Below are positions 1 through 64,000 of a DNA stretch of 64,000 nucleotides, piece after piece (positions within the stretch are counted from its first letter, which is position 1; every line of letters starts with the position of its first letter). The position numbers and the translations under genes were made by a program. The stretch comes from Haloterrigena sp. KLK7 (GTDB lineage Archaea > Halobacteriota > Halobacteria > Halobacteriales > Natrialbaceae): the NCBI RefSeq assembly GCF_037914945.1, contig NZ_CP149787.1, forward strand, positions 3,472,001 to 3,536,000, written 5' to 3'. Below the pieces are notes generated by a model. It ran no database searches. It saw only the letters and a program-made list of their open reading frames with translations, and was not told where the DNA came from.

Positions 1-480
1 GACGGTGACGTCGTCGCCGAGCGACCCGGGCGACGGCTGGACCACGGCGATGACGCCGACCAGTCCGAGCACGAAGCCGACGACGCCGCCGAGCGAGAGC
101 CGTTCTTCGGGGAGAACGACGCCGGCGAACGCCGCCGTGAGGATCGGAGCCGTACTGACGAGCGTCGCCGCGACCGCGCCCGAGACGTACAGTTCGCCGA
201 GGTACAACAGCCCGTGATAGAGCGCGATGACGAAGACGCCGGCGACGGTCACCGCCAGCCACTCCGCCCGGCCTCGCGGTCGCGTCCGATCGGTCACGAC
301 GGCCGCGTATCCGAAGACGATCCCGCCGGCGATCGCGTAGCGGAGGCCGGCGAACAGCAGCGGCGGCACGTATTCGAGCCCGATCTCGATCGCCACGAAC
401 GACGTTCCCCAGCAGAGCGCGAGCATCGAAAAGAGCACCGCTTCGCGGTACTCGTCCGGAACTGAGTCGAGTAGTCTCAT
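1..480 (-). CDS. EamA/DMT-family membrane transporter (partial, C-terminus outside window)
   Basis: The 160 visible residues open with MRLLDSVPDEYREAV and run through hydrophobic helices containing LCWGTSFVAIEIGL and PPLLFAGLRYAIAGG, typical of the first EamA repeat of drug/metabolite transporters. The family has ten transmembrane helices in two repeats, so about half the protein lies beyond the left edge. The substrate cannot be read from the sequence. The gene is divergent from the Lrp-type regulator at 661, which is a plausible local controller (inference). The ATG at 478-480 was chosen because the reading frame upstream is AT-rich and not protein-like. Confidence 0.85.
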   Translation of the reverse strand, partial: MRLLDSVPDEYREAVLFSMLALCWGTSFVAIEIGLEYVPPLLFAGLRYAIAGGIVFGYAAVVTDRTRPRGRAEWLAVTVAGVFVIALYHGLLYLGELYVSGAVAATLVSTAPILTAAFAGVVLPEERLSLGGVVGFVLGLVGVIAVVQPSPGSLGDDVTV

Positions 481-660
481 ATTCGATTCGGAAATCACTC
501 CGATATTTAGATCCTTCTACGACCGATCGGATATCTCCGGATTGAGAACCACACATATGGATGTATTCCGAACGACTCCCCATATACAGTCCCAGACTTG
601 CAGAAAACTCTAATTACATCGGTCGAAAGACACATCTCGCTGGTCGTCGAACAGCGATTC
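481..660. promoter_or_regulatory. divergent promoter region between EamA transporter and Lrp-type regulator
   Basis: This 180-nt AT-richer gap separates two divergent genes. It holds candidate TATA-like stretches (gatatttaga near 511, ctctaattac near 608) and must contain both promoters. An autoregulatory Lrp-family operator would be expected here from family knowledge, but I see no clear long palindrome. Confidence 0.4.
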
Positions 661-1149
661 ATGGCCATCGACGAACGCGACGTGCGCCTGCTGAAGGCGA
701 TCGCCGAACTCGAGACGGGGAGCCCGGAACGGCTCCACGAGGCGACCGGGATCCCGGTCTCGACGATCCACTACCGGCTCAACAATCTCCGAGAAGAAGG
801 GATCATCGCAAACGATCGCTACGAGATCGACCTCGAGGAACTCGGGCTCGGGGTCACCGTCTTAGTCGAGGTTCACGCCGACTACCAGGGATCGTACGAG
901 GAGTTCGCGGACCGACTGCTGACCGTCGAGGGCGTCACGAACGTCTACTTCACGATGGGCGAGACGGACTTCATCGTCGTCGCGCGGCTGAGCGGCAGCG
1001 AGATGGTCGAGCGACTGATCGCCGAGTTCGAACAGCTCGAGGGCGTCGAACGGACCGACTCGACGTTCGTCATCTCGGCGATCGAGGAACGGGACGCGCT
1101 CCAGAGCTACGAATTGGAGACGCTGCTCGAGGAACTGACCGACGAGTGA
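661..1149 (+). CDS. Lrp/AsnC-family transcriptional regulator
   Basis: This is a 162-aa protein. Residues 1-50 form a winged helix (MAIDERDVRLLKAIAEL, then GIPVSTIHYRLNNLREEGII as the recognition region). Residues about 60-140 form a RAM/AsnC ligand domain (VTVLVEVHA, VYFTMGETDFIVVARL). Length and domain order match archaeal Lrp proteins, which bind DNA as dimers or octamers and sense small molecules, often amino acids. The ATG at 661 was preferred over an upstream TTG at 598, because residues before it do not look like Lrp and homologues start with M-x-LDE/ID. The divergent transporter is a likely target (inference). Confidence 0.88.
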   Translation: MAIDERDVRLLKAIAELETGSPERLHEATGIPVSTIHYRLNNLREEGIIANDRYEIDLEELGLGVTVLVEVHADYQGSYEEFADRLLTVEGVTNVYFTMGETDFIVVARLSGSEMVERLIAEFEQLEGVERTDSTFVISAIEERDALQSYELETLLEELTDE

Positions 1150-1210
1150 GAATCGACCGAACGCGATCGACGTACGGAACCCGAATTGAGACGGGCTCGA
1201 GGCGGGATTC

Positions 1211-3079
1211 CTACGCGCGCTTCTGGATCTCCTCGCGGAGCAGTTCGCTCACGAGGTCGCCGTCCGCTTTCCCGCGCAGGGCCCCCATGCACTCGCCCAT
1301 GAGACCCGAGAACGCCTGCATTCCCTCTTCTTCGACCTGCTCCTCGTTACGTTCGACGACGTCGACGACGGCGTCGCGGACCTCCTCCTCGTCGGCACCG
1401 CCGAGCCCGGCTTCTTCGGCCGCCTCCTCGGCGGTTCGGTCCGGTTCCTCGGCCAGCGCGGTCAGCAGGTCCGGTACGCCCTCGTTGGGGAGGTCGCCGC
1501 TCTCGGCCATCGCGAAGACGCCCTCGAGGTGCGCCCGCGTCAGGTTCTCGACGGGGACGTCGTCCCGGCGGAGCTCGGTCAGCGTCGACTCGAGCGTCGA
1601 CGCCGCGAGCGTCGGATCGATCCCGTCGGCGACGACGTCCTCGAACAGCGGCATGTACTCGCCGTAGGCGACCTGTTCGGCCAGTCCAGCGCCGAGGCCG
1701 TACTCGTCCTGGTAGCGCTCGACCTTGTCGGTCAGCAGCTCCGGCTCGGGAACCTCGCTGGGATCGGGTTCGACCGGCGGCACGTCCGTCTCGGGGTACA
1801 TCCGCGCCGCGCCCGGGAGGGGACGGAGGTAGCGGGTCGTCCCGTCGTCGTTCGCGTCGCGGGTCTCCTCGGGGACGCCCTCGAGGGCGGTCGCGGCGCG
1901 CTCGGCGGCGGCGTCGATGGCCGCCTCCGCCACGTCGGTGTCGGCGGCGACGATGGCGACGGCGTCTTCGGGCCCGGCGCCGACGGCCTCGCGCAGGTCG
2001 TCGACCTCGTCTTCCGTCACGCCGTAGGCCGGCAGTTCGTCCGTGTGGAAGATCCCGCCCGCGCCGTGGTGCTTCGCGTGATCGGAGAGTTCGGTCCCCA
2101 GACGGCGGTCGGGAGCGATCTCGCGGCCGACGATTCCGTCGAAGCCGTAGAGCGCCACCGCGGTGACGGAGCCGCCCGAGTTCAGCGCCCCCGAAATAAC
2201 GCCGCTATCGGTGTCCTCGAAGACGTCCGTCACGTCCTGGACCTCGCCCACGGAGGCCTCGCGTTCCTGTAACTCTTCGGCGATATCGACGAGTTCGGCC
2301 TGCCTGGCGACCTCGTTGCGGACGATGTCGTCGATGTCGTCTAAGCTCTGGACGCCCTTGATCTCGACGCGGGCGCCCTCCTCGATGGAGACGTTGACGT
2401 CCTGACGGATCGTTCCCAGTCCGCGCTTGACCTTCCCGGTCGAGCGCAGCAACATCCCGATGCGCTCGGCGGCCTCGAGGGCCTGCTCGGGCGTCGAGAT
2501 GTCCGGACTCGTGCCGATCTCGACCAGCGGAATCCCCAGCCGATCGAGGCTGTAGCGCACGCCGTCGTCGGTCTCTTCGACGCGCTGGGCGCTCTCCTCC
2601 TCGAGCAGCATGTCCTCGATTCCCACTGCGCCCTCGCTGGTCTCGATCTCGCCCTCGGTGGCGATCAGCGTCGAGCGCTGGAACCCCGTCGTGTTGGAGC
2701 CGTCGACCACGATCTTGCGCATCACGTGGGCCTGGTCGACCGGCTTCATGTCCATCAACTGGGCGATCTCGAGGGCCGTCTCGAGGGCCTCCGCGTCCAA
2801 CTCGTGGGGCGGCTCGTCGTCCTCCTCGACGAGACAGGTCGTGTCGTACGCGAGGTACTCGAACTCGCGGTCGACCCTGCTCTCCTCTAAGGCGGCCTGG
2901 TCGATCTCGCCCAGTTCGCTCCGCGTCGGGTGGAGGTAGCGCGTGAACTCGCGCGTCGACTCCTCCGGTTCGCGGAGCTCGGTGGGACACTGGCAGAACA
3001 GCTTCGTCGCCGTGTCGAGTTGCTGGTGGATCTCCAGCCCGGCGACGAGTCCGAGCTCGTCGTAATCGTACTCGCTCAT
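1211..3079 (-). CDS. gatE: glutamyl-tRNA(Gln) amidotransferase subunit E
   Basis: This 622-aa protein is the kinase/transamidase subunit of the archaeal GatDE complex, which converts Glu-tRNA(Gln) to Gln-tRNA(Gln). The N-terminus (LGLVAGLEIHQQLDT, KLFCQCPTELREP) is the GatB/GatE cradle. GatB/E core motifs follow (DGSNTTGFQRSTLIATEGEI, RLGIPLVEIGTSPDI, RQDVNVSIEEGARVEIKGVQ). A middle AspRS-like GAD insertion, typical of GatE and absent from GatB, contains FDGIVGREIAPDRRLGTEL. The C-terminal helical YqeY-like tail ends in SGLMGECMGALRGKADGDLV. The start at 3079 (MSEYDYDELG) was chosen over a longer frame whose extra 70 residues are not conserved in character. The partner gatD is not in the window. 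Confidence 0.97.
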   Translation of the reverse strand: MSEYDYDELGLVAGLEIHQQLDTATKLFCQCPTELREPEESTREFTRYLHPTRSELGEIDQAALEESRVDREFEYLAYDTTCLVEEDDEPPHELDAEALETALEIAQLMDMKPVDQAHVMRKIVVDGSNTTGFQRSTLIATEGEIETSEGAVGIEDMLLEEESAQRVEETDDGVRYSLDRLGIPLVEIGTSPDISTPEQALEAAERIGMLLRSTGKVKRGLGTIRQDVNVSIEEGARVEIKGVQSLDDIDDIVRNEVARQAELVDIAEELQEREASVGEVQDVTDVFEDTDSGVISGALNSGGSVTAVALYGFDGIVGREIAPDRRLGTELSDHAKHHGAGGIFHTDELPAYGVTEDEVDDLREAVGAGPEDAVAIVAADTDVAEAAIDAAAERAATALEGVPEETRDANDDGTTRYLRPLPGAARMYPETDVPPVEPDPSEVPEPELLTDKVERYQDEYGLGAGLAEQVAYGEYMPLFEDVVADGIDPTLAASTLESTLTELRRDDVPVENLTRAHLEGVFAMAESGDLPNEGVPDLLTALAEEPDRTAEEAAEEAGLGGADEEEVRDAVVDVVERNEEQVEEEGMQAFSGLMGECMGALRGKADGDLVSELLREEIQKRA

Positions 3080-3236
3080 TGGCGCCCACTCGGAGGCGGA
3101 GCGGTAAAAAACCGTCCAGTTGCGCTCAGTATGCGAGCGGTCTCGTGTCCCTCTGGGATCGGTCACTTCATTTGCGGATGCAGCACTCGCATTGCTCATG
3201 ACACACTTTTTACGCCATTGTATAGTCCCTGTCCGT

Positions 3237-3620
3237 ATGGATCCGTCCGATTTTCTCCATAACGGGACAGTCAGCGTATCGGACGACACATATGCAGTCT
3301 GCCGGACCGATCACAATCATCCCGGTGCATTTGCGACCATTCAAGACGAGACGGAGACCACGGTGGTCGTCGAGCAGGATAATGTCGATACGATCGATGC
3401 CAGTGAGATTGAGTCCGGGTGGAAGCGACTGACGTTCGAGATGGATCTCCCGTTTGAACTCGTTGGCTTTCTGGCGGCGGTTGCATCAGCCCTTGCCGAA
3501 GTAGATGTTTCGGTGTTCGTCATCTCTACGTACTCAACCGATCACGTGTTTGTCAAGGAAGACGAGCTTGATGCTGCTGTACTGCGACTCGAAGATTTGG
3601 GATGTAACGTCACCGACTGA
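3237..3620 (+). CDS. ACT-domain protein (CASTOR/GATSL-like)
   Basis: This 127-aa protein has an N-terminal beta-rich half (SDDTYAVCRTDHNHPGAFAT) and a C-terminal ACT-like half. The latter reads PFELVGFLAAVASALAEVDV followed by SVFVISTYSTDHVFVKEDEL, matching small ACT-domain proteins that bind amino acids. The start ATG at 3237 sits a short distance after an AT-rich TATA-like run (actttttac near 3205), consistent with a short-leader transcript. Codon use is noticeably more AT-tolerant than in neighbouring genes (ttt, gca, gat are frequent), hinting at different ancestry or low expression. The exact ligand is unknown. Confidence 0.75.
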   Translation: MDPSDFLHNGTVSVSDDTYAVCRTDHNHPGAFATIQDETETTVVVEQDNVDTIDASEIESGWKRLTFEMDLPFELVGFLAAVASALAEVDVSVFVISTYSTDHVFVKEDELDAAVLRLEDLGCNVTD

Positions 3621-3832
3621 TGGCGATCGACAGTGAGATCCACGATACCTGTAGACCGAACTCGTTCTCCGTCTCGTACGTCGATTGTGGCAATGTTCAG
3701 AAATACGGGTAGCAGCTCCGGTCAGTGTTTTTCCACTGAACGCGAATTTCCGCTGAGAATCCGTTGAACGAACGCTATCGCTGTCGCAAGAGCAAGCCCA
3801 ACGGCTACGCCCCGCTGTCCGCTCACTCGAGT

Positions 3833-3979
3833 ATGGTCAGACTCTCCACGATCGTAATCCTGCTCGCGATCGTCCTCGGTATCGGTCTCATCCCGATCCC
3901 CATCATTCCCGGGGTCGGCATCGTCGTCGGAATCTCGGGGATCGTACTCGGCATTATCCTGCGAGTCCTCGGGCACTGA
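3833..3979 (+). CDS. tiny hydrophobic membrane protein (48 aa)
   Basis: The product is a 48-residue, almost wholly hydrophobic peptide (MVRLSTIVILLAIVLGIGLI, then PIPIIPGVGIVVGIS) ending LRVLGH. It would form one or two membrane helices. Third codon positions are strongly GC on this strand, which favours it over the opposite-strand frame covering 3722-3976. Function unknown; it resembles many short conserved haloarchaeal membrane peptides. The neighbours give no operon link. Confidence 0.5.
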   Translation: MVRLSTIVILLAIVLGIGLIPIPIIPGVGIVVGISGIVLGIILRVLGH

Positions 3980-4232
3980 GCGTAGTCGCTCGAGGAGCCC
4001 GCTGGAACGCCCGCACTCGACAGTCCACGTCTTCCGTCTGGGAATAATGTCACCATAAGACTACATACTGGGCGATATCGGTGACGGAATCGAACGATAC
4101 GGCATCCCGACAGATATTTATCAAGTAAATTAGGTAGATATTCGGGATCGTCCCACCAGATATGTCTGCGAGACTGGAAATCTCGTAATTAAGGCCCAAA
4201 AGCAATATCTCGGAACGAAATCTGCCCGAATA
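3980..4232. promoter_or_regulatory. AT-rich leader region of the acyltransferase gene
   Basis: The 253 nt before the acyltransferase ATG are markedly AT-rich compared with the surroundings (for example agatatttatcaagtaaatt near 4111-4130). They include TATA-like runs and no convincing ORF. Such patches often flank acquired surface-polysaccharide genes in haloarchaea (inference). Confidence 0.35.
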
Positions 4233-5348
4233 ATGTCCGAGCGCATCTACAGTATAGACGCAATGCGCATCATCGCGATGGCATTTATTATCACAATACA
4301 TACAGACCCGTTCAGAGGGATCGGGGTGTACGGCGATGCTCTCAACTTCTTGATAGACTCGTCCGCGCGGTTCGCGGTTCCGTTCTTTTTCGTGACGTCC
4401 GGGTACTTTTTCGCCCGCAAGACCGCTCGCCGCGATCCGGTCAGATACTTCGCCGCGCGAGCGGCGTCGATCTCGTCGATCTACGTGTTCGGGCTGTTGC
4501 TCTCCGCCCCGGTGTTCCTCGCGGGGACGGCCGTACGCGCCGGTATCGAGAACCGTGACGTCGTGAACGCCGTCGTTCTCAAACTGACCGAGTTCGTCTC
4601 GCCGCTCGCGCTGCTGTACTACGGCAATTCGGTGAGCGAGATCCTCTGGTTCCTTCCGGCGCTGCTCTTCTCGCTCGCGATCATCTGTTCGCTCATCGTC
4701 TTCGGCGCCACGAGATACCTGGTGCCGATTTCGCTCGGCTTACACGTCGTCGGCCTCCTCGGAGCGAGCTACACGATGTTCGTGGACGTTCCGTTCGAAG
4801 TCAGGGACGCGCTGTTCTTCGGGTTCTTTTACACCAGCCTCGGATACGCCCTCCACTCGAGCGAGTGGCGACCGAGTTCCGATCGAAGCGCGCTCTTCCT
4901 CGGCGCGACCGTCCTCTTCGGTGCGCTCCACGTCGTCGAACGATACGTTCTGGGATACGTCCTGACGGGCGAGACGTTCGGGCACGGCGTCTACACGTCG
5001 AGTTACACGATCGCGACGGCGCTCGTCACGCTCTCGCTGTTCCTGTTCCTCCTGTCTCGTCCCGCCCTCGGCGCGCGGACGCCGCTCCCCGAGTGGGGGA
5101 AGTACGCCGTCGGCGTTTACGTCGCACACCCTGCCGTTCTGTTCGCGCTCGAGACGACGGCCGAGGTGCTGGCGGTGACGGGACACGAGATCCGAACCAC
5201 GTTCCTGTGGCACTTCCTGTTGACCCCGGCGACCTTCTTCGGCGCCTTGCTCGTCTACATCGGGGCACACAGGGTCGGTGCGATCGAGATCGGCGGCTCC
5301 CACCTCCCGAGCGTTCGATCGATCGGCAAGTACGTACAACGTCAGTAG
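4233..5348 (+). CDS. acyltransferase family 3 integral membrane protein
   Basis: This 371-aa polytopic protein begins RIYSIDAMRIIAMAFIITIH, the N-terminal signature of acyltransferase-3 (OafA/WecH type) proteins, with the conserved histidine at the end of helix 1. It continues SARFAVPFFFVTSGYFFARK, also typical. About ten hydrophobic helices follow. These proteins transfer acetyl, succinyl or similar groups from the cytoplasm onto surface glycans or lipids. No glycosyltransferases sit beside it, so the acceptor is unknown. The start ATG at 4233 follows AT-rich DNA. Confidence 0.85.
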   Translation: MSERIYSIDAMRIIAMAFIITIHTDPFRGIGVYGDALNFLIDSSARFAVPFFFVTSGYFFARKTARRDPVRYFAARAASISSIYVFGLLLSAPVFLAGTAVRAGIENRDVVNAVVLKLTEFVSPLALLYYGNSVSEILWFLPALLFSLAIICSLIVFGATRYLVPISLGLHVVGLLGASYTMFVDVPFEVRDALFFGFFYTSLGYALHSSEWRPSSDRSALFLGATVLFGALHVVERYVLGYVLTGETFGHGVYTSSYTIATALVTLSLFLFLLSRPALGARTPLPEWGKYAVGVYVAHPAVLFALETTAEVLAVTGHEIRTTFLWHFLLTPATFFGALLVYIGAHRVGAIEIGGSHLPSVRSIGKYVQRQ

Positions 5349-5384
5349 GCGTTCGACGCGGTCGCGATCGGCGTCACCGTCCGG

Positions 5385-6860
5385 TCAGTCGTTCGAGGAC
5401 TCGGCCGACACGCCCGAACTCGAGTCGCCGTCCGACGAACTCGAGCCGGTCTCCGACGATCCGAAATCGGCGAACGAGCACGTCGAGTCACGTTCGCTTT
5501 CGAGCGCGCTCCGGATCGCCTCGAGGACCGTCTCCGGGGTCGCCGCGAACTCGTGCCCTCGTTCCGGAGACGCAGTCGTCTCCGCTCGAGACGCGTCGTC
5601 TTCCGCCCGCGTCGCGATGACGACCGCGTCGGCCACCGCCTCGACCGACTCGAGGAGTCGCCGCGTCCCCGACCCGCCGGCGTCGAGCACGCCCTCGGTC
5701 ACGACCGTCGCGTCGGCGTCCCGAACGCGGTCCTCGAACGACGTCAGATCGGCCGCCGAGAGCGACTCGAACGGCGCCACCTCGAGGCGATCGATCCCGA
5801 GCGAGCGGGCGGTTTCGGCCGCCGTATCGCCGCTCGCGACGGGCCCGACGGAAGTTTCGAACGCCCCTCCCGCCGTCGCGAGTCTGGCGATGACGCCCGC
5901 AGCGGTCCGCCCGGTTCCGAGGACGTGGACGCGAACGCGGCGGTCGCTTCCGTCCCCCTCGGTTCGGTCCTCGGCGCCGGCGTCGTTCGGGAACGCCGTC
6001 ACCGTCTCCGTCCCCGTGACCGGGTTCCGCGTGACCGCCGCGGTCGCGTCGAAGACGGCAGAGAGCGACTCGCCGGTCAGGACCTCCCCCGGCGGACCGC
6101 TTCGGAAGATCGACCCGTCGGCGAGCATCACCAGCCGATCGCAGTAGCGCGCGGCCAGATCGAGGTCGTGGATCGCCGCGCAGACGGTCCGCCCCTCCGC
6201 GACCAGTTCGCGGACCAACTCGAGCGTCTCGATCTGGTGGTTGACGTCGAGGCTCGCCGTCGGTTCGTCGAGCAGCATGACGGGGGTCGCCTGCGCGATG
6301 GCCCGCGCGAGCACGACGCGCTGGCGCTGACCCCCGCTGACCTCGTCGATCGGCCGGTCCGCGAGGTCGGCGGTCCGCGTGCGCTCGAGGGCTCGTTCGA
6401 CCGCCTCGCGGTCCTGGACCGTCGGCGACGAGAACCGCGAGCGGTGGGGATGCCGCCCCATCTCCACGACGTCGCGGACCGGGAAGGAAAACGACAGCGT
6501 CGTGTCCTGCGGGACGACCGAGACCAGCCGACTCGAGCGCTTCGAGGTCGCGTCGTGGATATCGACGCCGTCGACGGTTACCCGCCCGGAATCGGGCTCG
6601 AGCGCGCCGCTGATCGCCCGCAGGAGCGTCGTCTTCCCGGCGCCGTTCGGGCCGACGAAGCCGACGAACTCGCCGGAGTCGACGGTCAGCGAGACGTCCT
6701 CGAGCACCGAGAGGTCGCCGAAGGACAGCGAGACGTCCTCGACGGCGATCGACGCCGGCTCGAGGGGTGACTCGCCGTCGACGTCGTCGGTTCGCTGTCC
6801 GTCCTCGTCGGTCCGATGCCTGCCGTCGTCAGTCCGGCGTCCGCTGTCGAAAAATCTCAC
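5385..6860 (-). CDS. btuD: cobalamin ABC importer ATPase with C-terminal extension
   Basis: Of 491 aa, residues about 36-270 are the ATPase: Walker [10 protein letters not shown] (70-78), signature SGGQRQR (175-181), Walker B MLLDEPT (195-201) and switch [12 protein letters not shown]. This is the BtuD/FhuC type that pairs with BtuC-like permeases. Residues about 305-460 form an extra globular domain ([20 protein letters not shown]...), followed by a Ser/Asp-rich tail. Extended BtuD proteins are known in haloarchaea (recalled, not checked). The GTG start at 6858-6860 overlaps the btuC TGA (GTGTGA), so translation is probably coupled. The next in-frame Met lies inside the ATPase core, so the GTG is the only sensible start. 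Confidence 0.88.
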
Positions 6861-7987
6861 ACCGAATGCACCTCCCGACGGGTGAGCAGGAACAGGAAGA
6901 AGGGCGCGCCGAGCGCGGCCGTGATGATGCCCACGGGGACGATCGGGGTGTCGATCGCGGGGCCGACGGGCAGGGGCAGCGTCCCGAGTCGCGCGATCGT
7001 GTCGGTCGCGACCAGGAACGACGCGCCGGCGAGCGCGCTGGTCGGCAGCAGGATGCGGTGGTCGGGACCGACGAGCAGCCGCATGATGTGTGGCACGACG
7101 AGACCGACGAAGCCGATGACGCCGGCGACGGCGACGCCGGCCGCCGTGACGAGGCTCGCGAGCGCGAGCAGGAGGAGCTTGGTCCGCTCGACGTCGACGC
7201 CGAGGTGGTGGGCGTCCTCCTCGCCGAGCAGGAGAACGTTCAGGTCCCGAGCGTAGGCCAGCAAGATCGCGACCCCGACGACCGTCACCGGGAGGGCGAA
7301 CTTCACGTCGCCCCACGTACTGTTGCTGAGGTGGCCCATCATCCAGACGACGGCCTGTCGGAGGTCGTCGCCGCTCTGGACGAGCATGTACGAGATCATC
7401 GCCCCGAGAAACGCCTGGACGGCGACGCCGGCCAACAGGAGCGTCGCGACCGGCGTCCGTCCGCCCTCGGTCGCGATCGCGTAGACGAGAAACGCCGTCC
7501 CCAGCGCGCCGATGAACGCCGAGAGGTGGAGACTGCCGAACGGGACCAGCGCCGGAAAGGCGATGGCCGCGACCGCGCCAGCGGCGGCGCCCGACGAGAC
7601 GCCGATGATCGACGGATCGGCCAGCGGATTTCTGAAAAAGCCCTGCATCACCGTTCCCGCGGCCGCCAGGGAAAACCCGACGGTCGCCGCGAGCGCGATC
7701 CGGGGAAGCCGAATGTCCTCGACGATGATCTGGTGGGTCGATTTGACCTCGAACGAGAAGATCGGCGTATACTCGAGACTGGGGACCGGTAGCCCGACGC
7801 CGACGCCCGGAACTATCATTCTATCGACTACTACGCCCGACGGAACGGCGACGGCGTTCAGAATCGCCATCGCGACCGTCACCGGGTCGATACTGACTGC
7901 GCCGAGAGCGGCGCTCCCGACGACGACGGCGGCGAGCAGCGCCGCGAGGCCCACCGACCACGCGACGGTCCGGATCGGGCGCGTCAT
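6857..7987 (-). CDS. btuC: cobalamin ABC importer permease
   Basis: This 376-aa FecCD/BtuC-type permease has roughly ten helices. Family motifs include [40 protein letters not shown] (the conserved NPLADP...GxSSGA region) and [20 protein letters not shown] near the C-terminus, the part that docks on the ATPase. The ATG at 7985-7987 was chosen because the upstream frame runs into the divergent btuF promoter. It overlaps btuD by four bases. btuF lies divergently across a 60-nt gap. Confidence 0.92.
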
Positions 7988-8047
7988 ACATCGAAACCTC
8001 GGTTGGGTTAGACAAATATTTGTTGAAGAACCGCGACTTATCGGCTG
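7988..8047. promoter_or_regulatory. divergent btuC/btuF promoter
   Basis: Only 60 nt separate the divergent starts. The centre contains the AT-rich run acaaatatttgtt (about 8011-8023), which includes the palindrome acaaatatttgt. It can serve as a TATA element in both directions and could be an operator. There is no room for a cobalamin riboswitch, which archaea largely lack. Confidence 0.5.
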
Positions 8048-9139
8048 ATGCGACAAAAACTCGCCGTTCTCGCTATCGCCGTACTCGTTCTCTCGCTGTT
8101 CGCTCCCGCCGCGGCCGGGAGCAGTGGCACCGTTACACCGACCGCCGCGGACGCGACGCAGGCGGAGTGTGAGTTCCCGATCGAAGTAACCGACGCGACG
8201 GGCGAAACGATCACCCTCGAGGAACCGCCCGAGACCGTCGTCGCCTTACAACCGAGCGACGCGCGAACGGTCTTCGAGATCGGCGCCGAGGATCGCCTCG
8301 TCGGCGTTCCGGACAACCCGGCGGTCGCCGACCTCGAGACGGACGGCATCGAATCGGTCACCGACGGCTACCAGATCCAGCACGAGACGGTGGTCGATCT
8401 CGATCCGGACGTCGTCCTCGCCGCGAACACCACGTCCGAGTCGGACATCGAGACGCTCCGCGACGCCGGTCTCGACGTGTACCACTTCGGCGAGGCCCGA
8501 TCGATCGACGACGTCCGCAACAACACTCGCCGAACCGGGGAACTCACCGGCGAGTGCGCCGGCGCAGAAGAATCCGTCCAGTGGATGGACGAGCGCCTCG
8601 AGATCGTCGACGAGGCGCTCGAGGGTGCGGACCGACCCCTCGCGTACTACCCCATGGGTGCCGACGGAACGACGCCCGGAACCGACTCCTTCATCCACGA
8701 CGTGCTGACGACGGCCGGCGTCGAGGACCTCTCCGAAGCGGCGTCGGGTTCGTTCTACCCGCAACTGAGCGAGGAGACGATCGTCGAGGAGGATCCGGAG
8801 TGGATCATCTACCCAGACGACTCGGCGGAACCGCGGATGCCCGACGTCGCCGAAGCGACGACCGCGTACCAGTCCGGCAACCTCGTCGCCGTCGACGCAA
8901 ATCAGATCAGCCAACCCACGCCGCAGGTGATCTATCCGATCGTGGAGATCGTGGGCGAAGTACACCCGGAGGCGTACGCGGAGGCGACCGCCGACCTGAA
9001 CGAGACGAACGAAACCGCTGACGAGAACGAGACGAACGAGAGCGACGGCGAGACCGAAGACACGATCCCCGGCTTCGGGGTCCCCGTCGCGGTCGGCGCA
9101 GTCGTCGCCGCCGTCGGCGTCCTCGCGCGCCGTCGATAA
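8048..9139 (+). CDS. btuF: cobalamin-binding protein, PGF-CTERM surface-anchored
   Basis: This is a 363-aa extracytoplasmic substrate-binding protein. Residues 1-24 are a Sec-type signal ([20 protein letters not shown]). The class III binding domain follows ([53 protein letters not shown]). A Glu/Thr/Asn linker ([14 protein letters not shown]) with N-glycosylation sequons precedes a C-terminal [20 protein letters not shown] plus RRR. That tail is a PGF-CTERM signal, processed by archaeosortase and lipid-anchored in haloarchaea. It delivers cobalamin-type substrate to the BtuCD pair encoded divergently next to it. Confidence 0.9.
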
Positions 9140-9200
9140 CCCCAGTCCCGGCCCGCCCGTTTTGAAAAGCATTTACCCGTCGGACTGCCGAGATGAGTGT

Positions 9201-9482
9201 ATGGTCGAAAACGTCATCTGGCCCGCCTATCTCGACGCGAACCGCACCCGCTCGGAGGGGCGGCGCGTCTCACGGGATCTCGCGGTCGAGGCACCGACGG
9301 TCGACGAAATCGCGAAAGCCGTCCAGCAGATCGGCTACGACGCTACGATCGAGCGGGACAAGGCCTACTCCCGGGAGCACTGGGCCGACCGGGGACGAGT
9401 CGTCGTCCGCGGCGCCGACGACTCGACGAAGAACGACCTCGTTCAGGCCGTCGCGGCGTACGTCGTCGCGATGCGCGACTGA
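9201..9482 (+). CDS. srp19: signal recognition particle 19 kDa protein
   Basis: This 93-aa SRP19 begins [20 protein letters not shown], the conserved RNA-binding start, and continues to [23 protein letters not shown]19 binds helices 6 and 8 of 7S RNA and helps load SRP54. Length matches archaeal homologues. It is followed one base later by the Gar1 gene, a linkage that suggests cotranscription of two RNA-binding proteins. The ATG at 9201 directly precedes the conserved N-terminus. Confidence 0.95.
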
Positions 9483-9483
9483 C

Positions 9484-9744
9484 GTGCGCCGGATCGGCTC
9501 CGTCGTCCGTACCGCACAGGGGCTGGCCATCCTGCGGGCCGGCGACACCGACGGTGACGCGTCCGACGACTCCGGCGACCGGTTCCGCGACGAGATCGGG
9601 ACGTCGGTCCTCGACGACTCCCTCGAGTCGGTCGGCCGCGTCGTCGACGTCTTCGGCCCGGTCGACCGCCCCTATCTCGCGGTAACTCCGGACGACGACG
9701 TTCACCTGCCGTCGCTGGTCGGATCGACGCTCTACGCGCGGTGA
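9484..9744 (+). CDS. gar1: H/ACA ribonucleoprotein subunit Gar1
   Basis: The product is 86 aa, starting at GTG (9484) one base after the srp19 stop. Sequence: RRIGSVVRTAQGLAILRAGD, a short acidic insert, then IGTSVLDDSLESVGRVVDVF and GPVDRPYLAVTP. This is the Gar1 beta-barrel signature (x-G-x-V-x-D-x-x-G-P-V-x-x-P-Y). Gar1 is part of the pseudouridylation guide RNP with Cbf5, Nop10 and L7Ae and acts on rRNA. The start is dictated by spacing and by the lack of any other in-frame start near the conserved N-terminus. Confidence 0.92.
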   Translation: MRRIGSVVRTAQGLAILRAGDTDGDASDDSGDRFRDEIGTSVLDDSLESVGRVVDVFGPVDRPYLAVTPDDDVHLPSLVGSTLYAR

Positions 9745-9862
9745 CGTCCGCTTCGGCCTCGTCTCGACGCTCGCAGTGCGACGGCCCGTGCATCGGCGAC
9801 CCCGCGAATCGACTCGCGGGGAGAGGAAAACACCCATAGGAGCCGGGTGCGAACCGCGGGCC

Positions 9863-10963
9863 ATGAACGATCGGACGCGAGCCCTCCTCGCCGTCGGACT
9901 GACGGTCGCGCTCTTTCTGAGCGTCCAACTCGGCGCGCTGGCGCTGGTCGAGCCCTTCTACGAGGGCGGCCACCAGTCCGTCGAGGATCCCGACGATCCG
10001 ACCAACAGTCTCGTCTACTTCGGTATCATTCTCGTCGCGACCGCGCTCATGCTCGTCACCATCAGATACGACGTCGAGTGGCTCATCAAGGCCATGATCA
10101 TCGCCGTCAGCGTGATGATCTCGTGGTACGTCTTCGACGAACTCGTCCCATCCGTGGTCACGGTGGGTTCAGTCAACGTCGTCGCCGCGGCCGCCGCCGT
10201 GGCCGTCGGCGGCGCCCTCCTGCTGTACCCGGAGTGGTACGTCATCGATCTCACGGGCGTCGTGATGGGCGCCGGCGCGGCCGCGCTGTTCGGCATCAGC
10301 TTCGGCCTCCTGCCGGCGCTCCTGTTGCTTACCGTCCTCGCCGTCTACGACGCGATCAGCGTCTACGGCACCGAACACATGCTCGACCTCGCCGAGGGCG
10401 TGATGGCGCTCAAGATCCCCGTCGTCCTCGTCGTCCCGACGACGCTCTCCTTTTCCTACCTCGACCCCGAGAGCACCGAGGGGGTCGTCGACGGCCACGA
10501 GGAGAGCGACACCGGGAGCGATGTCTCGAGCGGCACGGACGCCTCGAACAGCGCCAGCGACCCGAGTCCGACCGCCGACTCGAGCACCGACGGCGGTCCG
10601 CGTCCCGACGACGCGTCGGCGGAAAGCGACGCCGACGCTACCCCGGAGACCGACGCGGGCGACGCCCTCGAGCGCGACGCCCTCTTCATCGGGCTCGGTG
10701 ACGCCGTCATCCCGACGGTCCTCGTCGCGAGCGCGGCGTACTTCCTCGAGGTCGGGACGCTCGACGTCCCCGGGATATCGTTGAACGTCCCGGCACTGGG
10801 CGCGCTGATCGGGACGATCGCCGGCCTGCTCGTGCTTATGCACATGGTCCTCAAGGGACGACCCCACGCGGGACTGCCGCTGCTCAACGGCGGCGCGATC
10901 GCCGGCTACCTCGTCGGCGCGCTCGCGAGCGGGCTGTCGCTCGCGACGGCACTGGGGCTCTGA
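9863..10963 (+). CDS. presenilin-type intramembrane aspartyl protease (A22)
   Basis: This 366-aa multi-pass protein carries both catalytic motifs of presenilin/signal-peptide-peptidase homologues. They are YD within VYDAISVYG (Asp163) and GLGD within FIGLGDAVIP (Asp280). A PAL-like motif near the C-terminus (HAGLPLLNGG, 335-344) completes the site. Between the catalytic helices, residues about 203-270 form a long low-complexity acidic Ser/Asp/Thr loop, presumably cytoplasmic. It probably cleaves membrane-spanning peptides. The ATG at 9863 fits a short hydrophilic N-terminus before helix 1. Confidence 0.9.
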   Translation: MNDRTRALLAVGLTVALFLSVQLGALALVEPFYEGGHQSVEDPDDPTNSLVYFGIILVATALMLVTIRYDVEWLIKAMIIAVSVMISWYVFDELVPSVVTVGSVNVVAAAAAVAVGGALLLYPEWYVIDLTGVVMGAGAAALFGISFGLLPALLLLTVLAVYDAISVYGTEHMLDLAEGVMALKIPVVLVVPTTLSFSYLDPESTEGVVDGHEESDTGSDVSSGTDASNSASDPSPTADSSTDGGPRPDDASAESDADATPETDAGDALERDALFIGLGDAVIPTVLVASAAYFLEVGTLDVPGISLNVPALGALIGTIAGLLVLMHMVLKGRPHAGLPLLNGGAIAGYLVGALASGLSLATALGL

Positions 10964-11134
10964 ACCGCGACGGGACGGTTCGCCGCCGGTCGCGGAGTCC
11001 GGGCCACTCTCGAGGCCGATCCCGCCGACGGTCCGAGAACCGAGACGGGGGACTCGGTTTCGAGCGAGAGCGCCGATCCGACGAACGAATAGGACCAGTC
11101 TATCGGGGAACCGCGGTCCCGTCTATCGGACCCG

Positions 11135-11845
11135 TTATTCGTCGCTTTCGTCGCCGTCCTTCAGGTCGACCTCGACGTCGTCCCCGTGCTGGATGCCCGT
11201 CGTCATCGTCTCGGCGCGCTCGGCCTCCGACTCCAGCGGGACGTTCTCGTCGTCGGGATAGACGGCGATGATCACGAGGTGGTCGTCCCCGTGTTCGGCC
11301 TTGGCGACGTCGACGTAGACGTCGACCTCGGCCGAACCCTGGAGCGTCGCCGCCCCCTCCCATCTGTCGTACGAGATCGTCACGTCGAGGCCGTCGATGT
11401 CCCCTTTCGTGACGGCGCGGCCCCCGACGTTGTCGCCGACCTCGAAGTCCTCGTACTGTCCCTGAACGTACTCGATGAGTTCGGCCCTGCTCATCTCGTC
11501 GACGGGGTTGAAGTCCTCGCCAGCGACGGTGACCTGCGGCGTCGAGACGAGCGCGAAGACGCCGGCTTCCTGCTCGGGCCCGAGCTCGTCCATCGGGAGC
11601 TCGAGGGTCCGCGTGTACTCGGTGATATAGTTGGTGACCTCGACGGTCTCACCGGCGAACTCCCGCTCCTCGACGAGTTCTTCGGTTCCCGTGTACGCGT
11701 ATCCGGCCGCGTCGGCCGCGTCCTCGCTGACGCGGATCGGCGACGCCTCGAACGTCGTGGCGTCGTCGATGAGACCACTGAGACAGCCCGCCGAGACGCT
11801 GACGGCACCGGCAGCGGCCGCGGCAACGAATCGTCGTCGATACAT
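11135..11845 (-). CDS. Tat-exported lipoprotein, DUF6517-like
   Basis: This 236-aa protein starts MYRRRFVAAAAAGAVSVSAG followed by Cys, a twin-arginine signal ending in a lipobox, so it is likely lipid-anchored outside the membrane. The mature part has a YxGTEELVEEREFAGETVEV stretch and later NVGGRAVTKGDIDGLDVTIS, resembling haloarchaeal DUF6517 proteins (family recalled from memory). No catalytic residues are evident. An upstream in-frame Met at 11896 would place 17 residues before the signal and is less likely. Confidence 0.7.
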   Translation of the reverse strand: MYRRRFVAAAAAGAVSVSAGCLSGLIDDATTFEASPIRVSEDAADAAGYAYTGTEELVEEREFAGETVEVTNYITEYTRTLELPMDELGPEQEAGVFALVSTPQVTVAGEDFNPVDEMSRAELIEYVQGQYEDFEVGDNVGGRAVTKGDIDGLDVTISYDRWEGAATLQGSAEVDVYVDVAKAEHGDDHLVIIAVYPDDENVPLESEAERAETMTTGIQHGDDVEVDLKDGDESDE

Positions 11846-11961
11846 ACTATTCGTGTCGACCGTGTTCTCAAGTATAACTTTCGGGGACGTCGTCACGTCG
11901 TGGTGCCTGAAAACTGACTCGTGCGGGCCAAATCGACGGTTCGCGGCGCGCCGGGCGACCG

Positions 11962-13455
11962 CTACTCGCCGGACGGGAGCCGATAGGTCGCGCCGTCGTC
12001 GGTGTCCTGCACCTCGATACCCAGCGCCTCGAGTTCGTCGCGCAGGTCGTCGGCGCGCTCGTAGTTGCCCGCCTCGCGTTCGCGCTCGCGGACCTCGAGG
12101 ACGAGGTCGACGACGTCGCCCGCGAGGTCGGCCGTCCCGGTCGTCTCGCCGGCGAAGGAGAGACCGAGCACGGCGCCGAGCTCCTCGAGGGCGTCGACGG
12201 CGTCCCGAAGCCCGCGGTAGTCGTACTCCGCGCGATCCTCGAGGTGGGCGTTGATCGCCGTCGCGATCTCGAGCAGCGCGGACTGGGCCTCGCGCGTGTT
12301 GAAGTCGTCGTTCATCGCAGAAACGAACGAGTGCCGGGCGGTCTCGATCTCCTCGCGGAACGCCGCGTCCTCGACTTTCGTCCGCGCGTCGGGGGAGTCG
12401 ACCGCCTCGACGGCCGCCTCGTAGGCGCGCTCGAGGCGATCCCAGCGCTCCTCGGCCTCCGCGATCGTCTCGTCGGAGTAGAGCTGTTTGCTATTATACG
12501 ACCCCGCGGTCAGGAACGTCCGCAGGACGTTCGTCCCCCACTGGTCGACCGCGTCGTCGACGGTGACGAAGTTGCCCAGACTCGAGGACATCTTCTCGTC
12601 GTCCATCTGGAACAGCTCGCAGTGGAGCCAGTAGTTGGCGAACTCCTGACCAGTAGCGGCCTCGGACTGGGCGATCTCGTTCTCGTGATGGGGGAAGACC
12701 AGATCTCGGCCGCCGACGTGGATGTCGAGGGTCTCGTCGAGGTGAGTCATGCTCATCGCCGAGCACTCGATGTGCCAGCCGGGTCGGCCCTCGCCCCACG
12801 GCGACTCCCAGGTCTCGCCCGCTGGCGGGTCGCCGCCGTGATCGACGCCCTCGTGGCGGTGCTCTTCGACCGCGCTCTCGTCGACGCCGCCGGCCTTCCA
12901 GAGCGCGAAGTCCGCCGGATGCCGTTTCTCCGAACGCTCGTCTGGGTCGCCCTGTGACTCGATCTCCTCGAGTTCCTGGTTCGAGAGCTTGCCGTAGTCG
13001 TCGAAGCTCGTCACGTCGAAGTAGACCGAGCCGTTGGACTCGTAGGCGTAGCCCTCCTCGACCAGCGTCTCGACGAGGTCGACGATCTCGGGGACGTGCT
13101 CGGAGACGCGGGGGTAGACCTCCGCCCGCAGGAGGTTCAGCGAGCGCATGTCCGCGAGCGTGCGTTCGATGTAGCTCTCCGCGACGTCGAGTTCGTCCTC
13201 GCCCAGCTCGTCCTCGCCGACGCGGGCGACGATCTTCTCGTTGATGTCGGTGAAGTTCTCGACGTGACGCACGTCGTAGCCGAGGTACTCGAGCCAGCGG
13301 TGCATGACGTCGACGTGGACCCACGACCGCGCGTGGCCCAGGTGGGGCGGGTCGGAGACCGTCAGGCCACAGTAGTACAGTAGGACGTTCTCGGGGTCCC
13401 GTGGCTCGAACGGCTCCTTCTCGCCCGTCAACGTGTTCGTCACGTGCAGGGTCAT
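11962..13455 (-). CDS. cysS: cysteinyl-tRNA synthetase
   Basis: This 497-aa class I synthetase has zinc ligand Cys29 in LLYYCGLTVSDPPHLGHARS with the HIGH motif HLGH (38-41). It also has GWHIECSAMS around residues 227-235, HHENEIAQSE (256-265) and the KMSKS loop KMSSS (288-292). The C-terminal helical domain ends QDTDDGATYRLPSGE. It charges tRNA(Cys) in the cytoplasm. Not obviously in an operon; the patatin gene upstream is on the same strand about 100 nt away. Confidence 0.97.
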   Translation of the reverse strand: MTLHVTNTLTGEKEPFEPRDPENVLLYYCGLTVSDPPHLGHARSWVHVDVMHRWLEYLGYDVRHVENFTDINEKIVARVGEDELGEDELDVAESYIERTLADMRSLNLLRAEVYPRVSEHVPEIVDLVETLVEEGYAYESNGSVYFDVTSFDDYGKLSNQELEEIESQGDPDERSEKRHPADFALWKAGGVDESAVEEHRHEGVDHGGDPPAGETWESPWGEGRPGWHIECSAMSMTHLDETLDIHVGGRDLVFPHHENEIAQSEAATGQEFANYWLHCELFQMDDEKMSSSLGNFVTVDDAVDQWGTNVLRTFLTAGSYNSKQLYSDETIAEAEERWDRLERAYEAAVEAVDSPDARTKVEDAAFREEIETARHSFVSAMNDDFNTREAQSALLEIATAINAHLEDRAEYDYRGLRDAVDALEELGAVLGLSFAGETTGTADLAGDVVDLVLEVREREREAGNYERADDLRDELEALGIEVQDTDDGATYRLPSGE

Positions 13456-13557
13456 TGGCGATACTTCCCGCGGCCGGTAGTTAAAGCGTTTGACCTCCTT
13501 CGCGAGCGTGAGGGCCGAAACGCCGAGCGCACGCGACGGTGATCGCCGGCGGCGAGC

Positions 13558-14589
13558 TTAGGTCCGATCGGCGAGGAACGCCGCGGCCCGCCGCTCTCCC
13601 CGCGCCATCAGTTCCTCGAGGAAATCGGGATCGCGATCGAGTTTGGTCGCGTGGTGATACCCCGTGAGCTCGATCCGGTGGATCGTCGTCACCGTGTAGT
13701 CGGGATGGTCGAAGTGGCCCGCCTCGATCCACTCGTTGATCCGTTCGATGAACCGAAGCTCCTGATTCAGCGAGATGTTTCCGCCGAGTTCGTTGCGCCG
13801 GTCGGCGATCTCCGTGAGCGTCGTCGGCGTCTCCGACCGTCGCTGAGGGTTGATCTGGACGACCCAGAGCTCGTCGGGCGTCCGCTCGCCGGGGACCGAC
13901 ATCAGGTCGTGTACCGGTGGGTTCTGCGAGAAGAGCCCGTCCCAGTAGCGCTGCCCGTCGACCTCGACGGCTTCGAACACCGTCGGCAGCGCCGCGGAGG
14001 CGAGCACCGCGTCCACGGTGACGTCCTCGCCGGTGAACGTCTCGAAGTCGCCGCGCTCGAGGTTGACGGCGCCGATGACGAGCTCCGGTCGCTCGGCGCC
14101 GCTGAGTTCGGGAATCGCGTCGAAGTCGACGTACCGCTCGAGGATCTCGGCCAGTCGTCGCTGTGCCGCGTCGTCGTAGGGGACGCGGTACGGACTCACG
14201 CTCGGCAGCCCGACGCCCATACTGTCGAGGCGGGTATAGGTCCGGACCCAGTCGTTGAGGAGTCGATCGAACGCGTCGCTCGCCGCGATATCGCTCCAGA
14301 TCCCGTCGAGGATCTCGACCGCCGTCGACGGGCCGCCGGTGAGCAGTCCGTACCAGACACCCAGCGCGTTGACGGCACCGCCGGAGGTGCCGCTGATGCC
14401 GACCAGTTCGAACCGTTCCTCGCCCGCCGTCCAGTTCGCGAGGAGCTCGCGGAGCACGCCCGCCGTGAACGCGGTGTGACTCCCGCCGCCCTGACAGGCG
14501 ATCGCGATCCGTCGCGGCCCGTTCGAGTCCGCCGTCGACGATTCGGGCGTCGCGTCCGACCGACTCGCGTCGCCGTTTCCGTCGCTCAT
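13558..14589 (-). CDS. patatin-like phospholipase
   Basis: In this 343-aa protein, after a disordered acidic N-terminus (residues 1-25) comes IAIACQGGGSHTAFTAGVLR, the glycine-rich oxyanion segment. GISGTSGGAVNALG follows, with nucleophile Ser69 in GTSGG. The catalytic Asp is Asp217 in YWDGLFSQNPP, the D-G motif. The fold is a cytoplasmic Ser-Asp lipid acyl hydrolase; the substrate may be acyl-type lipids or another ester, which is notable because archaeal membranes are ether lipids. Start 14589 begins MSDGNGDAS; a second reading frame over the same bases is a shadow. Confidence 0.88.
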   Translation of the reverse strand: MSDGNGDASRSDATPESSTADSNGPRRIAIACQGGGSHTAFTAGVLRELLANWTAGEERFELVGISGTSGGAVNALGVWYGLLTGGPSTAVEILDGIWSDIAASDAFDRLLNDWVRTYTRLDSMGVGLPSVSPYRVPYDDAAQRRLAEILERYVDFDAIPELSGAERPELVIGAVNLERGDFETFTGEDVTVDAVLASAALPTVFEAVEVDGQRYWDGLFSQNPPVHDLMSVPGERTPDELWVVQINPQRRSETPTTLTEIADRRNELGGNISLNQELRFIERINEWIEAGHFDHPDYTVTTIHRIELTGYHHATKLDRDPDFLEELMARGERRAAAFLADRT

Positions 14590-14740
14590 CCGCCATCACG
14601 CCCGCCCGGTCGTCGAGCGAGGGCCCTCGCGCCGCTATTTCGCTCGGCCTGTCGAACCAGTGATCGGATCGGTACTCGGTTCGTGCGCGTCGCCGTGGTG
14701 CGAGAAGTCATCCGACACCCACGATAGCCAACGTCCTCCT

Positions 14741-14754
14741 GTAAATATATTTAC
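14741..14754. promoter_or_regulatory. perfect 14-bp AT-rich palindrome
   Basis: GTAAATATATTTAC is self-complementary and lies 15 bp beyond the stop of the gene ending at 14769 and about 150 bp upstream of the patatin start. It could be an operator, a promoter element or part of a terminator. Its AT content stands out in this GC-rich stretch. Confidence 0.4.
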
Positions 14755-14768
14755 GGCAATACGAGCGG

Positions 14769-15269
14769 CTATTCGGTCGGTACGGCCGCGAGCGCGTCCT
14801 CGACGGCCCGCAACGCGTTCGCTCCCGCCAGCCGATCGACGACGACCAGCAGCGTCCCCTCGCCGACGCCGGCCGCGATCGGTGCGATCTCCTCGAGCGA
14901 CAACCGCCGGAGGACTGCGGCGAGCGCGGCCGCGTCGACGGCCCCGGTCGCGACGATCGCCGTGTGGTCGCCGTCGCCGCCGTCGGGACCGAAGGCCGCT
15001 CCGCCGACGGTGAGCAGCGCCTCCGCCTCCGCGTCGCCGTCGACGGACCCGATTCCGCTTTCCATGCGCACGCGAACGTCGCGCGAGTCCGTTTCGTAGG
15101 CAGACAACTCCTCGGCGTAGCGGCGCAGCGCCGTCGCGATCGCGTCGGTCTCGCCGTCCACCTCGAGGAACCGGGCGGCAGCGGTGTAGTTGATGATGCC
15201 CGCACGCAGCGCCGTCACGAGAAACGGATGCTCCTCGGCCGTGCGTCGGGTCTCGGCGGCCAGTGACAT
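14769..15269 (-). CDS. conserved haloarchaeal protein, possibly DUF7523
   Basis: The protein has 166 aa. An N-terminal helical part (MSLAAETRRTAEEHPFLVTA, LRAGIINYTAAARFLEV) looks like a small helix-turn-helix module. Two halves follow with paired motifs, GDHTAIVATGAVDAAALAAV and GEGTLLVVVDRLAGANALRA, suggesting an ACT-like ligand domain. I recall this as a haloarchaeal family (possibly DUF7523) of unknown role. The Met at 15269 was chosen over two nearby upstream Mets because the conserved MSLAAETRR start is natural. Divergent from the BolA-like gene. Confidence 0.65.
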   Translation of the reverse strand: MSLAAETRRTAEEHPFLVTALRAGIINYTAAARFLEVDGETDAIATALRRYAEELSAYETDSRDVRVRMESGIGSVDGDAEAEALLTVGGAAFGPDGGDGDHTAIVATGAVDAAALAAVLRRLSLEEIAPIAAGVGEGTLLVVVDRLAGANALRAVEDALAAVPTE

Positions 15270-15429
15270 ACCGCCCATCGGGGCGGCCGACACCATAAAT
15301 ACGACGCCGTTCCCCGATCGCGGGTCGTCCGATCGCCCGCTCGCTCTCCGGACCACTCGGTCGTCCGGACGCTCGCTCGGACGCCCCGGGACCGCCGTGT
15401 TTTTGCCTCGAGCGCCCGTCGTTTCGACT

Positions 15430-15684
15430 ATGCAACCGGCAGACGTCGAGGAACTCATCGAATCGAATCTCGAGGACGCGGAGGCGGAGGTCACGCACGC
15501 GCGGGACGAACACGACGACGATCACCTCGCGGCGACGGTCGTCTCCCCCGCGTTCGAGGGCCAGCCGCTGGTCCAGCAACACCAGCAGGTCTACGACGCC
15601 CTCGACGGCCACATGACGACCGACATCCACGCCCTCGAGCTGTCGACCTACACGCCCGAGGAGTACGAGGAGTACGAGGGGTAG
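15430..15684 (+). CDS. BolA/IbaG-family protein
   Basis: This 84-aa protein (MQPADVEELIESNLEDAEAE, then DHLAATVVSPAFEGQPLVQQ) has HQQVYDALDGHM as the characteristic BolA helix, with the conserved histidines. BolA proteins pair with monothiol glutaredoxins in Fe-S handling in other organisms; the archaeal role is inferred. The acidic C-terminus (TPEEYEEYEG) is typical of halophiles. It starts at ATG 15430 after a TTTTTG-containing region. No partner gene adjoins. Confidence 0.82.
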   Translation: MQPADVEELIESNLEDAEAEVTHARDEHDDDHLAATVVSPAFEGQPLVQQHQQVYDALDGHMTTDIHALELSTYTPEEYEEYEG

Positions 15685-15751
15685 TCGAACGGATTCCCAT
15701 GGCTTTCGCCATCGCGGCCGGTCGAGTCGGCGCCGAACGACTGAACCCCAG

Positions 15752-15757
15752 TTTTAT
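15752..15757 (+). promoter_or_regulatory. TATA-like box, PH-module copy 1
   Basis: TTTTAT begins 31 nt before the ATG at 15783, the spacing expected for a leaderless or very-short-leader haloarchaeal transcript. The same hexamer occurs at exactly the same distance before copies 2 and 3. Confidence 0.6.
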
Positions 15758-15782
15758 CCGCCGCTCCTGAAAGGATACGCGT

Positions 15783-16244
15783 ATGGAATCGCTTCACCCC
15801 CGCGTCCGACTCCTCTGGATCGCTCAGGGGGCGCTCGCGGCGATCGCTCTCGGCGTCGTCATCGCCGCCGTCGACCGGTGGCTCGTCGACGTCCCGACGG
15901 TCGCCCTCGGCGGCGTCGTGGCCGTCGGACTCCTCCTCGGCATCGCCTACGCCGTTCGTCGTTACGGCGTCTGGCGGTTCGAGATCGAGTCTGACGCGCT
16001 CTATCTGGAGCGCGGGGTGGTCACGTTCGTCGAGACCGCGGTCCCGTTCGTCCGCGTTCAGCACGTCGACACGCAGTTCGGTCCGGTCGAACGCGTCTTC
16101 GGCCTCTCGAGCGTGGTCGTCTACACGGCGGGCTCGCGGAACGCTGACGTCCGCATCCCCGGGTTGACGCCGGACCGAGCCGAGACGATTCAGGACACGC
16201 TCCGCCAACTGGCCACCGAGAGCGACGCCACCGACGCCGTCTGA
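15783..16244 (+). CDS. bacterial PH-domain membrane protein, YdbS-like (copy 1)
   Basis: The 153-aa protein has two N-terminal membrane helices (about residues 10-28 and 38-57), then one bPH2 (DUF304) domain: RFEIESDALYLERGVVTFVE, VPFVRVQHVDTQFGPVERVF, GLSSVVVYTAG. The VPFxRVQHVDT / GLSSVVVYTAGS motifs are the family signature. YdbS-type proteins partner with YdbT-type proteins in the membrane; their function is poorly known. The YdbT-like gene follows after 5 nt. Diverged from copies 2 and 3, which are closer to each other. Confidence 0.88.
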   Translation: MESLHPRVRLLWIAQGALAAIALGVVIAAVDRWLVDVPTVALGGVVAVGLLLGIAYAVRRYGVWRFEIESDALYLERGVVTFVETAVPFVRVQHVDTQFGPVERVFGLSSVVVYTAGSRNADVRIPGLTPDRAETIQDTLRQLATESDATDAV

Positions 16245-16249
16245 TCGCG

Positions 16250-17965
16250 ATGAACCGCCTCCACCCACTCAGTGCGGCCGCCTACGCCTTCCAGTACGGG
16301 TTCCTCTGGCTGTCGGTCGCGACGATCCTCACGCTCGTCCTCGGTGGGATCTTCGGTCCGATCGATTCTGCCTGGGTCCCCATCGCCGCACCGGTTGGAC
16401 TCGTCGCCGGAGCGGCCTACGGGATCGCCTACTTCTACCGGTTCGAGTACGGCATCACCCCGGACACGTTCGACGTCGCCTCGGGCGTGTTCGCCCGCCG
16501 ATCGCGCGAAATCCCGTACGAACGCATCCAGAACGTCGACGTCCGGCAAGGGGTGGTCCAGCGACTGCTCGGCCTCGCCGTCGTCTCGCTCGAGACCGCC
16601 GGCGGCGGCAGCACCGAAGCGGCGCTGAACTTCGTCAGCGAATCGGAGGCCACCCGACTGCAACACCAGATCCGCACGCGGACCGCCGAGGTGAAAGACC
16701 GCCGTCACGGGCGCGGACAGCGTAGCGCGTCGACGACTAATGATCAACCCTCCGCGACCGACGCGGACTCGAGCGACGGCGAGCGGGAGGGGACGAAACC
16801 GGCGGCCGATGCCGACCGACCGGCGGCCGACGCCGGCCAGACGGAGGACGCGGCGACGGGCGATCCGGATGCAGGTTCAGACAGTCACGAGCGCACCTTC
16901 GAACCCGAACCGCGACGACCTCGTCGACAGCGACTGTTCGCACTCGAGGCGCGGGAACTCCTGCTCTACTCGTTCACGTCGTTCCGTCCCGCCGCCGTCG
17001 CGGCCCTCTTGGGTCTGTTTTTCCTCGCGACCGACCTCGCCATCGACCTGCTCGTGAGCGCCGCACGGCCGTTCGGCGGCCCCTCGAATCTGGGGGAGGG
17101 GTCGACCACCAGCTACGGGGTCCTCACGGTGGTATCGATCGTCAACGGCGTCGTGAGCGCGTACGTGCTGAGCGTCGTCTACACGTTCGCCGCCTACTAC
17201 GACTTCCGGCTCGGTCGCGCCGGCGGGGACTTCGTCTACGAGCGCGGGCTGCTCCAGCGCTACAGCGGCTCGATCCCCGTCGAGAAGGTCCAGTCGGTGA
17301 CGGTGACCGCCAACCCGCTCCAGCGACTGATCGGCTACGCCGGGCTGTGGGTCGAGACGGCCGGGTACGGCCCCGACAGCGACAGCGGCGGCAGCCAGTC
17401 GGCCGTGCCGCTGGCGGAACGGGGTCGCGTCCACCGATTCACCGAGACGCTCACCGGCGTCGAATCGCCGCGGTTCAGGAGCCCGCCGACGATCGCCCGC
17501 CGACGGTACCTCGTCCGGTACTCGATCGTCGCCGCCCTCGTCGTCGCGGCCGCGTTCGCCGTCACGCGGGTAACGGTCCTCGAGCGCTGGTACGTCGCCG
17601 CCGTCGTCTTCGTCGCGGTCCCGCCCGCGGCCCACCTGAAGTACGCGAACCTCGGCTACTACGTCGGCGAGGATCACCTCGTCGTCCGGCGGGGCTTCTG
17701 GAAGCGCCGGACGACCGTCATCCCCTACTACCGCATCCAGACGGTCTCGACGCGACGGTCGATCTTCCAGCGCCGCCTCGGGCTCGCGTCGCTGGTCGTC
17801 GACACCGCGAGTTCGCGCAGCTTCTTCTGGACGTCGCCGACGATCTACGACGTCGACCTCGAGGACGCGCGCACCGTCCACGGCACCGGCCGAAACCGCC
17901 TCCAGACGGCCCTGCGCGAGCGCGCTCGTGCGGACGACAGCGGGCTGACGATCGATTTCACTTGA
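16250..17965 (+). CDS. triple bacterial PH-domain membrane protein, YdbT-like (copy 1)
   Basis: The 571-aa protein contains three bPH2 domains. The first is about residues 63-145 (VFARRSREIPYERIQNVDVR), the second about 318-400 (YERGLLQRYSGSIPVEKVQS) and the third about 470-550 (RRGFWKRRTTVIPYYRIQTV). Each is preceded by a pair of hydrophobic helices (15-62, 236-315, 423-460). Residues 150-225 are a disordered acidic linker. Each domain has the IP-x-x-(R/K)-(I/V)-Q-(N/S/T)-V core seen in YdbT. Partner of the preceding YdbS-like protein, probably a membrane complex. Confidence 0.88.
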   Translation: MNRLHPLSAAAYAFQYGFLWLSVATILTLVLGGIFGPIDSAWVPIAAPVGLVAGAAYGIAYFYRFEYGITPDTFDVASGVFARRSREIPYERIQNVDVRQGVVQRLLGLAVVSLETAGGGSTEAALNFVSESEATRLQHQIRTRTAEVKDRRHGRGQRSASTTNDQPSATDADSSDGEREGTKPAADADRPAADAGQTEDAATGDPDAGSDSHERTFEPEPRRPRRQRLFALEARELLLYSFTSFRPAAVAALLGLFFLATDLAIDLLVSAARPFGGPSNLGEGSTTSYGVLTVVSIVNGVVSAYVLSVVYTFAAYYDFRLGRAGGDFVYERGLLQRYSGSIPVEKVQSVTVTANPLQRLIGYAGLWVETAGYGPDSDSGGSQSAVPLAERGRVHRFTETLTGVESPRFRSPPTIARRRYLVRYSIVAALVVAAAFAVTRVTVLERWYVAAVVFVAVPPAAHLKYANLGYYVGEDHLVVRRGFWKRRTTVIPYYRIQTVSTRRSIFQRRLGLASLVVDTASSRSFFWTSPTIYDVDLEDARTVHGTGRNRLQTALRERARADDSGLTIDFT

Positions 17966-17983
17966 GTTGTGCTAATCCCGACA

Positions 17984-17989
17984 TTTTAT
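17984..17989 (+). promoter_or_regulatory. TATA-like box, PH-module copy 2
   Basis: TTTTAT lies 31 nt before the ATG at 18015, in the 49-nt gap between modules. It indicates that copy 2 has its own promoter rather than relying on read-through. Confidence 0.6.
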
Positions 17990-18014
17990 TGAATAGTACT
18001 AACATGAATCGAGC

Positions 18015-18476
18015 ATGGAAGCCCTCCATCCCCGTATCAGACTGTTCTGGGTCGCGAAGGGGGCGATCGGCGCGATCGCCCTCGGCGTCGGTCTCGCCGC
18101 CGCGGACCGATGGATAGCCGACGTCCCGCTCGCCGCGATCGCCGCCGTCGTGGCCGTCGGTCTCGGCCTCGGGATCGCCTACGCGGTGCGGCTCTACCGG
18201 ATCTGGCAGTACGAGATCCAGCCCGACGCGCTCTACTTAGAGCGGGGCGTGATCACGTTCGTCGAGACGTCGGTCCCGTTCGTCCGCGTCCAGCACGTCG
18301 ACACGCAGTTCGGCCCGATCGAGCGCGCTCTCGGGCTCTCGAGCGTGGTGGTCTACACGGCGGGCTCGCGGAACGCCGACGTCCGCATTCCGGGGCTGAC
18401 TCCCGACCGAGCGCGCGAACTGCAGGACGCGCTTCGAAGACTCGCCGTCGAGAGCGAGGCCGACGATGGCGTCTAA
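18015..18476 (+). CDS. bacterial PH-domain membrane protein, YdbS-like (copy 2)
   Basis: The 153-aa protein has the same architecture as copy 1: two helices and one bPH2 domain (VPFVRVQHVDTQFGPIERAL, GLSSVVVYTAG). Protein and DNA are nearly identical to copy 3 (20154-20615) over most of their length. The identity extends through the first codons (atggaagccctccatccccg) and partly into the upstream region, so these two modules duplicated recently. It overlaps the next gene by 11 nt. Confidence 0.88.
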   Translation: MEALHPRIRLFWVAKGAIGAIALGVGLAAADRWIADVPLAAIAAVVAVGLGLGIAYAVRLYRIWQYEIQPDALYLERGVITFVETSVPFVRVQHVDTQFGPIERALGLSSVVVYTAGSRNADVRIPGLTPDRARELQDALRRLAVESEADDGV

Positions 18477-20103
18477 CGCGAACCGTCTCCACCCGCTCAC
18501 CGGGGCGATGATGGCCCTTCGACGAGGATTCACCGGGTTCTCGGTCCCGTTTTTCCTCGTGGGAGTGGGATCGGGTATCCTCGGAATCGATGCCGACCTC
18601 GCCATCGATCTCCTGTTCGTCCTCTCTCCGCTCGGCTCCGTCGTCGGTGCCGGCTACGGCCTCGCGTACTACTATCGCTTCACGTACGCGCTCACGGCGG
18701 ACACGTTCGACGTGACGTCCGGCGTTCTCTCCCGACGCGCCCGCGAAATTCCGTACCGCCGCGTCCAGAACGTCGATATCTCGCAGGGGATCGTCCAGCG
18801 ACTGCTCGGCCTCGCCGTCGTCTCGCTCGAGACCGCCGGCGGCGGCAACACGGAGGCGACCCTGCGGTTCGTGAGCAGCGACGAGGCCGATCGAATCCGG
18901 TCCGAAATCCGCCAGCGGACGGTCGCTGCCGACAACGCGAGCGACGCGGCCGACCGGTCCGCGGCGACCGATTCGCCCTCCGAGACTGGGGACGAGGACG
19001 TTACAGCGCCCCGGCACGACAGTGGCGCCGCTCGGGGCGACCGGTCGGCGACGCTCCTGTTCGAGCTCGAGGTCAGCGAACTGCTGGTCTACGCCGTGAC
19101 CGCGTTCCGATGGGGTGCCGCGGGCTTCCCGATCCTGCTGGTGAGCATATTGACGGACGCCGATTCGGGCGCGGGCTTCGTTCCCGACTTCGTCTTCGAG
19201 ACCGCCGGTTTCGTCGGCGGTCCCGAATCGATCGACGGTGCCCCGGTCGACGCGCTCCTCATTCTGGCCGCGGTCGCCGCGCTGCAGTGGTTCGTCGCCA
19301 CGTACGTCGCCAGCGCGCTCTATACGATCGTGAACTACTACGGGTTCCGGCTCGGTCGACAGGGGAACGATCTGATCTACGAACGCGGCCTCCTCCAGCG
19401 CTACAGCGGGTCGATCCCGACCGACAAGATCCAGTCGGTGACGATCACCGACAACCCGCTTCAACGGCTGGTCGGCTACGCCGGCCTCTGGGTCGAGACC
19501 GCCGGACACGGGCCCGAGAGCAGCGGCGGGAATCAGTCGGCCGTTCCGATGGCCGCCGAATCGCGGGTCCAGCGCTTCGCGACGGCGCTGACCGGCGTCG
19601 ACCGCACCGACTTTCGCGGCGCGTCGCCGCTGGCTCGGCGTCGGTATCTCGTGCGCTATTCGCTGCTGGCCGTCGGCGTCGTCGGCCTCGCGTTCGCGGT
19701 CACTCGAGTGACGGATCTCGAGCGCTGGTATCTCGCGGCGATCGCTGTCGTGGCGGCGCCGCCCGCGGCACACCTGAAATACGTCAATCTGGGCTATCAC
19801 GTCGGCGACGATCACGTCGTGATCCGGCGCGGGTTCTGGCGGCGGCGGACGACCGTCATCCCCTACTATCGCGTGCAGACGATCTCGACGCGGCGCTCGG
19901 TCTTTCAACGTCGCCTCGGACTGGCATCGCTGGTCGTCGATACGGCCAGCTCCCGAACGTTCTCCTGGTCGGAACCGACGATTTACGATATCGACCTCGA
20001 GGACGCGCGCGCCGTCCACGACACTGGCCGGAAACGCCTCCGGACGGCCCTGCGCGAGCGCGCTCGAGCGGACGACAGCGGGCTCACGATCGATTCCACC
20101 TGA
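18466..20103 (+). CDS. triple bacterial PH-domain membrane protein, YdbT-like (copy 2)
   Basis: The 545-aa protein has three bPH2 domains: VLSRRARREIPYRRVQ-type first domain, YERGLLQRYSGSIPTDKIQS second, and RRGFWRRRTTVIPYYRVQTI third. Helical pairs separate them and a shorter acidic linker (about 145-190) joins the first and second. The start ATG overlaps the upstream stop, so the pair is translationally coupled. The C-terminus RERARADDSGLTID is shared with copy 1 (RERARADDSGLTIDF), showing common descent. Confidence 0.88.
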   Translation: MASNANRLHPLTGAMMALRRGFTGFSVPFFLVGVGSGILGIDADLAIDLLFVLSPLGSVVGAGYGLAYYYRFTYALTADTFDVTSGVLSRRAREIPYRRVQNVDISQGIVQRLLGLAVVSLETAGGGNTEATLRFVSSDEADRIRSEIRQRTVAADNASDAADRSAATDSPSETGDEDVTAPRHDSGAARGDRSATLLFELEVSELLVYAVTAFRWGAAGFPILLVSILTDADSGAGFVPDFVFETAGFVGGPESIDGAPVDALLILAAVAALQWFVATYVASALYTIVNYYGFRLGRQGNDLIYERGLLQRYSGSIPTDKIQSVTITDNPLQRLVGYAGLWVETAGHGPESSGGNQSAVPMAAESRVQRFATALTGVDRTDFRGASPLARRRYLVRYSLLAVGVVGLAFAVTRVTDLERWYLAAIAVVAAPPAAHLKYVNLGYHVGDDHVVIRRGFWRRRTTVIPYYRVQTISTRRSVFQRRLGLASLVVDTASSRTFSWSEPTIYDIDLEDARAVHDTGRKRLRTALRERARADDSGLTIDST

Positions 20104-20122
20104 GTCGCGTCGATTCCCGTGA

Positions 20123-20128
20123 TTTTAT
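20123..20128 (+). promoter_or_regulatory. TATA-like box, PH-module copy 3
   Basis: TTTTAT lies 31 nt before the ATG at 20154. The surrounding bases (attttat, then gactaacatg) resemble those before copy 2 (attttat, then tactaacatg), so the promoter was duplicated with the genes. Confidence 0.6.
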
Positions 20129-20153
20129 CGAATGGGACTAACATGTTTCTGGT

Positions 20154-20615
20154 ATGGAAGCCCTCCATCCCCGTATCAGACTGTTCTGGATCGCGAAGGG
20201 GGCGATCGGCGCGATCGTCCTCGGCGTCGGTCTCGCCGCCGCGGACCGGTGGATAACCGACGTCCCGCTCGCCGCGATCGCCGCCGTCGTGGCCGTCGGT
20301 TTCGGCCTCGGAATCGCCTACGCGGTGCGGCTCTATCGGGTCTGGCAGTACGAGATCCAGCCCGACGCGCTCTACTTAGAGCGGGGCGTCGTCACGTTCG
20401 TCGAGACGTCGGTGCCATTCGTTCGCGTCCAGCACGTCGACACGCAGTTCGGCCCGATCGAGCGCGCCCTCGGGCTCTCGAGCGTGGTGGTCTACACGGC
20501 GGGCTCGCGGAACGCGGACGTTCGAATCCCGGGGCTCACTCCCGACCGAGCGCGTGACCTGCAGGACACGCTTCGGAAACTGGCCGTCGAGAGCGAGGCC
20601 GACGACGGCGTCTAA
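20154..20615 (+). CDS. bacterial PH-domain membrane protein, YdbS-like (copy 3)
   Basis: This 153-aa protein is almost identical to copy 2, with a handful of substitutions (for example WITDVPLAAI for WIADVPLAAI and RVWQYEI for RIWQYEI). Two membrane helices precede a bPH2 domain with YLERGVVTFVETSVPFVRVQ. It is followed after 6 nt by its YdbT-like partner. Retention of near identity suggests recent duplication or gene conversion. Confidence 0.88.
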   Translation: MEALHPRIRLFWIAKGAIGAIVLGVGLAAADRWITDVPLAAIAAVVAVGFGLGIAYAVRLYRVWQYEIQPDALYLERGVVTFVETSVPFVRVQHVDTQFGPIERALGLSSVVVYTAGSRNADVRIPGLTPDRARDLQDTLRKLAVESEADDGV

Positions 20616-20621
20616 CCAGCC

Positions 20622-22205
20622 ATGAATCGCTTACACCCGTTCACCGCGATTTCGGAGGCGCTGGGGCGTGCAGCGAGCGGGCTCATGCTCCCGCTCGCCG
20701 CGGTCACCGTCCTCTCGGAGTCCGTCGACGCCGTCGAGACGAGTTGGCTGCTCGTGTTGGCGCCGCTCGGCGTCCTCTCCGGGCTCGCCTACGGCGTGGC
20801 CCACTACTACCGGTTCGGCTACGAACTCACCGACGAGACGTTCGACGTCACGTCGGGCGTCTTCTCGAGACAGGCCCGCGAGATCCCCTACCGGCGGATC
20901 CAGAACGTCGACGTTCGGCAGGGGATGGTCCAGCGACTGCTCGGCCTCGCCGTCGTCGAACTCGAGACCGCGGGCGGCGGCGACACCGAGGCGACGCTGG
21001 AGTACGTGAGCAAGGCGGAGGCCGACCGGATCCAGCGGGAGGTCCGCCGGCTGACCGCCGAAGTCGACGCCGACGGCGACCGCTCGGCTCCGTCGCCCGA
21101 GGCGGAACCGACAGCCGACGCGGACGCGTCGACGGCGGCCGACGCCTCGACAGCGGCGGACGCGCCGACCGACGCCGCCGACAGCGGTCGGTCCCGACCG
21201 GCGCGGACGCTCCTGTTTGAACTCGAGCTCCGGGAGCTGGTGCTCTACGCCGCGACCGCGCTCAGGCCGGGGACCGCGATCCTCCCGGTGTTCCTGCTGG
21301 CGTTCGTGAGCGACGAGGGGGGCCTGCTCCCCGGATTCGTCCTCGAGCTCTCCGCCGCGTTGCTGATCGGTTCGATCGTCGTCCCGTGGGCGCTCGCGAC
21401 GGCCCTCCTCAGCGCGGCGATGACGGTCACGCAGTACTACGGCTTCCGGCTCGGCCGGGAGGGGAACGACTTCGTCTACGAGCGCGGGCTGGTCGAGCGC
21501 CACAGCGGCTCGATCCCCGTCGAGAAGGTCCAGTCGGTGACGATCACGGACAACCCCCTCCAGCGGCTGCTCGGCTACGCCGGGCTGTGGGTCGAGACCG
21601 CCGGCTACGGCCCCGGCGACTCGAGCGCGAGCGAGTCGACGGTACCGTTCGCCGCCGAGTCCCGCGTCTACGGCTTCGCCGAACGGATCACCGGCCTCGA
21701 GCGGCCCCAGTTCACCTCGCTGCCGACGCTGGCGCGGCGCCGGTATCTCGCCCGCTACGCGATACTGGCCGCCGTCCTCGTCGCGGCCGCCTACGGGGTC
21801 GCGCAGGTCTCCGGCCTCGAGCGCTGGTATCTCGCCGCGGTCGCCTTCGCGGCGGCCCCTCCGGCGGCGCACCTGAAGTGGACCAACATGGGATACGCCG
21901 TCTGCGAGGACCACCTCGTCGTCCGGCGGGGCTTCTGGAAGCGACGGACGACCGTGATCCCCTACTACCGCATCCAGACCCTGACGACCCGGCGGTCGCT
22001 GTTCCAGCGCCGCCTCGGGCTGGCGTCGGTCGTCGTCGACACCGCGAGCTCGGCCACCTTCTCCTGGTCGGCGCCGACGATCGAGAACGTCGCCCTCGAG
22101 GACGCGCGCGCCGTCCACGACACCGGCCGGGACCGCCTGCAGACGGCCCTGCACGAACGCGATCGGGACGACGAACGATCTGGGGCGTTCGCCGATCGGC
22201 AGTGA
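20622..22205 (+). CDS. triple bacterial PH-domain membrane protein, YdbT-like (copy 3)
   Basis: The 527-aa protein has three bPH2 domains (VFSRQAREIPYRRIQNVDVR; YERGLVERHSGSIPVEKVQS; RRGFWKRRTTVIPYYRIQTL) with interleaved helix pairs. A repetitive linker STAADASTAADAPTDAADSG lies near residues 165-190. Unlike its YdbS-like partner, it is clearly diverged from copy 2, including a different C-terminus (RDRDDERSGAFADRQ). The paired genes have therefore evolved at unequal rates. Confidence 0.87.
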   Translation: MNRLHPFTAISEALGRAASGLMLPLAAVTVLSESVDAVETSWLLVLAPLGVLSGLAYGVAHYYRFGYELTDETFDVTSGVFSRQAREIPYRRIQNVDVRQGMVQRLLGLAVVELETAGGGDTEATLEYVSKAEADRIQREVRRLTAEVDADGDRSAPSPEAEPTADADASTAADASTAADAPTDAADSGRSRPARTLLFELELRELVLYAATALRPGTAILPVFLLAFVSDEGGLLPGFVLELSAALLIGSIVVPWALATALLSAAMTVTQYYGFRLGREGNDFVYERGLVERHSGSIPVEKVQSVTITDNPLQRLLGYAGLWVETAGYGPGDSSASESTVPFAAESRVYGFAERITGLERPQFTSLPTLARRRYLARYAILAAVLVAAAYGVAQVSGLERWYLAAVAFAAAPPAAHLKWTNMGYAVCEDHLVVRRGFWKRRTTVIPYYRIQTLTTRRSLFQRRLGLASVVVDTASSATFSWSAPTIENVALEDARAVHDTGRDRLQTALHERDRDDERSGAFADRQ

Positions 22206-22391
22206 GCCACCGATGCGACACCGAGTCCGTGTCCGTGTCCGAGCCTGAACCGGCGTTCGGCGGCGATGCCCCGTCGTCAGGGACGAGACCACGACGTTTT
22301 TGCCCCGACCGTTCGACTCGCCCTGTATGGATCCAGCCGGCATCGATCGACCGACCGAGGAACGCAATCGGGGCCGGAAGCGGGGGCGGAC

Positions 22392-23096
22392 ATGATTCGT
22401 GATGCGCTTCGATACCCGGTCAGCGACGCGTTCGGACGGGCGGCGCTGCTCAGGTGCGGTGTCGGCGTCGTCGCGACCGCGGTCGGGGCGCGGTACGCGG
22501 TCGCGTTCGCGCCGTCGATAGTCGCGCTCGTCCCCGCGCTCGTCGCGCTCCTCGGCCTCGTCGTCCTCTTCGGAACGGCAGCCGTCGTCCTCGGCTCCGA
22601 CGGGCGGCGCCCGCGGCCGTCCGTGCGGGCGATCGCCCGTTCCGGTCTCGGGGCGCTCGCGTTGGCGGTCGCGGTGCTCGTCCCGTCGATCGTCCTGCTG
22701 GCGCGGTCGCTGATCGAGACGCCGGAGGCGCTCGCGCTCGGCACCGGCGCGGGACTGTTCGCGCTCGTCTCGTCGACGATCTCGATCTTCTTCTTCGTCG
22801 CGTGTGCGTACGCGTATCCCGCCGCAGTGGCCGCGAGCGCCTCGACCGGACGGCTGCGTGCGGCCGTCGAGACCGAGACGGTACTGCCCGCGTTGACCGA
22901 CCCGACGTACTTCCTCCGGTGGATCGTCGGCTTTTCGCTCACCGTTCTCGCGGCGTGGCTCGCCGTCACGGCCGTCCGTCGCGGCGACGTGCTGGGTGTG
23001 CTCGCCGCGGCGGCCGCCGCCTACGCCCTCGTCGCGGGCGCCCGCGCCGTCGGCGTCGGCTACGCTCGAGCGTCCGGCGGTGAGCCGAGGGCGTAG
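22392..23096 (+). CDS. DUF4013-like membrane protein
   Basis: This 234-aa protein begins MIRDALRYPVSDAFGRAALL, the form in which haloarchaeal DUF4013 proteins begin (a membrane protein with a conserved P-x-x-D start). About five or six hydrophobic helices follow, including SVRAIARSGLGALALAVAVL. The role is unknown; DUF4013 proteins are predicted membrane components. It lies just after the PH-domain modules on the same strand, with a 186-nt gap that has no ORF. The ATG at 22392 was preferred to the longer frame, whose extra residues are low-complexity. Confidence 0.65.
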   Translation: MIRDALRYPVSDAFGRAALLRCGVGVVATAVGARYAVAFAPSIVALVPALVALLGLVVLFGTAAVVLGSDGRRPRPSVRAIARSGLGALALAVAVLVPSIVLLARSLIETPEALALGTGAGLFALVSSTISIFFFVACAYAYPAAVAASASTGRLRAAVETETVLPALTDPTYFLRWIVGFSLTVLAAWLAVTAVRRGDVLGVLAAAAAAYALVAGARAVGVGYARASGGEPRA

Positions 23097-23193
23097 CTGC
23101 GGGACGAACGGCCGATCGAAATTCGTGATGCCTCGAAAGAATCAGTGCTGCGACCGTCTCGAGAACCGGCGGACCCGATCTCGTCTCCGCCGA

Positions 23194-24366
23194 TCAGATG
23201 TTCGGCGCTCGGGGCTCGCTGCTCTCGACGCGGCGGTTGTGGAGCGCCTCGTCGGTCTTCGCGTCGAAGACGTGAATCGCGTCCTCGGGAATGTGCGCGA
23301 CCACGCGGTCGCCGGCTTCGATCCGGCTCATCCCGTCGATCGTCACGATGGCCGTCTCGCTTCCGTCCTCACCGAAGTCGAGGTAGACGATGTTCTCGTC
23401 GCCGGTCGGTTCGACGACAGTGACCGTCGCGGGGACGGTGTGGCCGTCCTCGCGCCGGGGCTCGCCCTCGCTGTGTTCGATCTCGATGTCCTCCGGACGG
23501 ACTCCGAGGACGAGCTCGCTCCGATCGCCGATCGCCGTCACGATGTCCGACGAGACGGTGTACTCGAGGTTCTCGCCGACGAGGACGGCTCCGTCGCCGT
23601 CCGCGCTGCGGCGCGTGACGTCGAAGAAGTTCATCGCCGGCTCGCCGATGAAGTCCGCGACGAACGCGTTCGCGGGTTCGTGATAGCACTCGAGGGGCGT
23701 GCCGACCTGCTGCAGTTTGCCGTCGTTGAGGATGGCGATCCGGTCGCCCATCGTCATCGCCTCCGTCTGATCGTGCGTGACGTAGACCGTCGTCGTCTCG
23801 AGTTGCTCCTGGAGCTGCTGGAGCTCGGTCCGCATCTGCGCGCGGAGCTTGGCGTCTAAGTTCGAGAGGGGCTCGTCCATCAGGAACACGGCCGGCTCCC
23901 GGACGATCGCTCGACCGAGCGCGACCCGCTGTTGCTGGCCGCCCGAGAGCTCCTCGGGCTTTCGGTCCAGCAGGGGATCGATGCCCATCATCTCGGCGGT
24001 CTCTTCGACTCGCGTGGCGATCTCGTCGTCCGAGAGGTCGGTGGACTCCTCGAGCCCGAACGCCATGTTCTCCCGCACGGTCATGTGCGGGTACAGCGCG
24101 TAGGACTGGAACACCATCGCGATGTTCCGTTCTTTCGCCGGCAGGTCGTTGATCACTCGGTCGTCGAGGCGGATCTCGCCGTCCGTGATCGACTCGAGTC
24201 CCGCGATCATCCGCAGCGTCGTCGACTTGCCACAGCCCGAGGGGCCGACGAGAACGAGGAACTCCCCGTCCTCGATGTCGATCGATACGTCGTTGACGGC
24301 GACGATCTCGTTGCCGTCGTCTTCCGTGAATACTTTTCGTACGTCGTCGAGTTGGGTTTCTGCCAT
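23194..24366 (-). CDS. sugar ABC importer ATPase (MalK/UgpC type)
   Basis: The 390-aa ATPase has Walker A GPSGCGKST (41-49), Q-loop MVFQSYALYP, signature LSGGQQQR (140-147) and Walker B FLMDEPLSNLDAKLR (161-175). A C-terminal TOBE/OB regulatory domain begins near residue 240 and contains LVLGVRPEDIEIEH. Such ATPases may be shared between sugar importers and can be regulated through the C-terminal domain. It is the last gene of a four-gene operon, 40 nt downstream of the second permease. Confidence 0.93.
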   Translation of the reverse strand: MAETQLDDVRKVFTEDDGNEIVAVNDVSIDIEDGEFLVLVGPSGCGKSTTLRMIAGLESITDGEIRLDDRVINDLPAKERNIAMVFQSYALYPHMTVRENMAFGLEESTDLSDDEIATRVEETAEMMGIDPLLDRKPEELSGGQQQRVALGRAIVREPAVFLMDEPLSNLDAKLRAQMRTELQQLQEQLETTTVYVTHDQTEAMTMGDRIAILNDGKLQQVGTPLECYHEPANAFVADFIGEPAMNFFDVTRRSADGDGAVLVGENLEYTVSSDIVTAIGDRSELVLGVRPEDIEIEHSEGEPRREDGHTVPATVTVVEPTGDENIVYLDFGEDGSETAIVTIDGMSRIEAGDRVVAHIPEDAIHVFDAKTDEALHNRRVESSEPRAPNI

Positions 24367-24406
24367 CGTCAGATCCTCCGGTTTCGTACCAGTAGTCGTC
24401 GGTCGG

Positions 24407-25336
24407 TCATGTCTGTACCCCCTCCGCGAACTTGTCGGCGAACAGCACGTAGACGAGCAGCGTCGGCAGTGCCGTGATGAACGCGCCCGCCATTCGGAGC
24501 GGGTAGTCGGTTCCTTCGAGCGACTGACCGAGCCCGGACAGGATGAGGGTCGCGGACGCGGCCGGGTTGTTGGTGCTCCCGATGATCGTCAGCGAGAACA
24601 GGAACTCGTTCCAGATCTGCGTGAACTGGAAGATGAACACGACCGCGAACATCGGTATCGACAGCGGCAGGACGATCCGTCGGTAGACCCGCCAGACCGA
24701 CGCGCCGTCGAGTCTCGCGGCCTCGATCATCTCCTCGGACATCGTCTTGTACTGCGATCGGAACAGCAGCGTCACGATCGGGATCCCGTACGCCGTGTGC
24801 GTGATGATCAGTTCGAGGATCGTCGCGTGGTGTCGCTCGAGCAGCGGGAGGCCCCACAGGAACGAGAGCCGTGCGCTCAGCTGCATGTACTGGCTCCAGA
24901 ACTGGAAGAGCGGGACGATCACCGCCTGGTACGGAACGAAGATGCCCGCGATGAACAGCGCCAGCACGGCGATCTGCCCGCGCCAGTCGACGAGCGTCAG
25001 CCCGTAGGCGGCCATGCTGCCGAGGATCGCACACAGGATCGTCGACGGGATCGTGAACAGCACGCTGTTGACCATCCCGGGCGCGAGGAAATCGAACGCG
25101 ACCTGCCACTTCTCGAACGTGATCCCGCTCGAGGAGAGGGGCGGCAGGAACGGGAAGGTCTCTTGGAGCGCGGTCGGCGTTTTGATCGACGTCACGAGTC
25201 CGGACTCGATCGGGATCAGGTAGAACCCGACCAGACCGATCAGCGTCGCGTACAGTCCGACGTGGCCGATCGAAATTCCGCCGGTCTCGTGCTCCGTCGC
25301 CGCCGCCTCCTCGGTGGTAACTGTTTCCTCGCTCAT
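24407..25336 (-). CDS. sugar ABC importer permease (MalG type)
   Basis: The 309-aa permease has six helices and the inner-membrane EAA loop EAARLDGASVWRVYRRIVLP that docks on the ATPase. The N-terminus (TTEEAAATEHETGGISIGHV) is a short cytoplasmic extension before helix 1. It overlaps the first permease by four bases (ATGA), indicating translational coupling and a heterodimer. The substrate is unknown; the family transports oligosaccharides, polyols or glycerol phosphate. Confidence 0.92.
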   Translation of the reverse strand: MSEETVTTEEAAATEHETGGISIGHVGLYATLIGLVGFYLIPIESGLVTSIKTPTALQETFPFLPPLSSSGITFEKWQVAFDFLAPGMVNSVLFTIPSTILCAILGSMAAYGLTLVDWRGQIAVLALFIAGIFVPYQAVIVPLFQFWSQYMQLSARLSFLWGLPLLERHHATILELIITHTAYGIPIVTLLFRSQYKTMSEEMIEAARLDGASVWRVYRRIVLPLSIPMFAVVFIFQFTQIWNEFLFSLTIIGSTNNPAASATLILSGLGQSLEGTDYPLRMAGAFITALPTLLVYVLFADKFAEGVQT

Positions 25337-26322
25337 AGGTTCCCTCGCTTGTACTGATTATACAGGTACGGCGCGATGACTGCCAGCGACACGACGAACA
25401 ACACGATCGCGATCGAGGACCCGTACGCCCACTCGGATCGGCCGAACGACTCGCGGACCATCTTGGTCGCCAGGATGTCGGCCCCGCGACGAGGTCGATA
25501 GCCGTCGAAGGTCGCGTACAGGAAGTCGAAGGCCTTCAGCGCGAACAGCACTAACACGACGGACGCGCTGACCGTCGCCGGCCGTAACTGCGGAATGATC
25601 ACGCGCCAATACATTCGAAGCGTGCTCGCCCCGTCGACTCGCGCGGCCTCGTACTGGTCGTTCGGGATCGACCGGAGCGCGGCGAGGTAAATGATCATCG
25701 TGTACCCGCTGAACTGCCAGACGAGCGCGAAGATCACCGCCCCCAACACGAGGCGGGGACTACCCAGCCAGTTGTATGGCCCGAGGCCGAAGAGCCCGAT
25801 GAACTGGTTGACGATACCGTTGTTCACGTTGTACATCCACCGCCAGAACTGGGCCGTGACGATGAACGAGAGGGCGAACGGCAGGAGGTAGACCGTCCGA
25901 AACGACCTGCTGAATCGGATCTCGCGATCGAGCAGCAGCGCTAGAAGCAGGCCGACGATCAGACAGACGACCGTGAATCCGATGAGGAGGACGAACGTGT
26001 TCCGCGTCGCCGCCCACATCCCCGGATCGTCCAGCATCGCCCGGTAGTTGTGCAGACCGAGGTTGCTGTAGTCGGGGTCTCCGAACCCGGAGTACTCCGT
26101 CAGCGAGAGCAGGAGGTTCCAGCCGATCGCGGCGTAGACGAAAAAGCCCATCAGCAGGAACGGCGGCAGCCAGAACGGCGACGACTGCACGATGTCGCTA
26201 TCGAGCCAGCGTCGGAGCGTCGAGCGTTCCTCGGTGGTCCCCCCGTCCGTCCTGACGCGTCGCTCGCCGCCCTCGCTTCGTTTACGCCGGACGCTACGCA
26301 GTAACGCTAAAAAACGTTTCAT
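25333..26322 (-). CDS. sugar ABC importer permease (MalF type)
   Basis: The 329-aa permease has a basic N-terminus (MKRFLALLRSVRRKRSEGGE), then helices starting FWLPPFLLMGFFVYAAIGWN. The EAA loop reads EAARVDGASTLRMYWRVIIP. It pairs with the overlapping MalG-type permease. It starts 14 nt after the substrate-binding protein stop, so all four genes are one transcription unit. Confidence 0.92.
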   Translation of the reverse strand: MKRFLALLRSVRRKRSEGGERRVRTDGGTTEERSTLRRWLDSDIVQSSPFWLPPFLLMGFFVYAAIGWNLLLSLTEYSGFGDPDYSNLGLHNYRAMLDDPGMWAATRNTFVLLIGFTVVCLIVGLLLALLLDREIRFSRSFRTVYLLPFALSFIVTAQFWRWMYNVNNGIVNQFIGLFGLGPYNWLGSPRLVLGAVIFALVWQFSGYTMIIYLAALRSIPNDQYEAARVDGASTLRMYWRVIIPQLRPATVSASVVLVLFALKAFDFLYATFDGYRPRRGADILATKMVRESFGRSEWAYGSSIAIVLFVVSLAVIAPYLYNQYKRGNL

Positions 26323-26336
26323 AGTCTTGGAACGAA

Positions 26337-27608
26337 TTAGACGGCGTCCATGAACCCGCTCGTCGCACCGTCGACGTCGTAGGGGTCCGCGAAGTTATTG
26401 TTGAGGGCCTCCTCGAGGTCGTCCTGGGTGCTCGTGTCTACGGCGAGGCCGTGTGCGAGCGTCGGCGGCTTCTCCGAGGCGTTGTCGAAGTCTTCGATCG
26501 TGTCCGTGAGATAGGTGTTGAACGCGTCGGTGGACACGTCCGTCAGCGTCGGGATCGACCCCTTGTACTGGTTGAACGCGACCTGCGCTTGTTCGGACCC
26601 GACGAACTGCAGCCAGGTCGCGGTGTCGTCGGGCGTCGGATTGTCGGCCGGGTAGATGAACGAGTCGATGTGGAGGGTGTAGTAGTCCTCCGTCCCGGGG
26701 TATCGGATCGCGTCCCAGTCGGTACCGTACTCGAGGTCCTGATCGCTCGAGATGTACGCGCCGGCGGCCCAGTTGCCCTGGTGGATGAACGCGGCGTCGC
26801 CGCTCATGATGTCCTGGTTGACCTCGGTAAAGTCGACGGAGGCCGCGTCGGAGTTGATGTAGCCGAGGATCTCCTCGAGTTTCTCGAAGGTGTCGCGGAC
26901 GGCGCTCTCGTCGCCGTTACCCTCGATGAAGTTCATGTAGGCCTCGTAACCGTGCTCGCCGAGCATCGTCTGGGCCCACGTCTGGAGGATACACCACGGC
27001 GCGAGCGAGAACGCGAACGGCGTCGCGTCGGTCTCCGACTCCACGGCGTCCAGCGCGTCGATCAGCGCGTCGGCGCTGTCGATCGAGCTCGGATCGACGC
27101 CGGCGCTCTCGAGGACCCCGACGTTGTAAAAGAGGTCGTTCAGGCGGTGGGAGCCGAGCGGGACCGCCGAGAAGCCGTCGTTGTGCTGGCAGAGTTCGAC
27201 CGCTTCCTCGACGTGAGCGTCCTTCAGCCCGGCCTCGTCCCAGACCTCCGACTCGATGTCACCGACGGCGTCCCCGTACTGCTCTAAGTTCGCGCCCGGC
27301 CAGCCGGCGAACGAACTCGGCGGGTCACCGCCCTGAAGGCGGTTGGCGACCGTCTGGTCGAGCGTCGTGTTCCCACCGCCACCGATCGGGTTCTCGTTGT
27401 AGTCGACGTCCGAGTGCTCCTCCTCGAACGCCGAGAAGAGCGCATCGGCAGCCTCGGCGCCGTCGCCGCCGGTCCAGCCGTGCAGGACCTCGAGCGTGTC
27501 GCCGCCACCGCCGCCGGTACAGCCCGCGAGAGCCGCGAGACTCGCGGTCCCTGCTATCCCTGCACCCTTCAGCATCGTCCTCCGTGGTATCTTGTTACCA
27601 TCGGACAC
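26337..27608 (-). CDS. Tat lipoprotein sugar-binding protein of ABC importer
   Basis: The 423-aa class II extracellular solute-binding protein (SBP family 1) starts with twin-arginine signal KIPRRTMLKGAGIAGTASLA and lipobox LAALAGC, then a Gly linker. Mature motifs include TLEVLHGWTGGDGAEAADAL, FEEEHSDVDYNENPIGGGGN and the late PTLAHGLAVDTSTQDDLEEA. It probably captures a sugar outside the membrane. It is the first gene of the operon and sits beside an AT-rich promoter region with direct repeats. Confidence 0.93.
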   Translation of the reverse strand: MSDGNKIPRRTMLKGAGIAGTASLAALAGCTGGGGGDTLEVLHGWTGGDGAEAADALFSAFEEEHSDVDYNENPIGGGGNTTLDQTVANRLQGGDPPSSFAGWPGANLEQYGDAVGDIESEVWDEAGLKDAHVEEAVELCQHNDGFSAVPLGSHRLNDLFYNVGVLESAGVDPSSIDSADALIDALDAVESETDATPFAFSLAPWCILQTWAQTMLGEHGYEAYMNFIEGNGDESAVRDTFEKLEEILGYINSDAASVDFTEVNQDIMSGDAAFIHQGNWAAGAYISSDQDLEYGTDWDAIRYPGTEDYYTLHIDSFIYPADNPTPDDTATWLQFVGSEQAQVAFNQYKGSIPTLTDVSTDAFNTYLTDTIEDFDNASEKPPTLAHGLAVDTSTQDDLEEALNNNFADPYDVDGATSGFMDAV

Positions 27609-27624
27609 TCTGAATCACACACAA

Positions 27625-27651
27625 TTAATAGTCCGAGGACCACTTAATAGT
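27625..27651 (-). promoter_or_regulatory. direct repeats upstream of the sugar ABC operon
   Basis: On the coding strand ACTATTAA appears twice (plus-strand TTAATAGT at 27625-27632 and 27644-27651) with a 19-bp period, just upstream of the substrate-binding gene ATG at 27608. The spacing is about two helical turns. It could be an operator for a sugar-responsive TrmB-like regulator, combined with a TATA element (attaattat near 27657). Confidence 0.4.
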
Positions 27652-27806
27652 TTCCATAATTAATTACATTCTGAGTGAATCCGCTGAACGGGTGGACCGA
27701 GGCCGCTCCCGCCAGGAATTCCGCGATACCATGAGGTAATACGATCGCGTCATACCCCGGAATTAGACCGGTGGATTTTACGCACCCGCCCGTCAACCCT
27801 CCGCAC

Positions 27807-29216
27807 ATGAGTGAGGACTACAGAGTCGAACGGGACAGTCTCGGCGAGATGCAGGTACCCGCGGACGCCTACTGGGGCGCTCAGACCCAGCGGGCGATTC
27901 AGAACTTCCCCATCTCGGGAATCTCGTTCAGCCGTCGGTTCATCCGGGGGCTCGGCGTCGTCAAGAAGGCCGCCGCGCAGGCCAACCGCGATCTGGATCT
28001 GATCGACGACGACGTCGCCAAGGCGATCGTCGAGGCCGCCGACGAGGTCATCGAGGGCCAGCACGACGACCAGTTCCCGGTCGACGTCTTCCAGACCGGC
28101 TCCGGCACGTCCTCGAACATGAACGCCAACGAGGTCATCGCCAACCGCGCCGCCGAGATCATGGGCTCGGAGATCGGCGACCGCGTCGTCCACCCCAACG
28201 ACCACGTCAACTACGGCCAGTCGTCCAACGACGTCATCCCGACCGCGATGCACGTCGCCTCCCTCGAGGCCGTCGAGAAGGACGTCATCCCCGCCCTCGA
28301 CACGCTCCGCGAGGCCCTCGAGGCAAAGGAGGAGGAGTTCGACGACGTCGTCAAGACCGGCCGCACGCACCTCCAGGACGCGACGCCGGTCACGCTGGGC
28401 CAGGAGTTCTCCGGCTACCGCACGCAGGTCGAGAAGGGCCTCGCGCGCGTAGACAAAGTCCGCGAACACCTCGCCGAACTCGCGCTGGGCGGCACCGCGA
28501 CCGGGACGGGCCTGAACACCCACGAGGAGTTCCCCGCCCGCGCCGCGGAGTACATCACGAAGGAGACCGGCGTCCAGTTCCGCGAGGCCGACAACCACTT
28601 CGAGGCCCAGGCCGCCCACGACGCGATGAGCGAGGCCCACGGCGCCCTGCGCGTCGTCGCCGGTTCGCTGAACAAGATCGCCAACGACCTCCGACTGCTC
28701 GCCTCCGGTCCGCGTAACGGGCTCGGCGAGATCGAACAGCCCGAGAACCAGCCCGGCTCCTCGATCATGCCCGGCAAGATCAACCCCGTCGTCGCCGAGG
28801 CCGTCAACCAGGTCCACAAGCAGGTCGTCGGCAACGACGCCGCCGTCTCCGCCGGCGCCGCCGAGGGCCAGATCGATCTCAACCTCTACAAGCCCGTGCT
28901 GGCCCACAACTTCCTCGAGTCCGCCGAACTCATCTCCAACGCGAGCCAGGTGTTCGCCGAGCGCTTCGTCGCGGAACTCGAGGCCAACGAGGCGTACTGC
29001 GAGGACCGCGTCGAGCAGTCGATGGCGATGGCCACCTCGCTGAACGTCCACATCGGTTACGACAAGGCCAGCGAGGTCGCCAAGACCGCGCTCAAGGAGG
29101 ACAAGACCGTTCGCGAGGTCGTCCTCGAGAAGGGCTACTTAGACGAGGAAGAGGCCGACGAGGTGCTCGACCCCCGGAAGATGACCGAGCGCGGTATCCT
29201 CGGCCAGGACGACTGA
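27807..29216 (+). CDS. fumC: class II fumarate hydratase
   Basis: The 469-aa protein starts SEDYRVERDSLGEMQVPADA, continues YWGAQTQRAIQNFPIS, and has the class II signature GSSIMPGKINP from residue 317 (fumarase/aspartase superfamily). QTGSGTSSNMNANEV and THLQDATPVTLGQEFSGY are further active-site regions. It interconverts fumarate and malate in the citric acid cycle. The ATG at 27807 was preferred to a longer frame, because homologues begin with M-S-E/D-x-YR-x-ERDSLGEM. Codon use is extremely GC-biased, as in a highly expressed gene. Confidence 0.95.
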   Translation: MSEDYRVERDSLGEMQVPADAYWGAQTQRAIQNFPISGISFSRRFIRGLGVVKKAAAQANRDLDLIDDDVAKAIVEAADEVIEGQHDDQFPVDVFQTGSGTSSNMNANEVIANRAAEIMGSEIGDRVVHPNDHVNYGQSSNDVIPTAMHVASLEAVEKDVIPALDTLREALEAKEEEFDDVVKTGRTHLQDATPVTLGQEFSGYRTQVEKGLARVDKVREHLAELALGGTATGTGLNTHEEFPARAAEYITKETGVQFREADNHFEAQAAHDAMSEAHGALRVVAGSLNKIANDLRLLASGPRNGLGEIEQPENQPGSSIMPGKINPVVAEAVNQVHKQVVGNDAAVSAGAAEGQIDLNLYKPVLAHNFLESAELISNASQVFAERFVAELEANEAYCEDRVEQSMAMATSLNVHIGYDKASEVAKTALKEDKTVREVVLEKGYLDEEEADEVLDPRKMTERGILGQDD

Positions 29217-29264
29217 GACGGATCGACTCGCACTTTTCGGTCGGATCGTCCTCTCCCGGTTCGC

Positions 29265-29711
29265 TCAGGCCCGAGCGATCAGTACCGACGTCTCGACGGA
29301 TCGAACGACGCGGTCGGTCGTGCTCCCGAGGAGGCGTTCTTTCACTCCCGACTGGCCGCTCGCACCCATGACCACGAGATCGATCCCGTTTTCGGCACTG
29401 TACGTCGCGATCGTTTCGTGGGGATCTCCTTCGCGAGTGAGCCGCTCGTGACTCACTCCCGCCCGTTCGGCCCGACTCGCGGCCTCGTCGAGCGCCGACT
29501 CGGCTTGGTCCTCGAGCGTCTCCGTCAGCTGGGGCGCGATGCTCCCGGACGCGGCGGCGGACATCTCCGTGCCCACGTCGATGACGTGGAGGAAGTGAAC
29601 CGTCGCCGCGTCTCCGTCGGCGATCGCGACGGCCTGCTCGACCGCCGCCGCGCTCGAGTCGCTCCCGTCGGTCGGCACCAGAATATCGTCGTACACGGCT
29701 GTCGGGTCCAC
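29265..29711 (-). CDS. universal stress protein (UspA family)
   Basis: The 148-aa protein starts AVYDDILVPTDGSDSSAAAV, the standard Usp start. The C-terminal nucleotide-binding motif is VMGASGQSGVKERLLGSTTD, matching G-x2-G-x9-G-(S/T), so ATP binding is likely. Haloarchaea carry many Usp paralogues; the specific stimulus is unknown. Convergent with fumC and unlinked to it. Confidence 0.92.
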   Translation of the reverse strand: MDPTAVYDDILVPTDGSDSSAAAVEQAVAIADGDAATVHFLHVIDVGTEMSAAASGSIAPQLTETLEDQAESALDEAASRAERAGVSHERLTREGDPHETIATYSAENGIDLVVMGASGQSGVKERLLGSTTDRVVRSVETSVLIARA

Positions 29712-29782
29712 GGCCGCGGTAAAAAAGCGAAAGCGCGCAGTCGCGTGGTGGCGGGAGCCGTCTGCAGTCGCTCGGCGGCTGA

Positions 29783-30859
29783 TCAGCGATCGACCGGCTC
29801 GAGCTCCGCCTGATCGAGCGGGTCCTCGATGTCGCCCATCACCGCCTCGAGCAGGTCGGTCACAGTGACGAGGCCGACGACGTCGCCGTCCTCGATCACC
29901 AGCGCGAGCTCCTGATTCTCCGCCTGGAACTGGTCGACCGCGTCGCTGACGTCCGCGTCGGGCGAGAGCGTCATCGGCGGTGCCGCGAGTTCCTCGAAGT
30001 CGATACCGTCCTCAGCCAGTTCCTTCCGGTGACGGACGAAGATCGGCGTGTAAACGATTCCACGGAAGTCGGTCACCTCCTCGCCGACCAGCGGATATCG
30101 GGTCTGCGGCCGCTCCTCCATCTTCCGGAAGTTCTCCTCGATGGTGTCTTCGGTCGATAGGGTGACGATTTCCTCAGGCGGCACCATCAGCTCGCTGATG
30201 GACTGCTCGCCGATCTGGAACGCGTTCATCACCTCTTCGCGGCGTTCCTCGGGGAGATCGCCCTCCTCGAGGACCGAACCCAGGCGGTTCCGGAGGTCCG
30301 CGCGGGACTCGATAACGTCCTCCTCGGTCTCGAGCCACGCGCCGGTCATCTCGATCCCGAAGAGCTTCAGCGTCAGTTTTGCGATGCCGTCGCCGAGCGT
30401 GATGACCGGGGAAATCAGCCAGTGGAACCAGTACAGCGGCGCGGCACCGTACCGACAGACCATCCGCGAGCGTTCGACGCCCAGATACGTCGGCGTCTGT
30501 TCGCCGTGCGTCAAATGCACGAGGTTGATGATCAGGAAGGCGATGATCGCTCCGCTCCCGATCGAGGCCAGCACCGTGTTCTCGAACAGCGGCTCGAAGA
30601 TGGCCGCCAGCGCGGGTTCGGCGACGATTCCGACGGCGATGCTCGAGGCCGTGATCCCCACCTGACACGTCGTCAGGTAGAGTTCGAGATCGTCGGTCAT
30701 CTCCCACGCCCGCTCCAGTTTGGGGTTGCCGCCGACGAACTCCTCCTCCGTGAACTGTCGCGCGCGGGTCAGCGCGAACTCGATAGCGACGAAGAAGGCG
30801 TTCGCCAGAATGAGTAAGACGCCTGCGAGCAGCCGTCCACCGATAACGAGCGAGTTCAT
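29783..30859 (-). CDS. CNNM/CorC-type transporter with CBS pair
   Basis: The 358-aa protein has an N-terminal DUF21/CNNM membrane domain (about residues 1-170). It contains ANAFFVAIEFALTRARQF, YLTTCQVGITASSIAVGIVA and an H-G-E-x-x-P-like segment THGEQTPTYLG. Two CBS domains follow (about 205-330: SISELMVPPEEIVTLSTEDT; SPDADVSDAVDQFQAENQEL). These proteins are implicated in Mg2+ or other divalent cation efflux; no substrate can be assigned. There is no CorC_HlyC C-terminal domain. The start at 30859 was chosen over an upstream Met at 30883, which adds only eight residues. Confidence 0.85.
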   Translation of the reverse strand: MNSLVIGGRLLAGVLLILANAFFVAIEFALTRARQFTEEEFVGGNPKLERAWEMTDDLELYLTTCQVGITASSIAVGIVAEPALAAIFEPLFENTVLASIGSGAIIAFLIINLVHLTHGEQTPTYLGVERSRMVCRYGAAPLYWFHWLISPVITLGDGIAKLTLKLFGIEMTGAWLETEEDVIESRADLRNRLGSVLEEGDLPEERREEVMNAFQIGEQSISELMVPPEEIVTLSTEDTIEENFRKMEERPQTRYPLVGEEVTDFRGIVYTPIFVRHRKELAEDGIDFEELAAPPMTLSPDADVSDAVDQFQAENQELALVIEDGDVVGLVTVTDLLEAVMGDIEDPLDQAELEPVDR

Positions 30860-31158
30860 CACTTCGACGTTGTCTCTCCACACACAAATCGCTCGGGGAA
30901 ATTATGGCCGAGCGAAATCAGAACCAGCGATCGAATTAACAGTGACATGACGGTATTCCAGTAGCCGCGTTTACAGGGAACGCTGTTCGGTCGATCTACC
31001 AACCGACGGAATACTCGAGGCCGAGTAATCGCCCCGTTCGGTCTGTCTTTTTTCCATATAATTCGCCATCAAATCGGGGTATTGAAGCCGTATCAGGCCG
31101 ATATCTGGCGGAATAAAAAACCCAAGCAGTTTTGGCGGATGCTCGCGTCTGACGAAAT

Positions 31159-31395
31159 ATGCACACCTGTCGCAACTGCAACCAGTCGTTCCAGACCGAG
31201 CTCGCCCTCGAACTCCACCGGGATACGTGCCGAAAGGGACAGCTCTTCTGTCAGGTATGTGGCGAACGATTCCAGGAGGGCGACGCCACGCAGGACGGCT
31301 GGCACTACGAGTGTCCGAACGAGGACTGTGACGGCGACGGACTCACGGACGACCTGTATCGGGTCGAAGACGTCCGAGCGACGACGACGCACTGA
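31159..31395 (+). CDS. small zinc-finger protein (C2HC-like finger plus Cys4 ribbon)
   Basis: The 78-aa protein has two putative zinc sites. The first is C4-x2-C7...H20-x3-C24 (MHTCRNCNQSFQTELALELH), a C2H2-like finger. The second is C31-x2-C34...C52-x4-C57 (FCQVCGERFQEGDATQDGWH). Such one-to-two-finger proteins are numerous in haloarchaea and several affect biofilm or swarming; the role here is unknown. AT-rich DNA upstream (gaataaaaaaccc near 31111) suggests a TATA box, so a leaderless transcript is plausible. Confidence 0.75.
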   Translation: MHTCRNCNQSFQTELALELHRDTCRKGQLFCQVCGERFQEGDATQDGWHYECPNEDCDGDGLTDDLYRVEDVRATTTH

Positions 31396-31618
31396 CACCG
31401 GGCGGCGAGCTCGGTCCGACCCTCGTTTTCCGACTGGAACCGGCTGCGACACGCCCCGTTCGATCGATCGGTGTGTCCCGTGTGCGCACGGACCGACCGA
31501 AATCGGTTGGCGAGGCCTACTTCGAACTCACCGTCGCGGCCTCGAGGTCGCGAACGGTCTCGGAATCGCGTTCGGTGATCGACCCCGAGGTCCCGGCTGC
31601 CACCGCGGTCGGGGAGGG

Positions 31619-31890
31619 TCACGAGATGAGGAATCCGTCCCTCTCGTCGGCGCACTTCTCGTCGTAGCCGGGATCGACGACGATCTCCCCGCGATGTCAT
31701 TCGTCCGCGCCGTGATGACGAATCCCTCGATCTCCTCCTCGGGACGGTCGACGAGCGCATCCCGGAGGTCGGTGAGCAACTCGAGGGTGCGGCGTCGGGG
31801 TTGTCCGGTCGATTCGATCAGATAGTGGCGATCCCAGCGGTAATATCGACGTCGACGAGTAGTGACGAAGCCGTGTGCAATCACCTGCAT
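31619..31890 (-). pseudogene. frameshifted small ORF (about 90 aa if repaired)
   Basis: From ATG 31890 the frame reads MQVIAHGFVTTRRRRYYRWD to GFVITARTNDIAG and then continues, one base later, as EIVVDPGYDEKCADERDGFL followed by IS and a stop. Adding one C to the four-C run at 31687-31690 restores a continuous frame of about 90 codons. That frame has GC-rich third positions, so a single-base deletion is likely (or a sequencing error). I do not recognise the family. The broken copy sits in an otherwise decayed stretch. Confidence 0.45.
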
Positions 31891-33604
31891 TGGTGCCGAA
31901 AACAGTGGGTGAAACGAGTGCCCGTCCTCACGCGTACGCCACCATTTCGATATAGCAGTATAGGATATACGTGTCGCGCCACCGTCGCCCGATGTGCCCA
32001 ATTTGGAATGGTAACACGTATCAAAGAATTCAGCTGTCCGTCGAATACGGGATGAAGCAACGCGAAGTAGTGCCAACTGCACCTCACGGATCACTGCCAG
32101 CCATCATAGCGATCGGACCGTCGGTCACCTGACGAGTCCACTGAAAGCGAAGCCGGTGAGCGAACGGTTGTCGAGCAGTAGTTCCTCGGAGGTATCCGCT
32201 CCGTGTCTCCCGATGGGTGTCGAGACGTCGGGCGAACTCGCAACCGATCGGTCGCACTCTCATCAGGCCCAGTGTCGACGTTGTGGCCTTGCAGCCGAGA
32301 GGAACGATCTGCGACCGACCTCGAGACGACCTGCACCGGTCTGAGCGGTCGTTACTCGCGGCTCTTTCAGATCTCCCCTCTGTATCGCTCGAGACGGCTG
32401 TCGTCCCGCGAGTACAGCCGGAGATCCCGGGAGGCTAGAGACTGGCCGTGTTTCGACCGATAGCGATCCGGTTCCTCTCCACGAGGCAATCCCGACTGAG
32501 TCCACGGGTCGGCGTGGGGTTACACTGGATCGAAAACGCGATGCCTCGTCGTCCCGGCGATCGAAGCGTCCGTAGAACGGGCCCTGCCGTCGAGCTGCAC
32601 CGTGAGCAGAAACGCGTCTGATGCGACTGCGAGGGCTCGTCGCTTCCTCCGAGAACGGTTCCACATTAGATCCGACTCACCGCCAGAGCCGTTTCGACAC
32701 GTCCAGCCCAATACAGTGCGAGTCAGCGGGGTGGTCGGTCTGCGAGACCGACGAGGTCAGACGGCGTCTTCGACGACTGGCATCGAGGAGAGCGCGACGG
32801 CTCTCGAACCGGTCTCGAGTCGCGTCCCGTCCCGTCGCATACCGAGACAGCGGCGTGTCGTACTCCCCTCTCGAAACGCCGTTATATGGTCGCTGAGGCG
32901 ATTCTTCCGAACTGTGGGGGAATTGGCCAGACGCGGCCTTCGACAGCCTACGCAGCCTCGAGAACGAGTGTGAGCGGTAGCTGAGACACCGACACCCGAT
33001 GTATCGAATTGCGTTCGTACTGATCGGACGGTGTGTGCGCCGGATTCTCACCTCGTGTGGCGTGTAAACCGGTACCGTCGACGTCCCGCGAGGAAGACCG
33101 ATACTTCGAACCCGTCCCCGGACCGCGAGTAATCGTGTGACAGCGCCGATCGACTCCCGACAGCCCCATCGAACCGCGCAGGTCGGCGTCGGCGATCTCT
33201 CGTGGATAGTGATCGGGTGCCAGTCCATCCGGTGAACTCGAGTGTCACTCCGGTGATCGATTCATACCTAGAGTCAGAACCACCCCTCCGGAGTACGACA
33301 TCCGACCGCGATCGTTCGGCGAACGTCTCGCTGAGAAGATCGTCTCGGTCTCCACTCTATTTCGACACGAACCCGAGAACGTTCCGCCACGAAATAGACG
33401 AAATGAATTGTAATATTTCACCGGTATCGGCGTGTTATATAGGCGCCGTCGCTCCCTATCCACAACGCATCTGATAGTTCTATCGGGGCACAAATCGGCC
33501 GCGTATTCACGAGTTTGCTCGCTCAATGTTGAACGACAGTTGTCCCAGACGAGATTTGTATATTGAACTGTGGTACCAAAGGTGAGATTTCTAAATCTGC
33601 ATTC

Positions 33605-33667
33605 GTGGGACGATCTAAGAATAAATACGAGTTAGCGGGCCCAGATTTGCGCTAATACTGGTCCCAC
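33605..33667. promoter_or_regulatory. inverted GTGGGAC motifs upstream of the DUF5805-like gene
   Basis: GTGGGAC (33605-33611) and its reverse complement GTCCCAC (33661-33667) flank a 49-bp AT-rich core. A third partial copy, GTCCCA, is at 33542-33547. Repeats AGATTT are interspersed (near 33553, 33586 and 33643). They lie in the promoter region of the recombinase operon, so could be operator or recombinase arm sites. Confidence 0.4.
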
Positions 33668-33736
33668 AAACAGAGATAAAAACACTTAGCTCGAATAATG
33701 GGTAGATTGATTATCACCGCGTTTGATGGATATCGT

Positions 33737-34132
33737 ATGAGCGATTCGGCGGACTCCGAACGAACCACCGTCAAAACCTACGTCCCGTCCTACCAGAAAT
33801 CTGAATGGCAGTCTCACGCCGACGAGCTGGGGATGAGTCAGGCCGAGTTCGTTCGAACGATGGTCCAGGCCGGTCGAAAGGGGTTCGACGCCGATCGCGA
33901 GGAACCCCGTTCTCCGTCCTCAGACCCTGGGGGTAACGGCCTCGAAACGCGGGTTCTAAAACTACTCGAATCTGACACGTACTCCTGGGACGAACTCCTC
34001 GAGGCAGTCAGCGACGACATCGAATCGCGACTCGACGAGACGCTCGCGGAACTCCAGGCGGACAACCGAATTCGATACAGCGGTCGCCACGGTGGATACA
34101 CCGCCGTCGACGGTGGTGGCGATGGCGACTGA
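33737..34132 (+). CDS. DUF5805-like protein with N-terminal RHH-like and C-terminal winged-helix parts
   Basis: The 131-aa protein starts SERTTVKTYVPSYQKSEWQS, then HADELGMSQAEFVRTMVQAG. This looks like a CopG-like ribbon-helix-helix region at residues about 8-45. The C-terminal half (LETRVLKLLESDTYSWDELL, AELQADNRIRYSGRHGGYTA) resembles a winged helix. I recall it as DUF5805, typically just before a tyrosine recombinase in haloarchaea. It overlaps the next gene by 11 nt (ATGGCGACTGA), so the two act together. It probably regulates, or is a directionality partner for, the recombinase (inference). Confidence 0.75.
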   Translation: MSDSADSERTTVKTYVPSYQKSEWQSHADELGMSQAEFVRTMVQAGRKGFDADREEPRSPSSDPGGNGLETRVLKLLESDTYSWDELLEAVSDDIESRLDETLAELQADNRIRYSGRHGGYTAVDGGGDGD

Positions 34133-35168
34133 GCGAGGTACCGACGCCCCGGCGGACGTCGCGGATCCGATCGAGTACTTCCTCGACGACCAGCGATACC
34201 ACGGCAAGAGCGAACGGACGCTCGAGGCCTACGAGCGCGTCCTCCGACGGTTCGAGACGTTCCTGAGCGAGCGCTTCGACGTCGATCGGGTGGGGGCGGC
34301 ACAGCGACGGGAGTGTATGGCCTGGATTCACTCCCTTCGAGGCGGGTTCGAACCGAGTACGATCGCGACCTACGCGTCGTATCTCAACCGGTTTTACGAC
34401 TACATGAACCGCGTCGGTGTCTTCGACGAGAATCCGATGACCCTGGTCATGGAGGAGCTGTCCGAATCGATCGATACGAATCCGACGAGACGGGATATCT
34501 CGGTCGCGGAAATGCGGTCGTTCGTCGCCGCGATCGACCACCCGCTCGAGCGGGCCGTCGTCGTCACGCTGTTGAAAACCGGGATGCGCGTCGGCGAGTG
34601 CTGTAATCTCGACTTGCGGGATCTGAACCTCGAGACGCCGGAAATCGACTGCGAGTGGACGACGCGCGTCGGACTCGAGCGCCGGCCGTCGTCGGTGTTC
34701 GTCGCTGCGGAGCCCGCTCGCGGGACGACCGTAAACGGGGAGCGACGAACGGCGTCGAACAAACGGAAGCGAGACACGGTCGTTCCCGTCGACGACGAAC
34801 TCCGACGGGCGCTGCTCGAGTGGCTGGCGATCCGTCCGGATCCCGTTTCTGACGCCGACCCGCTCTTCCTCGATACCGGTGACTCGTGGGGTGAGCGCCT
34901 GACGCCGGCGGACGTTCGGTATATCGTCGAGAAACACGCTCGAGAACGCGGCTGGTATCGCACCGGCGGCGGGACGGAAGAGAACGTCACGCCCCACTAC
35001 TTCCGGCACTTCTTCACGACGCACCTACGAGATCGGACGGGAGACCGCGGAATCGTTCAGTATCTTCGGGGCGACGTCGCCGGCGACGTGATCGACACCT
35101 ACACCCACAACTGGGGCGATCGAGTGCGGGAGACCTACCTCGAGCATATCTACTCCGTGACGCCTTGA
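34122..35168 (+). CDS. tyrosine recombinase/integrase (XerC/D-like)
   Basis: The 348-aa protein has an N-terminal SAM-like core-binding domain (about residues 15-112: TLEAYERVLRRFETFLSERF, YASYLNRFYDYMNRVG). The catalytic domain has Arg156 in KTGMRVGECCNLDLRDL, Lys215/217 on the beta-hairpin, box II H292-YFR295 in TPHYFRHFFTTHLRDRTG and Tyr327 in DVIDTYTHNW. The usual LGH box (third catalytic His/Trp) appears as YLRGDVAGD, so that residue is substituted. The start at 34122 overlaps the upstream gene. It may act on chromosomes (Xer-like) or on an element; no tRNA target is adjacent. Confidence 0.88.
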   Translation: MATERGTDAPADVADPIEYFLDDQRYHGKSERTLEAYERVLRRFETFLSERFDVDRVGAAQRRECMAWIHSLRGGFEPSTIATYASYLNRFYDYMNRVGVFDENPMTLVMEELSESIDTNPTRRDISVAEMRSFVAAIDHPLERAVVVTLLKTGMRVGECCNLDLRDLNLETPEIDCEWTTRVGLERRPSSVFVAAEPARGTTVNGERRTASNKRKRDTVVPVDDELRRALLEWLAIRPDPVSDADPLFLDTGDSWGERLTPADVRYIVEKHARERGWYRTGGGTEENVTPHYFRHFFTTHLRDRTGDRGIVQYLRGDVAGDVIDTYTHNWGDRVRETYLEHIYSVTP

Positions 35169-35460
35169 GACCGATTCTCTCTGATCTTCGACCGGGCGTA
35201 TCCCGTTAGCGGAACGCTATCGCATCAGTGAGCGTTCACTCTTTTCGGCCGCTATCGACGAATTTCGCGGTAGCGCTCGAATTGTTGGTAGAACTAACTA
35301 CTAGTGTAGTAAATTATTCTGTCCAGAATCAGCCCATTAAACCGTATATCGCTATATCTAATCGGTGTACCTCGCAGACAGTCCTTTCGATAGCGATATC
35401 GACGAAAACGCGACCGAGACGGCCGTACTCGTCCGATCGTCTCGAGGGTCGGGCGCCGAA
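35169..35460. other. intergenic, AT-rich, no gene seen
   Basis: The 292 nt between the recombinase and the HisG-like gene are AT-rich (aactaactactagtgtagta near 35294-35313, then cgtatatcgctatatctaat). They lie in a convergent gap, so a terminator or remnant of the recombinase unit is likely. No ORF has coding character. Confidence 0.4.
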
Positions 35461-36396
35461 TCAGCTTTCGACTGCGAGTTCCGTCTCGAGGTCGGCCCCG
35501 TTCAGCAGCGCCCGAACGGCCGCCGCGGTGTCGGTCACTTCCGGCGTCGTCTCGAGCAGGACGGTCTCGCTGGGGAACAGTCGCTCGCCCAGCAGGAGGC
35601 CGTGCTCTCGGGCCGTCGAGCCCGTCACGGTCAGGTAGACCCCGAGTCCGGTGTCGGCGATCGCGGCCTCCTCCTCGCGACCCTCCTCGGGGTACTCGAA
35701 GCGAACGCCGTCGAGCGTTCGGGTACCGAGGACGGCCTGGACGAGCCGTTCGTACCGCGGTTCGATACACAGCGGTCCCTCGTAGGACTCGAGGAACGCC
35801 CGGTCGAGCGAGTCGCCCGACGGGGCGACGTCGGGCGTGGCCATCAGGGTATGGTAGACGGTGTCGCCGAGGCCGGTGACCACGCGGACGTCCGTGTCTG
35901 CGGGATCGATCCGAGCGTTGATGTCGGCGATCCGATCCAGTGGCTCCGGTCGGAGTTCGACGACTTCCTCCAGAATGAGATCGGCGCTGTCGAACCCGAG
36001 CGCGAACTCGTGGGTCCGCAGCGCTCGAAACGGCTCCTCGCGGCCGATCAACTGAATCGCCGCGTCGTCGGGGACGCCGTCGACGTCCGCGAGCGGAATC
36101 GTGACGCTGTCGAAGACGATCCGTCGGGGTTTCCCGGCGCGGTCGTCGCGCAACAGGGTGTACTCCGGTTCGGTGGGATCGTCGACGGCGCTGTAGTCGG
36201 CGAGACGATGGTACACGTGCTCTTCGGCGTCGGGTTCGGAGTCGACCGTTCCCTTCGTGACCGCCTTCTCGTGGCGGAGCGTCGACGTGATGTCGTCCGC
36301 GAGCTCCGGAACGTCGAGTCGACGCGCGAGTCGGTCCAGCACCGACTCGAGGGGTCGTCCTTTCCGTGGCACTGCGATCGGGATCGTCTCGCCCAT
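35461..36396 (-). CDS. HisG-like protein (ATP phosphoribosyltransferase fold, function uncertain)
   Basis: The 311-aa protein starts MGETIPIAVPRKGRPLESVL, strongly resembling the HisG N-terminus (R-I-A-(V/L)-P-N-K-G-R-L). A second region resembles the HisG catalytic-domain end: IADTGLGVYLTVTGSTAREH compares with LADAIVDxxxTGxTLRxNGL. The middle diverges and I see no clear PRPP loop, so it may be a paralogue with other specificity. It is 64 nt downstream of the 640-aa coiled-coil gene on the same strand, suggesting a shared transcript. HisF at 54935 is far away, so this is probably not the hisG of a histidine operon. Confidence 0.5.
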   Translation of the reverse strand: MGETIPIAVPRKGRPLESVLDRLARRLDVPELADDITSTLRHEKAVTKGTVDSEPDAEEHVYHRLADYSAVDDPTEPEYTLLRDDRAGKPRRIVFDSVTIPLADVDGVPDDAAIQLIGREEPFRALRTHEFALGFDSADLILEEVVELRPEPLDRIADINARIDPADTDVRVVTGLGDTVYHTLMATPDVAPSGDSLDRAFLESYEGPLCIEPRYERLVQAVLGTRTLDGVRFEYPEEGREEEAAIADTGLGVYLTVTGSTAREHGLLLGERLFPSETVLLETTPEVTDTAAAVRALLNGADLETELAVES

Positions 36397-36460
36397 CGCT
36401 CCGTTCTCGACCGCCGACGGATAAACGAGTTGCGTTTCCAGCAGAACGGCGACGGGCGCG

Positions 36461-38383
36461 TTACTCCGAGAACATCGAACCGAGCTGGTCGCGCCAGTCC
36501 TGAATGTCCGTGACTTCGGCGCGGACGTCCTCGATGTCTTCCTCGAGGTCGTCGACGTCGTCAGCGACATCGTCGAGATCGGCCGACACGTCCTCGACGT
36601 CCGCTTCGACCGTCTCGACGTTCGTTTCGAGGTCGGTCACGTCAGCCGAGAGCTCGTCGACGTCCGCTTCGACGGCGGTAACGTCCTCGGAGACGGCGTC
36701 GAGATCGGTCTCGACGTCGTCGAGCCGTCCCTCGGTATCGTCGAGTCGGCCCTCGGTGTCCGCGACCCGGTCGCCCATCGCGTCGAACTCGTCTTCGAGC
36801 GACGCGAGGTCAGACTGGAGGTCCTCGATGAGTTGCTCGCCGGTGCCGTTCTCCTCGAGGAACGCCTCGAGAGCGTCGGTGTAGGCGAGGACTTCCTCGA
36901 CGCGCGACTGGAGGTGTTCGACCTTCGCGATCTCCGGCCCCGACGGCTCGAGGTCGAGCGCGGAGCGAAGGGCCGCCAGATCGTCGTCGTCGAGTTCGCC
37001 CTCGCGGACCTCGGTCGCGAGGCGGGCGCCGATCGACTCTTCGACCGGTGCTGCGAGTTCGGGCTCGGCGGATTCGGTCTCGGCGGCGTCGTCCGCGTTC
37101 GCTGTCGACGTCGAGGCGGCGACCGGCTCGTCGTCGGAGTCGAGTTCGATCGTCGACTCCGCGTCGGGTTCGCTCGGCTCCGTCTCGTCTTCCTCGGCTG
37201 CGGTCGCCCCTTCCTCGAGGGCGTCCGTCTCGTCCTCCCCGTCGACCTCGTCGGCAGCCGGCTCGGCCGGCTCGGCGACCGCATCGTCCGTCGCGTCCGG
37301 CTCGTCGGCCTCGTCACTCGGCTCGTCGGCTTCGACCTCGATTTCCGGCGCGCTGTCGGTGTCGTCCGCATCGTCGGCGCTGGCCGCAGCGGCCTCGAGA
37401 TCGAGTTCGATCTCGGGCTCGTCCGCGTCGCCGGCCGATTCGTCAGTCGGTTCGTCGACGTCGGCCTCGTCGTCGGCTACCGGTTCCTCGTCGGTCCCGT
37501 CCGTCTCGTCGTCGACTTCGTCGGCCCCGAGATCGATTTCGACTCCTGCGTCCGGCCCCTCGTCCTCGGCCCCGTCGTCCTCGGCCCCGTCGTCCTCGGC
37601 CCCATCGTCAGCGTCCGCGTCCCCGGGCTCGGGGATCTCCTCCTCTTCGAAGCCGAGATCGATATCCGGCGCGTCATCGGCTTCGTCCTCGTCGGTGACC
37701 GTCTCGTCGGGTTCGGGGTCGACGTCGTCGAGATCCAGATCGAGTCCGCCGGACTCGTCGACGGAGTCGTCCACGGTGGCCTCGTCCTCGACGTCGTCAG
37801 CGGCGACCCCGTCAGCCTCGGCGGCGTCGGTCTCAGTATCGGCGTCGTCAGCCTCAGCGTCCGTGTCTTCGGGCTCGTCATCGTCGGCCTCGAGCCCGGG
37901 CACCGACTCCGAGTCGCCCGCGATCATGTCTTTGACCGGTTGGTTTCGGTCTTCGGAGACGATGTTGCCGATGACGTCGTCGTCGACCTCCTCGGCCTCG
38001 GAGTCGCTCTCGGCGTCGGAGCTGACCTCGACGAGTTCCGGTTTCGTCAGGAACGCGTCGGCCTCGCTCTCGTCGTCGATTCGGATACCGTAGACCGTTA
38101 CGAGGCGTTCGTTCGCGTCGAGACTGCCGGTGAACTCGACGTGGTTGTCCTGGAACGCGGTCCAGTCGTCGCTGTGATACTCGGGGTGGAACCCGACTTT
38201 GTCCATCGGGAACGATTCGGGGATGTCCTCGGAGAGACGAAATTCGACCTGATCCTCGCGCTCCGATTCGATTTCGAACCGGATGGCAGGGACGGGAAAC
38301 TCGTCCGCCGCGAACGTCTTCCGAACGGATAATCCGTCGGCGCTGACTTCGACCTCGTCGTCCGTGTCGGCGGTGCTACTCAT
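36461..38383 (-). CDS. large acidic protein with N-terminal domain and C-terminal coiled coil
   Basis: In this 640-aa protein, residues about 1-125 form a compact domain (ADGLSVRKTFAADEFPVPAI, ESEREDQVEFRLSEDIP). Residues about 130-440 are extremely acidic and low-complexity, containing a DDGAE triplet at about residues 260-275. The last 120 residues are heptad-like (EGRLDDTEGRLDDVETDLDA, then VSEDVTAVEADVDELSADVT). This suggests a rod or multimer with a flexible acidic arm, possibly a cytoplasmic structural or organising protein. No known catalytic motif. Followed by the HisG-like gene on the same strand. Confidence 0.7.
   Translation of the reverse strand: MSSTADTDDEVEVSADGLSVRKTFAADEFPVPAIRFEIESEREDQVEFRLSEDIPESFPMDKVGFHPEYHSDDWTAFQDNHVEFTGSLDANERLVTVYGIRIDDESEADAFLTKPELVEVSSDAESDSEAEEVDDDVIGNIVSEDRNQPVKDMIAGDSESVPGLEADDDEPEDTDAEADDADTETDAAEADGVAADDVEDEATVDDSVDESGGLDLDLDDVDPEPDETVTDEDEADDAPDIDLGFEEEEIPEPGDADADDGAEDDGAEDDGAEDEGPDAGVEIDLGADEVDDETDGTDEEPVADDEADVDEPTDESAGDADEPEIELDLEAAAASADDADDTDSAPEIEVEADEPSDEADEPDATDDAVAEPAEPAADEVDGEDETDALEEGATAAEEDETEPSEPDAESTIELDSDDEPVAASTSTANADDAAETESAEPELAAPVEESIGARLATEVREGELDDDDLAALRSALDLEPSGPEIAKVEHLQSRVEEVLAYTDALEAFLEENGTGEQLIEDLQSDLASLEDEFDAMGDRVADTEGRLDDTEGRLDDVETDLDAVSEDVTAVEADVDELSADVTDLETNVETVEADVEDVSADLDDVADDVDDLEEDIEDVRAEVTDIQDWRDQLGSMFSE
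37560..37604. repeat. three 15-bp tandem repeats within the acidic protein gene
   Basis: The unit TCGTCCTCGGCCCC(G/A) occurs three times in a row. It encodes DDGAE repeats on the minus strand (AEDDGAEDDGAED). In-frame units of this kind vary in number between strains, so the repeat marks a length-variable acidic spacer. Confidence 0.7.
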
Positions 38384-38468
38384 GAGGCCAACGTTACCAC
38401 AGCATTACTATAAATGATACGGACAATATCAGATCTGGTTCACGAATCTCGAGCCCGATTCCGACGAC

Positions 38469-39299
38469 CTAGAGATCGATCCGGTCGCCGATTTCGACGA
38501 TCTCCAGTTCCCGCGGGTAGTCGAAGCTCCGGGTGTGGTGGTGGAGGACCTTCGGATCGGACGTGAGCCGCTTCCACATGTCCCAGTGACTCGGCAGGAG
38601 CCGATCGAGTTCGAGCGATTCGGCGGCCTCGATGATCTGGTTCTCGTCGTTGTACCAGCGCGTTCTCTTCGGTTCACCGGTCTCCTTGTCGGGGATCATC
38701 CCGACGGTCCCGAACGCGAGGATCCCGAGGTCGATGTCGTACTCCTCGCCGAGGCGCTCGAACTCGTCGCTCGGTTTCGTGTCTCCGCCGTGGAAGATCG
38801 TCCCGGTCTCGTGTTCGAAGACGTAGCTGACCGGCTGGGTCGAGTCGGGGTCGTTGGCCGCTTCGACGTGGACCGTGAACTCGCCGATCTCGATCGTCTC
38901 TCCCTCGCTCACGTCGACGAACTGCTCGTCGTCGAGGTCCCACTCGTCGGTCCAGTTCTCCTCGCGGGCCACCGCGAGGCTGTCGTCGGGCGCGTAGAAG
39001 GGCGAGTCCGTCGACTCGAGGATCGGTGCCTGACTCTCGCCGTGGACGTGATCAGAGTGTTCGTGGGTCGCCAGAACGGCGTCGGCCTCGGTGACGTCCT
39101 CGGGATCGAACGGAACGGGGATCATCCGGATCGTCCGCGGCGGCGTGCCTAAGCCGAGATACGGATCGATGTAGACGGTCGTCCCCTCGCGTCCCTTGAG
39201 GACGAAGCCGTTACAGCCGAGATACCAGATCCCGACGCTATCGGGCGAGGCGTCTTCGACATCGCGTACGAGCCAGTCTCCCCAGTCGCTTTGGACCAT
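38469..39299 (-). CDS. metallo-beta-lactamase-fold hydrolase (UlaG-like)
   Basis: The 276-aa MBL-fold protein has the metal motif THEHSDHVHGE (HxHxDH, H79-H84) and a later FHGGDTKPSDEF plus LLPSHWDMW. It starts MVQSDWGDWLVRDVEDASPD and continues VGIWYLGCNGFVLKGREGTT, matching UlaG (L-ascorbate-6-phosphate lactonase) types that keep a Gly/Asn-rich start. The real substrate in haloarchaea is uncertain. The ATG at 39297-39299 was chosen as the start of this conserved region rather than the upstream frame. Confidence 0.85.
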   Translation of the reverse strand: MVQSDWGDWLVRDVEDASPDSVGIWYLGCNGFVLKGREGTTVYIDPYLGLGTPPRTIRMIPVPFDPEDVTEADAVLATHEHSDHVHGESQAPILESTDSPFYAPDDSLAVAREENWTDEWDLDDEQFVDVSEGETIEIGEFTVHVEAANDPDSTQPVSYVFEHETGTIFHGGDTKPSDEFERLGEEYDIDLGILAFGTVGMIPDKETGEPKRTRWYNDENQIIEAAESLELDRLLPSHWDMWKRLTSDPKVLHHHTRSFDYPRELEIVEIGDRIDL

Positions 39300-39499
39300 G
39301 TGCGAGGGTGGGAGGACCGACTGGGTAAGTGTTATTGTCTCGACGGACACGTCGGACTCGAGTCCGACGAGTGGACTCGCAGTCGGAAGGAGAGTAATCG
39401 GGTGAGTCAGCGATCGATTCGTCGCGATCGATGCGGTCGTTGCAGTTCGCGTGGACGTTGGCGACCACCTCGCCGGTGATCAGCGAACGGTGAACCGCC

Positions 39500-40741
39500 T
39501 TACAGCGGAATCTCGGACTCCAGGACCTCGTCGGTAGCGGTACGGTGGTCGAGCCGCGAGCCCAGCAGCTGGCGCATGAGCACGACGAGCCCGTTCTCCG
39601 CCCCCTCGCCGAGGATCGCCGTTTCGTCGTACTCGCTGTCGTCGTCGGCCGGCGTCCCGAGTGTTCCGAGCATCACCGCCTCGCGATCGGCGAACACGAG
39701 CCGACCGACCGACTGGCCGTCGGCCGGCAGGTTGAGCCAGTCGAGTTGCGGTTCCCAGAGGATCGCTTCCGGCGTCCGCTCGCGGACGATCTCGCGGACG
39801 CGCGGGTCACGCGAGCCGACGTAGACGTCGACGCCGCGGTCGAGCGCGTCCTCGATCCGTCGGAGACAGCCCTCCTCGAGCAGGCCCGTCGTCGTGAACA
39901 TCATGAACAGCTCGTCGTCGGCCCGCTCGCACAGCGACTGGCCGGTCGTGACGATCCGCTCGCGGCCTCGTAGCGTTCGAACGCCCTCGTCGCTCGAGTC
40001 GGTCGTCGACTCGTCGGCCGCCGATCGTTCGTCGTCGGTGTCGGGACCGCCGACGATCACGTCCGCACCGTCGGTTTCGGTCTCGAGCCACTCGACGCGG
40101 AGTCGCGGGTGCCCCTCGTAGGAGACGGTTTCGCTCTCACTGTCGTAGCCGATCAGACCGGCGTCGTTCAGCAGCGGCAGGTGAACGTGGTGCAGCGAGA
40201 GCCGAACCTCGTCGACGCGCTCCTGAGACACCTCGCGCTCGGCCGTCTCGTCCTCGCGGGCCGCGACGTCTCGGGCGAGCGTCTCGGTCGAGAGCGGATG
40301 GTACTGGTTGGCCAGCACGGTGAGGATCGTCCGTCGTCGCGAGTCCGCGAGCGCGGCGAACAGTTCGTCGAGGTCGTCCTCGTAATCGGTCGTTTCGCGC
40401 TCGAGGAGCGCCGCGAGTTCGTCGTCGTCGAACAGCGGGTGATCCGCCGTGACGAGTCGGTCGTCGTCCGTCTCGACGACGATGCCGGCGTCGAGCAGGG
40501 CGGGCAGGACGCGGTGGGCACAGTCGAGCCGCGCGCGCCGGTGGTCGTCATCGGAGACGGCTGCGAGCGGTTTATCGTCGGTTACCGCCGCGAGTTCGTA
40601 GGCAAGGTCCGTTTTCGCGACGCCGTCCGGCGATCGCTCGTGAACGAGACGGAGGGCTTCGCGCCGGGTCCCGTCTGCGAGCGCATCGAAAACCTCGTCT
40701 CGAGCCATCGATCGTCCGCTGACACCAGGATTACTCATCAA
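39500..40741 (-). CDS. regulator with two ArsR-like winged helices and a C-terminal sensor domain
   Basis: This 413-aa protein has two N-terminal repeats of a DUF7344/ArsR-like winged helix. The first is residues about 14-105 (DEVFDALADGTRREALRLVH) and the second about 120-215 (DELFAALADSRRRTILTVLA). A C-terminal domain about 250-410 (RERIVTTGQSLCERADDELF, DALDRGVDVYVGSRDPRVRE) resembles the TrmB/PLD-like sensing module of haloarchaeal regulators. It is probably a transcription factor responding to a small signal. Start ambiguous among 40741, 40738 and 40708. Confidence 0.75.
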   Translation of the reverse strand: MMSNPGVSGRSMARDEVFDALADGTRREALRLVHERSPDGVAKTDLAYELAAVTDDKPLAAVSDDDHRRARLDCAHRVLPALLDAGIVVETDDDRLVTADHPLFDDDELAALLERETTDYEDDLDELFAALADSRRRTILTVLANQYHPLSTETLARDVAAREDETAEREVSQERVDEVRLSLHHVHLPLLNDAGLIGYDSESETVSYEGHPRLRVEWLETETDGADVIVGGPDTDDERSAADESTTDSSDEGVRTLRGRERIVTTGQSLCERADDELFMMFTTTGLLEEGCLRRIEDALDRGVDVYVGSRDPRVREIVRERTPEAILWEPQLDWLNLPADGQSVGRLVFADREAVMLGTLGTPADDDSEYDETAILGEGAENGLVVLMRQLLGSRLDHRTATDEVLESEIPL

Positions 40742-41034
40742 CTACTGGTCTGTGCTAGTGGGGCTAAAGGACTGCTCCAAACCACTTTGGAATCAGTCCG
40801 ACATTACCTATATTTCGATGAATATATTTATAAGATATCTAAATTCGCGTCAATAGTAGTACTGTATTTCGATATCGTATTCGTAATAGTACACTCGTCG
40901 ATGTACTTCAGCCACGCGAGACGGTCGAGCGAACGGCGAGTTGTAACTGATTACTTTCGAGTGTCTCCCGACGTGAATCGCCGTCACTCGCCGGGGAAAC
41001 GCTGACGCTGCTCTTTCGCGGCAGCTTGTACCGA
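40742..41034. promoter_or_regulatory. AT-rich divergent promoter region before superoxide dismutase
   Basis: This 293-nt gap separates the divergent regulator and sod genes. It contains AT-rich tracts (gaatatatttataagatatc near 40820-40839), including TATA-like elements, and no coding-like frame. It may contain the promoter of the regulator on the left and of sod on the right; the regulator is a candidate controller of sod (inference). Confidence 0.4.
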
Positions 41035-41817
41035 ATGTCAGACAGCCAATCGGAAGTCGCCGTTCGACGGCGGAGAGTCATCGAAACGATCGGAACCACG
41101 GCCGCCATCGCACTGCTCGGAACGGGTGCGACGACGGTACCGGCGGCCGCACAGGACGAATCCGCGGCCGGCCGACATCCGCGGTATCGACTGCCCGAAC
41201 TCCCGTATGCGTACGACGCGCTCGAGCCCCACATCGACGAACGCATCATGCAACTCCACCACAGCGAGCACCACCAGTCGTACGTCGACAGCGCGAACGC
41301 GGCGCTCGAAGCGTTTGAGTCGATGCGTGAGTCCGGCGAGTTCGACGGCGTCCGGGCGGCGAAGCGCGACTTCTCGTTCAACTTCTCGGGTCACGTCAAC
41401 CACACGATTTTCTGGCAGAACATGAGTCCCGACGGCGGCGGCGCTCCCCAGGGCGACCTCGCGTCGGCGCTCGAGGCGCAGTTCGGCTCGTTCGAGGCGT
41501 TTCGATCCGAGTTCACCGCGACCGCGACCGCGGTCGAGGGCGACGGCTGGGCGATGCTGTTCTACGAACCGCTGGCCGACGCGCTCGTGATCGGTCAGCT
41601 CGAAGACCAGAACGAACTCGCCCACCAGCGCACAGTGCCGATCCTCGCCCTCGACGTCTGGGAACACGCCTACTATCCCCAGTACGAGAACGACCGCGAG
41701 GCCTACGTCGAGGCGTGGTGGAACGTCGTCGACTGGGCGGACGTCGGGGAGCGATACGAACTGCTTACGGAGACGACGTTGGGTGACCTCGAGACTGACG
41801 CGATGCGAGCGAAATAG
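41035..41817 (+). CDS. sod: superoxide dismutase (Mn/Fe) with twin-arginine export signal
   Basis: The 260-aa protein has residues 1-41 as a Tat signal (VAVRRRRVIETIGTTAAIAL, cleavage near TVPAAAQD). The mature domain begins YRLPELPYAYDALEPHIDER. Metal ligands are H75 (QLHHSEHH), H123 (GHVNHTIFW), D207 and H211 (LALDVWEHAYYPQYEN). The residue before the third ligand region is GQLEDQNE. It would dismutate superoxide outside the membrane; ordinary haloarchaeal Sod is cytoplasmic, about 200 aa and lacks a signal. ATG 41035 was preferred to an upstream TTG. Confidence 0.88.
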   Translation: MSDSQSEVAVRRRRVIETIGTTAAIALLGTGATTVPAAAQDESAAGRHPRYRLPELPYAYDALEPHIDERIMQLHHSEHHQSYVDSANAALEAFESMRESGEFDGVRAAKRDFSFNFSGHVNHTIFWQNMSPDGGGAPQGDLASALEAQFGSFEAFRSEFTATATAVEGDGWAMLFYEPLADALVIGQLEDQNELAHQRTVPILALDVWEHAYYPQYENDREAYVEAWWNVVDWADVGERYELLTETTLGDLETDAMRAK

Positions 41818-41841
41818 GACTCCGGAAGGAGGACCGATCGG

Positions 41842-42891
41842 CTACCAGGTACCGTGGAACGTGTCGAACGAGAGGTCCTCGAGGGACTTGTTGCCGACGG
41901 CGATCTCGTACTCGCCGGGCGTGAGCATCGGCTTGTGGAACTGCGGGCCGTCGTCGGTCGTGATCCGCGGACAGCCGGTGTTGACGAACGCGTCCATGTC
42001 GAAGTTGCGCAGGCGGTCCGGCGTCACCTCGTCCATCGTGATGAGGTAGGCGTCGTCGTTATCGTCGAGGATCTCCTGGGCCTGCTCCCAGCGGCCCTGG
42101 CCGATCTTGGTACAGAAGATGACGCCCCACTTCTCGGCGTCCATCGCGCGGTGGACCGCGCCGTAGCGCTGTTTCATGAACTTCTCCGTGTCGGCGACGG
42201 TGACGACGTTGTTGACGGGGTCGGCGATGACGACGTGTTTCTCGGGGTATTCCATCGCCAGCCCCAGGGGGTGGAACTTGCCGCCGCCGACGTACAGAAC
42301 TTGATCCGCGGGCACGTCCGCGCTCGCGTAGTTACAGCCGAGCACCTGTCCCTCGTGGGTCAACCGCTCGTCGCCGCGGCGGCTGTGGACGTCGTAGCCG
42401 CGCTCCTCGAGGAACTCGCTCATCTCCTCGTAGCGATTCATGTGCTGGGCGGTCGTCACGAGACCGACGTCCTCGGTCTCTTCTGGCGGCTCTAAGGTGT
42501 CGAGGGCCTCCTCCATGATCGGCGTGACCTCGACGTTCGAGAACAGCGGCACGTAGATCACCTTGTCCGTGTTCTTCATCGGCGAGTGGCCGAAGTGGAC
42601 GAACACGTCGGTACGCTTCATCAGATAGGTGTCGAGATCGCAGGCGCCGTAACAGGGCTGGCCCGAGAGCATGAACGTCACGTCGTCGTCGGACAGTTCC
42701 CGGAGGTCGTCGGCGACGGCCGGGCCGCGCCGTTTCAGTCCCTCCGGGAACTGCAGGCCGACCTTCTTCGCGTCTCGCTCCTCGATCGCCTCGACGATCT
42801 GCTCGAGTTCGTAGTCCCACTCGCGGTCGTGCTTGAGCTGCATTCCGGTGTTCCGGAGATCCCCCTCGGTGTACTCCGACTCCTGACTCAT
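41842..42891 (-). CDS. dph2: diphthamide synthesis protein Dph2
   Basis: The 349-aa protein has conserved cysteines that should hold the [4Fe-4S] cluster: Cys84 in QPCYGACDLDTYL, Cys186 in GQVLGCNYAS and Cys307 in NTGCPRITTDDG. It starts MSQESEYTEGDLRNTGMQLK and includes KVGLQFPEGLKRRGPAVADD, the family N-terminal motif. It makes the first diphthamide intermediate on EF2 by non-canonical radical SAM chemistry. Start chosen at 42891, because the upstream frame has low-complexity residues not found in Dph2. Convergent with sod. Confidence 0.93.
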   Translation of the reverse strand: MSQESEYTEGDLRNTGMQLKHDREWDYELEQIVEAIEERDAKKVGLQFPEGLKRRGPAVADDLRELSDDDVTFMLSGQPCYGACDLDTYLMKRTDVFVHFGHSPMKNTDKVIYVPLFSNVEVTPIMEEALDTLEPPEETEDVGLVTTAQHMNRYEEMSEFLEERGYDVHSRRGDERLTHEGQVLGCNYASADVPADQVLYVGGGKFHPLGLAMEYPEKHVVIADPVNNVVTVADTEKFMKQRYGAVHRAMDAEKWGVIFCTKIGQGRWEQAQEILDDNDDAYLITMDEVTPDRLRNFDMDAFVNTGCPRITTDDGPQFHKPMLTPGEYEIAVGNKSLEDLSFDTFHGTW

Positions 42892-43158
42892 TAGCAGTCC
42901 TAGCGGCCTCGGACGTAAAACGGCCGCGCTTTTCGACCCGTCGGTAATCGGGCCCGAACGAGTCTCCGTCGCCGGTGACCGGCAGTGACCGGCACGGCCT
43001 CTACGCGGGCGTATGCGGGCGCGCGAGTGAGACATCCACTCGGCCGTAGCGGAACCACTTGGGATCAGCGAGATACTCGTGGCACCGTTGAGACTCCCCG
43101 ACAGCGAATTGGTTTCGCGACCCAACAGTCATAGTACTGGAGTATAAACGGAGGGCTA

Positions 43159-44058
43159 ATGTCAGCGGAACAGTCCCTGGACGGGTTTCTCTTCGACCTC
43201 TACCGTCAGTACATCGGCGAGCCGGAGGATCGAACCGACGTCTACGTCGGCTTCGGTCTGTTTCTCGGCGGCATCGGCCTGGCAAGCATCGCGCTGTTGC
43301 TCTTCCTGTGGAGTAGCACGTTCGAGGCCCGTAGCGCGGCCCACGTGACGTGGGCCGAGCCCGCGTACGGAATCGCCATGATCGCACTCCCCCTTCTCAT
43401 GCTGGGGATCGTGGTCCTGTTGCCCTCCGAGCGCCGGGTCCTGTATACGTCGGTCGCAGGCGTCGCGATCACGGTCGCGGCCGTCGCCGGCTTCCTGTAC
43501 GCCTACCCCGACGACTGGAACGGATACGGCGCCGACTACACGGCACAGGTCGTCGCGGTCTACGCGATCGGCCTCGCCGGACTCACGGCCTCGACCGGAG
43601 CGGCGCTGATCGCCCACTACCTCGATATGGCCCAGCGCGTCGAGGCCGTCGAGGCCGACGACGAGGACGAAGCGGACGAACTCACCGACGCCGACGTCCG
43701 GGGCGACATCGACGAGGCGATGGAGGACGTCGAACTCTCCTGGGGCGGCGTCCAGAAGACCGAACACAAGCGTCTGAGTTTCTCCGAGGACGAGTTGGAC
43801 GAGGTCTCGATCGACGCCGACGCCGGGACGAAGACGACCCGTTCGACCGGCGTCGACGCGCAGGTCGCCGGACTCAAGGGACTGAAGGGCGGTGAGACGA
43901 AGAAAACGACCTCGAAATCGACGGTCGACGATCAGACGGCGAAACTGAAGGAACTTCGCGAACAGCAACAGGCGGAGGAGTTGGCGACGGCCGATGACGA
44001 CGGGTCACCGCTATCGGGGCTGCTCGACCGATTCCGTCAGCTGTTGGGCCGGAAGTAA
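43159..44058 (+). CDS. four-TM protein with cytoplasmic coiled-coil-like tail, upstream of salactin
   Basis: The 299-aa protein has residues 1-28 basic/acidic (FLFDLYRQYIGEPEDRTDVY), then four helices at about 29-51, 68-87, 92-113 and 128-150. A hydrophilic tail follows, rich in Glu/Asp/Lys (ELTDADVRGDIDEAMEDVEL, KGGETKKTTSKSTVDDQTAK). It may match haloarchaeal DUF7139 (recalled, not checked). It is on the same strand as salactin, about 100 nt upstream, and could anchor or regulate it at the membrane. Its leader contains a TATA-like agtactggagtataaac. Confidence 0.7.
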   Translation: MSAEQSLDGFLFDLYRQYIGEPEDRTDVYVGFGLFLGGIGLASIALLLFLWSSTFEARSAAHVTWAEPAYGIAMIALPLLMLGIVVLLPSERRVLYTSVAGVAITVAAVAGFLYAYPDDWNGYGADYTAQVVAVYAIGLAGLTASTGAALIAHYLDMAQRVEAVEADDEDEADELTDADVRGDIDEAMEDVELSWGGVQKTEHKRLSFSEDELDEVSIDADAGTKTTRSTGVDAQVAGLKGLKGGETKKTTSKSTVDDQTAKLKELREQQQAEELATADDDGSPLSGLLDRFRQLLGRK

Positions 44059-44126
44059 TCCCTCGTTACCCGTAGTCAAAATACTCTTATTGCCACGTAG
44101 TTTGGAATATAAGAAATTCACATAGA

Positions 44127-44134
44127 TTTATAAT
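44127..44134 (+). promoter_or_regulatory. TATA box for salactin
   Basis: TTTATAAT lies 23-30 nt upstream of the salactin ATG (44157), so transcription should start at or next to the start codon. This gives a leaderless mRNA. The strong A/T patch stands out from the GC-rich context. Confidence 0.6.
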
Positions 44135-44139
44135 CCGTG

Positions 44140-44152
44140 GGCCACCTTGGCC
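44140..44152. promoter_or_regulatory. GGCCA-CCT-TGGCC palindrome at the salactin start site
   Basis: The perfect 5-bp inverted repeat with a 3-bp spacer sits between the TATA box and the ATG, where a repressor could block transcription. No regulator is known; the site could also be chance in GC-rich DNA. Confidence 0.35.
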
Positions 44153-44156
44153 AACT

Positions 44157-45185
44157 ATGGCGAAAGGCCTAGACGTTGGAACGATGAACATCCTGTCAGC
44201 ACAGCAGGATGGGAACGACACGGTATTCGTGCAGCAGCGTAACTCCTTCGTGGAAATCGAGTACTCGGATATGGCCGAGCAAATGCTCTCGCGGAGCGAA
44301 GTTCTCCATATCCGAAAGGACGACAAGGTGTACGTCGTCGGCGACGACGCACTCAACTTCGCGAACATTTTCAACAAGGAGACCCGCCGACCGATGAAAC
44401 ACGGGATCCTCTCGAACGACGAGAAGAGCGCGATCCCGATGATGAAGCTCATCATCGAGCAGGTCGTCGGCGAGCCCGCGTATCCGGACGAGAAGCTCTA
44501 CTTCTCCTCTCCGGCGGATCCGATCGACTCGGATCTCTCGACGCTGTACCACCAGAAGACGATCGAGTCGTTCCTCGACGACATGGGATACGACTCCGAA
44601 CCGATCAACGAAGGGATGTCCGTCATCTACAGCGAACTCGCGGACAACAACTTCACCGGGCTGGGCATCAGCTTCGGCGCCGGCATGACGAACGTCTGCC
44701 TGGCCTACTACGCGGTGCCCGTCATGAAGTTCTCCGTCGCCCGCGGTGGCGACTGGGTCGACGAGCAGGCCGCCCGCGCGACGGGCACGCCCGTCGACAA
44801 GGTCACCTCCATCAAGGAGGACGACTTCGAACTCGACTTCACGACCGACGTCGGCGGCGTCGAAGGCGCGCTCTCGATCTACTACGAGAACCTGCTGGAC
44901 TACGTCATCGAGAACATCGTCAAGGAAGTCGACGAGGAGGACGTCGAGGAAGGACTCGACGTTCCGGTCGTCGTCACCGGCGGGACCTCGAGCCCCAGCG
45001 GCTTCGAGGCGCTGTTCCGTGACCACCTCGAGGACGCGAACATTCCGTTCTCGATCAGCGGCGTGACCCACGCGAACGAACCCCTCTACAGCGTCGCACG
45101 CGGTGGCCTCGTCGCCGCTCGCTCCGACGAGGACGTCGACCACGAGGCGGACGACGACGTCGAAGCGGAAGCCGAAGCCGAATAA
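44157..45185 (+). CDS. salactin, haloarchaeal actin-like cytoskeletal protein
   Basis: The 342-aa protein starts [20 protein letters not shown], an actin/ParM-like phosphate-1 DVGT motif. Later it has [20 protein letters not shown], the phosphate-2-like loop, and [20 protein letters not shown], the adenosine motif (GGTS). It ends in an acidic tail ([10 protein letters not shown]). Salactin, described in Halobacterium salinarum, forms dynamically unstable filaments near the cell poles and affects DNA partitioning at low phosphate. Length and motifs agree. It probably acts with the upstream membrane protein (inference). Confidence 0.88.
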
Positions 45186-45276
45186 GGCGCCCCCCTTCTC
45201 TCCGTTCGCTACTCACTGCGTCCGATAGTCGCGACGCTCTCGGCTCGGATTCGAGTCCGACGGCCCCCACCGACGA

Positions 45277-45444
45277 TCAGTTCTCGTAGAACCGGTTGAA
45301 CGCGTCGCGCCAGGATTCCGGTTCCTCCCACTCGCGGACGTGTTCGACGGGGATATCCGCGAATCCACAGTGGGGACACATGGTCGTCGAGACGTCGCCC
45401 AGCGAGAGTTCATCGAGCGAGCCCTGACACCGTGGACACTCCAT
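45277..45444 (-). CDS. small zinc-ribbon protein (55 aa)
   Basis: This short ORF reads MECPRCQGSLDELSLGDVST, then TMCPHCGFADIPVEHVREWE and EPESWRDAFNRFYEN. It has two CxxC pairs (C3-x2-C6 and C23-x2-C26) forming one zinc ribbon and a helical tail. Such mini zinc ribbons are common in haloarchaea with unknown partners. It converges on the salactin gene, 91 nt from its stop. Third codon positions are mostly G/C, supporting coding. The ATG at 45444 is directly at the ribbon. Confidence 0.7.
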   Translation of the reverse strand: MECPRCQGSLDELSLGDVSTTMCPHCGFADIPVEHVREWEEPESWRDAFNRFYEN

Positions 45445-45607
45445 ATCCGACTCACTCTCACGGACTCTCCTTAACTCTATTCGAAACTATCACGAAAAAG
45501 TACATTTTGAGCGTCGAAGAAGCCGGTTCGTCACCGGTCCCGACTGCGTCGTATTACTACTGGACATTTACAAAGGTTTTTGTATGCAACTGGTGTATTG
45601 CCTCGCA

Positions 45608-46009
45608 ATGAGTACGTCACCGTCTCCCGAACTCGAATCGACGATCGACCGGTGTCGACCCGCAGACGTCACCCCCGTCACGCTCGAGGGCGAGTCACTG
45701 GAGTCGACGGCGCCGGAGTACCTCCGCGATCTGAAACGCGAACTGACCGACGAGGGACTGGTCCCGGCCCGACTCGCCGTCGACGCCTGTTTCGACGAGG
45801 ACTGTTCGCTGGCGACCCAGGCCGAGATCGATCGCGTGCGCGGCTACGTGCGGGCCGGATCCTTCCTCGGCGTCGGGAGCCTGACGATCCGCGTCGACGA
45901 CGTCGCCGATCCGGAGAAGGTCCGTCCCGCGCTCGCGGCCTGTGCCGAGCGGGCCGAACGCGAGGGGCTCGCGCTCGAACTCGAGGGGCCTATTACGATC
46001 GACGCCTAA
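45608..46009 (+). CDS. conserved haloarchaeal protein of unknown function, coupled to methyltransferase
   Basis: The 133-aa protein starts MSTSPSPELESTIDRCRPAD. Core segments are LRDLKRELTDEGLVPARLAV, DACFDEDCSLATQAEIDRVR and SFLGVGSLTIRVDDVADPEK. I do not recognise a family. Two Cys (CFDEDC) in the middle could hold a metal or disulfide. It is followed after 8 nt by the METTL5-type gene, so a joint role in RNA modification is possible. The AUG at 45608 is preferred over 45584, which would add eight poorly conserved residues. Confidence 0.6.
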   Translation: MSTSPSPELESTIDRCRPADVTPVTLEGESLESTAPEYLRDLKRELTDEGLVPARLAVDACFDEDCSLATQAEIDRVRGYVRAGSFLGVGSLTIRVDDVADPEKVRPALAACAERAEREGLALELEGPITIDA

Positions 46010-46017
46010 GCGGCGGT

Positions 46018-46671
46018 ATGTCCGGCCCGTCGCGGCGCACCCTCGCACGAGCGCTCGAAGCGCTCGCCGACTTTTCCGATCCATCACCTTCTCTCGAGCA
46101 GTATCTCACGCCGCCGGAGATCGCCGCCCATATCGCCCATCAGGCGCGGATGCAGGGGGATCTCGAGAACTGGACCGTCGATCTGGGGACCGGAACCGGG
46201 ATGCTCGCGATCGCGGCCTTGCTGGCCGGCGCCGAGGGCGTCGTCGGAATCGACGTCGATCCCGACGCGCTCGCGCTGGCGCAGAATAACGCCGCGCGGA
46301 TCGACGAAGCGGGCAACGCGGGCCCGCTCGAGTGGGTCCGCGGCGACGCTGCCGAACCGCCGCTGTCGCCGCCCGCCGATGGCGACGTCACCGTTCTCTC
46401 GAACCCACCGTTCGGCGCCCAGCGCGGGAACCGCCACGCCGACCGCGAGTTCCTCGAGACCGCCCGCTCGATCGCGACCGTCTCCTACACGATCCACAAC
46501 GAGGGCAGTCAGGAGTTCGTCGAGTCCTACGCGGCCGACGCCGGCGCCGACGTGACGCACGCCTTCCGGGCCGAGTTCCCGATCGCGAAGCGGTTCGACT
46601 TCCACACTGAGCGAGAGGCGACCCTCGAGGCGGAAGTGTTCAGAATCGAGTGGCGTGGATCGGATTCGTAA
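46018..46671 (+). CDS. METTL5-like N6-adenine RNA methyltransferase
   Basis: The 217-aa protein has the Rossmann AdoMet motif VDLGTGTGMLAIAALLAG (54-71), GIDVDPDA for motif II and the catalytic NPPFGAQRG (129-137), the METTL5-type signature for N6-methyladenosine on rRNA. An EQYLTPPEIAAHIAHQARMQ stretch at 27-46 is typical of this group. It probably modifies 16S rRNA or another structured RNA. It has no Trm112 gene adjacent; the preceding 133-aa protein might be its partner. Confidence 0.85.
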   Translation: MSGPSRRTLARALEALADFSDPSPSLEQYLTPPEIAAHIAHQARMQGDLENWTVDLGTGTGMLAIAALLAGAEGVVGIDVDPDALALAQNNAARIDEAGNAGPLEWVRGDAAEPPLSPPADGDVTVLSNPPFGAQRGNRHADREFLETARSIATVSYTIHNEGSQEFVESYAADAGADVTHAFRAEFPIAKRFDFHTEREATLEAEVFRIEWRGSDS

Positions 46672-46750
46672 ACCGTATTGAATCGGACGAACGGCAATCA
46701 CGTATGTTGTGAGCGGCGTGCTCGAGGGAACTGACGGCAAAAGAAGCGTT

Positions 46751-46932
46751 CTGCTATCGTGGCACCGAGGATCGGCCACTCCCTCCCCAGCCGATTCGCT
46801 CGTTCACTCGCTCATACACTGCAAGACGCAATGCGTCTTCCAAGCCTTCACTCACTCCGTTCGTGAAGACCTCGCACGAGTTTCGACTGCGGTTCGCCAG
46901 TGGCTCACCGCAGTCCAGCGCGCGCCACTGCA
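46751..46932. repeat. dispersed intergenic repeat, copy A (inverted relative to copy C)
   Basis: The segment from about 46751 to 46932 is a diverged reverse complement of copy C (62577-62769). Shared blocks include CCGATTCGCTCGTTC, ACTCGCTCAT, GCGTCTTCC, GAAGACCTCGC, CTCACCGC and CAGCGCGCGCCAC. Small internal hairpins are present (gaagacgc/gcgtcttc-type). The repeat is intergenic, between the methyltransferase and the ABC permease genes, and does not code. Confidence 0.7.
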
Positions 46933-46974
46933 CGTGGGACGATCGAATAGGAACGAGAACGTCTCAGCCTACGG

Positions 46975-48225
46975 TCAGGCCTCGAGGTGCTCGAGTCGGG
47001 CGTAGCGACCTGCTCGCCAGCCCGTCAGAAGCGCGACGACGGTCCCGACGACGATCGCCAGGGCGAGACCGACGGCGTAGACCTCGACGGGTGTCCGCAG
47101 GAGCGACTCGAAGCCGACGACCGCTGCCGTGAGGCGGTTGAGTCCGCGCGTGAGCAGCGGCGTCGCCGCGAGGCCGACGACGCCGCCCGCCAGTCCGATG
47201 ACCAGCCCCTGGACGCCGATCGTCCCCGCGAGGACCCATCGCGAGAGGCCGACCGCCCGGAGCGCGGCGAGCTCGTCCCGCTGCTGGTAGGCCACGAGAG
47301 CGAACAGGTTGACCGTCAGGACGATGCCGCCGACCAGCGAGAGCCCGACCAGCGTCGCGCCGCTGGCGAGGACGAGCGGCCGTTCCTCGACCATCGACCC
47401 GATCTGCTCGTCGCTGGTGCGGACGTCGTAGCCCGGATACGCCGCGTCTAACTCCGCGGCGACGGCGTCGCGGTCGGCCCCGTCCTCGACGCTGGCCGTG
47501 ACGAACGTCGCCCGGTCGGTGCCGGTCGTTCCGGCGACCGCCTGCAGGTCGGTCAGCGGCACCGTCTCGACGTCGGTGCCGAGGAACTGCGAGTAGTAGG
47601 AGGCGATGCCGACGACGGTGAACTCGTTGTCTCGGGCCGTCGCGCGGCTGGTTCCGATGTAAACGGTATCACCGACCGACACGCCCAGCGACTCGGCCGT
47701 CCCGGGATCGAGCACGAGCTCCTCCGTCGTCGGTTCGGTCGGCCGATCGGCGGCGGAGTAGTTGCCGTCCGAGTGATTCAGCTCGGTCTCGAACCCGCCG
47801 CCGGCCTCGAAACCGAAGCCGTCGTGGGTCTCGTGGACCCCGACCGCCGACGTCCGTTCGACCTCGTCGTCCGTCGCGACGTAGAGTTCGTGCATCGCGA
47901 TCGGCGAGGCGGAACTCACGTCGTCGCGCTGGGTCATCTCGGCCGACATCGCGTGGGCGCCGACGATCGGGTTCGCCGCCCCGTCCGACTCGGACGCGAT
48001 CGGCTCACTCGTGACCCAGATGTCTCGCCCGGCGTTCTCGAGGCCGTTCTGACCCGTTTCGACGACGCCGACGCCGAGGCTCGCCAGCAGCGTCACCGAC
48101 AGCACGGCCAGCGTCACCGCGAGGACGGTCAGCGCGGTCCGTCCGGGCGAACGGCGAAGCTGTGCGAACGCGAGACCGAAGACGGCTCGCGTCCGGATCG
48201 CCGCGCGGCGGAGTCGCGGGCTCAT
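46975..48225 (-). CDS. ABC transporter permease (FtsX/MacB-like), second subunit
   Basis: The 416-aa protein has one N-terminal TM helix (about residues 28-52, TALTVLAVTLAVLSVTLLAS), a large extracytoplasmic region and three C-terminal helices (about 275-300, 325-350, 380-405). This is the MacB/FtsX four-TM plan with a long periplasmic-type loop. It overlaps the first permease by four bases (ATGA) and shares an operon with the ATPase at 49489. MacB-type systems extrude peptides or lipoproteins or drive envelope mechanics; the substrate is unknown. The start at 48225 marks the end of the overlap. Confidence 0.85.
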   Translation of the reverse strand: MSPRLRRAAIRTRAVFGLAFAQLRRSPGRTALTVLAVTLAVLSVTLLASLGVGVVETGQNGLENAGRDIWVTSEPIASESDGAANPIVGAHAMSAEMTQRDDVSSASPIAMHELYVATDDEVERTSAVGVHETHDGFGFEAGGGFETELNHSDGNYSAADRPTEPTTEELVLDPGTAESLGVSVGDTVYIGTSRATARDNEFTVVGIASYYSQFLGTDVETVPLTDLQAVAGTTGTDRATFVTASVEDGADRDAVAAELDAAYPGYDVRTSDEQIGSMVEERPLVLASGATLVGLSLVGGIVLTVNLFALVAYQQRDELAALRAVGLSRWVLAGTIGVQGLVIGLAGGVVGLAATPLLTRGLNRLTAAVVGFESLLRTPVEVYAVGLALAIVVGTVVALLTGWRAGRYARLEHLEA

Positions 48226-49499
48226 CGTCCCACCTCCGCCAGGACCGACGTGCGAGCGGCGACGACGAGCGGATAGGGGACGGCCACCAGCCCCGCGACG
48301 AGCGCGACGGCGACCCCGTAGGGGACGAACAGCGGATGGATCTCGGCGACGGTACCCGGCGCGACGGTCGCCTCGGCGATCCGGTTGACGGCGTAGATCC
48401 CGCCCGCGCCGAGCGCGACGCCGGCGAGCGCGCCGCAGACGGTCGTCAACAGCGTCGAGACGGCGACGATCGCGAGCCGGCTCCGCGTCGCGAAGCCGAC
48501 CGACTCGAGGACGGCCAGCGTCCGCCGGTCCTCGTTGACGGTCATCCCCATGGTCGTCGCGACGAACGAGGCGCAGATCGCCACGCCGACGATCAGCGCG
48601 AGCAGGCTCGTCGCGAAGGCCAGTTCGTCCTCGAACAGCGAGGCGGGGTTGGTTCGATCGACCGATTGGACCGTCGCCTCGGGGTACTCGTCGGCGGCGG
48701 CCGACTCCGCAGCGGCGCCGTCGCCCCACACCAACACCTGATCGGCCAGCTCCCCGTCGGACGCCCCGGACAGCGTCTGCAGTTCGCTCAGGTGGACGAG
48801 CGCGACCGGCGTCCCGGCCTCGCCGTCACCGGCCGCCTCGACCGCGGTGACCGTCGAGGACGGCGCCGCGTCGCCCGGGACGTGCTCGCCGCCCGGCGTG
48901 AGTTCGTCCCCGGACTCGGCCTCGAGTCGCTCCGCCGCGGCCGTCGAGAGCACGATCTCGCCCCGGCGCGGGCCGTCGTACGAGCCGTCGGCGTAGTGGG
49001 AATCGCCGGACTCGAGGGCGTCGGTCGGAAGTCCGGCGACGGTCCGCGATTCGCCGTCGGGAACGACGCCGACGAGCAGGATTCGCTTCGCCTCACCGCC
49101 GTCGGCCGACTCGAGCGCGACCGGTTCGACGAGTACCGGCGAGGCGTGCTCGACGCCCTCCTGCTCCCGGATCCGCTCGGCGCGCGCGTTGGCGTCGCCG
49201 AGTTGGGGTTTCTCGACGCCGTCGACCGCCGCCAGCGAGTCGCTCTCTCCGGGGGCGATGCGGACGTCGGCGTCGTCTCGATCGACGGTGGCCCCGTCGG
49301 CGAGCCCCAGCGCGATCCCGGTGACGACGATCAGCAGGGCGACGGTCAGCGCGACGGCGGCCGTCGTCGCCGCGATCCGCCGCGATTTGGTCCCCGTCGC
49401 GCGCTTCCAGAGGCGGACGACTGAGACGGTGACGACTCCCCACCAGCGGGCTCGACGCGTGCCCGCGGTCGTCGTCTCGAACCGGTCGTCACCTGCCAT
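48222..49499 (-). CDS. ABC transporter permease (FtsX/MacB-like), first subunit
   Basis: The 425-aa protein has the four-TM MacB plan: a first helix near 45-68 (TTAAVALTVALLIVVTGIAL), a long outer loop (about 70-285) and three C-terminal helices. The motif MNTVNEDRRTLAVLESVG-like GMTVNEDRRTLAVLESVGFA near residue 318-337 is the helix that contacts the ATPase in MacB. Sequence differs from the second permease, so a heterodimer is expected. It overlaps the ATPase stop by 11 nt. Confidence 0.85.
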   Translation of the reverse strand: MAGDDRFETTTAGTRRARWWGVVTVSVVRLWKRATGTKSRRIAATTAAVALTVALLIVVTGIALGLADGATVDRDDADVRIAPGESDSLAAVDGVEKPQLGDANARAERIREQEGVEHASPVLVEPVALESADGGEAKRILLVGVVPDGESRTVAGLPTDALESGDSHYADGSYDGPRRGEIVLSTAAAERLEAESGDELTPGGEHVPGDAAPSSTVTAVEAAGDGEAGTPVALVHLSELQTLSGASDGELADQVLVWGDGAAAESAAADEYPEATVQSVDRTNPASLFEDELAFATSLLALIVGVAICASFVATTMGMTVNEDRRTLAVLESVGFATRSRLAIVAVSTLLTTVCGALAGVALGAGGIYAVNRIAEATVAPGTVAEIHPLFVPYGVAVALVAGLVAVPYPLVVAARTSVLAEVGR

Positions 49500-50256
49500 C
49501 GTCGACCACCTGCCCGTCGCGAAGCGTGACCACGCGGTCGGCGACGGCCAGCGTCGAGTCGTCGTGAGAGGCGACCAGTACGGTCCGGTCGCGCCCGATG
49601 TCGGTCAGGAGGTCGAGCACGTCCGCGCCGGTGTCCGTGTCGAGCTCCCCCGTCGGCTCGTCGGCGACGATCACGTCCGGATCCGTCACGAGCGCCCGCG
49701 CGATCGCGACGCGCTGGCGTTCGCCGCCGCTGAGTTCGCCCGGCGAGTGATCGATCCGATCGCCGAGACCGACCTGCTCGAGCAGCGATTCCGCCCGCTC
49801 GCGTCGCGTCGCTCTGCCGATCCCGGCCTGAACGAGGGGGAGGGCGACGTTCGCGCGGGCCGACAGCGACGGCAGGAGGTGAAACCGCTGGAAGACGATT
49901 CCGACGTGGTGGCGCCGCAGCCGCGTCCGTTCGCGGTCCGAAAGCGACGCGAGGTCGGCGGTATCGAGCAGCTGGATCCGCCCCTCGGTGGGCACCAGCA
50001 GCCCGCTGACCGCGTGCAGGATCGTCGACTTGCCGCTGCCGCTCGGTCCCTCGAGGCCGACGGTCTCGCCCGCGCGTACGTCGAGCGTGACGTCTCGCAG
50101 CGCCGTCACCGTCCGGTCCTCGCTCGAGCGACCGCGCCCGCCGCTCGAGCCGTACTCGTGGGTGACGTCCTCGAGGCGAACGGCCGTCGTCGATTCGCGA
50201 TCGTCGGTCGTCTGGCCGGCCTGGGGGGTCGTCCGCCGGAGTGCATGGTCGCTCAT
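49489..50256 (-). CDS. ABC transporter ATPase (MacB/LolD type)
   Basis: The 255-aa ATPase has Walker A GPSGSGKST (70-78), Q-loop GIVFQRFHLLPSLSARANV, signature LSGGERQRVAIARAL (175-189) and Walker B VIVADEPTGELD (195-206). The Q-loop and signature are typical of LolD/MacB. It is the first gene of a three-gene unit with two permeases. The start at 50256 (MSDHALRR) is preferred over a Met at 50328 that would add 24 low-quality residues. Confidence 0.9.
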   Translation of the reverse strand: MSDHALRRTTPQAGQTTDDRESTTAVRLEDVTHEYGSSGGRGRSSEDRTVTALRDVTLDVRAGETVGLEGPSGSGKSTILHAVSGLLVPTEGRIQLLDTADLASLSDRERTRLRRHHVGIVFQRFHLLPSLSARANVALPLVQAGIGRATRRERAESLLEQVGLGDRIDHSPGELSGGERQRVAIARALVTDPDVIVADEPTGELDTDTGADVLDLLTDIGRDRTVLVASHDDSTLAVADRVVTLRDGQVVDDGR

Positions 50257-50581
50257 CGGTCCGTAGGTCAACTCGGTCGAACGGACCACACAGCGGGTCA
50301 TTGTTTCTCTCCGGCTTCCCCGCGCCATGTGGTCGTTAACCGAGGTTGTGATCGCTGCAAGAACGTCTCGGCTCGAACAATATCACCGAACGATGACTGT
50401 TCGCGAACGAGAGCGATACGCGCTCCAGCGCCGGCGTCCGCCCGGCCGAAACGTACATGTACTCCTGACTATCATCGATACAAACTGGTTTATCGGCGGC
50501 GAAACCGGCGTGATCCCCGTGATTCGTCAGGGGCTATCTTTAAACAGCGAGAGAATCCCGCCGTTCACGGCGAGGAGGATG
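50257..50581. other. intergenic leader of the MacB-like operon, no gene seen
   Basis: The 325 nt between the ATPase start and the rhomboid stop have no convincing ORF. They contain moderately AT-rich segments (catcgatacaaactggttta near 50473-50492). They must hold the operon promoter on the minus strand and the 3' end of the rhomboid transcript; I could not place a TATA box with confidence. Confidence 0.4.
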
Positions 50582-52420
50582 TCACCTGTATGTCTCTTCG
50601 CTCGCGACCGCGATCCTGGTTCCGTCGGCGCTCGCGTAGATCGTGTCGTCGACGCGCTCGAACGTGAGCCCGCCCGCCGTCGCCGACTCGCCGCTGGCGG
50701 GAATCGTCGTCGTCTCGACGGTCTCGCCCGCCTGCGACTCGACCTCGAGGACGAACTCGCCGTCCCGAGACTCGATCGAGACGTTTCGGTCGTCGATGCG
50801 GACGTCCGCCCGCGATCCCTCTGACTCGTGGGCGAGCCGTCGGTCCTCCCCGTCGGGCCAGATCTCGACCTGATAGACGGTGTCGTTGCCGACCGGTTCC
50901 CAGCCGGTCCGCTCGACGTGGACGGTCTCGCGCCAGCCCGGGCCCCCGACGACGACCTCGGCATCGCCGGTGAAGGCGAGTCGGTTGGCCGGGACCACCT
51001 CGACCCAGATCTGGCGCTCCGTGCTCGAGACGATCACCCCGCTGGACTCGAGCGAGACGGCCTCCGCGAGCGGTCCCACCTGAACCGGCGAGACCTTCTG
51101 ATTCTCGACGCCCTCGGCGTACTGGACCGTGTAGTCCTCGATCTCGACGGCCGACTCGGCGGAGACGGTCGCGTCGTCGAGCACGAAGAGGTTGACCGGG
51201 ATCGCCATCCCCGCGACGACCGCGAAGACGGCCACCACCGCGAACATCGCCGTCTTGCGCCGCGTCACCGACGAGAGCCGGGTCGATTCCCCGGTCGTCG
51301 CCGTCGCGATCTCGCCGATCCGCTCGAGGGGGGACGTCGACGACCGATCGCTCCCGCGGGCGAGCGCGAGCGATCGATCGACGGCCGCGTCGGCCGCCGA
51401 GTCGGGACTCGAGCCGCCGAGTCGGGCGAGGCGGCGGTCGATGCGCTCGGGGACGACCGGTCGCTCCGAGGCCGTTATCGCGATCGTCACCACGAGCGCG
51501 AGGAGCACGACGACGAGGACGCCGGGCCCCTGAAAGAGGTAGTAGACGTTCGCGCTGCCGAACCAGTAGATCTGCCACAGCCCCTGGGCGAAGCCGAACA
51601 GCAGGATCGCGATCCAGACCCGCAGCGCGTCCGGGCGGCTCCCGCGCCGGCGGAGGAGCGCGATCCCGAGGACGAGTCCGATGAAGAAGCCGAGCGCGTG
51701 GCCCTGAATGGCGATACCGGCCCACGAGGGCGCCGACGGGGGGCGCGGCCGGGCGACGTAGACGCCGATCGGCGTCTGGAGCGCGCGGTAGACCGTCAGC
51801 AGCGCGCCCTGAACGCCGAGCACGCCGACGAGCGTGACCACCGGGTAGTGGACGAGCGCGAAGGCGGCGAAGGCGAAGACGACGCCCGAGAAGCCGATCA
51901 CGGGCCCGAGCGCGAACAGACTCGAGCCGATCGTGATCGCGACGACGATCAGGGGGAAGATCACCAGCGCGCGGATCCACGGGTCGGTGCGCCACGAGGC
52001 GGACGCCGTCGCGCCCCGCTCGTCGGGGTAGTGCCCCCAGGCGTACTCCGCGATCGGTGCGACGACGGCGGCGCCGGCGAGGTTTCCGATGAGGTGGCCC
52101 GGCCCGGCGTGGGAGAACGACGCCGTCAGCATCCCCAGCGGGTAGAAGTACGAATACGCCCGGTAGGGGAGCGTTACCGGATTTCCGAACGCGGTGATCC
52201 CGTCCTGGACGAACAGGTAGACGCAGAAAACCAGCGCGATCACGAGCAGCGACCCCCACGGAACGCCCATCACGAGTCGGGAGCGGGCGACGTCGCCCCA
52301 GCGGCGGCCGGGGCCGTGGAGCCGACTGACGACGGCGACGGAGGCGAGCACCGCCGCCACCACGAACAGCGGGAAGACGACCGACAGGGCGATCGTCAGG
52401 ACGGCCTCCTGCGAGAGCAT
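50582..52420 (-). CDS. rhomboid intramembrane serine protease with large C-terminal extension
   Basis: Of 612 aa, residues about 50-260 form the rhomboid core. H109 and N113 sit in [14 protein letters not shown], Ser178 is in [10 protein letters not shown] (the GxSG nucleophile), and His241 is in [10 protein letters not shown] (the catalytic histidine). Further TM helices follow to about 330. Residues about 345-610 are a hydrophilic extension with another helix near 387-408 and a beta-rich part ([20 protein letters not shown]). Rhomboids cleave TM-segment substrates. The extension is unusual in length and may bind substrates or face outside (inference). Confidence 0.88.
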
Positions 52421-52586
52421 ACGCAGTGGTTCGGCCGCGGCTGTATATGGGTTTACGTTCCGCGCATCGCGGTTCGAGGACCGCCGGCCGTGGCCGCGCG
52501 TTCGGTCATCGGTGGGCGCGGCGCCGACCGTCGATCCTCGAGCCCGAACAGAAAGCTACAAGCGGCCGACGACCGGAACGGTGGAC

Positions 52587-52871
52587 ATGGAACTGCGGGT
52601 CACCGAGAGCACCGACACCGAACTCTCGATCGAGATCGCCGGCGAGGATCACACCTTTATGAACGTCCTCAAGGGCGCGCTGCTCGAGCACGAGAACGTC
52701 AGCGCGGCCACCTACGACGTCAACCCCGAACAGTCGGGTGGCCAGACCGAACCCATCCTCACGATCAAGACCGAGGGCGGCGTCGAGCCGCTCGAGGCCC
52801 TCGAGGACGCGGCCGTCACCGTCCGCGAGAAGGCCGTCTCCTTCCGCGAGGCGTTCGAAGCGGCCGCCTGA
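52587..52871 (+). CDS. rpoL: DNA-directed RNA polymerase subunit L (Rpo11)
   Basis: The 94-aa protein starts [20 protein letters not shown], continues [20 protein letters not shown] and has [20 protein letters not shown], the Rpb11/RpoL alpha-like dimerisation fold. It pairs with Rpo3 (RpoD) as a platform for RNA polymerase. The ATG at 52587 was chosen because homologues begin MELRV/MEL. Standalone, no operon partner nearby. Confidence 0.95.
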
Positions 52872-53048
52872 ACGACTGCGAAATCTCGTCTTCGGCTCGG
52901 GGGCTCGGGTCCGCCTCTTCTCGCCGGCAACTCCCTCGAGGTAGTTCACGAACTGTCCGCATGAGAACGGCGGGTTCGACGGAGCAATAGATCCGTGTCT
53001 CCTATCGGCCGGACCGACTACCGTGCCGGCCGGGCCAACTACCGTGCG

Positions 53049-53105
53049 GTGGCGCGCGCTGTGCCGCGATTCGTTGTTCACTCATCGCGGCACAGCGCGC
53101 GCCAC
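53049..53105. repeat. perfect 20-bp inverted repeat (copy B, palindromic core of the dispersed repeat)
   Basis: GTGGCGCGCGCTGTGCCGCG (53049-53068) and its exact reverse complement (53086-53105) flank a 17-bp loop. The match extends outward to 53044 and 53110 with one mismatch. The arm is identical to the end of copy C (62580 onward) and similar to the reverse end of copy A. It lies in the gap between rpoL and the zinc-ribbon gene and could fold as a strong hairpin in RNA or DNA. Confidence 0.8.
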
Positions 53106-53144
53106 CACACTGAATCCCATAGTGCAGGACGATATGGCGCTCGT

Positions 53145-54020
53145 CTAGCAGGCCGCGTAGTGGACGTATATCGAGCCCTCGACGACGTGCAGGTCGAGTC
53201 CCTCGCGCTCGTACTCGGGAGCCGTGACCGCGTCGTTGGTCCCGAGTCCGCTGGCGACGTCGTCGGCGAGGGCGGCCTCGTCGTCGTAGTCGTCGATCGA
53301 CAGCGCGGGCGTCACCTGACCGCTGACGACTGTATTACCGCAGTCGGTCCCGAAATCGCCCGGTTCGACGCCCTCCGATTGCGTGCCGTCGTACTGGTTC
53401 GCGACGTACGCGCGATTGTTGTACTCGGCGTAGGCCGCGAGCCCGTCGTCGTAGGAGCGCGTGCTCTCCCGCGCGTCCTCGAGTCGGTCGTGGATCTCTC
53501 CCTCGGTCGCCTCGAGGTCGATCCCCGCGGCCTGGCTGCCCTCGCCCGGCGCGTCGGGCGGCGACGGGGCGCCGACGCCGGGAATAACCGACAGCGGGAC
53601 GACGCCGGTCGCGAACAGCGCGGCGACCACGACGATGACGGCCAGAATCGGCGCGTACGGCTTGGCCACCTCGAGCCAGCTCGACGTCTGGAGTTCGCCG
53701 TCGACGTCGTCGTAGGTCTGCTTGATCTTCTCGAGGTCGTGGTTGCCACAACGGGAACACGGCGGGTTGTACTTGACGTGATCGCGACCGCAGTCCCGAC
53801 ACCGCCAGACGTAGGTCGTGCCGGTATCGACCGTTTCCGTCTCGGTCACGCCGGTATCGACGGCCGGGTCGCTCGAGGCGGTCGTCGCTTGCTCGCCCGC
53901 GTTCCCCTCCTCTTCCCCTTCTCGAACGATCGCCTTCTCGAAGGTGTTGTGCCCGCAGTTGTCACAGGGAGGGTCGTTTTCGGCGTGAGGTTTGCCACAC
54001 CACGTGCACCGCCACTTCAC
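53145..54020 (-). CDS. membrane protein with two N-terminal zinc ribbons and a CAP-like outer domain
   Basis: The 291-aa protein has zinc ribbon 1 as C5-x2-C8...C19-x2-C22 (RCTWCGKPHAENDPPCDNCG) and ribbon 2 as C74-x2-C77...C88-x2-C91. A single TM helix spans about residues 122-146. The outer part has a CAP/SCP-like layout (YAEYNNRAYVANQYDGTQSE, then GLDLHVVEGSIYVHYAAC), but I see no complete CAP metal-binding set. The ribbons are presumably cytoplasmic and sense or bind DNA, RNA or metal; function unknown. Confidence 0.65.
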   Translation of the reverse strand: MKWRCTWCGKPHAENDPPCDNCGHNTFEKAIVREGEEEGNAGEQATTASSDPAVDTGVTETETVDTGTTYVWRCRDCGRDHVKYNPPCSRCGNHDLEKIKQTYDDVDGELQTSSWLEVAKPYAPILAVIVVVAALFATGVVPLSVIPGVGAPSPPDAPGEGSQAAGIDLEATEGEIHDRLEDARESTRSYDDGLAAYAEYNNRAYVANQYDGTQSEGVEPGDFGTDCGNTVVSGQVTPALSIDDYDDEAALADDVASGLGTNDAVTAPEYEREGLDLHVVEGSIYVHYAAC

Positions 54021-54122
54021 TGGTCGTAACGCACGACCGTGTCGATATAAGCGTGTTGAAAGTCGAAACGAACGGGTCGATTCGCTCGAGGACTCGCGCT
54101 GATCGCCCTCGCGGGTCGCGGT

Positions 54123-54935
54123 TCAGAGTCGAACGGGAACGCCACGCTCGTCCAGATACTCCTTGGTCTCCTCGATCGAGTGCTCGTCGAAGTGGAAGAT
54201 CGAGGCCGCGAGGCCGGCGTCGGCGCCGGCCTGGGTGAACACGTCGTACATGTCCTCGGGCCCGCCACAGCCCGAGGAGGCGATGACGGGCGTGTCGACG
54301 GTGTCGCAGACCGCCGTCGTCAGCGGGAGGTCGTAGCCGTCCTTGGTGCCGTCCTTGTCGATCGAGTTGACGAACAGTTCGCCCGCGCCGCGGGACTCGG
54401 CCTCCTGGGCCCACTCGACGACGTCGATGCCGGTCCCCTCGCGGCCGCCCTTCTTCGTGCACTCGAACCAGCAGGACTCGCCGTCGATCTCGACGTAGTG
54501 TTCTCCCTGCTCGTCGAACCGTCGCTTGGCGTCGACGCTGATGACGATACACTGGTTGCCGAAGGCCTTCGCGCCGTCGTTGATCAGTTCGGGGCGCTCG
54601 AGCGCGCCGGTCGTGATCGAGACCTTGTCGGCGCCGGCCCGCAGCGTCTCCTTGATGTCGTCGGTGGTGCGGATGCCGCCGCCGACGGTGAGCGGAATGA
54701 AGACCTCGTCGGCGACGCGCTCGACGACGTCGAGCATCGTCTCGCGGCCCTCCGCGGAGGCGGTGATGTCGAGGAAGACGAACTCGTCGGCGCCGGACTC
54801 GTTGTACGCCTTGGCCATCTCCACCGGATCGCCGGTGTACTTCAGGTCCTCGAAGTTGACGCCGGTGTAGACCGCCGGGTTCCCGTCCTCGTCCAAGTCC
54901 ACGTCGATACACGGAATGATTCGCTTTGTCAGCAT
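54123..54935 (-). CDS. hisF: imidazole glycerol phosphate synthase cyclase subunit
   Basis: The 270-aa HisF is a (beta/alpha)8 barrel. It starts [20 protein letters not shown] (catalytic Asp11), then [50 protein letters not shown] (second catalytic Asp) and [17 protein letters not shown]. It couples with HisH to make IGP and AICAR in histidine synthesis. The acidic insertion after residue 140 is haloarchaeal. No other his gene lies beside it here, so haloarchaeal his genes are scattered. Confidence 0.95.
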
Positions 54936-55100
54936 GTGGTCGTTGTGCGAGCCTTGGAACCCGGGATAGTAAAGTCGTCCCCATCAGTGTCTCGAGCGGC
55001 GAACAGTGTGGCCGTCTCGAGCGACGAACGGGCCTCCCCTCGAGTGACGACCGACTCGCGGCGCCGCGTGCGGCGAGTCGTCACCGTCGCGGCGCCGGGC

Positions 55101-56456
55101 TCAGGCCGACCGCAACCGCTCTCGGAACGCCTCGACCGCGTCTGGAAGCGCCTCGAGTCGCGCTCGCGAGCGCGCGTAGTCGCCGTACTCGGTGAGCAGC
55201 GAGACGCTGACCCCGGGATCGTTGTCCGCGGCGCGGCGGACGCGCTCGTCGGTCCACTCGAGCGATCGGAGCGTCTCCGCGAGGACGTGTGCCCCGATCG
55301 AGGGGCCGGTCACCGCCGCGCGGGCCGACGCGGCCGCCTCGATCGCGGCCGTCCGCTCCGCGCGGATGTCGTCGATCGATTCGGGGACCGCTAGCGTTCC
55401 GTCGTCGATTCGACCGCGCACGCGCTCGAAGGCGCGATACTGTGCCTCGAACCGAACGGCCTCGTAGAGGCCGATGCCTCGGTTCCCGTTCGCGATCGCC
55501 TCGTTCAGTCCGTCCCGCGCGCCCGAGACCGGATCGAACGCCCGCCAGAGTACCTGCTCGAGGCGCTGGTCGAGGTCTTCGTCGACGACGTCCTCGAGCC
55601 AATCGTCCGTTGTCCAGTCGGGAACGTCGACGCTCTCGACGCGCTCGGCCGACGCCTCGAGTGTCGTATCGAAGACCGTCGTCAGGTCGGTCGCGTCGTC
55701 GGTTCGCTCCGCGTGGCGGTTCTCGAGATGGTCCCAGACGGCCGTCGTGGCCGTCCCGAACTCGAGTGCCCCGGCGCCGTCGCCGATGTCGATGACGGTG
55801 GCGCTCGCGTCGACGTCCCACTGATGCGAGTCGAGTCCGTTCGACGCGCTCCGGAGGTCCGATTCGCGCCGCGAATAGAACAGCGCGGCCCGAAGGCGTT
55901 CGTCGCTGGTGTCGGCGCCGCGGTAGGCGGTCGACTCGAGGCGATCGCGGACGCTCGAGCGGACCGCGTCGCGCTCCTCCCGCAGGTCCGCGACGATCGG
56001 CCCCGTCTCTGCGTCGATGGCGTCGAGCGTGGTCGCTGCCGCCCGTGCGGCGTCGCGCGCCTCGCGCGTCGTTCGCAGCGCGCGGTAGCGGTCGTCCCCG
56101 GTGGCCGCGGCGGCCTCCTCGCGGCGGTCGCGGGCCTCGTTCCGACGGTCACCGATCGACTGCCGGACGACGCCGTTGGGGACCGTCTCGGCCTCGATCG
56201 GGTCCGGAACGTCCGCCAGCAAGGTATCGACACGCTCGAGGCCGTCGTCGATGGCGTCCGACGTCGGAACCGCCGGAACCGGCCACTCGATCTCCGGCGT
56301 TGCGTCGGTGATGACATCGGCGGCGTCGGCCGCCGTGAACGCCGACCCGGTGTCTTCGATCCACGAGAGGGCGCTACAGCCGGCGAGCGAGGCACCGCCG
56401 GCCGCGGCCAGGCCCGCGAGGAACCGTCGGCGAGAGCGACGGACGTCGCTCGTCAT
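55101..56456 (-). CDS. Tat-exported lipoprotein of unknown function (451 aa)
   Basis: The N-terminus is MTSDVRRSRRRFLAGLAAAG, then GASLAGC, a twin-arginine signal with a lipobox. The mature protein is mostly alpha-helical, with heptad-like stretches rich in Arg, Glu and Ala (RRNEARDRREEAAAATGDDR; AVRSSVRDRLESTAYRGADT), and no catalytic motifs are visible. It shares a four-base overlap with the upstream Tat lipoprotein gene at 56453-57124, suggesting a complex or a common pathway. I do not recognise the family. Confidence 0.65.
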   Translation of the reverse strand: MTSDVRRSRRRFLAGLAAAGGASLAGCSALSWIEDTGSAFTAADAADVITDATPEIEWPVPAVPTSDAIDDGLERVDTLLADVPDPIEAETVPNGVVRQSIGDRRNEARDRREEAAAATGDDRYRALRTTREARDAARAAATTLDAIDAETGPIVADLREERDAVRSSVRDRLESTAYRGADTSDERLRAALFYSRRESDLRSASNGLDSHQWDVDASATVIDIGDGAGALEFGTATTAVWDHLENRHAERTDDATDLTTVFDTTLEASAERVESVDVPDWTTDDWLEDVVDEDLDQRLEQVLWRAFDPVSGARDGLNEAIANGNRGIGLYEAVRFEAQYRAFERVRGRIDDGTLAVPESIDDIRAERTAAIEAAASARAAVTGPSIGAHVLAETLRSLEWTDERVRRAADNDPGVSVSLLTEYGDYARSRARLEALPDAVEAFRERLRSA

Positions 56457-57124
56457 CGGCGATCCTCCACGTCCGCGCTCCCGGTCTCGTTCGAGTCGTT
56501 CGCCGCCGATTCGTTCCCGCCGCCGTCGGGAGCCGGACAGCCGTTCCCCTCGGAACTGCTCCGACTCGAGGGACGCTCGTCGTAGGGTCGATGGACGCGG
56601 ACGAACGTCGCTTCCACGACGGTCTCGTCGGCCTCGCACGGCGTCGTCGGCGCTTTCAATTCCCGGCAGAAGTCCGTCCGGACCGAGTCGTCCGCCGCGC
56701 GAACGCCGAGGAGCCGTCGGCGGTAGCAGTCGTCGATCGGTCGCTGCTCGACGACGATCGACTGGCGCTCGAAGTCGGTCTCCTCGACGAACGCTCGAGC
56801 GGCGGCCGCCTCGTCGACGGCGGGATCGATCCACAGCGCCGCGGCGTCGGCCTCGTCCACGACGAAGAATCCGGCGTGTAGCGCTCGGGCTTCCTCGTCG
56901 TTGGCCTCCGCGTCGTCCTCGCTCGGATAGGCGACGAGCGTCTCGTCCGCGGCGCGGACGGCCAGCGACTCGTAGTCGTGGGTCGATTCGACCGTGCCGC
57001 TGTCGGCGGCGTGGCCGGATACCGATTCGCTCCCGCTGAACTCGAGACAGCCGGCGAACGCGGCCGAGAGACAGCCGCCGCTCGCGGCCAGTAACCGCCG
57101 GCGAGAGACCAGTGTGGAGGGCAT
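56453..57124 (-). CDS. Tat-exported lipoprotein of unknown function (223 aa)
   Basis: The N-terminus is MPSTLVSRRRLLAASGGCLS, then AAFAGC, a twin-arginine signal with a lipobox. The mature part has Cys residues in DDCYRRRLLGVRAADD and TDFCRELKAPTTPCEADETV, and an Asn/Gly/Ser-rich tail (GGGNESAANDSNETG) with N-glycosylation sequons. It is the upstream partner of the larger lipoprotein (four-base overlap). Function unknown; extracellular and membrane-anchored. Confidence 0.65.
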   Translation of the reverse strand: MPSTLVSRRRLLAASGGCLSAAFAGCLEFSGSESVSGHAADSGTVESTHDYESLAVRAADETLVAYPSEDDAEANDEEARALHAGFFVVDEADAAALWIDPAVDEAAAARAFVEETDFERQSIVVEQRPIDDCYRRRLLGVRAADDSVRTDFCRELKAPTTPCEADETVVEATFVRVHRPYDERPSSRSSSEGNGCPAPDGGGNESAANDSNETGSADVEDRR

Positions 57125-57370
57125 CGACGACGGATTGGTTACCGTACTGTAAATATGTAGTGTCTGACTCGACTATCGCGTTCAGCGGAGAGAGTTCCGT
57201 GCGACGACCGCTCACTCGTTCACCGGTGTCACTTTCCGCCCCGCGAATCCGCCTCGAGCGGCGCCAGACGGGCTTCGTCGCCGCCGCGAACGAGCCGCGT
57301 CCGTCGGCGGCGATCGCCAGCTATCGGCGAGAGAGGTGTCTTTAAGGGGTCGAGTCGGCAAGACGTCCGT

Positions 57371-57553
57371 ATGGCAGACGATACGGATTCGACGGCAGAC
57401 GGCGATACGGGCGCAGACGTCGGCCACGACCTCGGGGCCGAGCGGACGACCGCACCGATGAGCGACTACGGAACGCGCGAGGTGGGTATCGGCCTCCTCG
57501 TCGCGCTCCTCGGCGTCGCCGTCGCGTTCGGAATCCCGTTGCTCACGGTCTGA
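57371..57553 (+). CDS. small acidic membrane-anchored protein (60 aa)
   Basis: The N-terminal half (MADDTDSTADGDTGADVGHD) is highly acidic. APMSDYGTREVGIGLLVALLG follows and starts a single C-terminal membrane helix ending VAFGIPLLTV. I recall this shape as a conserved haloarchaeal family (possibly DUF7550). The gene is just downstream of a TATA-like run (gtctttaaggggtc near 57337), so leaderless. Function unknown. Confidence 0.6.
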   Translation: MADDTDSTADGDTGADVGHDLGAERTTAPMSDYGTREVGIGLLVALLGVAVAFGIPLLTV

Positions 57554-57584
57554 CTGAAATGGTCGAGATCGAGAATCGACGGCG

Positions 57585-57812
57585 TTAGAAGACGTACTCG
57601 TCGTCGTGGCCCATCATTCCGTCGTCTTCGAGGCCGGTTCCACCGCTCGTCCCCTCTTCCTCGTCCATCGGTCCGCTGGTCTTGTAGGCCTTGATCCCCG
57701 TCGAGAGGAGGTCTTCGATCGCCTCCTCGCGGTTGACGAACTCGCCGCGCTCGACCATCTGGGCGATCTGCATCTCGAGGTGTTCCGGGATGGTGATCTC
57801 TACTTTCGGCAT
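57585..57812 (-). CDS. ribbon-helix-helix (CopG-type) protein
   Basis: The 75-aa protein has MPKVEITIPEHLEMQIAQMV at the start, a ribbon strand followed by two helices (EFVNREEAIEDLLSTGIKAY). This is a CopG/RHH-like DNA-binding fold; such haloarchaeal proteins have been filed as DUF7120 (recalled). The acidic tail (DEEEGTSGGTGLEDDGMMGH) is disordered. It probably dimerises and binds DNA. Convergent with the small membrane protein. Confidence 0.7.
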   Translation of the reverse strand: MPKVEITIPEHLEMQIAQMVERGEFVNREEAIEDLLSTGIKAYKTSGPMDEEEGTSGGTGLEDDGMMGHDDEYVF

Positions 57813-58132
57813 CTGATTCGGCTTTCGGCGAGGGGGTATTTAGGTCTGACGGGGACACTACACGCCCCGGCCCGTCCCGAATCGTCGATCACGGCGAAAC
57901 CGGCCGTGACCGCCGCTGCGGCCCGCGAATCGCGGTTCGGTCGTCTCGAGTTCGCTTCCGCTGGTCTCGAGTCGCGGCGGCTCAGTGTCAGTTCGACCGG
58001 ACCGTCGGGGCACCGTCGGTAATCAGCGGTGGGTAGCGGTCGTTCAGGAAAGGATCGCTGACGGCATCGCAGTCGCAGCGATCGAATCGCGATCGCAGTC
58101 GCAGTCGCGGTTATCGGTCGCGGTCGATTCCG
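57813..58132. other. 320-nt gap with a short direct repeat, no gene seen
   Basis: No convincing ORF is present. The 13-mer ATCGCAGTCGCAG occurs at 58066-58078 and 58092-58104, part of a GATCGC-rich simple-sequence patch. Upstream bases (57813-57860) contain the CopG gene promoter with ggggtatttag near 57831. Nothing else is evident. Confidence 0.4.
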
Positions 58133-58432
58133 TTAGCGGTTGCCCATCATCGAGTCGAACGCGTTCTTCAGCGATGCTCCCGGCTGGGTCAGCGACTCGA
58201 GCTGCTGGCGCATTTTCCGCTGGTTGAAGTAACTCGCGAACGCGAGGATCGTCGGCGGCCAGAGCCCGATGAACGCACCGAGCTGTCGCTCTCCTCGCAA
58301 GAAGAAGTAATACAGCGAGAGCCCGACGGACGCGGCCGACGCGACGAACGCTGGGCCCATTGCTTGTTCACCGACTTCTTCCGCTGCCTCTCCGGACATT
58401 TCTCGTTCCGCTAGCTGTTGTCTACTCGCCAT
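58133..58432 (-). CDS. small membrane protein (99 aa)
   Basis: After a hydrophilic start (MASRQQLAEREMSGEAAEEV) come two hydrophobic helices, about residues 26-46 (MGPAFVASAASVGLSLYYFF) and 54-70 (AFIGLWPPTILAFASYFNQ). A short tail, RKMRQQLESLTQPGASLKNA, follows. Function unknown; resembles conserved haloarchaeal membrane proteins. It may start at the internal Met at residue 12. Confidence 0.6.
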   Translation of the reverse strand: MASRQQLAEREMSGEAAEEVGEQAMGPAFVASAASVGLSLYYFFLRGERQLGAFIGLWPPTILAFASYFNQRKMRQQLESLTQPGASLKNAFDSMMGNR

Positions 58433-58689
58433 ACACTGATGGAATCGCCGAGACCGTACTAAGGGATGGCGAGGGTTTCGCGAGGAAGGCCCTGAATTGT
58501 GACATCGGTGCGACTGTTCCAGTTCGTTTCGGCCGCCGCGACGTCCTGGTAATACGGGCTTACGAGTCGGTGATCGTATCAGACGAACCAGTGAGTCACG
58601 GTCACACGGGGTCGTCGTCGCTCCTCTCAGCCGATTCGACTCGCGTCGGGAGGCGTCACACCTACGTCCGTCGGGACCGACGCACGCAT

Positions 58690-59292
58690 ATGACGAACGA
58701 CGCGACCGACGTCACGGATCTCTACCGGGAGTTCGGCGACGAGCGACTGCCGCCCGGCCAGCGGGAGACTTCGGCGTTTCCGGTGCTCTCGAAGAGCGGG
58801 ACGCCAGACTGGGATCCCGAGACGTGGGAGTTCACCGTCACCGGCGCCGTCGAGGAGGAACTCTCGCTCTCGTGGGACGAGTTCCGCGACCTGCCCAGCG
58901 AGACCCAACAGCAGGACTTCCACTGCGTCACCGGCTGGAGCAAGTTCGACTGCCGGTTCACGGGCGTTTCCTTCCCCACCCTCGCCGAGCGCGCCGGCGT
59001 CGACGATGACGCGGTCCACGTGATGTTCTCCGCGCTCGACGGCTACACGACGGACCTACCCCTCGAGGACTGCATGCGCGAGGAGGTCCTGTTCGCGTGG
59101 GCCTACGACGGCGAGCCCCTGCCCGAGGACCACGGCGGCCCGCTGCGGGTCATCACGCCCCACAAGTACGCCTACAAGGGGGCGAAGTGGGTCGACGGCG
59201 TCGAGTTCCTCACCGAGGCCCAGCGCGGCTACTGGGAGAAACGCGGCTACTCGGAGACGGCGAACCCGTGGGAGGAAGAACGGTACAGCTAG
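58690..59292 (+). CDS. molybdopterin-dependent oxidoreductase (sulfite-oxidase fold, MsrP/YedY-like)
   Basis: The 200-aa protein has the Mo-ligating Cys79 in QQDFHCVTGWSKFDCRFTG, typical of the MsrP/SUOX fold, and DEFRDLPSETQQQDFHCVTG around it. Later motifs are SALDGYTTDLPLEDCMREEV and GGPLRVITPHKYAYKGAKWV, the MoCo-binding loop. It lacks a Tat signal, so it probably stays in the cytoplasm, unlike E. coli MsrP. The substrate is unknown (sulfoxide reduction is possible). The ATG at 58690 was chosen, as the preceding frame is low-complexity. Confidence 0.85.
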   Translation: MTNDATDVTDLYREFGDERLPPGQRETSAFPVLSKSGTPDWDPETWEFTVTGAVEEELSLSWDEFRDLPSETQQQDFHCVTGWSKFDCRFTGVSFPTLAERAGVDDDAVHVMFSALDGYTTDLPLEDCMREEVLFAWAYDGEPLPEDHGGPLRVITPHKYAYKGAKWVDGVEFLTEAQRGYWEKRGYSETANPWEEERYS

Positions 59293-59377
59293 ACGCGAGC
59301 GGGAATCGACAGCGGGGGCCGCGGGCCGGCGCCCGGGATAGTTAGGCTGAAGGCGCGGCGGTCCCGAACTGCGTTCG

Positions 59378-60733
59378 ATGGATCGATCGTCGGGTGAGCG
59401 TCGACTCGCGAGTGACTCCGACTCACGGCCGGTCGCCGAGACGACGGCCCTCGTCAGCACCAGCCGGAAACTCGAGGACGTGTCGTTCGGCGCCGTCGTC
59501 GACGCCGACGCCGAGTCGCGCGTGCTCTGGTCGACGCCCGACGGGCTGGAGGTCGTCGGCCGAGGCGTCGCCGCTCGCCTCACCGCCGACGGCATCGATA
59601 GATTCGACCGAATCCGAGCCCGCGCGGACCGGGTCTTCGACGGTCTCGAGCACGACGGCCCCCGCGTCGCCCGGCCGCGGGCCTTCGGCGGCTTTTCCTT
59701 TCACGACGGCCACGGATCGACGCCGCCGTGGACCGGGTTTCGGGCCGGCGCGTTCGTGATTCCGCAGATACTCGTCGTCCGGAGCGACGCGGAAACCTGG
59801 CTGACGGCCGTCGCCTCGGACCCCGAGACGGCGGCGGATCGACTCGAGCGCTGGACCGACCGGCTCCGGGAGCTGCCGACGATGCGACCGAGCGGCGACG
59901 GCCCCGGCGTCGAATCGACCCGGCGAACCACGTCGCGCGAGGACTGGACCGAGGGGGTCGAGACCGCCCTCGAGCGGATCGAGCGCGGCGAGCTCACCAA
60001 GGTCGTCCTCGCGCAGGCGCTGTCGGTCGACCTCGAGGGGGCGGTCGACGTCCCCGGGACGCTCGAGCGGCTGCGCCGACGGTACCCGAACTGTTACCGG
60101 TTCCTGATCGGCCGCGAGCGCGGCGGTACGTTCTTCGGCGCGCCGCCGGAACGGCTCGTCTCCAAGCGCGGCGACCGCGTCGAGACGGAGGCGCTCGCGG
60201 GGTCGGTTCCCCGCGGCGAGACTCCCGAAGCGGACCGCGCCTACGCAGACGAGATGCGCGACGACGAGAAGTTCCAGCGCGAACACGGGCTCGTCGCCGA
60301 CGCGATCCGCGAGCAGCTCGAGCCCCTCGCGAGCGAGCTGACGATCGACGAGCAGACGATCAGACGGCTCGCGAACATTCAACACCTGCAGACGCCGATC
60401 GAAGCGACGCTCGAGGGCGACCGCCACGTCCTCGAGATCGTCGAGGCGCTGCATCCCACGCCGGCCGTCGGCGGCGTGCCGCCCGCGGCGGCCTGGGAGA
60501 CGATCCGCGACGTCGAGACGTTCGACCGGGGCTGGTACGCGGCGCCGATCGGCTGGTTCGACGCCGCCGGCGACGGCGAGTTCGCGGTCGGCCTCCGCTC
60601 GGGAATCGCGACCGACGAGACGGTCACGCTCTTCGCGGGCAGCGGCATCGTCGCCGACAGCGACCCCGACGAGGAGTGGGAGGAAGTACAGCTGAAGTTC
60701 CGACCGATTCTGGACGAACTGGACGATCGATGA
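59378..60733 (+). CDS. menF: isochorismate synthase
   Basis: The 451-aa chorismate-utilising enzyme has the C-terminal catalytic motifs EALAGSVPRGETPEADRAYA, NIQHLQTPIEATLEG and LHPTPAVGGVPPAAAW, then GSGIVADSDPDEEWEEVQLK. It makes isochorismate from chorismate for menaquinone. It overlaps menD by four bases (ATGA), so the pair is coupled. The N-terminus (residues 1-25) is variable; ATG 59378 fits the family length. Confidence 0.93.
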   Translation: MDRSSGERRLASDSDSRPVAETTALVSTSRKLEDVSFGAVVDADAESRVLWSTPDGLEVVGRGVAARLTADGIDRFDRIRARADRVFDGLEHDGPRVARPRAFGGFSFHDGHGSTPPWTGFRAGAFVIPQILVVRSDAETWLTAVASDPETAADRLERWTDRLRELPTMRPSGDGPGVESTRRTTSREDWTEGVETALERIERGELTKVVLAQALSVDLEGAVDVPGTLERLRRRYPNCYRFLIGRERGGTFFGAPPERLVSKRGDRVETEALAGSVPRGETPEADRAYADEMRDDEKFQREHGLVADAIREQLEPLASELTIDEQTIRRLANIQHLQTPIEATLEGDRHVLEIVEALHPTPAVGGVPPAAAWETIRDVETFDRGWYAAPIGWFDAAGDGEFAVGLRSGIATDETVTLFAGSGIVADSDPDEEWEEVQLKFRPILDELDDR

Positions 60734-62541
60734 GCGCACCCAACCGCGCGACGCTGTGGGGCCGCGTGCTGGTCGACGAGCTCGCGAAGGGCGGCCTCGA
60801 GGCCGTCTGCATCGCCCCCGGCAGTCGTTCGACGCCGCTGACGGTCGCCTTCGCCGCGCACGACGGGATCGACGTCTACTCCCATCTCGACGAGCGCTCG
60901 GCGGCCTACTTCGCGCTCGGCCGGGCGCGTCGGACCGGCGAACCGACGGCGCTGGTCTGTACCTCCGGGACGGCGGCCGCGAACTTCCACCCGGCCGTGA
61001 TGGAGGCCGATCGGGCCCGCGTTCCGCTGCTCGTGCTCACGGCGGACCGACCGCACGAACTCCGCGATAGCGGCGCGAACCAGACCGTCGATCAGGTCAA
61101 ACTCTACGGCGACGCGGTCCGCTGGTATTCGGAACTCCCCGACCCCGAGGCCGACGAGCGCAAGGTGCGGAGCCTCCGGACGACCGCCGCGCGGGCGCTG
61201 GCCGAGACCGGCGGCGTCGATCCCGGTCCCGTCCACCTGAACTGCCCGTTCCGCAAGCCCCTCGAGCCGATCGAGGTTCCCGACGCCGTCCCTGACTCGT
61301 TTTCGGAGACGCTCGCCGGGCGCGGACGCGGCGGCGCCTTCGTCGAGACCGAAGCCGGGGAGCGATCGCTCGCGGACGAGCAGTACGACGAACTCGTCGA
61401 CGCGCTCGCGGACGCCGAGCGCCCGCTGATCGTCGCCGGGCCGGCCGATCCCGTCGATCCGGCCGCCCTCGAGCCCGACCACGTCGTGACGGTCGCCGAG
61501 CGCGTCGGCGCGCCGATCCTCGCGGATCCGCTCTCGAACCTGCGGTTCGGCCCGCACGTCGACGCGGAGTCCGCGATCGGGCCGGTGTACGGCGGCTACG
61601 ACGACTACATCGACCTGCTGCCGGCGCCCGACGTCGTCGTCCGGTTCGGCGCGTCGCCGACCTCGAAACCCCTGCGGCGCGCGCTGGGTGACTCGGACGC
61701 GCGGCAGTTCCTGCTCGACCCGGCGGGCGACTGGCGCGAGGCGACGTTCACCGCGACGGACCTCTTCGCGGCCGCGCCCGGATCGGTGTTCGAGGGGCTG
61801 TGCGAGCGTCTCGAGGGCGGTTCCGCGGTGAATGCGACGAATACTGCGGCCGAGAACGAGTGGCAGGCCGCGTTCGACGCGGCGGAGCGCCGCCACTGGG
61901 CGATTCGGGACGAAGCCCTCGAGTCGAATTCCCTCGAGTCCGCCCCGTTCGAGGGGGCGATCCTCGCCGACGTGTTCGCGGGCGCGCCCGATCCGGCGAC
62001 GGTCTTCGTTTCCAACAGCATGCCGATCCGGGACGCGGACCGGTTCGGTCGCCCCCGCGGCGCCGACCTGACGGTACTGTCGAACCGCGGCGCCAGCGGA
62101 ATCGACGGGATCGCGAGCACGGCGCTGGGCGCCGGCAGCGCGACCGACGAGCCGCTGGTGCTCGTCACCGGCGATCTGGCCTTCTACCACGATTCCAACG
62201 GGCTGCTCGCCGTCGACCGCTGTGACGTCGACGCGACGATCGTCCTCCTGGACAACGACGGCGGCGGTATCTTCCACGAACTCCCGATCGAGGAGTTCGA
62301 ACCGCCGTTCACGGACCAGTTCAAGACGCCCCACGGCCTCGAGTTCGACGCGCTCGCCGACCTCTACGATCTCGAGTTCGAGCGCGTCGCTCCCGTCGAC
62401 TTCGCGAACGCCTACCGACAGTCGCTCGAGTCCGAGGGAACGCAGGTGTTCGCGGTCGAGTTCGACTCGGCGGAGAGTCATCGACGCCGGGACGCGCTCG
62501 CAGAGCGGGTTCGTGACGAACTCCGAGACGAGGACGCGTAA
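60730..62541 (+). CDS. menD: 2-succinyl-5-enolpyruvyl-6-hydroxy-3-cyclohexene-1-carboxylate synthase
   Basis: The 603-aa ThDP-dependent enzyme has an N-terminal Pyr domain (VCIAPGSRSTPLTVAFAAHD, VYSHLDERSAAYFALGRARR, LVCTSGTAAANFHPAVMEAD). A middle domain follows. The PP domain carries the ThDP/Mg motif GDLAFYHDSNGLLAV, then LLDNDGGGIFHELPI. It combines isochorismate with 2-oxoglutarate in menaquinone synthesis. The start overlaps menF; later men genes must be elsewhere. Confidence 0.95.
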   Translation: MSAPNRATLWGRVLVDELAKGGLEAVCIAPGSRSTPLTVAFAAHDGIDVYSHLDERSAAYFALGRARRTGEPTALVCTSGTAAANFHPAVMEADRARVPLLVLTADRPHELRDSGANQTVDQVKLYGDAVRWYSELPDPEADERKVRSLRTTAARALAETGGVDPGPVHLNCPFRKPLEPIEVPDAVPDSFSETLAGRGRGGAFVETEAGERSLADEQYDELVDALADAERPLIVAGPADPVDPAALEPDHVVTVAERVGAPILADPLSNLRFGPHVDAESAIGPVYGGYDDYIDLLPAPDVVVRFGASPTSKPLRRALGDSDARQFLLDPAGDWREATFTATDLFAAAPGSVFEGLCERLEGGSAVNATNTAAENEWQAAFDAAERRHWAIRDEALESNSLESAPFEGAILADVFAGAPDPATVFVSNSMPIRDADRFGRPRGADLTVLSNRGASGIDGIASTALGAGSATDEPLVLVTGDLAFYHDSNGLLAVDRCDVDATIVLLDNDGGGIFHELPIEEFEPPFTDQFKTPHGLEFDALADLYDLEFERVAPVDFANAYRQSLESEGTQVFAVEFDSAESHRRRDALAERVRDELRDEDA

Positions 62542-62576
62542 CTTCGCTACAGATTCTCCTGCAGTTGCTCTGGCCT

Positions 62577-62769
62577 GCGGTGGCGCGCGCTGTGCCGCGG
62601 TGAGTGATTCACGAACCGCGGCACAACTCTGCGCGAGGTCTTCGCGAGCACAGCGAGCGAACGGCTCGGAAGACGCTCCGCGTCTTCCGTTGGATGAGCG
62701 AGTGACCGTAGGGAACGAGCGAATCGGTTGGGGAGGGTGTGGCGATTCCCCGTTGCCAGCGCGAGCAGC
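62577..62769. repeat. dispersed intergenic repeat, copy C
   Basis: The segment from GCGGTGGCGCGCGCTGTGCC to about 62769 follows the menD gene. It includes hairpins GTGCCGCGG...CCGCGGCAC (62590-62623) and GGAAGACGC...GCGTCTTCC (62668-62688). Its outer end is the same as copy B, and its whole length is the reverse complement of copy A. It has no ORF of its own; apparent frames in it are shadows. Confidence 0.7.
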
Positions 62770-62848
62770 ACGCTCGAGTGTCGGGTTTCCGCGGTAACAG
62801 ATTCGACACGTCTGCATCAGAGAGTAACCGACGCGAATACGCCAGTGA

Positions 62849-63913
62849 TCAGGGACGAAGGGCCCACCAGAGCGCGAGAGCGTAGCCGAAGGGGATCCAG
62901 GCGAACCCGATCGCGACCAGTCCGACCAGCGAGAACTGCGACAGGGGGACCAGCCAGTCGATCCCGATCGGGAACAGCACGCTCCAGGAGCCGAACACCA
63001 GAGACGCGACCCGCGGTCTGGTGAGCAGATACCCGACGAGCCCGAGCATACAGGTCCCGACGATGGCGCTGACCGCCATCGAAAACACCGGCGTCAGCGT
63101 CACCGCGACGAACACCGGATACAGCAGCCAGCAACAGCCGACCGTCACCGCCGTCGAGTACTCGAGCGACTGGCCCTCCCACTCGAGGTCGACGTCGCCC
63201 GTCCAGTCGTGGACGGCGTACCGGAACTCCGAGGCCCCCGCGTCGCGGTCGGCTCCGGTCGCCGTCGCGGTCGAACCGCCGCGGTTCGACGCCGCCGCCG
63301 TCGCCGTCGTCTCGGCCCCGAACGACCACCCGCTCGTCGCCCGCTGTCGGGTCCGCTGCTGGCGTCGCCGTTTGCGCTGGCGCGCGTGGTGACTCTCGGT
63401 CCGCGCGCCGCGTTGGGATCCGGAGCGCCCCGATTCGGCCCGACTCGAGTCAGTGGCGGTTCGACCGTTCGTGTGACGCCGGCCGCTCTTCGATCCCGTT
63501 CTCGAGTTCGCACATCGCTTCGATCTCGAGCCGGCCGCGTTCGCGCTCGCATCGTCGCTCGAGTCACCGGTCGACGCGTTCGATCCATTCGTCGTCGATG
63601 CGTTCGACGCGGTCTCCGCCGACGTGTTCGACTCGTCGGTCGGTGCACTCGAGTCGCCCGCAGTCCCATCGCCGGCAGAGTGGTCGGCGAGACGGACGTA
63701 GGACTCGTGACCGAGCCGATCGTACCGGGCCCGCTCGGTGCCGTCGGTCAGCACCGACTTCGCCGTCGAGACGCGCTTGAACTGCTCGGCGGCGTCGGGC
63801 GCGTCGTTGTGGTCCGGATGGGTCTCGAGGACGCGCTCGCGGTAGGCCGTCTGAATCTCCTCGCGAGTCGCGTCCGGGTCGACCTCGAGGACGTCGTAGT
63901 ACGTCTCGCCCAT
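62849..63913 (-). CDS. DnaJ-domain membrane protein
   Basis: The 354-aa protein has an N-terminal J domain at residues 1-67 (TYYDVLEVDPDATREEIQTA, HPD at 32-34). An Asn/Ser/Gly/Arg-rich linker (about 80-215) precedes three or four C-terminal hydrophobic helices (about 250-345: TAVTVGCCWLLYPVFVAVTL; IGTCMLGLVGYLLTRPRVAS). It could recruit DnaK to the membrane. It lacks the zinc fingers and client domain of DnaJ, so it is a type III J-protein. It ends close to copy C of the repeat. Confidence 0.8.
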   Translation of the reverse strand: MGETYYDVLEVDPDATREEIQTAYRERVLETHPDHNDAPDAAEQFKRVSTAKSVLTDGTERARYDRLGHESYVRLADHSAGDGTAGDSSAPTDESNTSAETASNASTTNGSNASTGDSSDDASANAAGSRSKRCANSRTGSKSGRRHTNGRTATDSSRAESGRSGSQRGARTESHHARQRKRRRQQRTRQRATSGWSFGAETTATAAASNRGGSTATATGADRDAGASEFRYAVHDWTGDVDLEWEGQSLEYSTAVTVGCCWLLYPVFVAVTLTPVFSMAVSAIVGTCMLGLVGYLLTRPRVASLVFGSWSVLFPIGIDWLVPLSQFSLVGLVAIGFAWIPFGYALALWWALRP

Positions 63914-64000
63914 CGCCTACGGAGTCGAACGGTCGGCTGAAAAATCAATCGGCCTAGATGATCGGCCTGCGAACTCGAGTCGGACGCTCGCTCGGGCCAT

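Follow-up and report, generated by a model that had tools for sequence, protein, structure and literature searches.

The minus-strand gene at positions 35461-36396 of the window (the whole 64,000-nucleotide stretch of Haloterrigena sp. KLK7 DNA analyzed here) encodes a 311-residue protein. With a probability of roughly 0.6, this protein belongs to the HisG (type IV phosphoribosyltransferase) superfamily as a member of a haloarchaeal subfamily distinct from ATP phosphoribosyltransferase; its ligand would be a phosphoribosyl compound or a nucleotide, and its role would lie outside histidine synthesis. Its status as a HisG-superfamily paralogue is well supported, and a class-wide subfamily without a name so far is the best reading of the protein and its relatives. 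HisG is usually regarded as a one-function enzyme family.

Class-wide distribution of the HisG-like gene

The gene runs from an ATG at 36396 to a stop codon at 35461-35463 (coding part, 35464-36396); the sequence-only reading of this DNA had placed it exactly, and both peptides that it quoted are present in the translation. The start codon is backed by the family-wide alignment and by a promoter-like element that precedes it by 30 bp. The gene is present in a single copy in its own genome and can be aligned across the class. Family matches were found in 266 of 292 Halobacteria genomes, mostly in single copy and in a few cases as two matches, and the gene is missing from 26. In one genome (G097), the match is in two pieces and its best score is weaker (1.2e-66), which may reflect a broken copy or a frameshift. 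In a sample of 196 genomes of the phylum, 29 Halobacteria carried the family at E values below 1e-140, and only two other matches appeared, both weak (1.5e-4 and 8.6e-4), the first being a true methanogen-type HisG of 290 residues.

In a contig search for relatives, the best 80 of 217 matches all bore haloarchaeal titles. In the one annotated record that we consulted, a Natrinema plasmid, the product is called "hypothetical protein," and the family is not mentioned in the literature searched through a single library, including passages of PMC8305020, in which the word HisG is absent. Identity between the window protein and its counterparts in other haloarchaeal families is mostly 66 to 72%, compared with 68 to 74% for HisG in three haloarchaea outside the window's family, suggesting that the HisG-like family evolves about as slowly as HisG itself.

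Relation to HisG in sequence and predicted structure

As a single sequence, the window protein matched no Pfam or NCBIfam family convincingly and gave no HisG match at an E value of 1 or better, and a single-sequence search of the PDB returned nothing useful. The relationship emerges from the family. Pfam HisG was the commonest Pfam match, hitting 29 of 35 aligned members (best E, 2.4e-4), followed by WH_GDS1 (9 of 35; best E, 0.0067), while HTH_31 matched one member of the 35 (E, 0.039); the commonest NCBIfam match was hisG (16 of 35). The C-terminal regulatory domain of HisG was absent from the Pfam matches of these 35 members. When the Pfam HisG model was run over 60 genomes, it picked up family members in three (E, 6e-4, 0.003, and 0.05), with scores of 14.7 to 20.7 bits that lie below the PF01634 cut-off of 25.5 bits. 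In the reverse direction, the family profile picked up the methanogen-type HisG mentioned above (E, 1.5e-4); against PDB sequences, the same profile gave chance matches only and no HisG even at an E value of 10.

A HisG profile made here matched the family colinearly at residues 4-24 and about 240-290. The resemblance to HisG claimed by the sequence-only reading is above chance: the 111 real members, a set in which some rows are nearly identical, among them the copy from the window's own genome, reached 15.6 bits (median, 6.4), against maxima of 5.6 bits for shuffled decoys (546 of 888 reported) and 0.3 bits for reversed decoys (91 of 111 reported). Profile-profile comparison with hhalign aligned the loop segment with an E value of 2.4e-4 and a probability of 44% for 35 members, and with 3.7e-4 and 36% for 111 members. 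A global hhalign alignment (-glob) to HisG was meaningless and was discarded. Since the loose local alignment placed the middle of the protein implausibly, residue pairs outside the N terminus and the loop were not used.

The AlphaFold2 model of the protein (mean pLDDT, 84.4; pTM, 0.79) points to the same relationship. With this model as the query, the 50 best matches listed by Foldseek were all HisG (best E, 1.8e-7), at low TM-scores (0.33 to 0.46 by query length) and an rmsd of 6 to 10. In VIA-align, 35 listed HisG entries ranked first (Z, 10.7 to 13.6), among them 4yb7 (Z, 13.6; rmsd, 4.2; 209 aligned) and 2vd3 (Z, 13.4; rmsd, 3.6; 201 aligned). LysR, periplasmic-binding protein (PBP), and similar chains scored 9.3 or less, below every listed HisG entry. 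An unrelated fold, which would have undone the HisG assignment, was not the best match of the model, and both the sequence profiles and the fold comparison support the description of the protein as having a HisG fold. In the model, strands and helices follow one another as in the HisG core, with an extra segment at residues 28-90 (36127-36315, minus strand). This family-specific insertion of about 60 residues, whose boundaries are drawn from the model's secondary structure and the alignment, separates helix 1 of the HisG fold from strand 2, is predicted to contain helices at 30-48 and 61-68 and a strand at 78-82, and bears out the earlier remark that the middle is divergent. Among viral proteins, a structure search found just two matches below an E value of 0.001, both of them giant-virus proteins whose names denote bifunctional histidine-pathway enzymes (E, 3.4e-6 and 2.7e-4).

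Conservation was assessed on 119 distinct members, left from 137 sequences after removal of duplicates and representing the closer part of the family among fetched sequences; across them, 89 alignment columns are invariant. R14, R91, R92, R119, E242, E243, Y254, G259, and T261 are identical in 119/119. The sequence-only reading saw no clear PRPP loop, but the stretch that it quoted, TGLGVYLTVTGSTAREHGLL, is itself the HisG phosphate-loop segment (YLTVTGSTA), though with the invariant Asp changed to Tyr. Profile alignments and invariance place this loop at residues 253-263, VYLTVTGSTAR (35608-35640, minus strand). The Asp is present in 24 of 24 aligned HisGs, and Tyr254 takes its place in all 119 family members; of the PRPP loop pattern D-x-x-x-T/S-G-x-T-L, T-G-S-T is kept, the Asp is missing, and the Leu after the loop is replaced by Ala. 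Since HisG D156 is lost, ligand binding may be lost as well.

At the N terminus, the motif PRKGRPLE (residues 10-17; 36346-36369, minus strand), which includes the invariant R14, is the counterpart of HisG PNKGRL according to the HMM alignment. The invariant pair R91-R92 (36121-36126, minus strand) would correspond, from strand order, to HisG R32/K33 (PaHisG R56/K57). In the parts of PMC9734150 and PMC10795190 that concern them, PaHisG R32, R56, and R73 are described as important for leaving-group departure and the ATP gamma-phosphate. By spacing, we place these arginines at R10, R32, and R49 of the own-genome HisG; their equivalents in the HisG-like protein would be R14, R91/R92, and R119, at matching strands, R14 being the only one placed by sequence alignment. 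The likewise invariant Glu143 of HisG may have its counterpart in the E241-E243 run.

Neighboring genes and a promoter-like element

As the sequence-only reading had noted, the gene adjoins an acidic coiled-coil gene on the same strand. This conserved upstream neighbor (36461-38383, minus strand) encodes an N-terminal beta-sandwich, a long acidic stretch, and a C-terminal coiled coil, and beyond it lies a conserved gene for an MBL-fold (UlaG-like) hydrolase (38469-39350, minus strand). The location outside his genes holds for the neighbors that could be identified (MBL hydrolase, coiled coil, integrase, and Dph2). In 34 diverse loci drawn from 80 fetched, the MBL hydrolase gene was present in 33, always in the same orientation, the coiled-coil gene in 30 (at most 300 bp upstream in 28 and about 1 kb in 2), and Dph2 in 24; a coiled-coil relative was not found in 4 of the 34 loci, all of which keep the HisG-like gene. 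The HisG-like gene thus usually lies downstream of the MBL-hydrolase and acidic coiled-coil genes. The overlapping DUF5805 and tyrosine recombinase genes (window 33698-35168) were kept near the locus in 16/34 and 19/34 cases, respectively, so that the recombinase looks like a resident rather than a passing mobile element.

The MBL query had matches, paralogues included, in 288/292 genomes, and the coiled-coil N-domain query in 271/292 Halobacteria. The nearest matches of the MBL neighbor are UlaG-type MBL hydrolases (PDB IDs 2wyl and 3bv6), but its 101.7 bits against NCBIfam UlaG are below the cut-off of 306. HVO_2763, the topic of PMC3296008, is apparently a different MBL protein. The beta-sandwich of the coiled-coil protein (about residues 10-120) is conserved, with GFHPEY and TVYGIR motifs, and matched no Pfam family convincingly; its model (pLDDT, 78.6) gave a best fold match at a Z of 8.6 (rmsd, 2.7; 95 aligned), and from such middling matches we draw nothing.

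Four genomes of one genus in the window's family (loci L169-L172) lack the HisG-like gene. Their MBL and coiled-coil genes are adjacent, the recombinase follows after a gap, gene order is kept, and no trace of the HisG-like gene was detected by profile (best E, 0.05 or worse), which makes this a clean lineage-specific loss. In a fifth genome (G123), only the coiled coil is retained at that place. Since the MBL and coiled-coil genes persist where the HisG-like gene is lost, they do not need it. We also considered an obligate three-gene machine and rejected it, given this survival and the four loci without a coiled-coil relative.

A promoter-like element of 16 bp that is conserved across the class, AAACGCAACTCGTTTA (36422-36437, minus strand), precedes the HisG-like gene, has a unique exact match in the genome, and contains the arms AAACG/CGTTT; its GTTT begins 30 bp before the ATG. 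Across loci, the 70 bp preceding the ATG contain a conserved AAACGCAAC-NN-GTTTA. The first base of GTTT falls at -31 to -29 in 31/34 loci (shifted windows, 0-1/34), and GTTT occurs in 76 of 80 (window -35 to -22 or -31 to -29; shifted controls, 0-2); the longer AA.C.{7}GTTT is found in 26/34 and 64/80 loci, against 0 in shifted windows. The first expression, TTWWWW, had matched 2/34, and the later pattern was picked after viewing the sequences, with the shifted windows as its control. A regulon sharing the element found no support, with one exact and four two-mismatch matches in the genome compared with two for a reversed-pattern control.

Passages of PMC4983044 give the haloarchaeal TATA element as TTWT and the BRE as CGAAA, and 72% of the protein-coding transcripts in Haloferax as leaderless. 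The position of the element suggests a leaderless transcript starting from the ATG, and the HisG-like gene therefore probably has its own promoter and a leaderless mRNA. The element would be either a core promoter or an operator; its CGCAAC segment, flanked by the BRE-like and TATA-like pieces, may serve as an operator. A promoter of its own would allow the gene to be used independently of its two neighbors.

Ligand, chemistry, and competing explanations

The reading that we prefer, a HisG-superfamily protein working outside histidine synthesis, would involve a cytosolic protein of two domains whose loop and arginines hold a phosphoribosyl-type compound or a nucleotide in the interdomain cleft. 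Lacking the ribose-side acid and carrying an insertion beside the active-site strands, it may use another acceptor or another chemistry, and it would most likely be an enzyme and less likely a ligand-binding regulator. Retention in most Halobacteria, slow evolution, and a consistently rewired loop imply an important function in the whole archaeal class, which can be tested in genetically tractable haloarchaea.

A catalytically dead HisG paralogue serving as a ligand sensor or regulator, the first idea of the sequence-only reading, is possible but doubtful. It would bind PRPP, AMP, or a similar molecule and alter the activity of a partner, for example, via the coiled-coil neighbor, as would suit the uniform Asp-to-Tyr replacement and the frequent placement of the coiled-coil gene within 300 bp upstream. 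However, the 35 members contain no convincing DNA-binding domain, the WH_GDS1 and HTH_31 matches being weak; many of the invariant columns are charged and spread along the chain, which looks more enzyme-like; and the two neighbors persist after loss of the gene.

A more specific proposal, unlikely as a whole, is a class-wide haloarchaeal enzyme of the phosphoribosyltransferase fold that has a Tyr in place of HisG's ribose-side Asp and a new acceptor or a new chemistry, acting in an undescribed MBL-linked pathway under the control of its own dedicated promoter element. In such a pathway, a phosphoribosyl compound might, for instance, be made or cleared by the HisG-like protein and opened by the MBL hydrolase.

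The second idea of the sequence-only reading, a solute sensor of the PBP or LysR-effector type, is very improbable. The HisG and PBP folds are related, and LysR and PBP chains did reach Z scores of 8.5 to 9.3, but HisG entries outrank them throughout, no PBP family is among the 11 Pfam families touching any of the 35 members, and the model, in which strand 1 begins at residue 4, leaves no room for a signal peptide.

We give scarcely any credence to a second ATP phosphoribosyltransferase still making PR-ATP for histidine synthesis. It would account for the retained HisG fold and loop and for the invariance of the arginines equated with catalytic ones, but the loop Asp is lost, the HisG C-terminal domain is not among the Pfam matches, and a search elsewhere in the genome found an intact, canonical long-form hisG (G000:C1:1390373; 300 residues; 176.5 bits against Pfam HisG), far from which the HisG-like gene lies. 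This separate gene makes the first step of histidine synthesis an unlikely role for the HisG-like protein, which, given its score below the curated cut-off and its missing loop Asp, is not to be filed as an ATP phosphoribosyltransferase. That it might be the only hisG of the genome is excluded by the same copy.

With the type 2 periplasmic-binding fold and the LysR effector domains, the HisG-like protein shares a general two-domain cleft fold, but it scores lower against them than against HisG and has no apparent signal peptide and no convincing helix-turn-helix. With HisG (PF01634 and TIGR00070; PDB IDs 2vd3, 1h3d, and 6fua), it shares the secondary-structure order, the N-terminal KGR motif, the T-G-x-T phosphate loop, and invariant arginines that would match the catalytic ones. 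It differs from HisG in its Pfam score, in a C-terminal regulatory domain that was not found, in the insertion, in the Tyr that replaces the loop Asp, and in having a true hisG alongside it.
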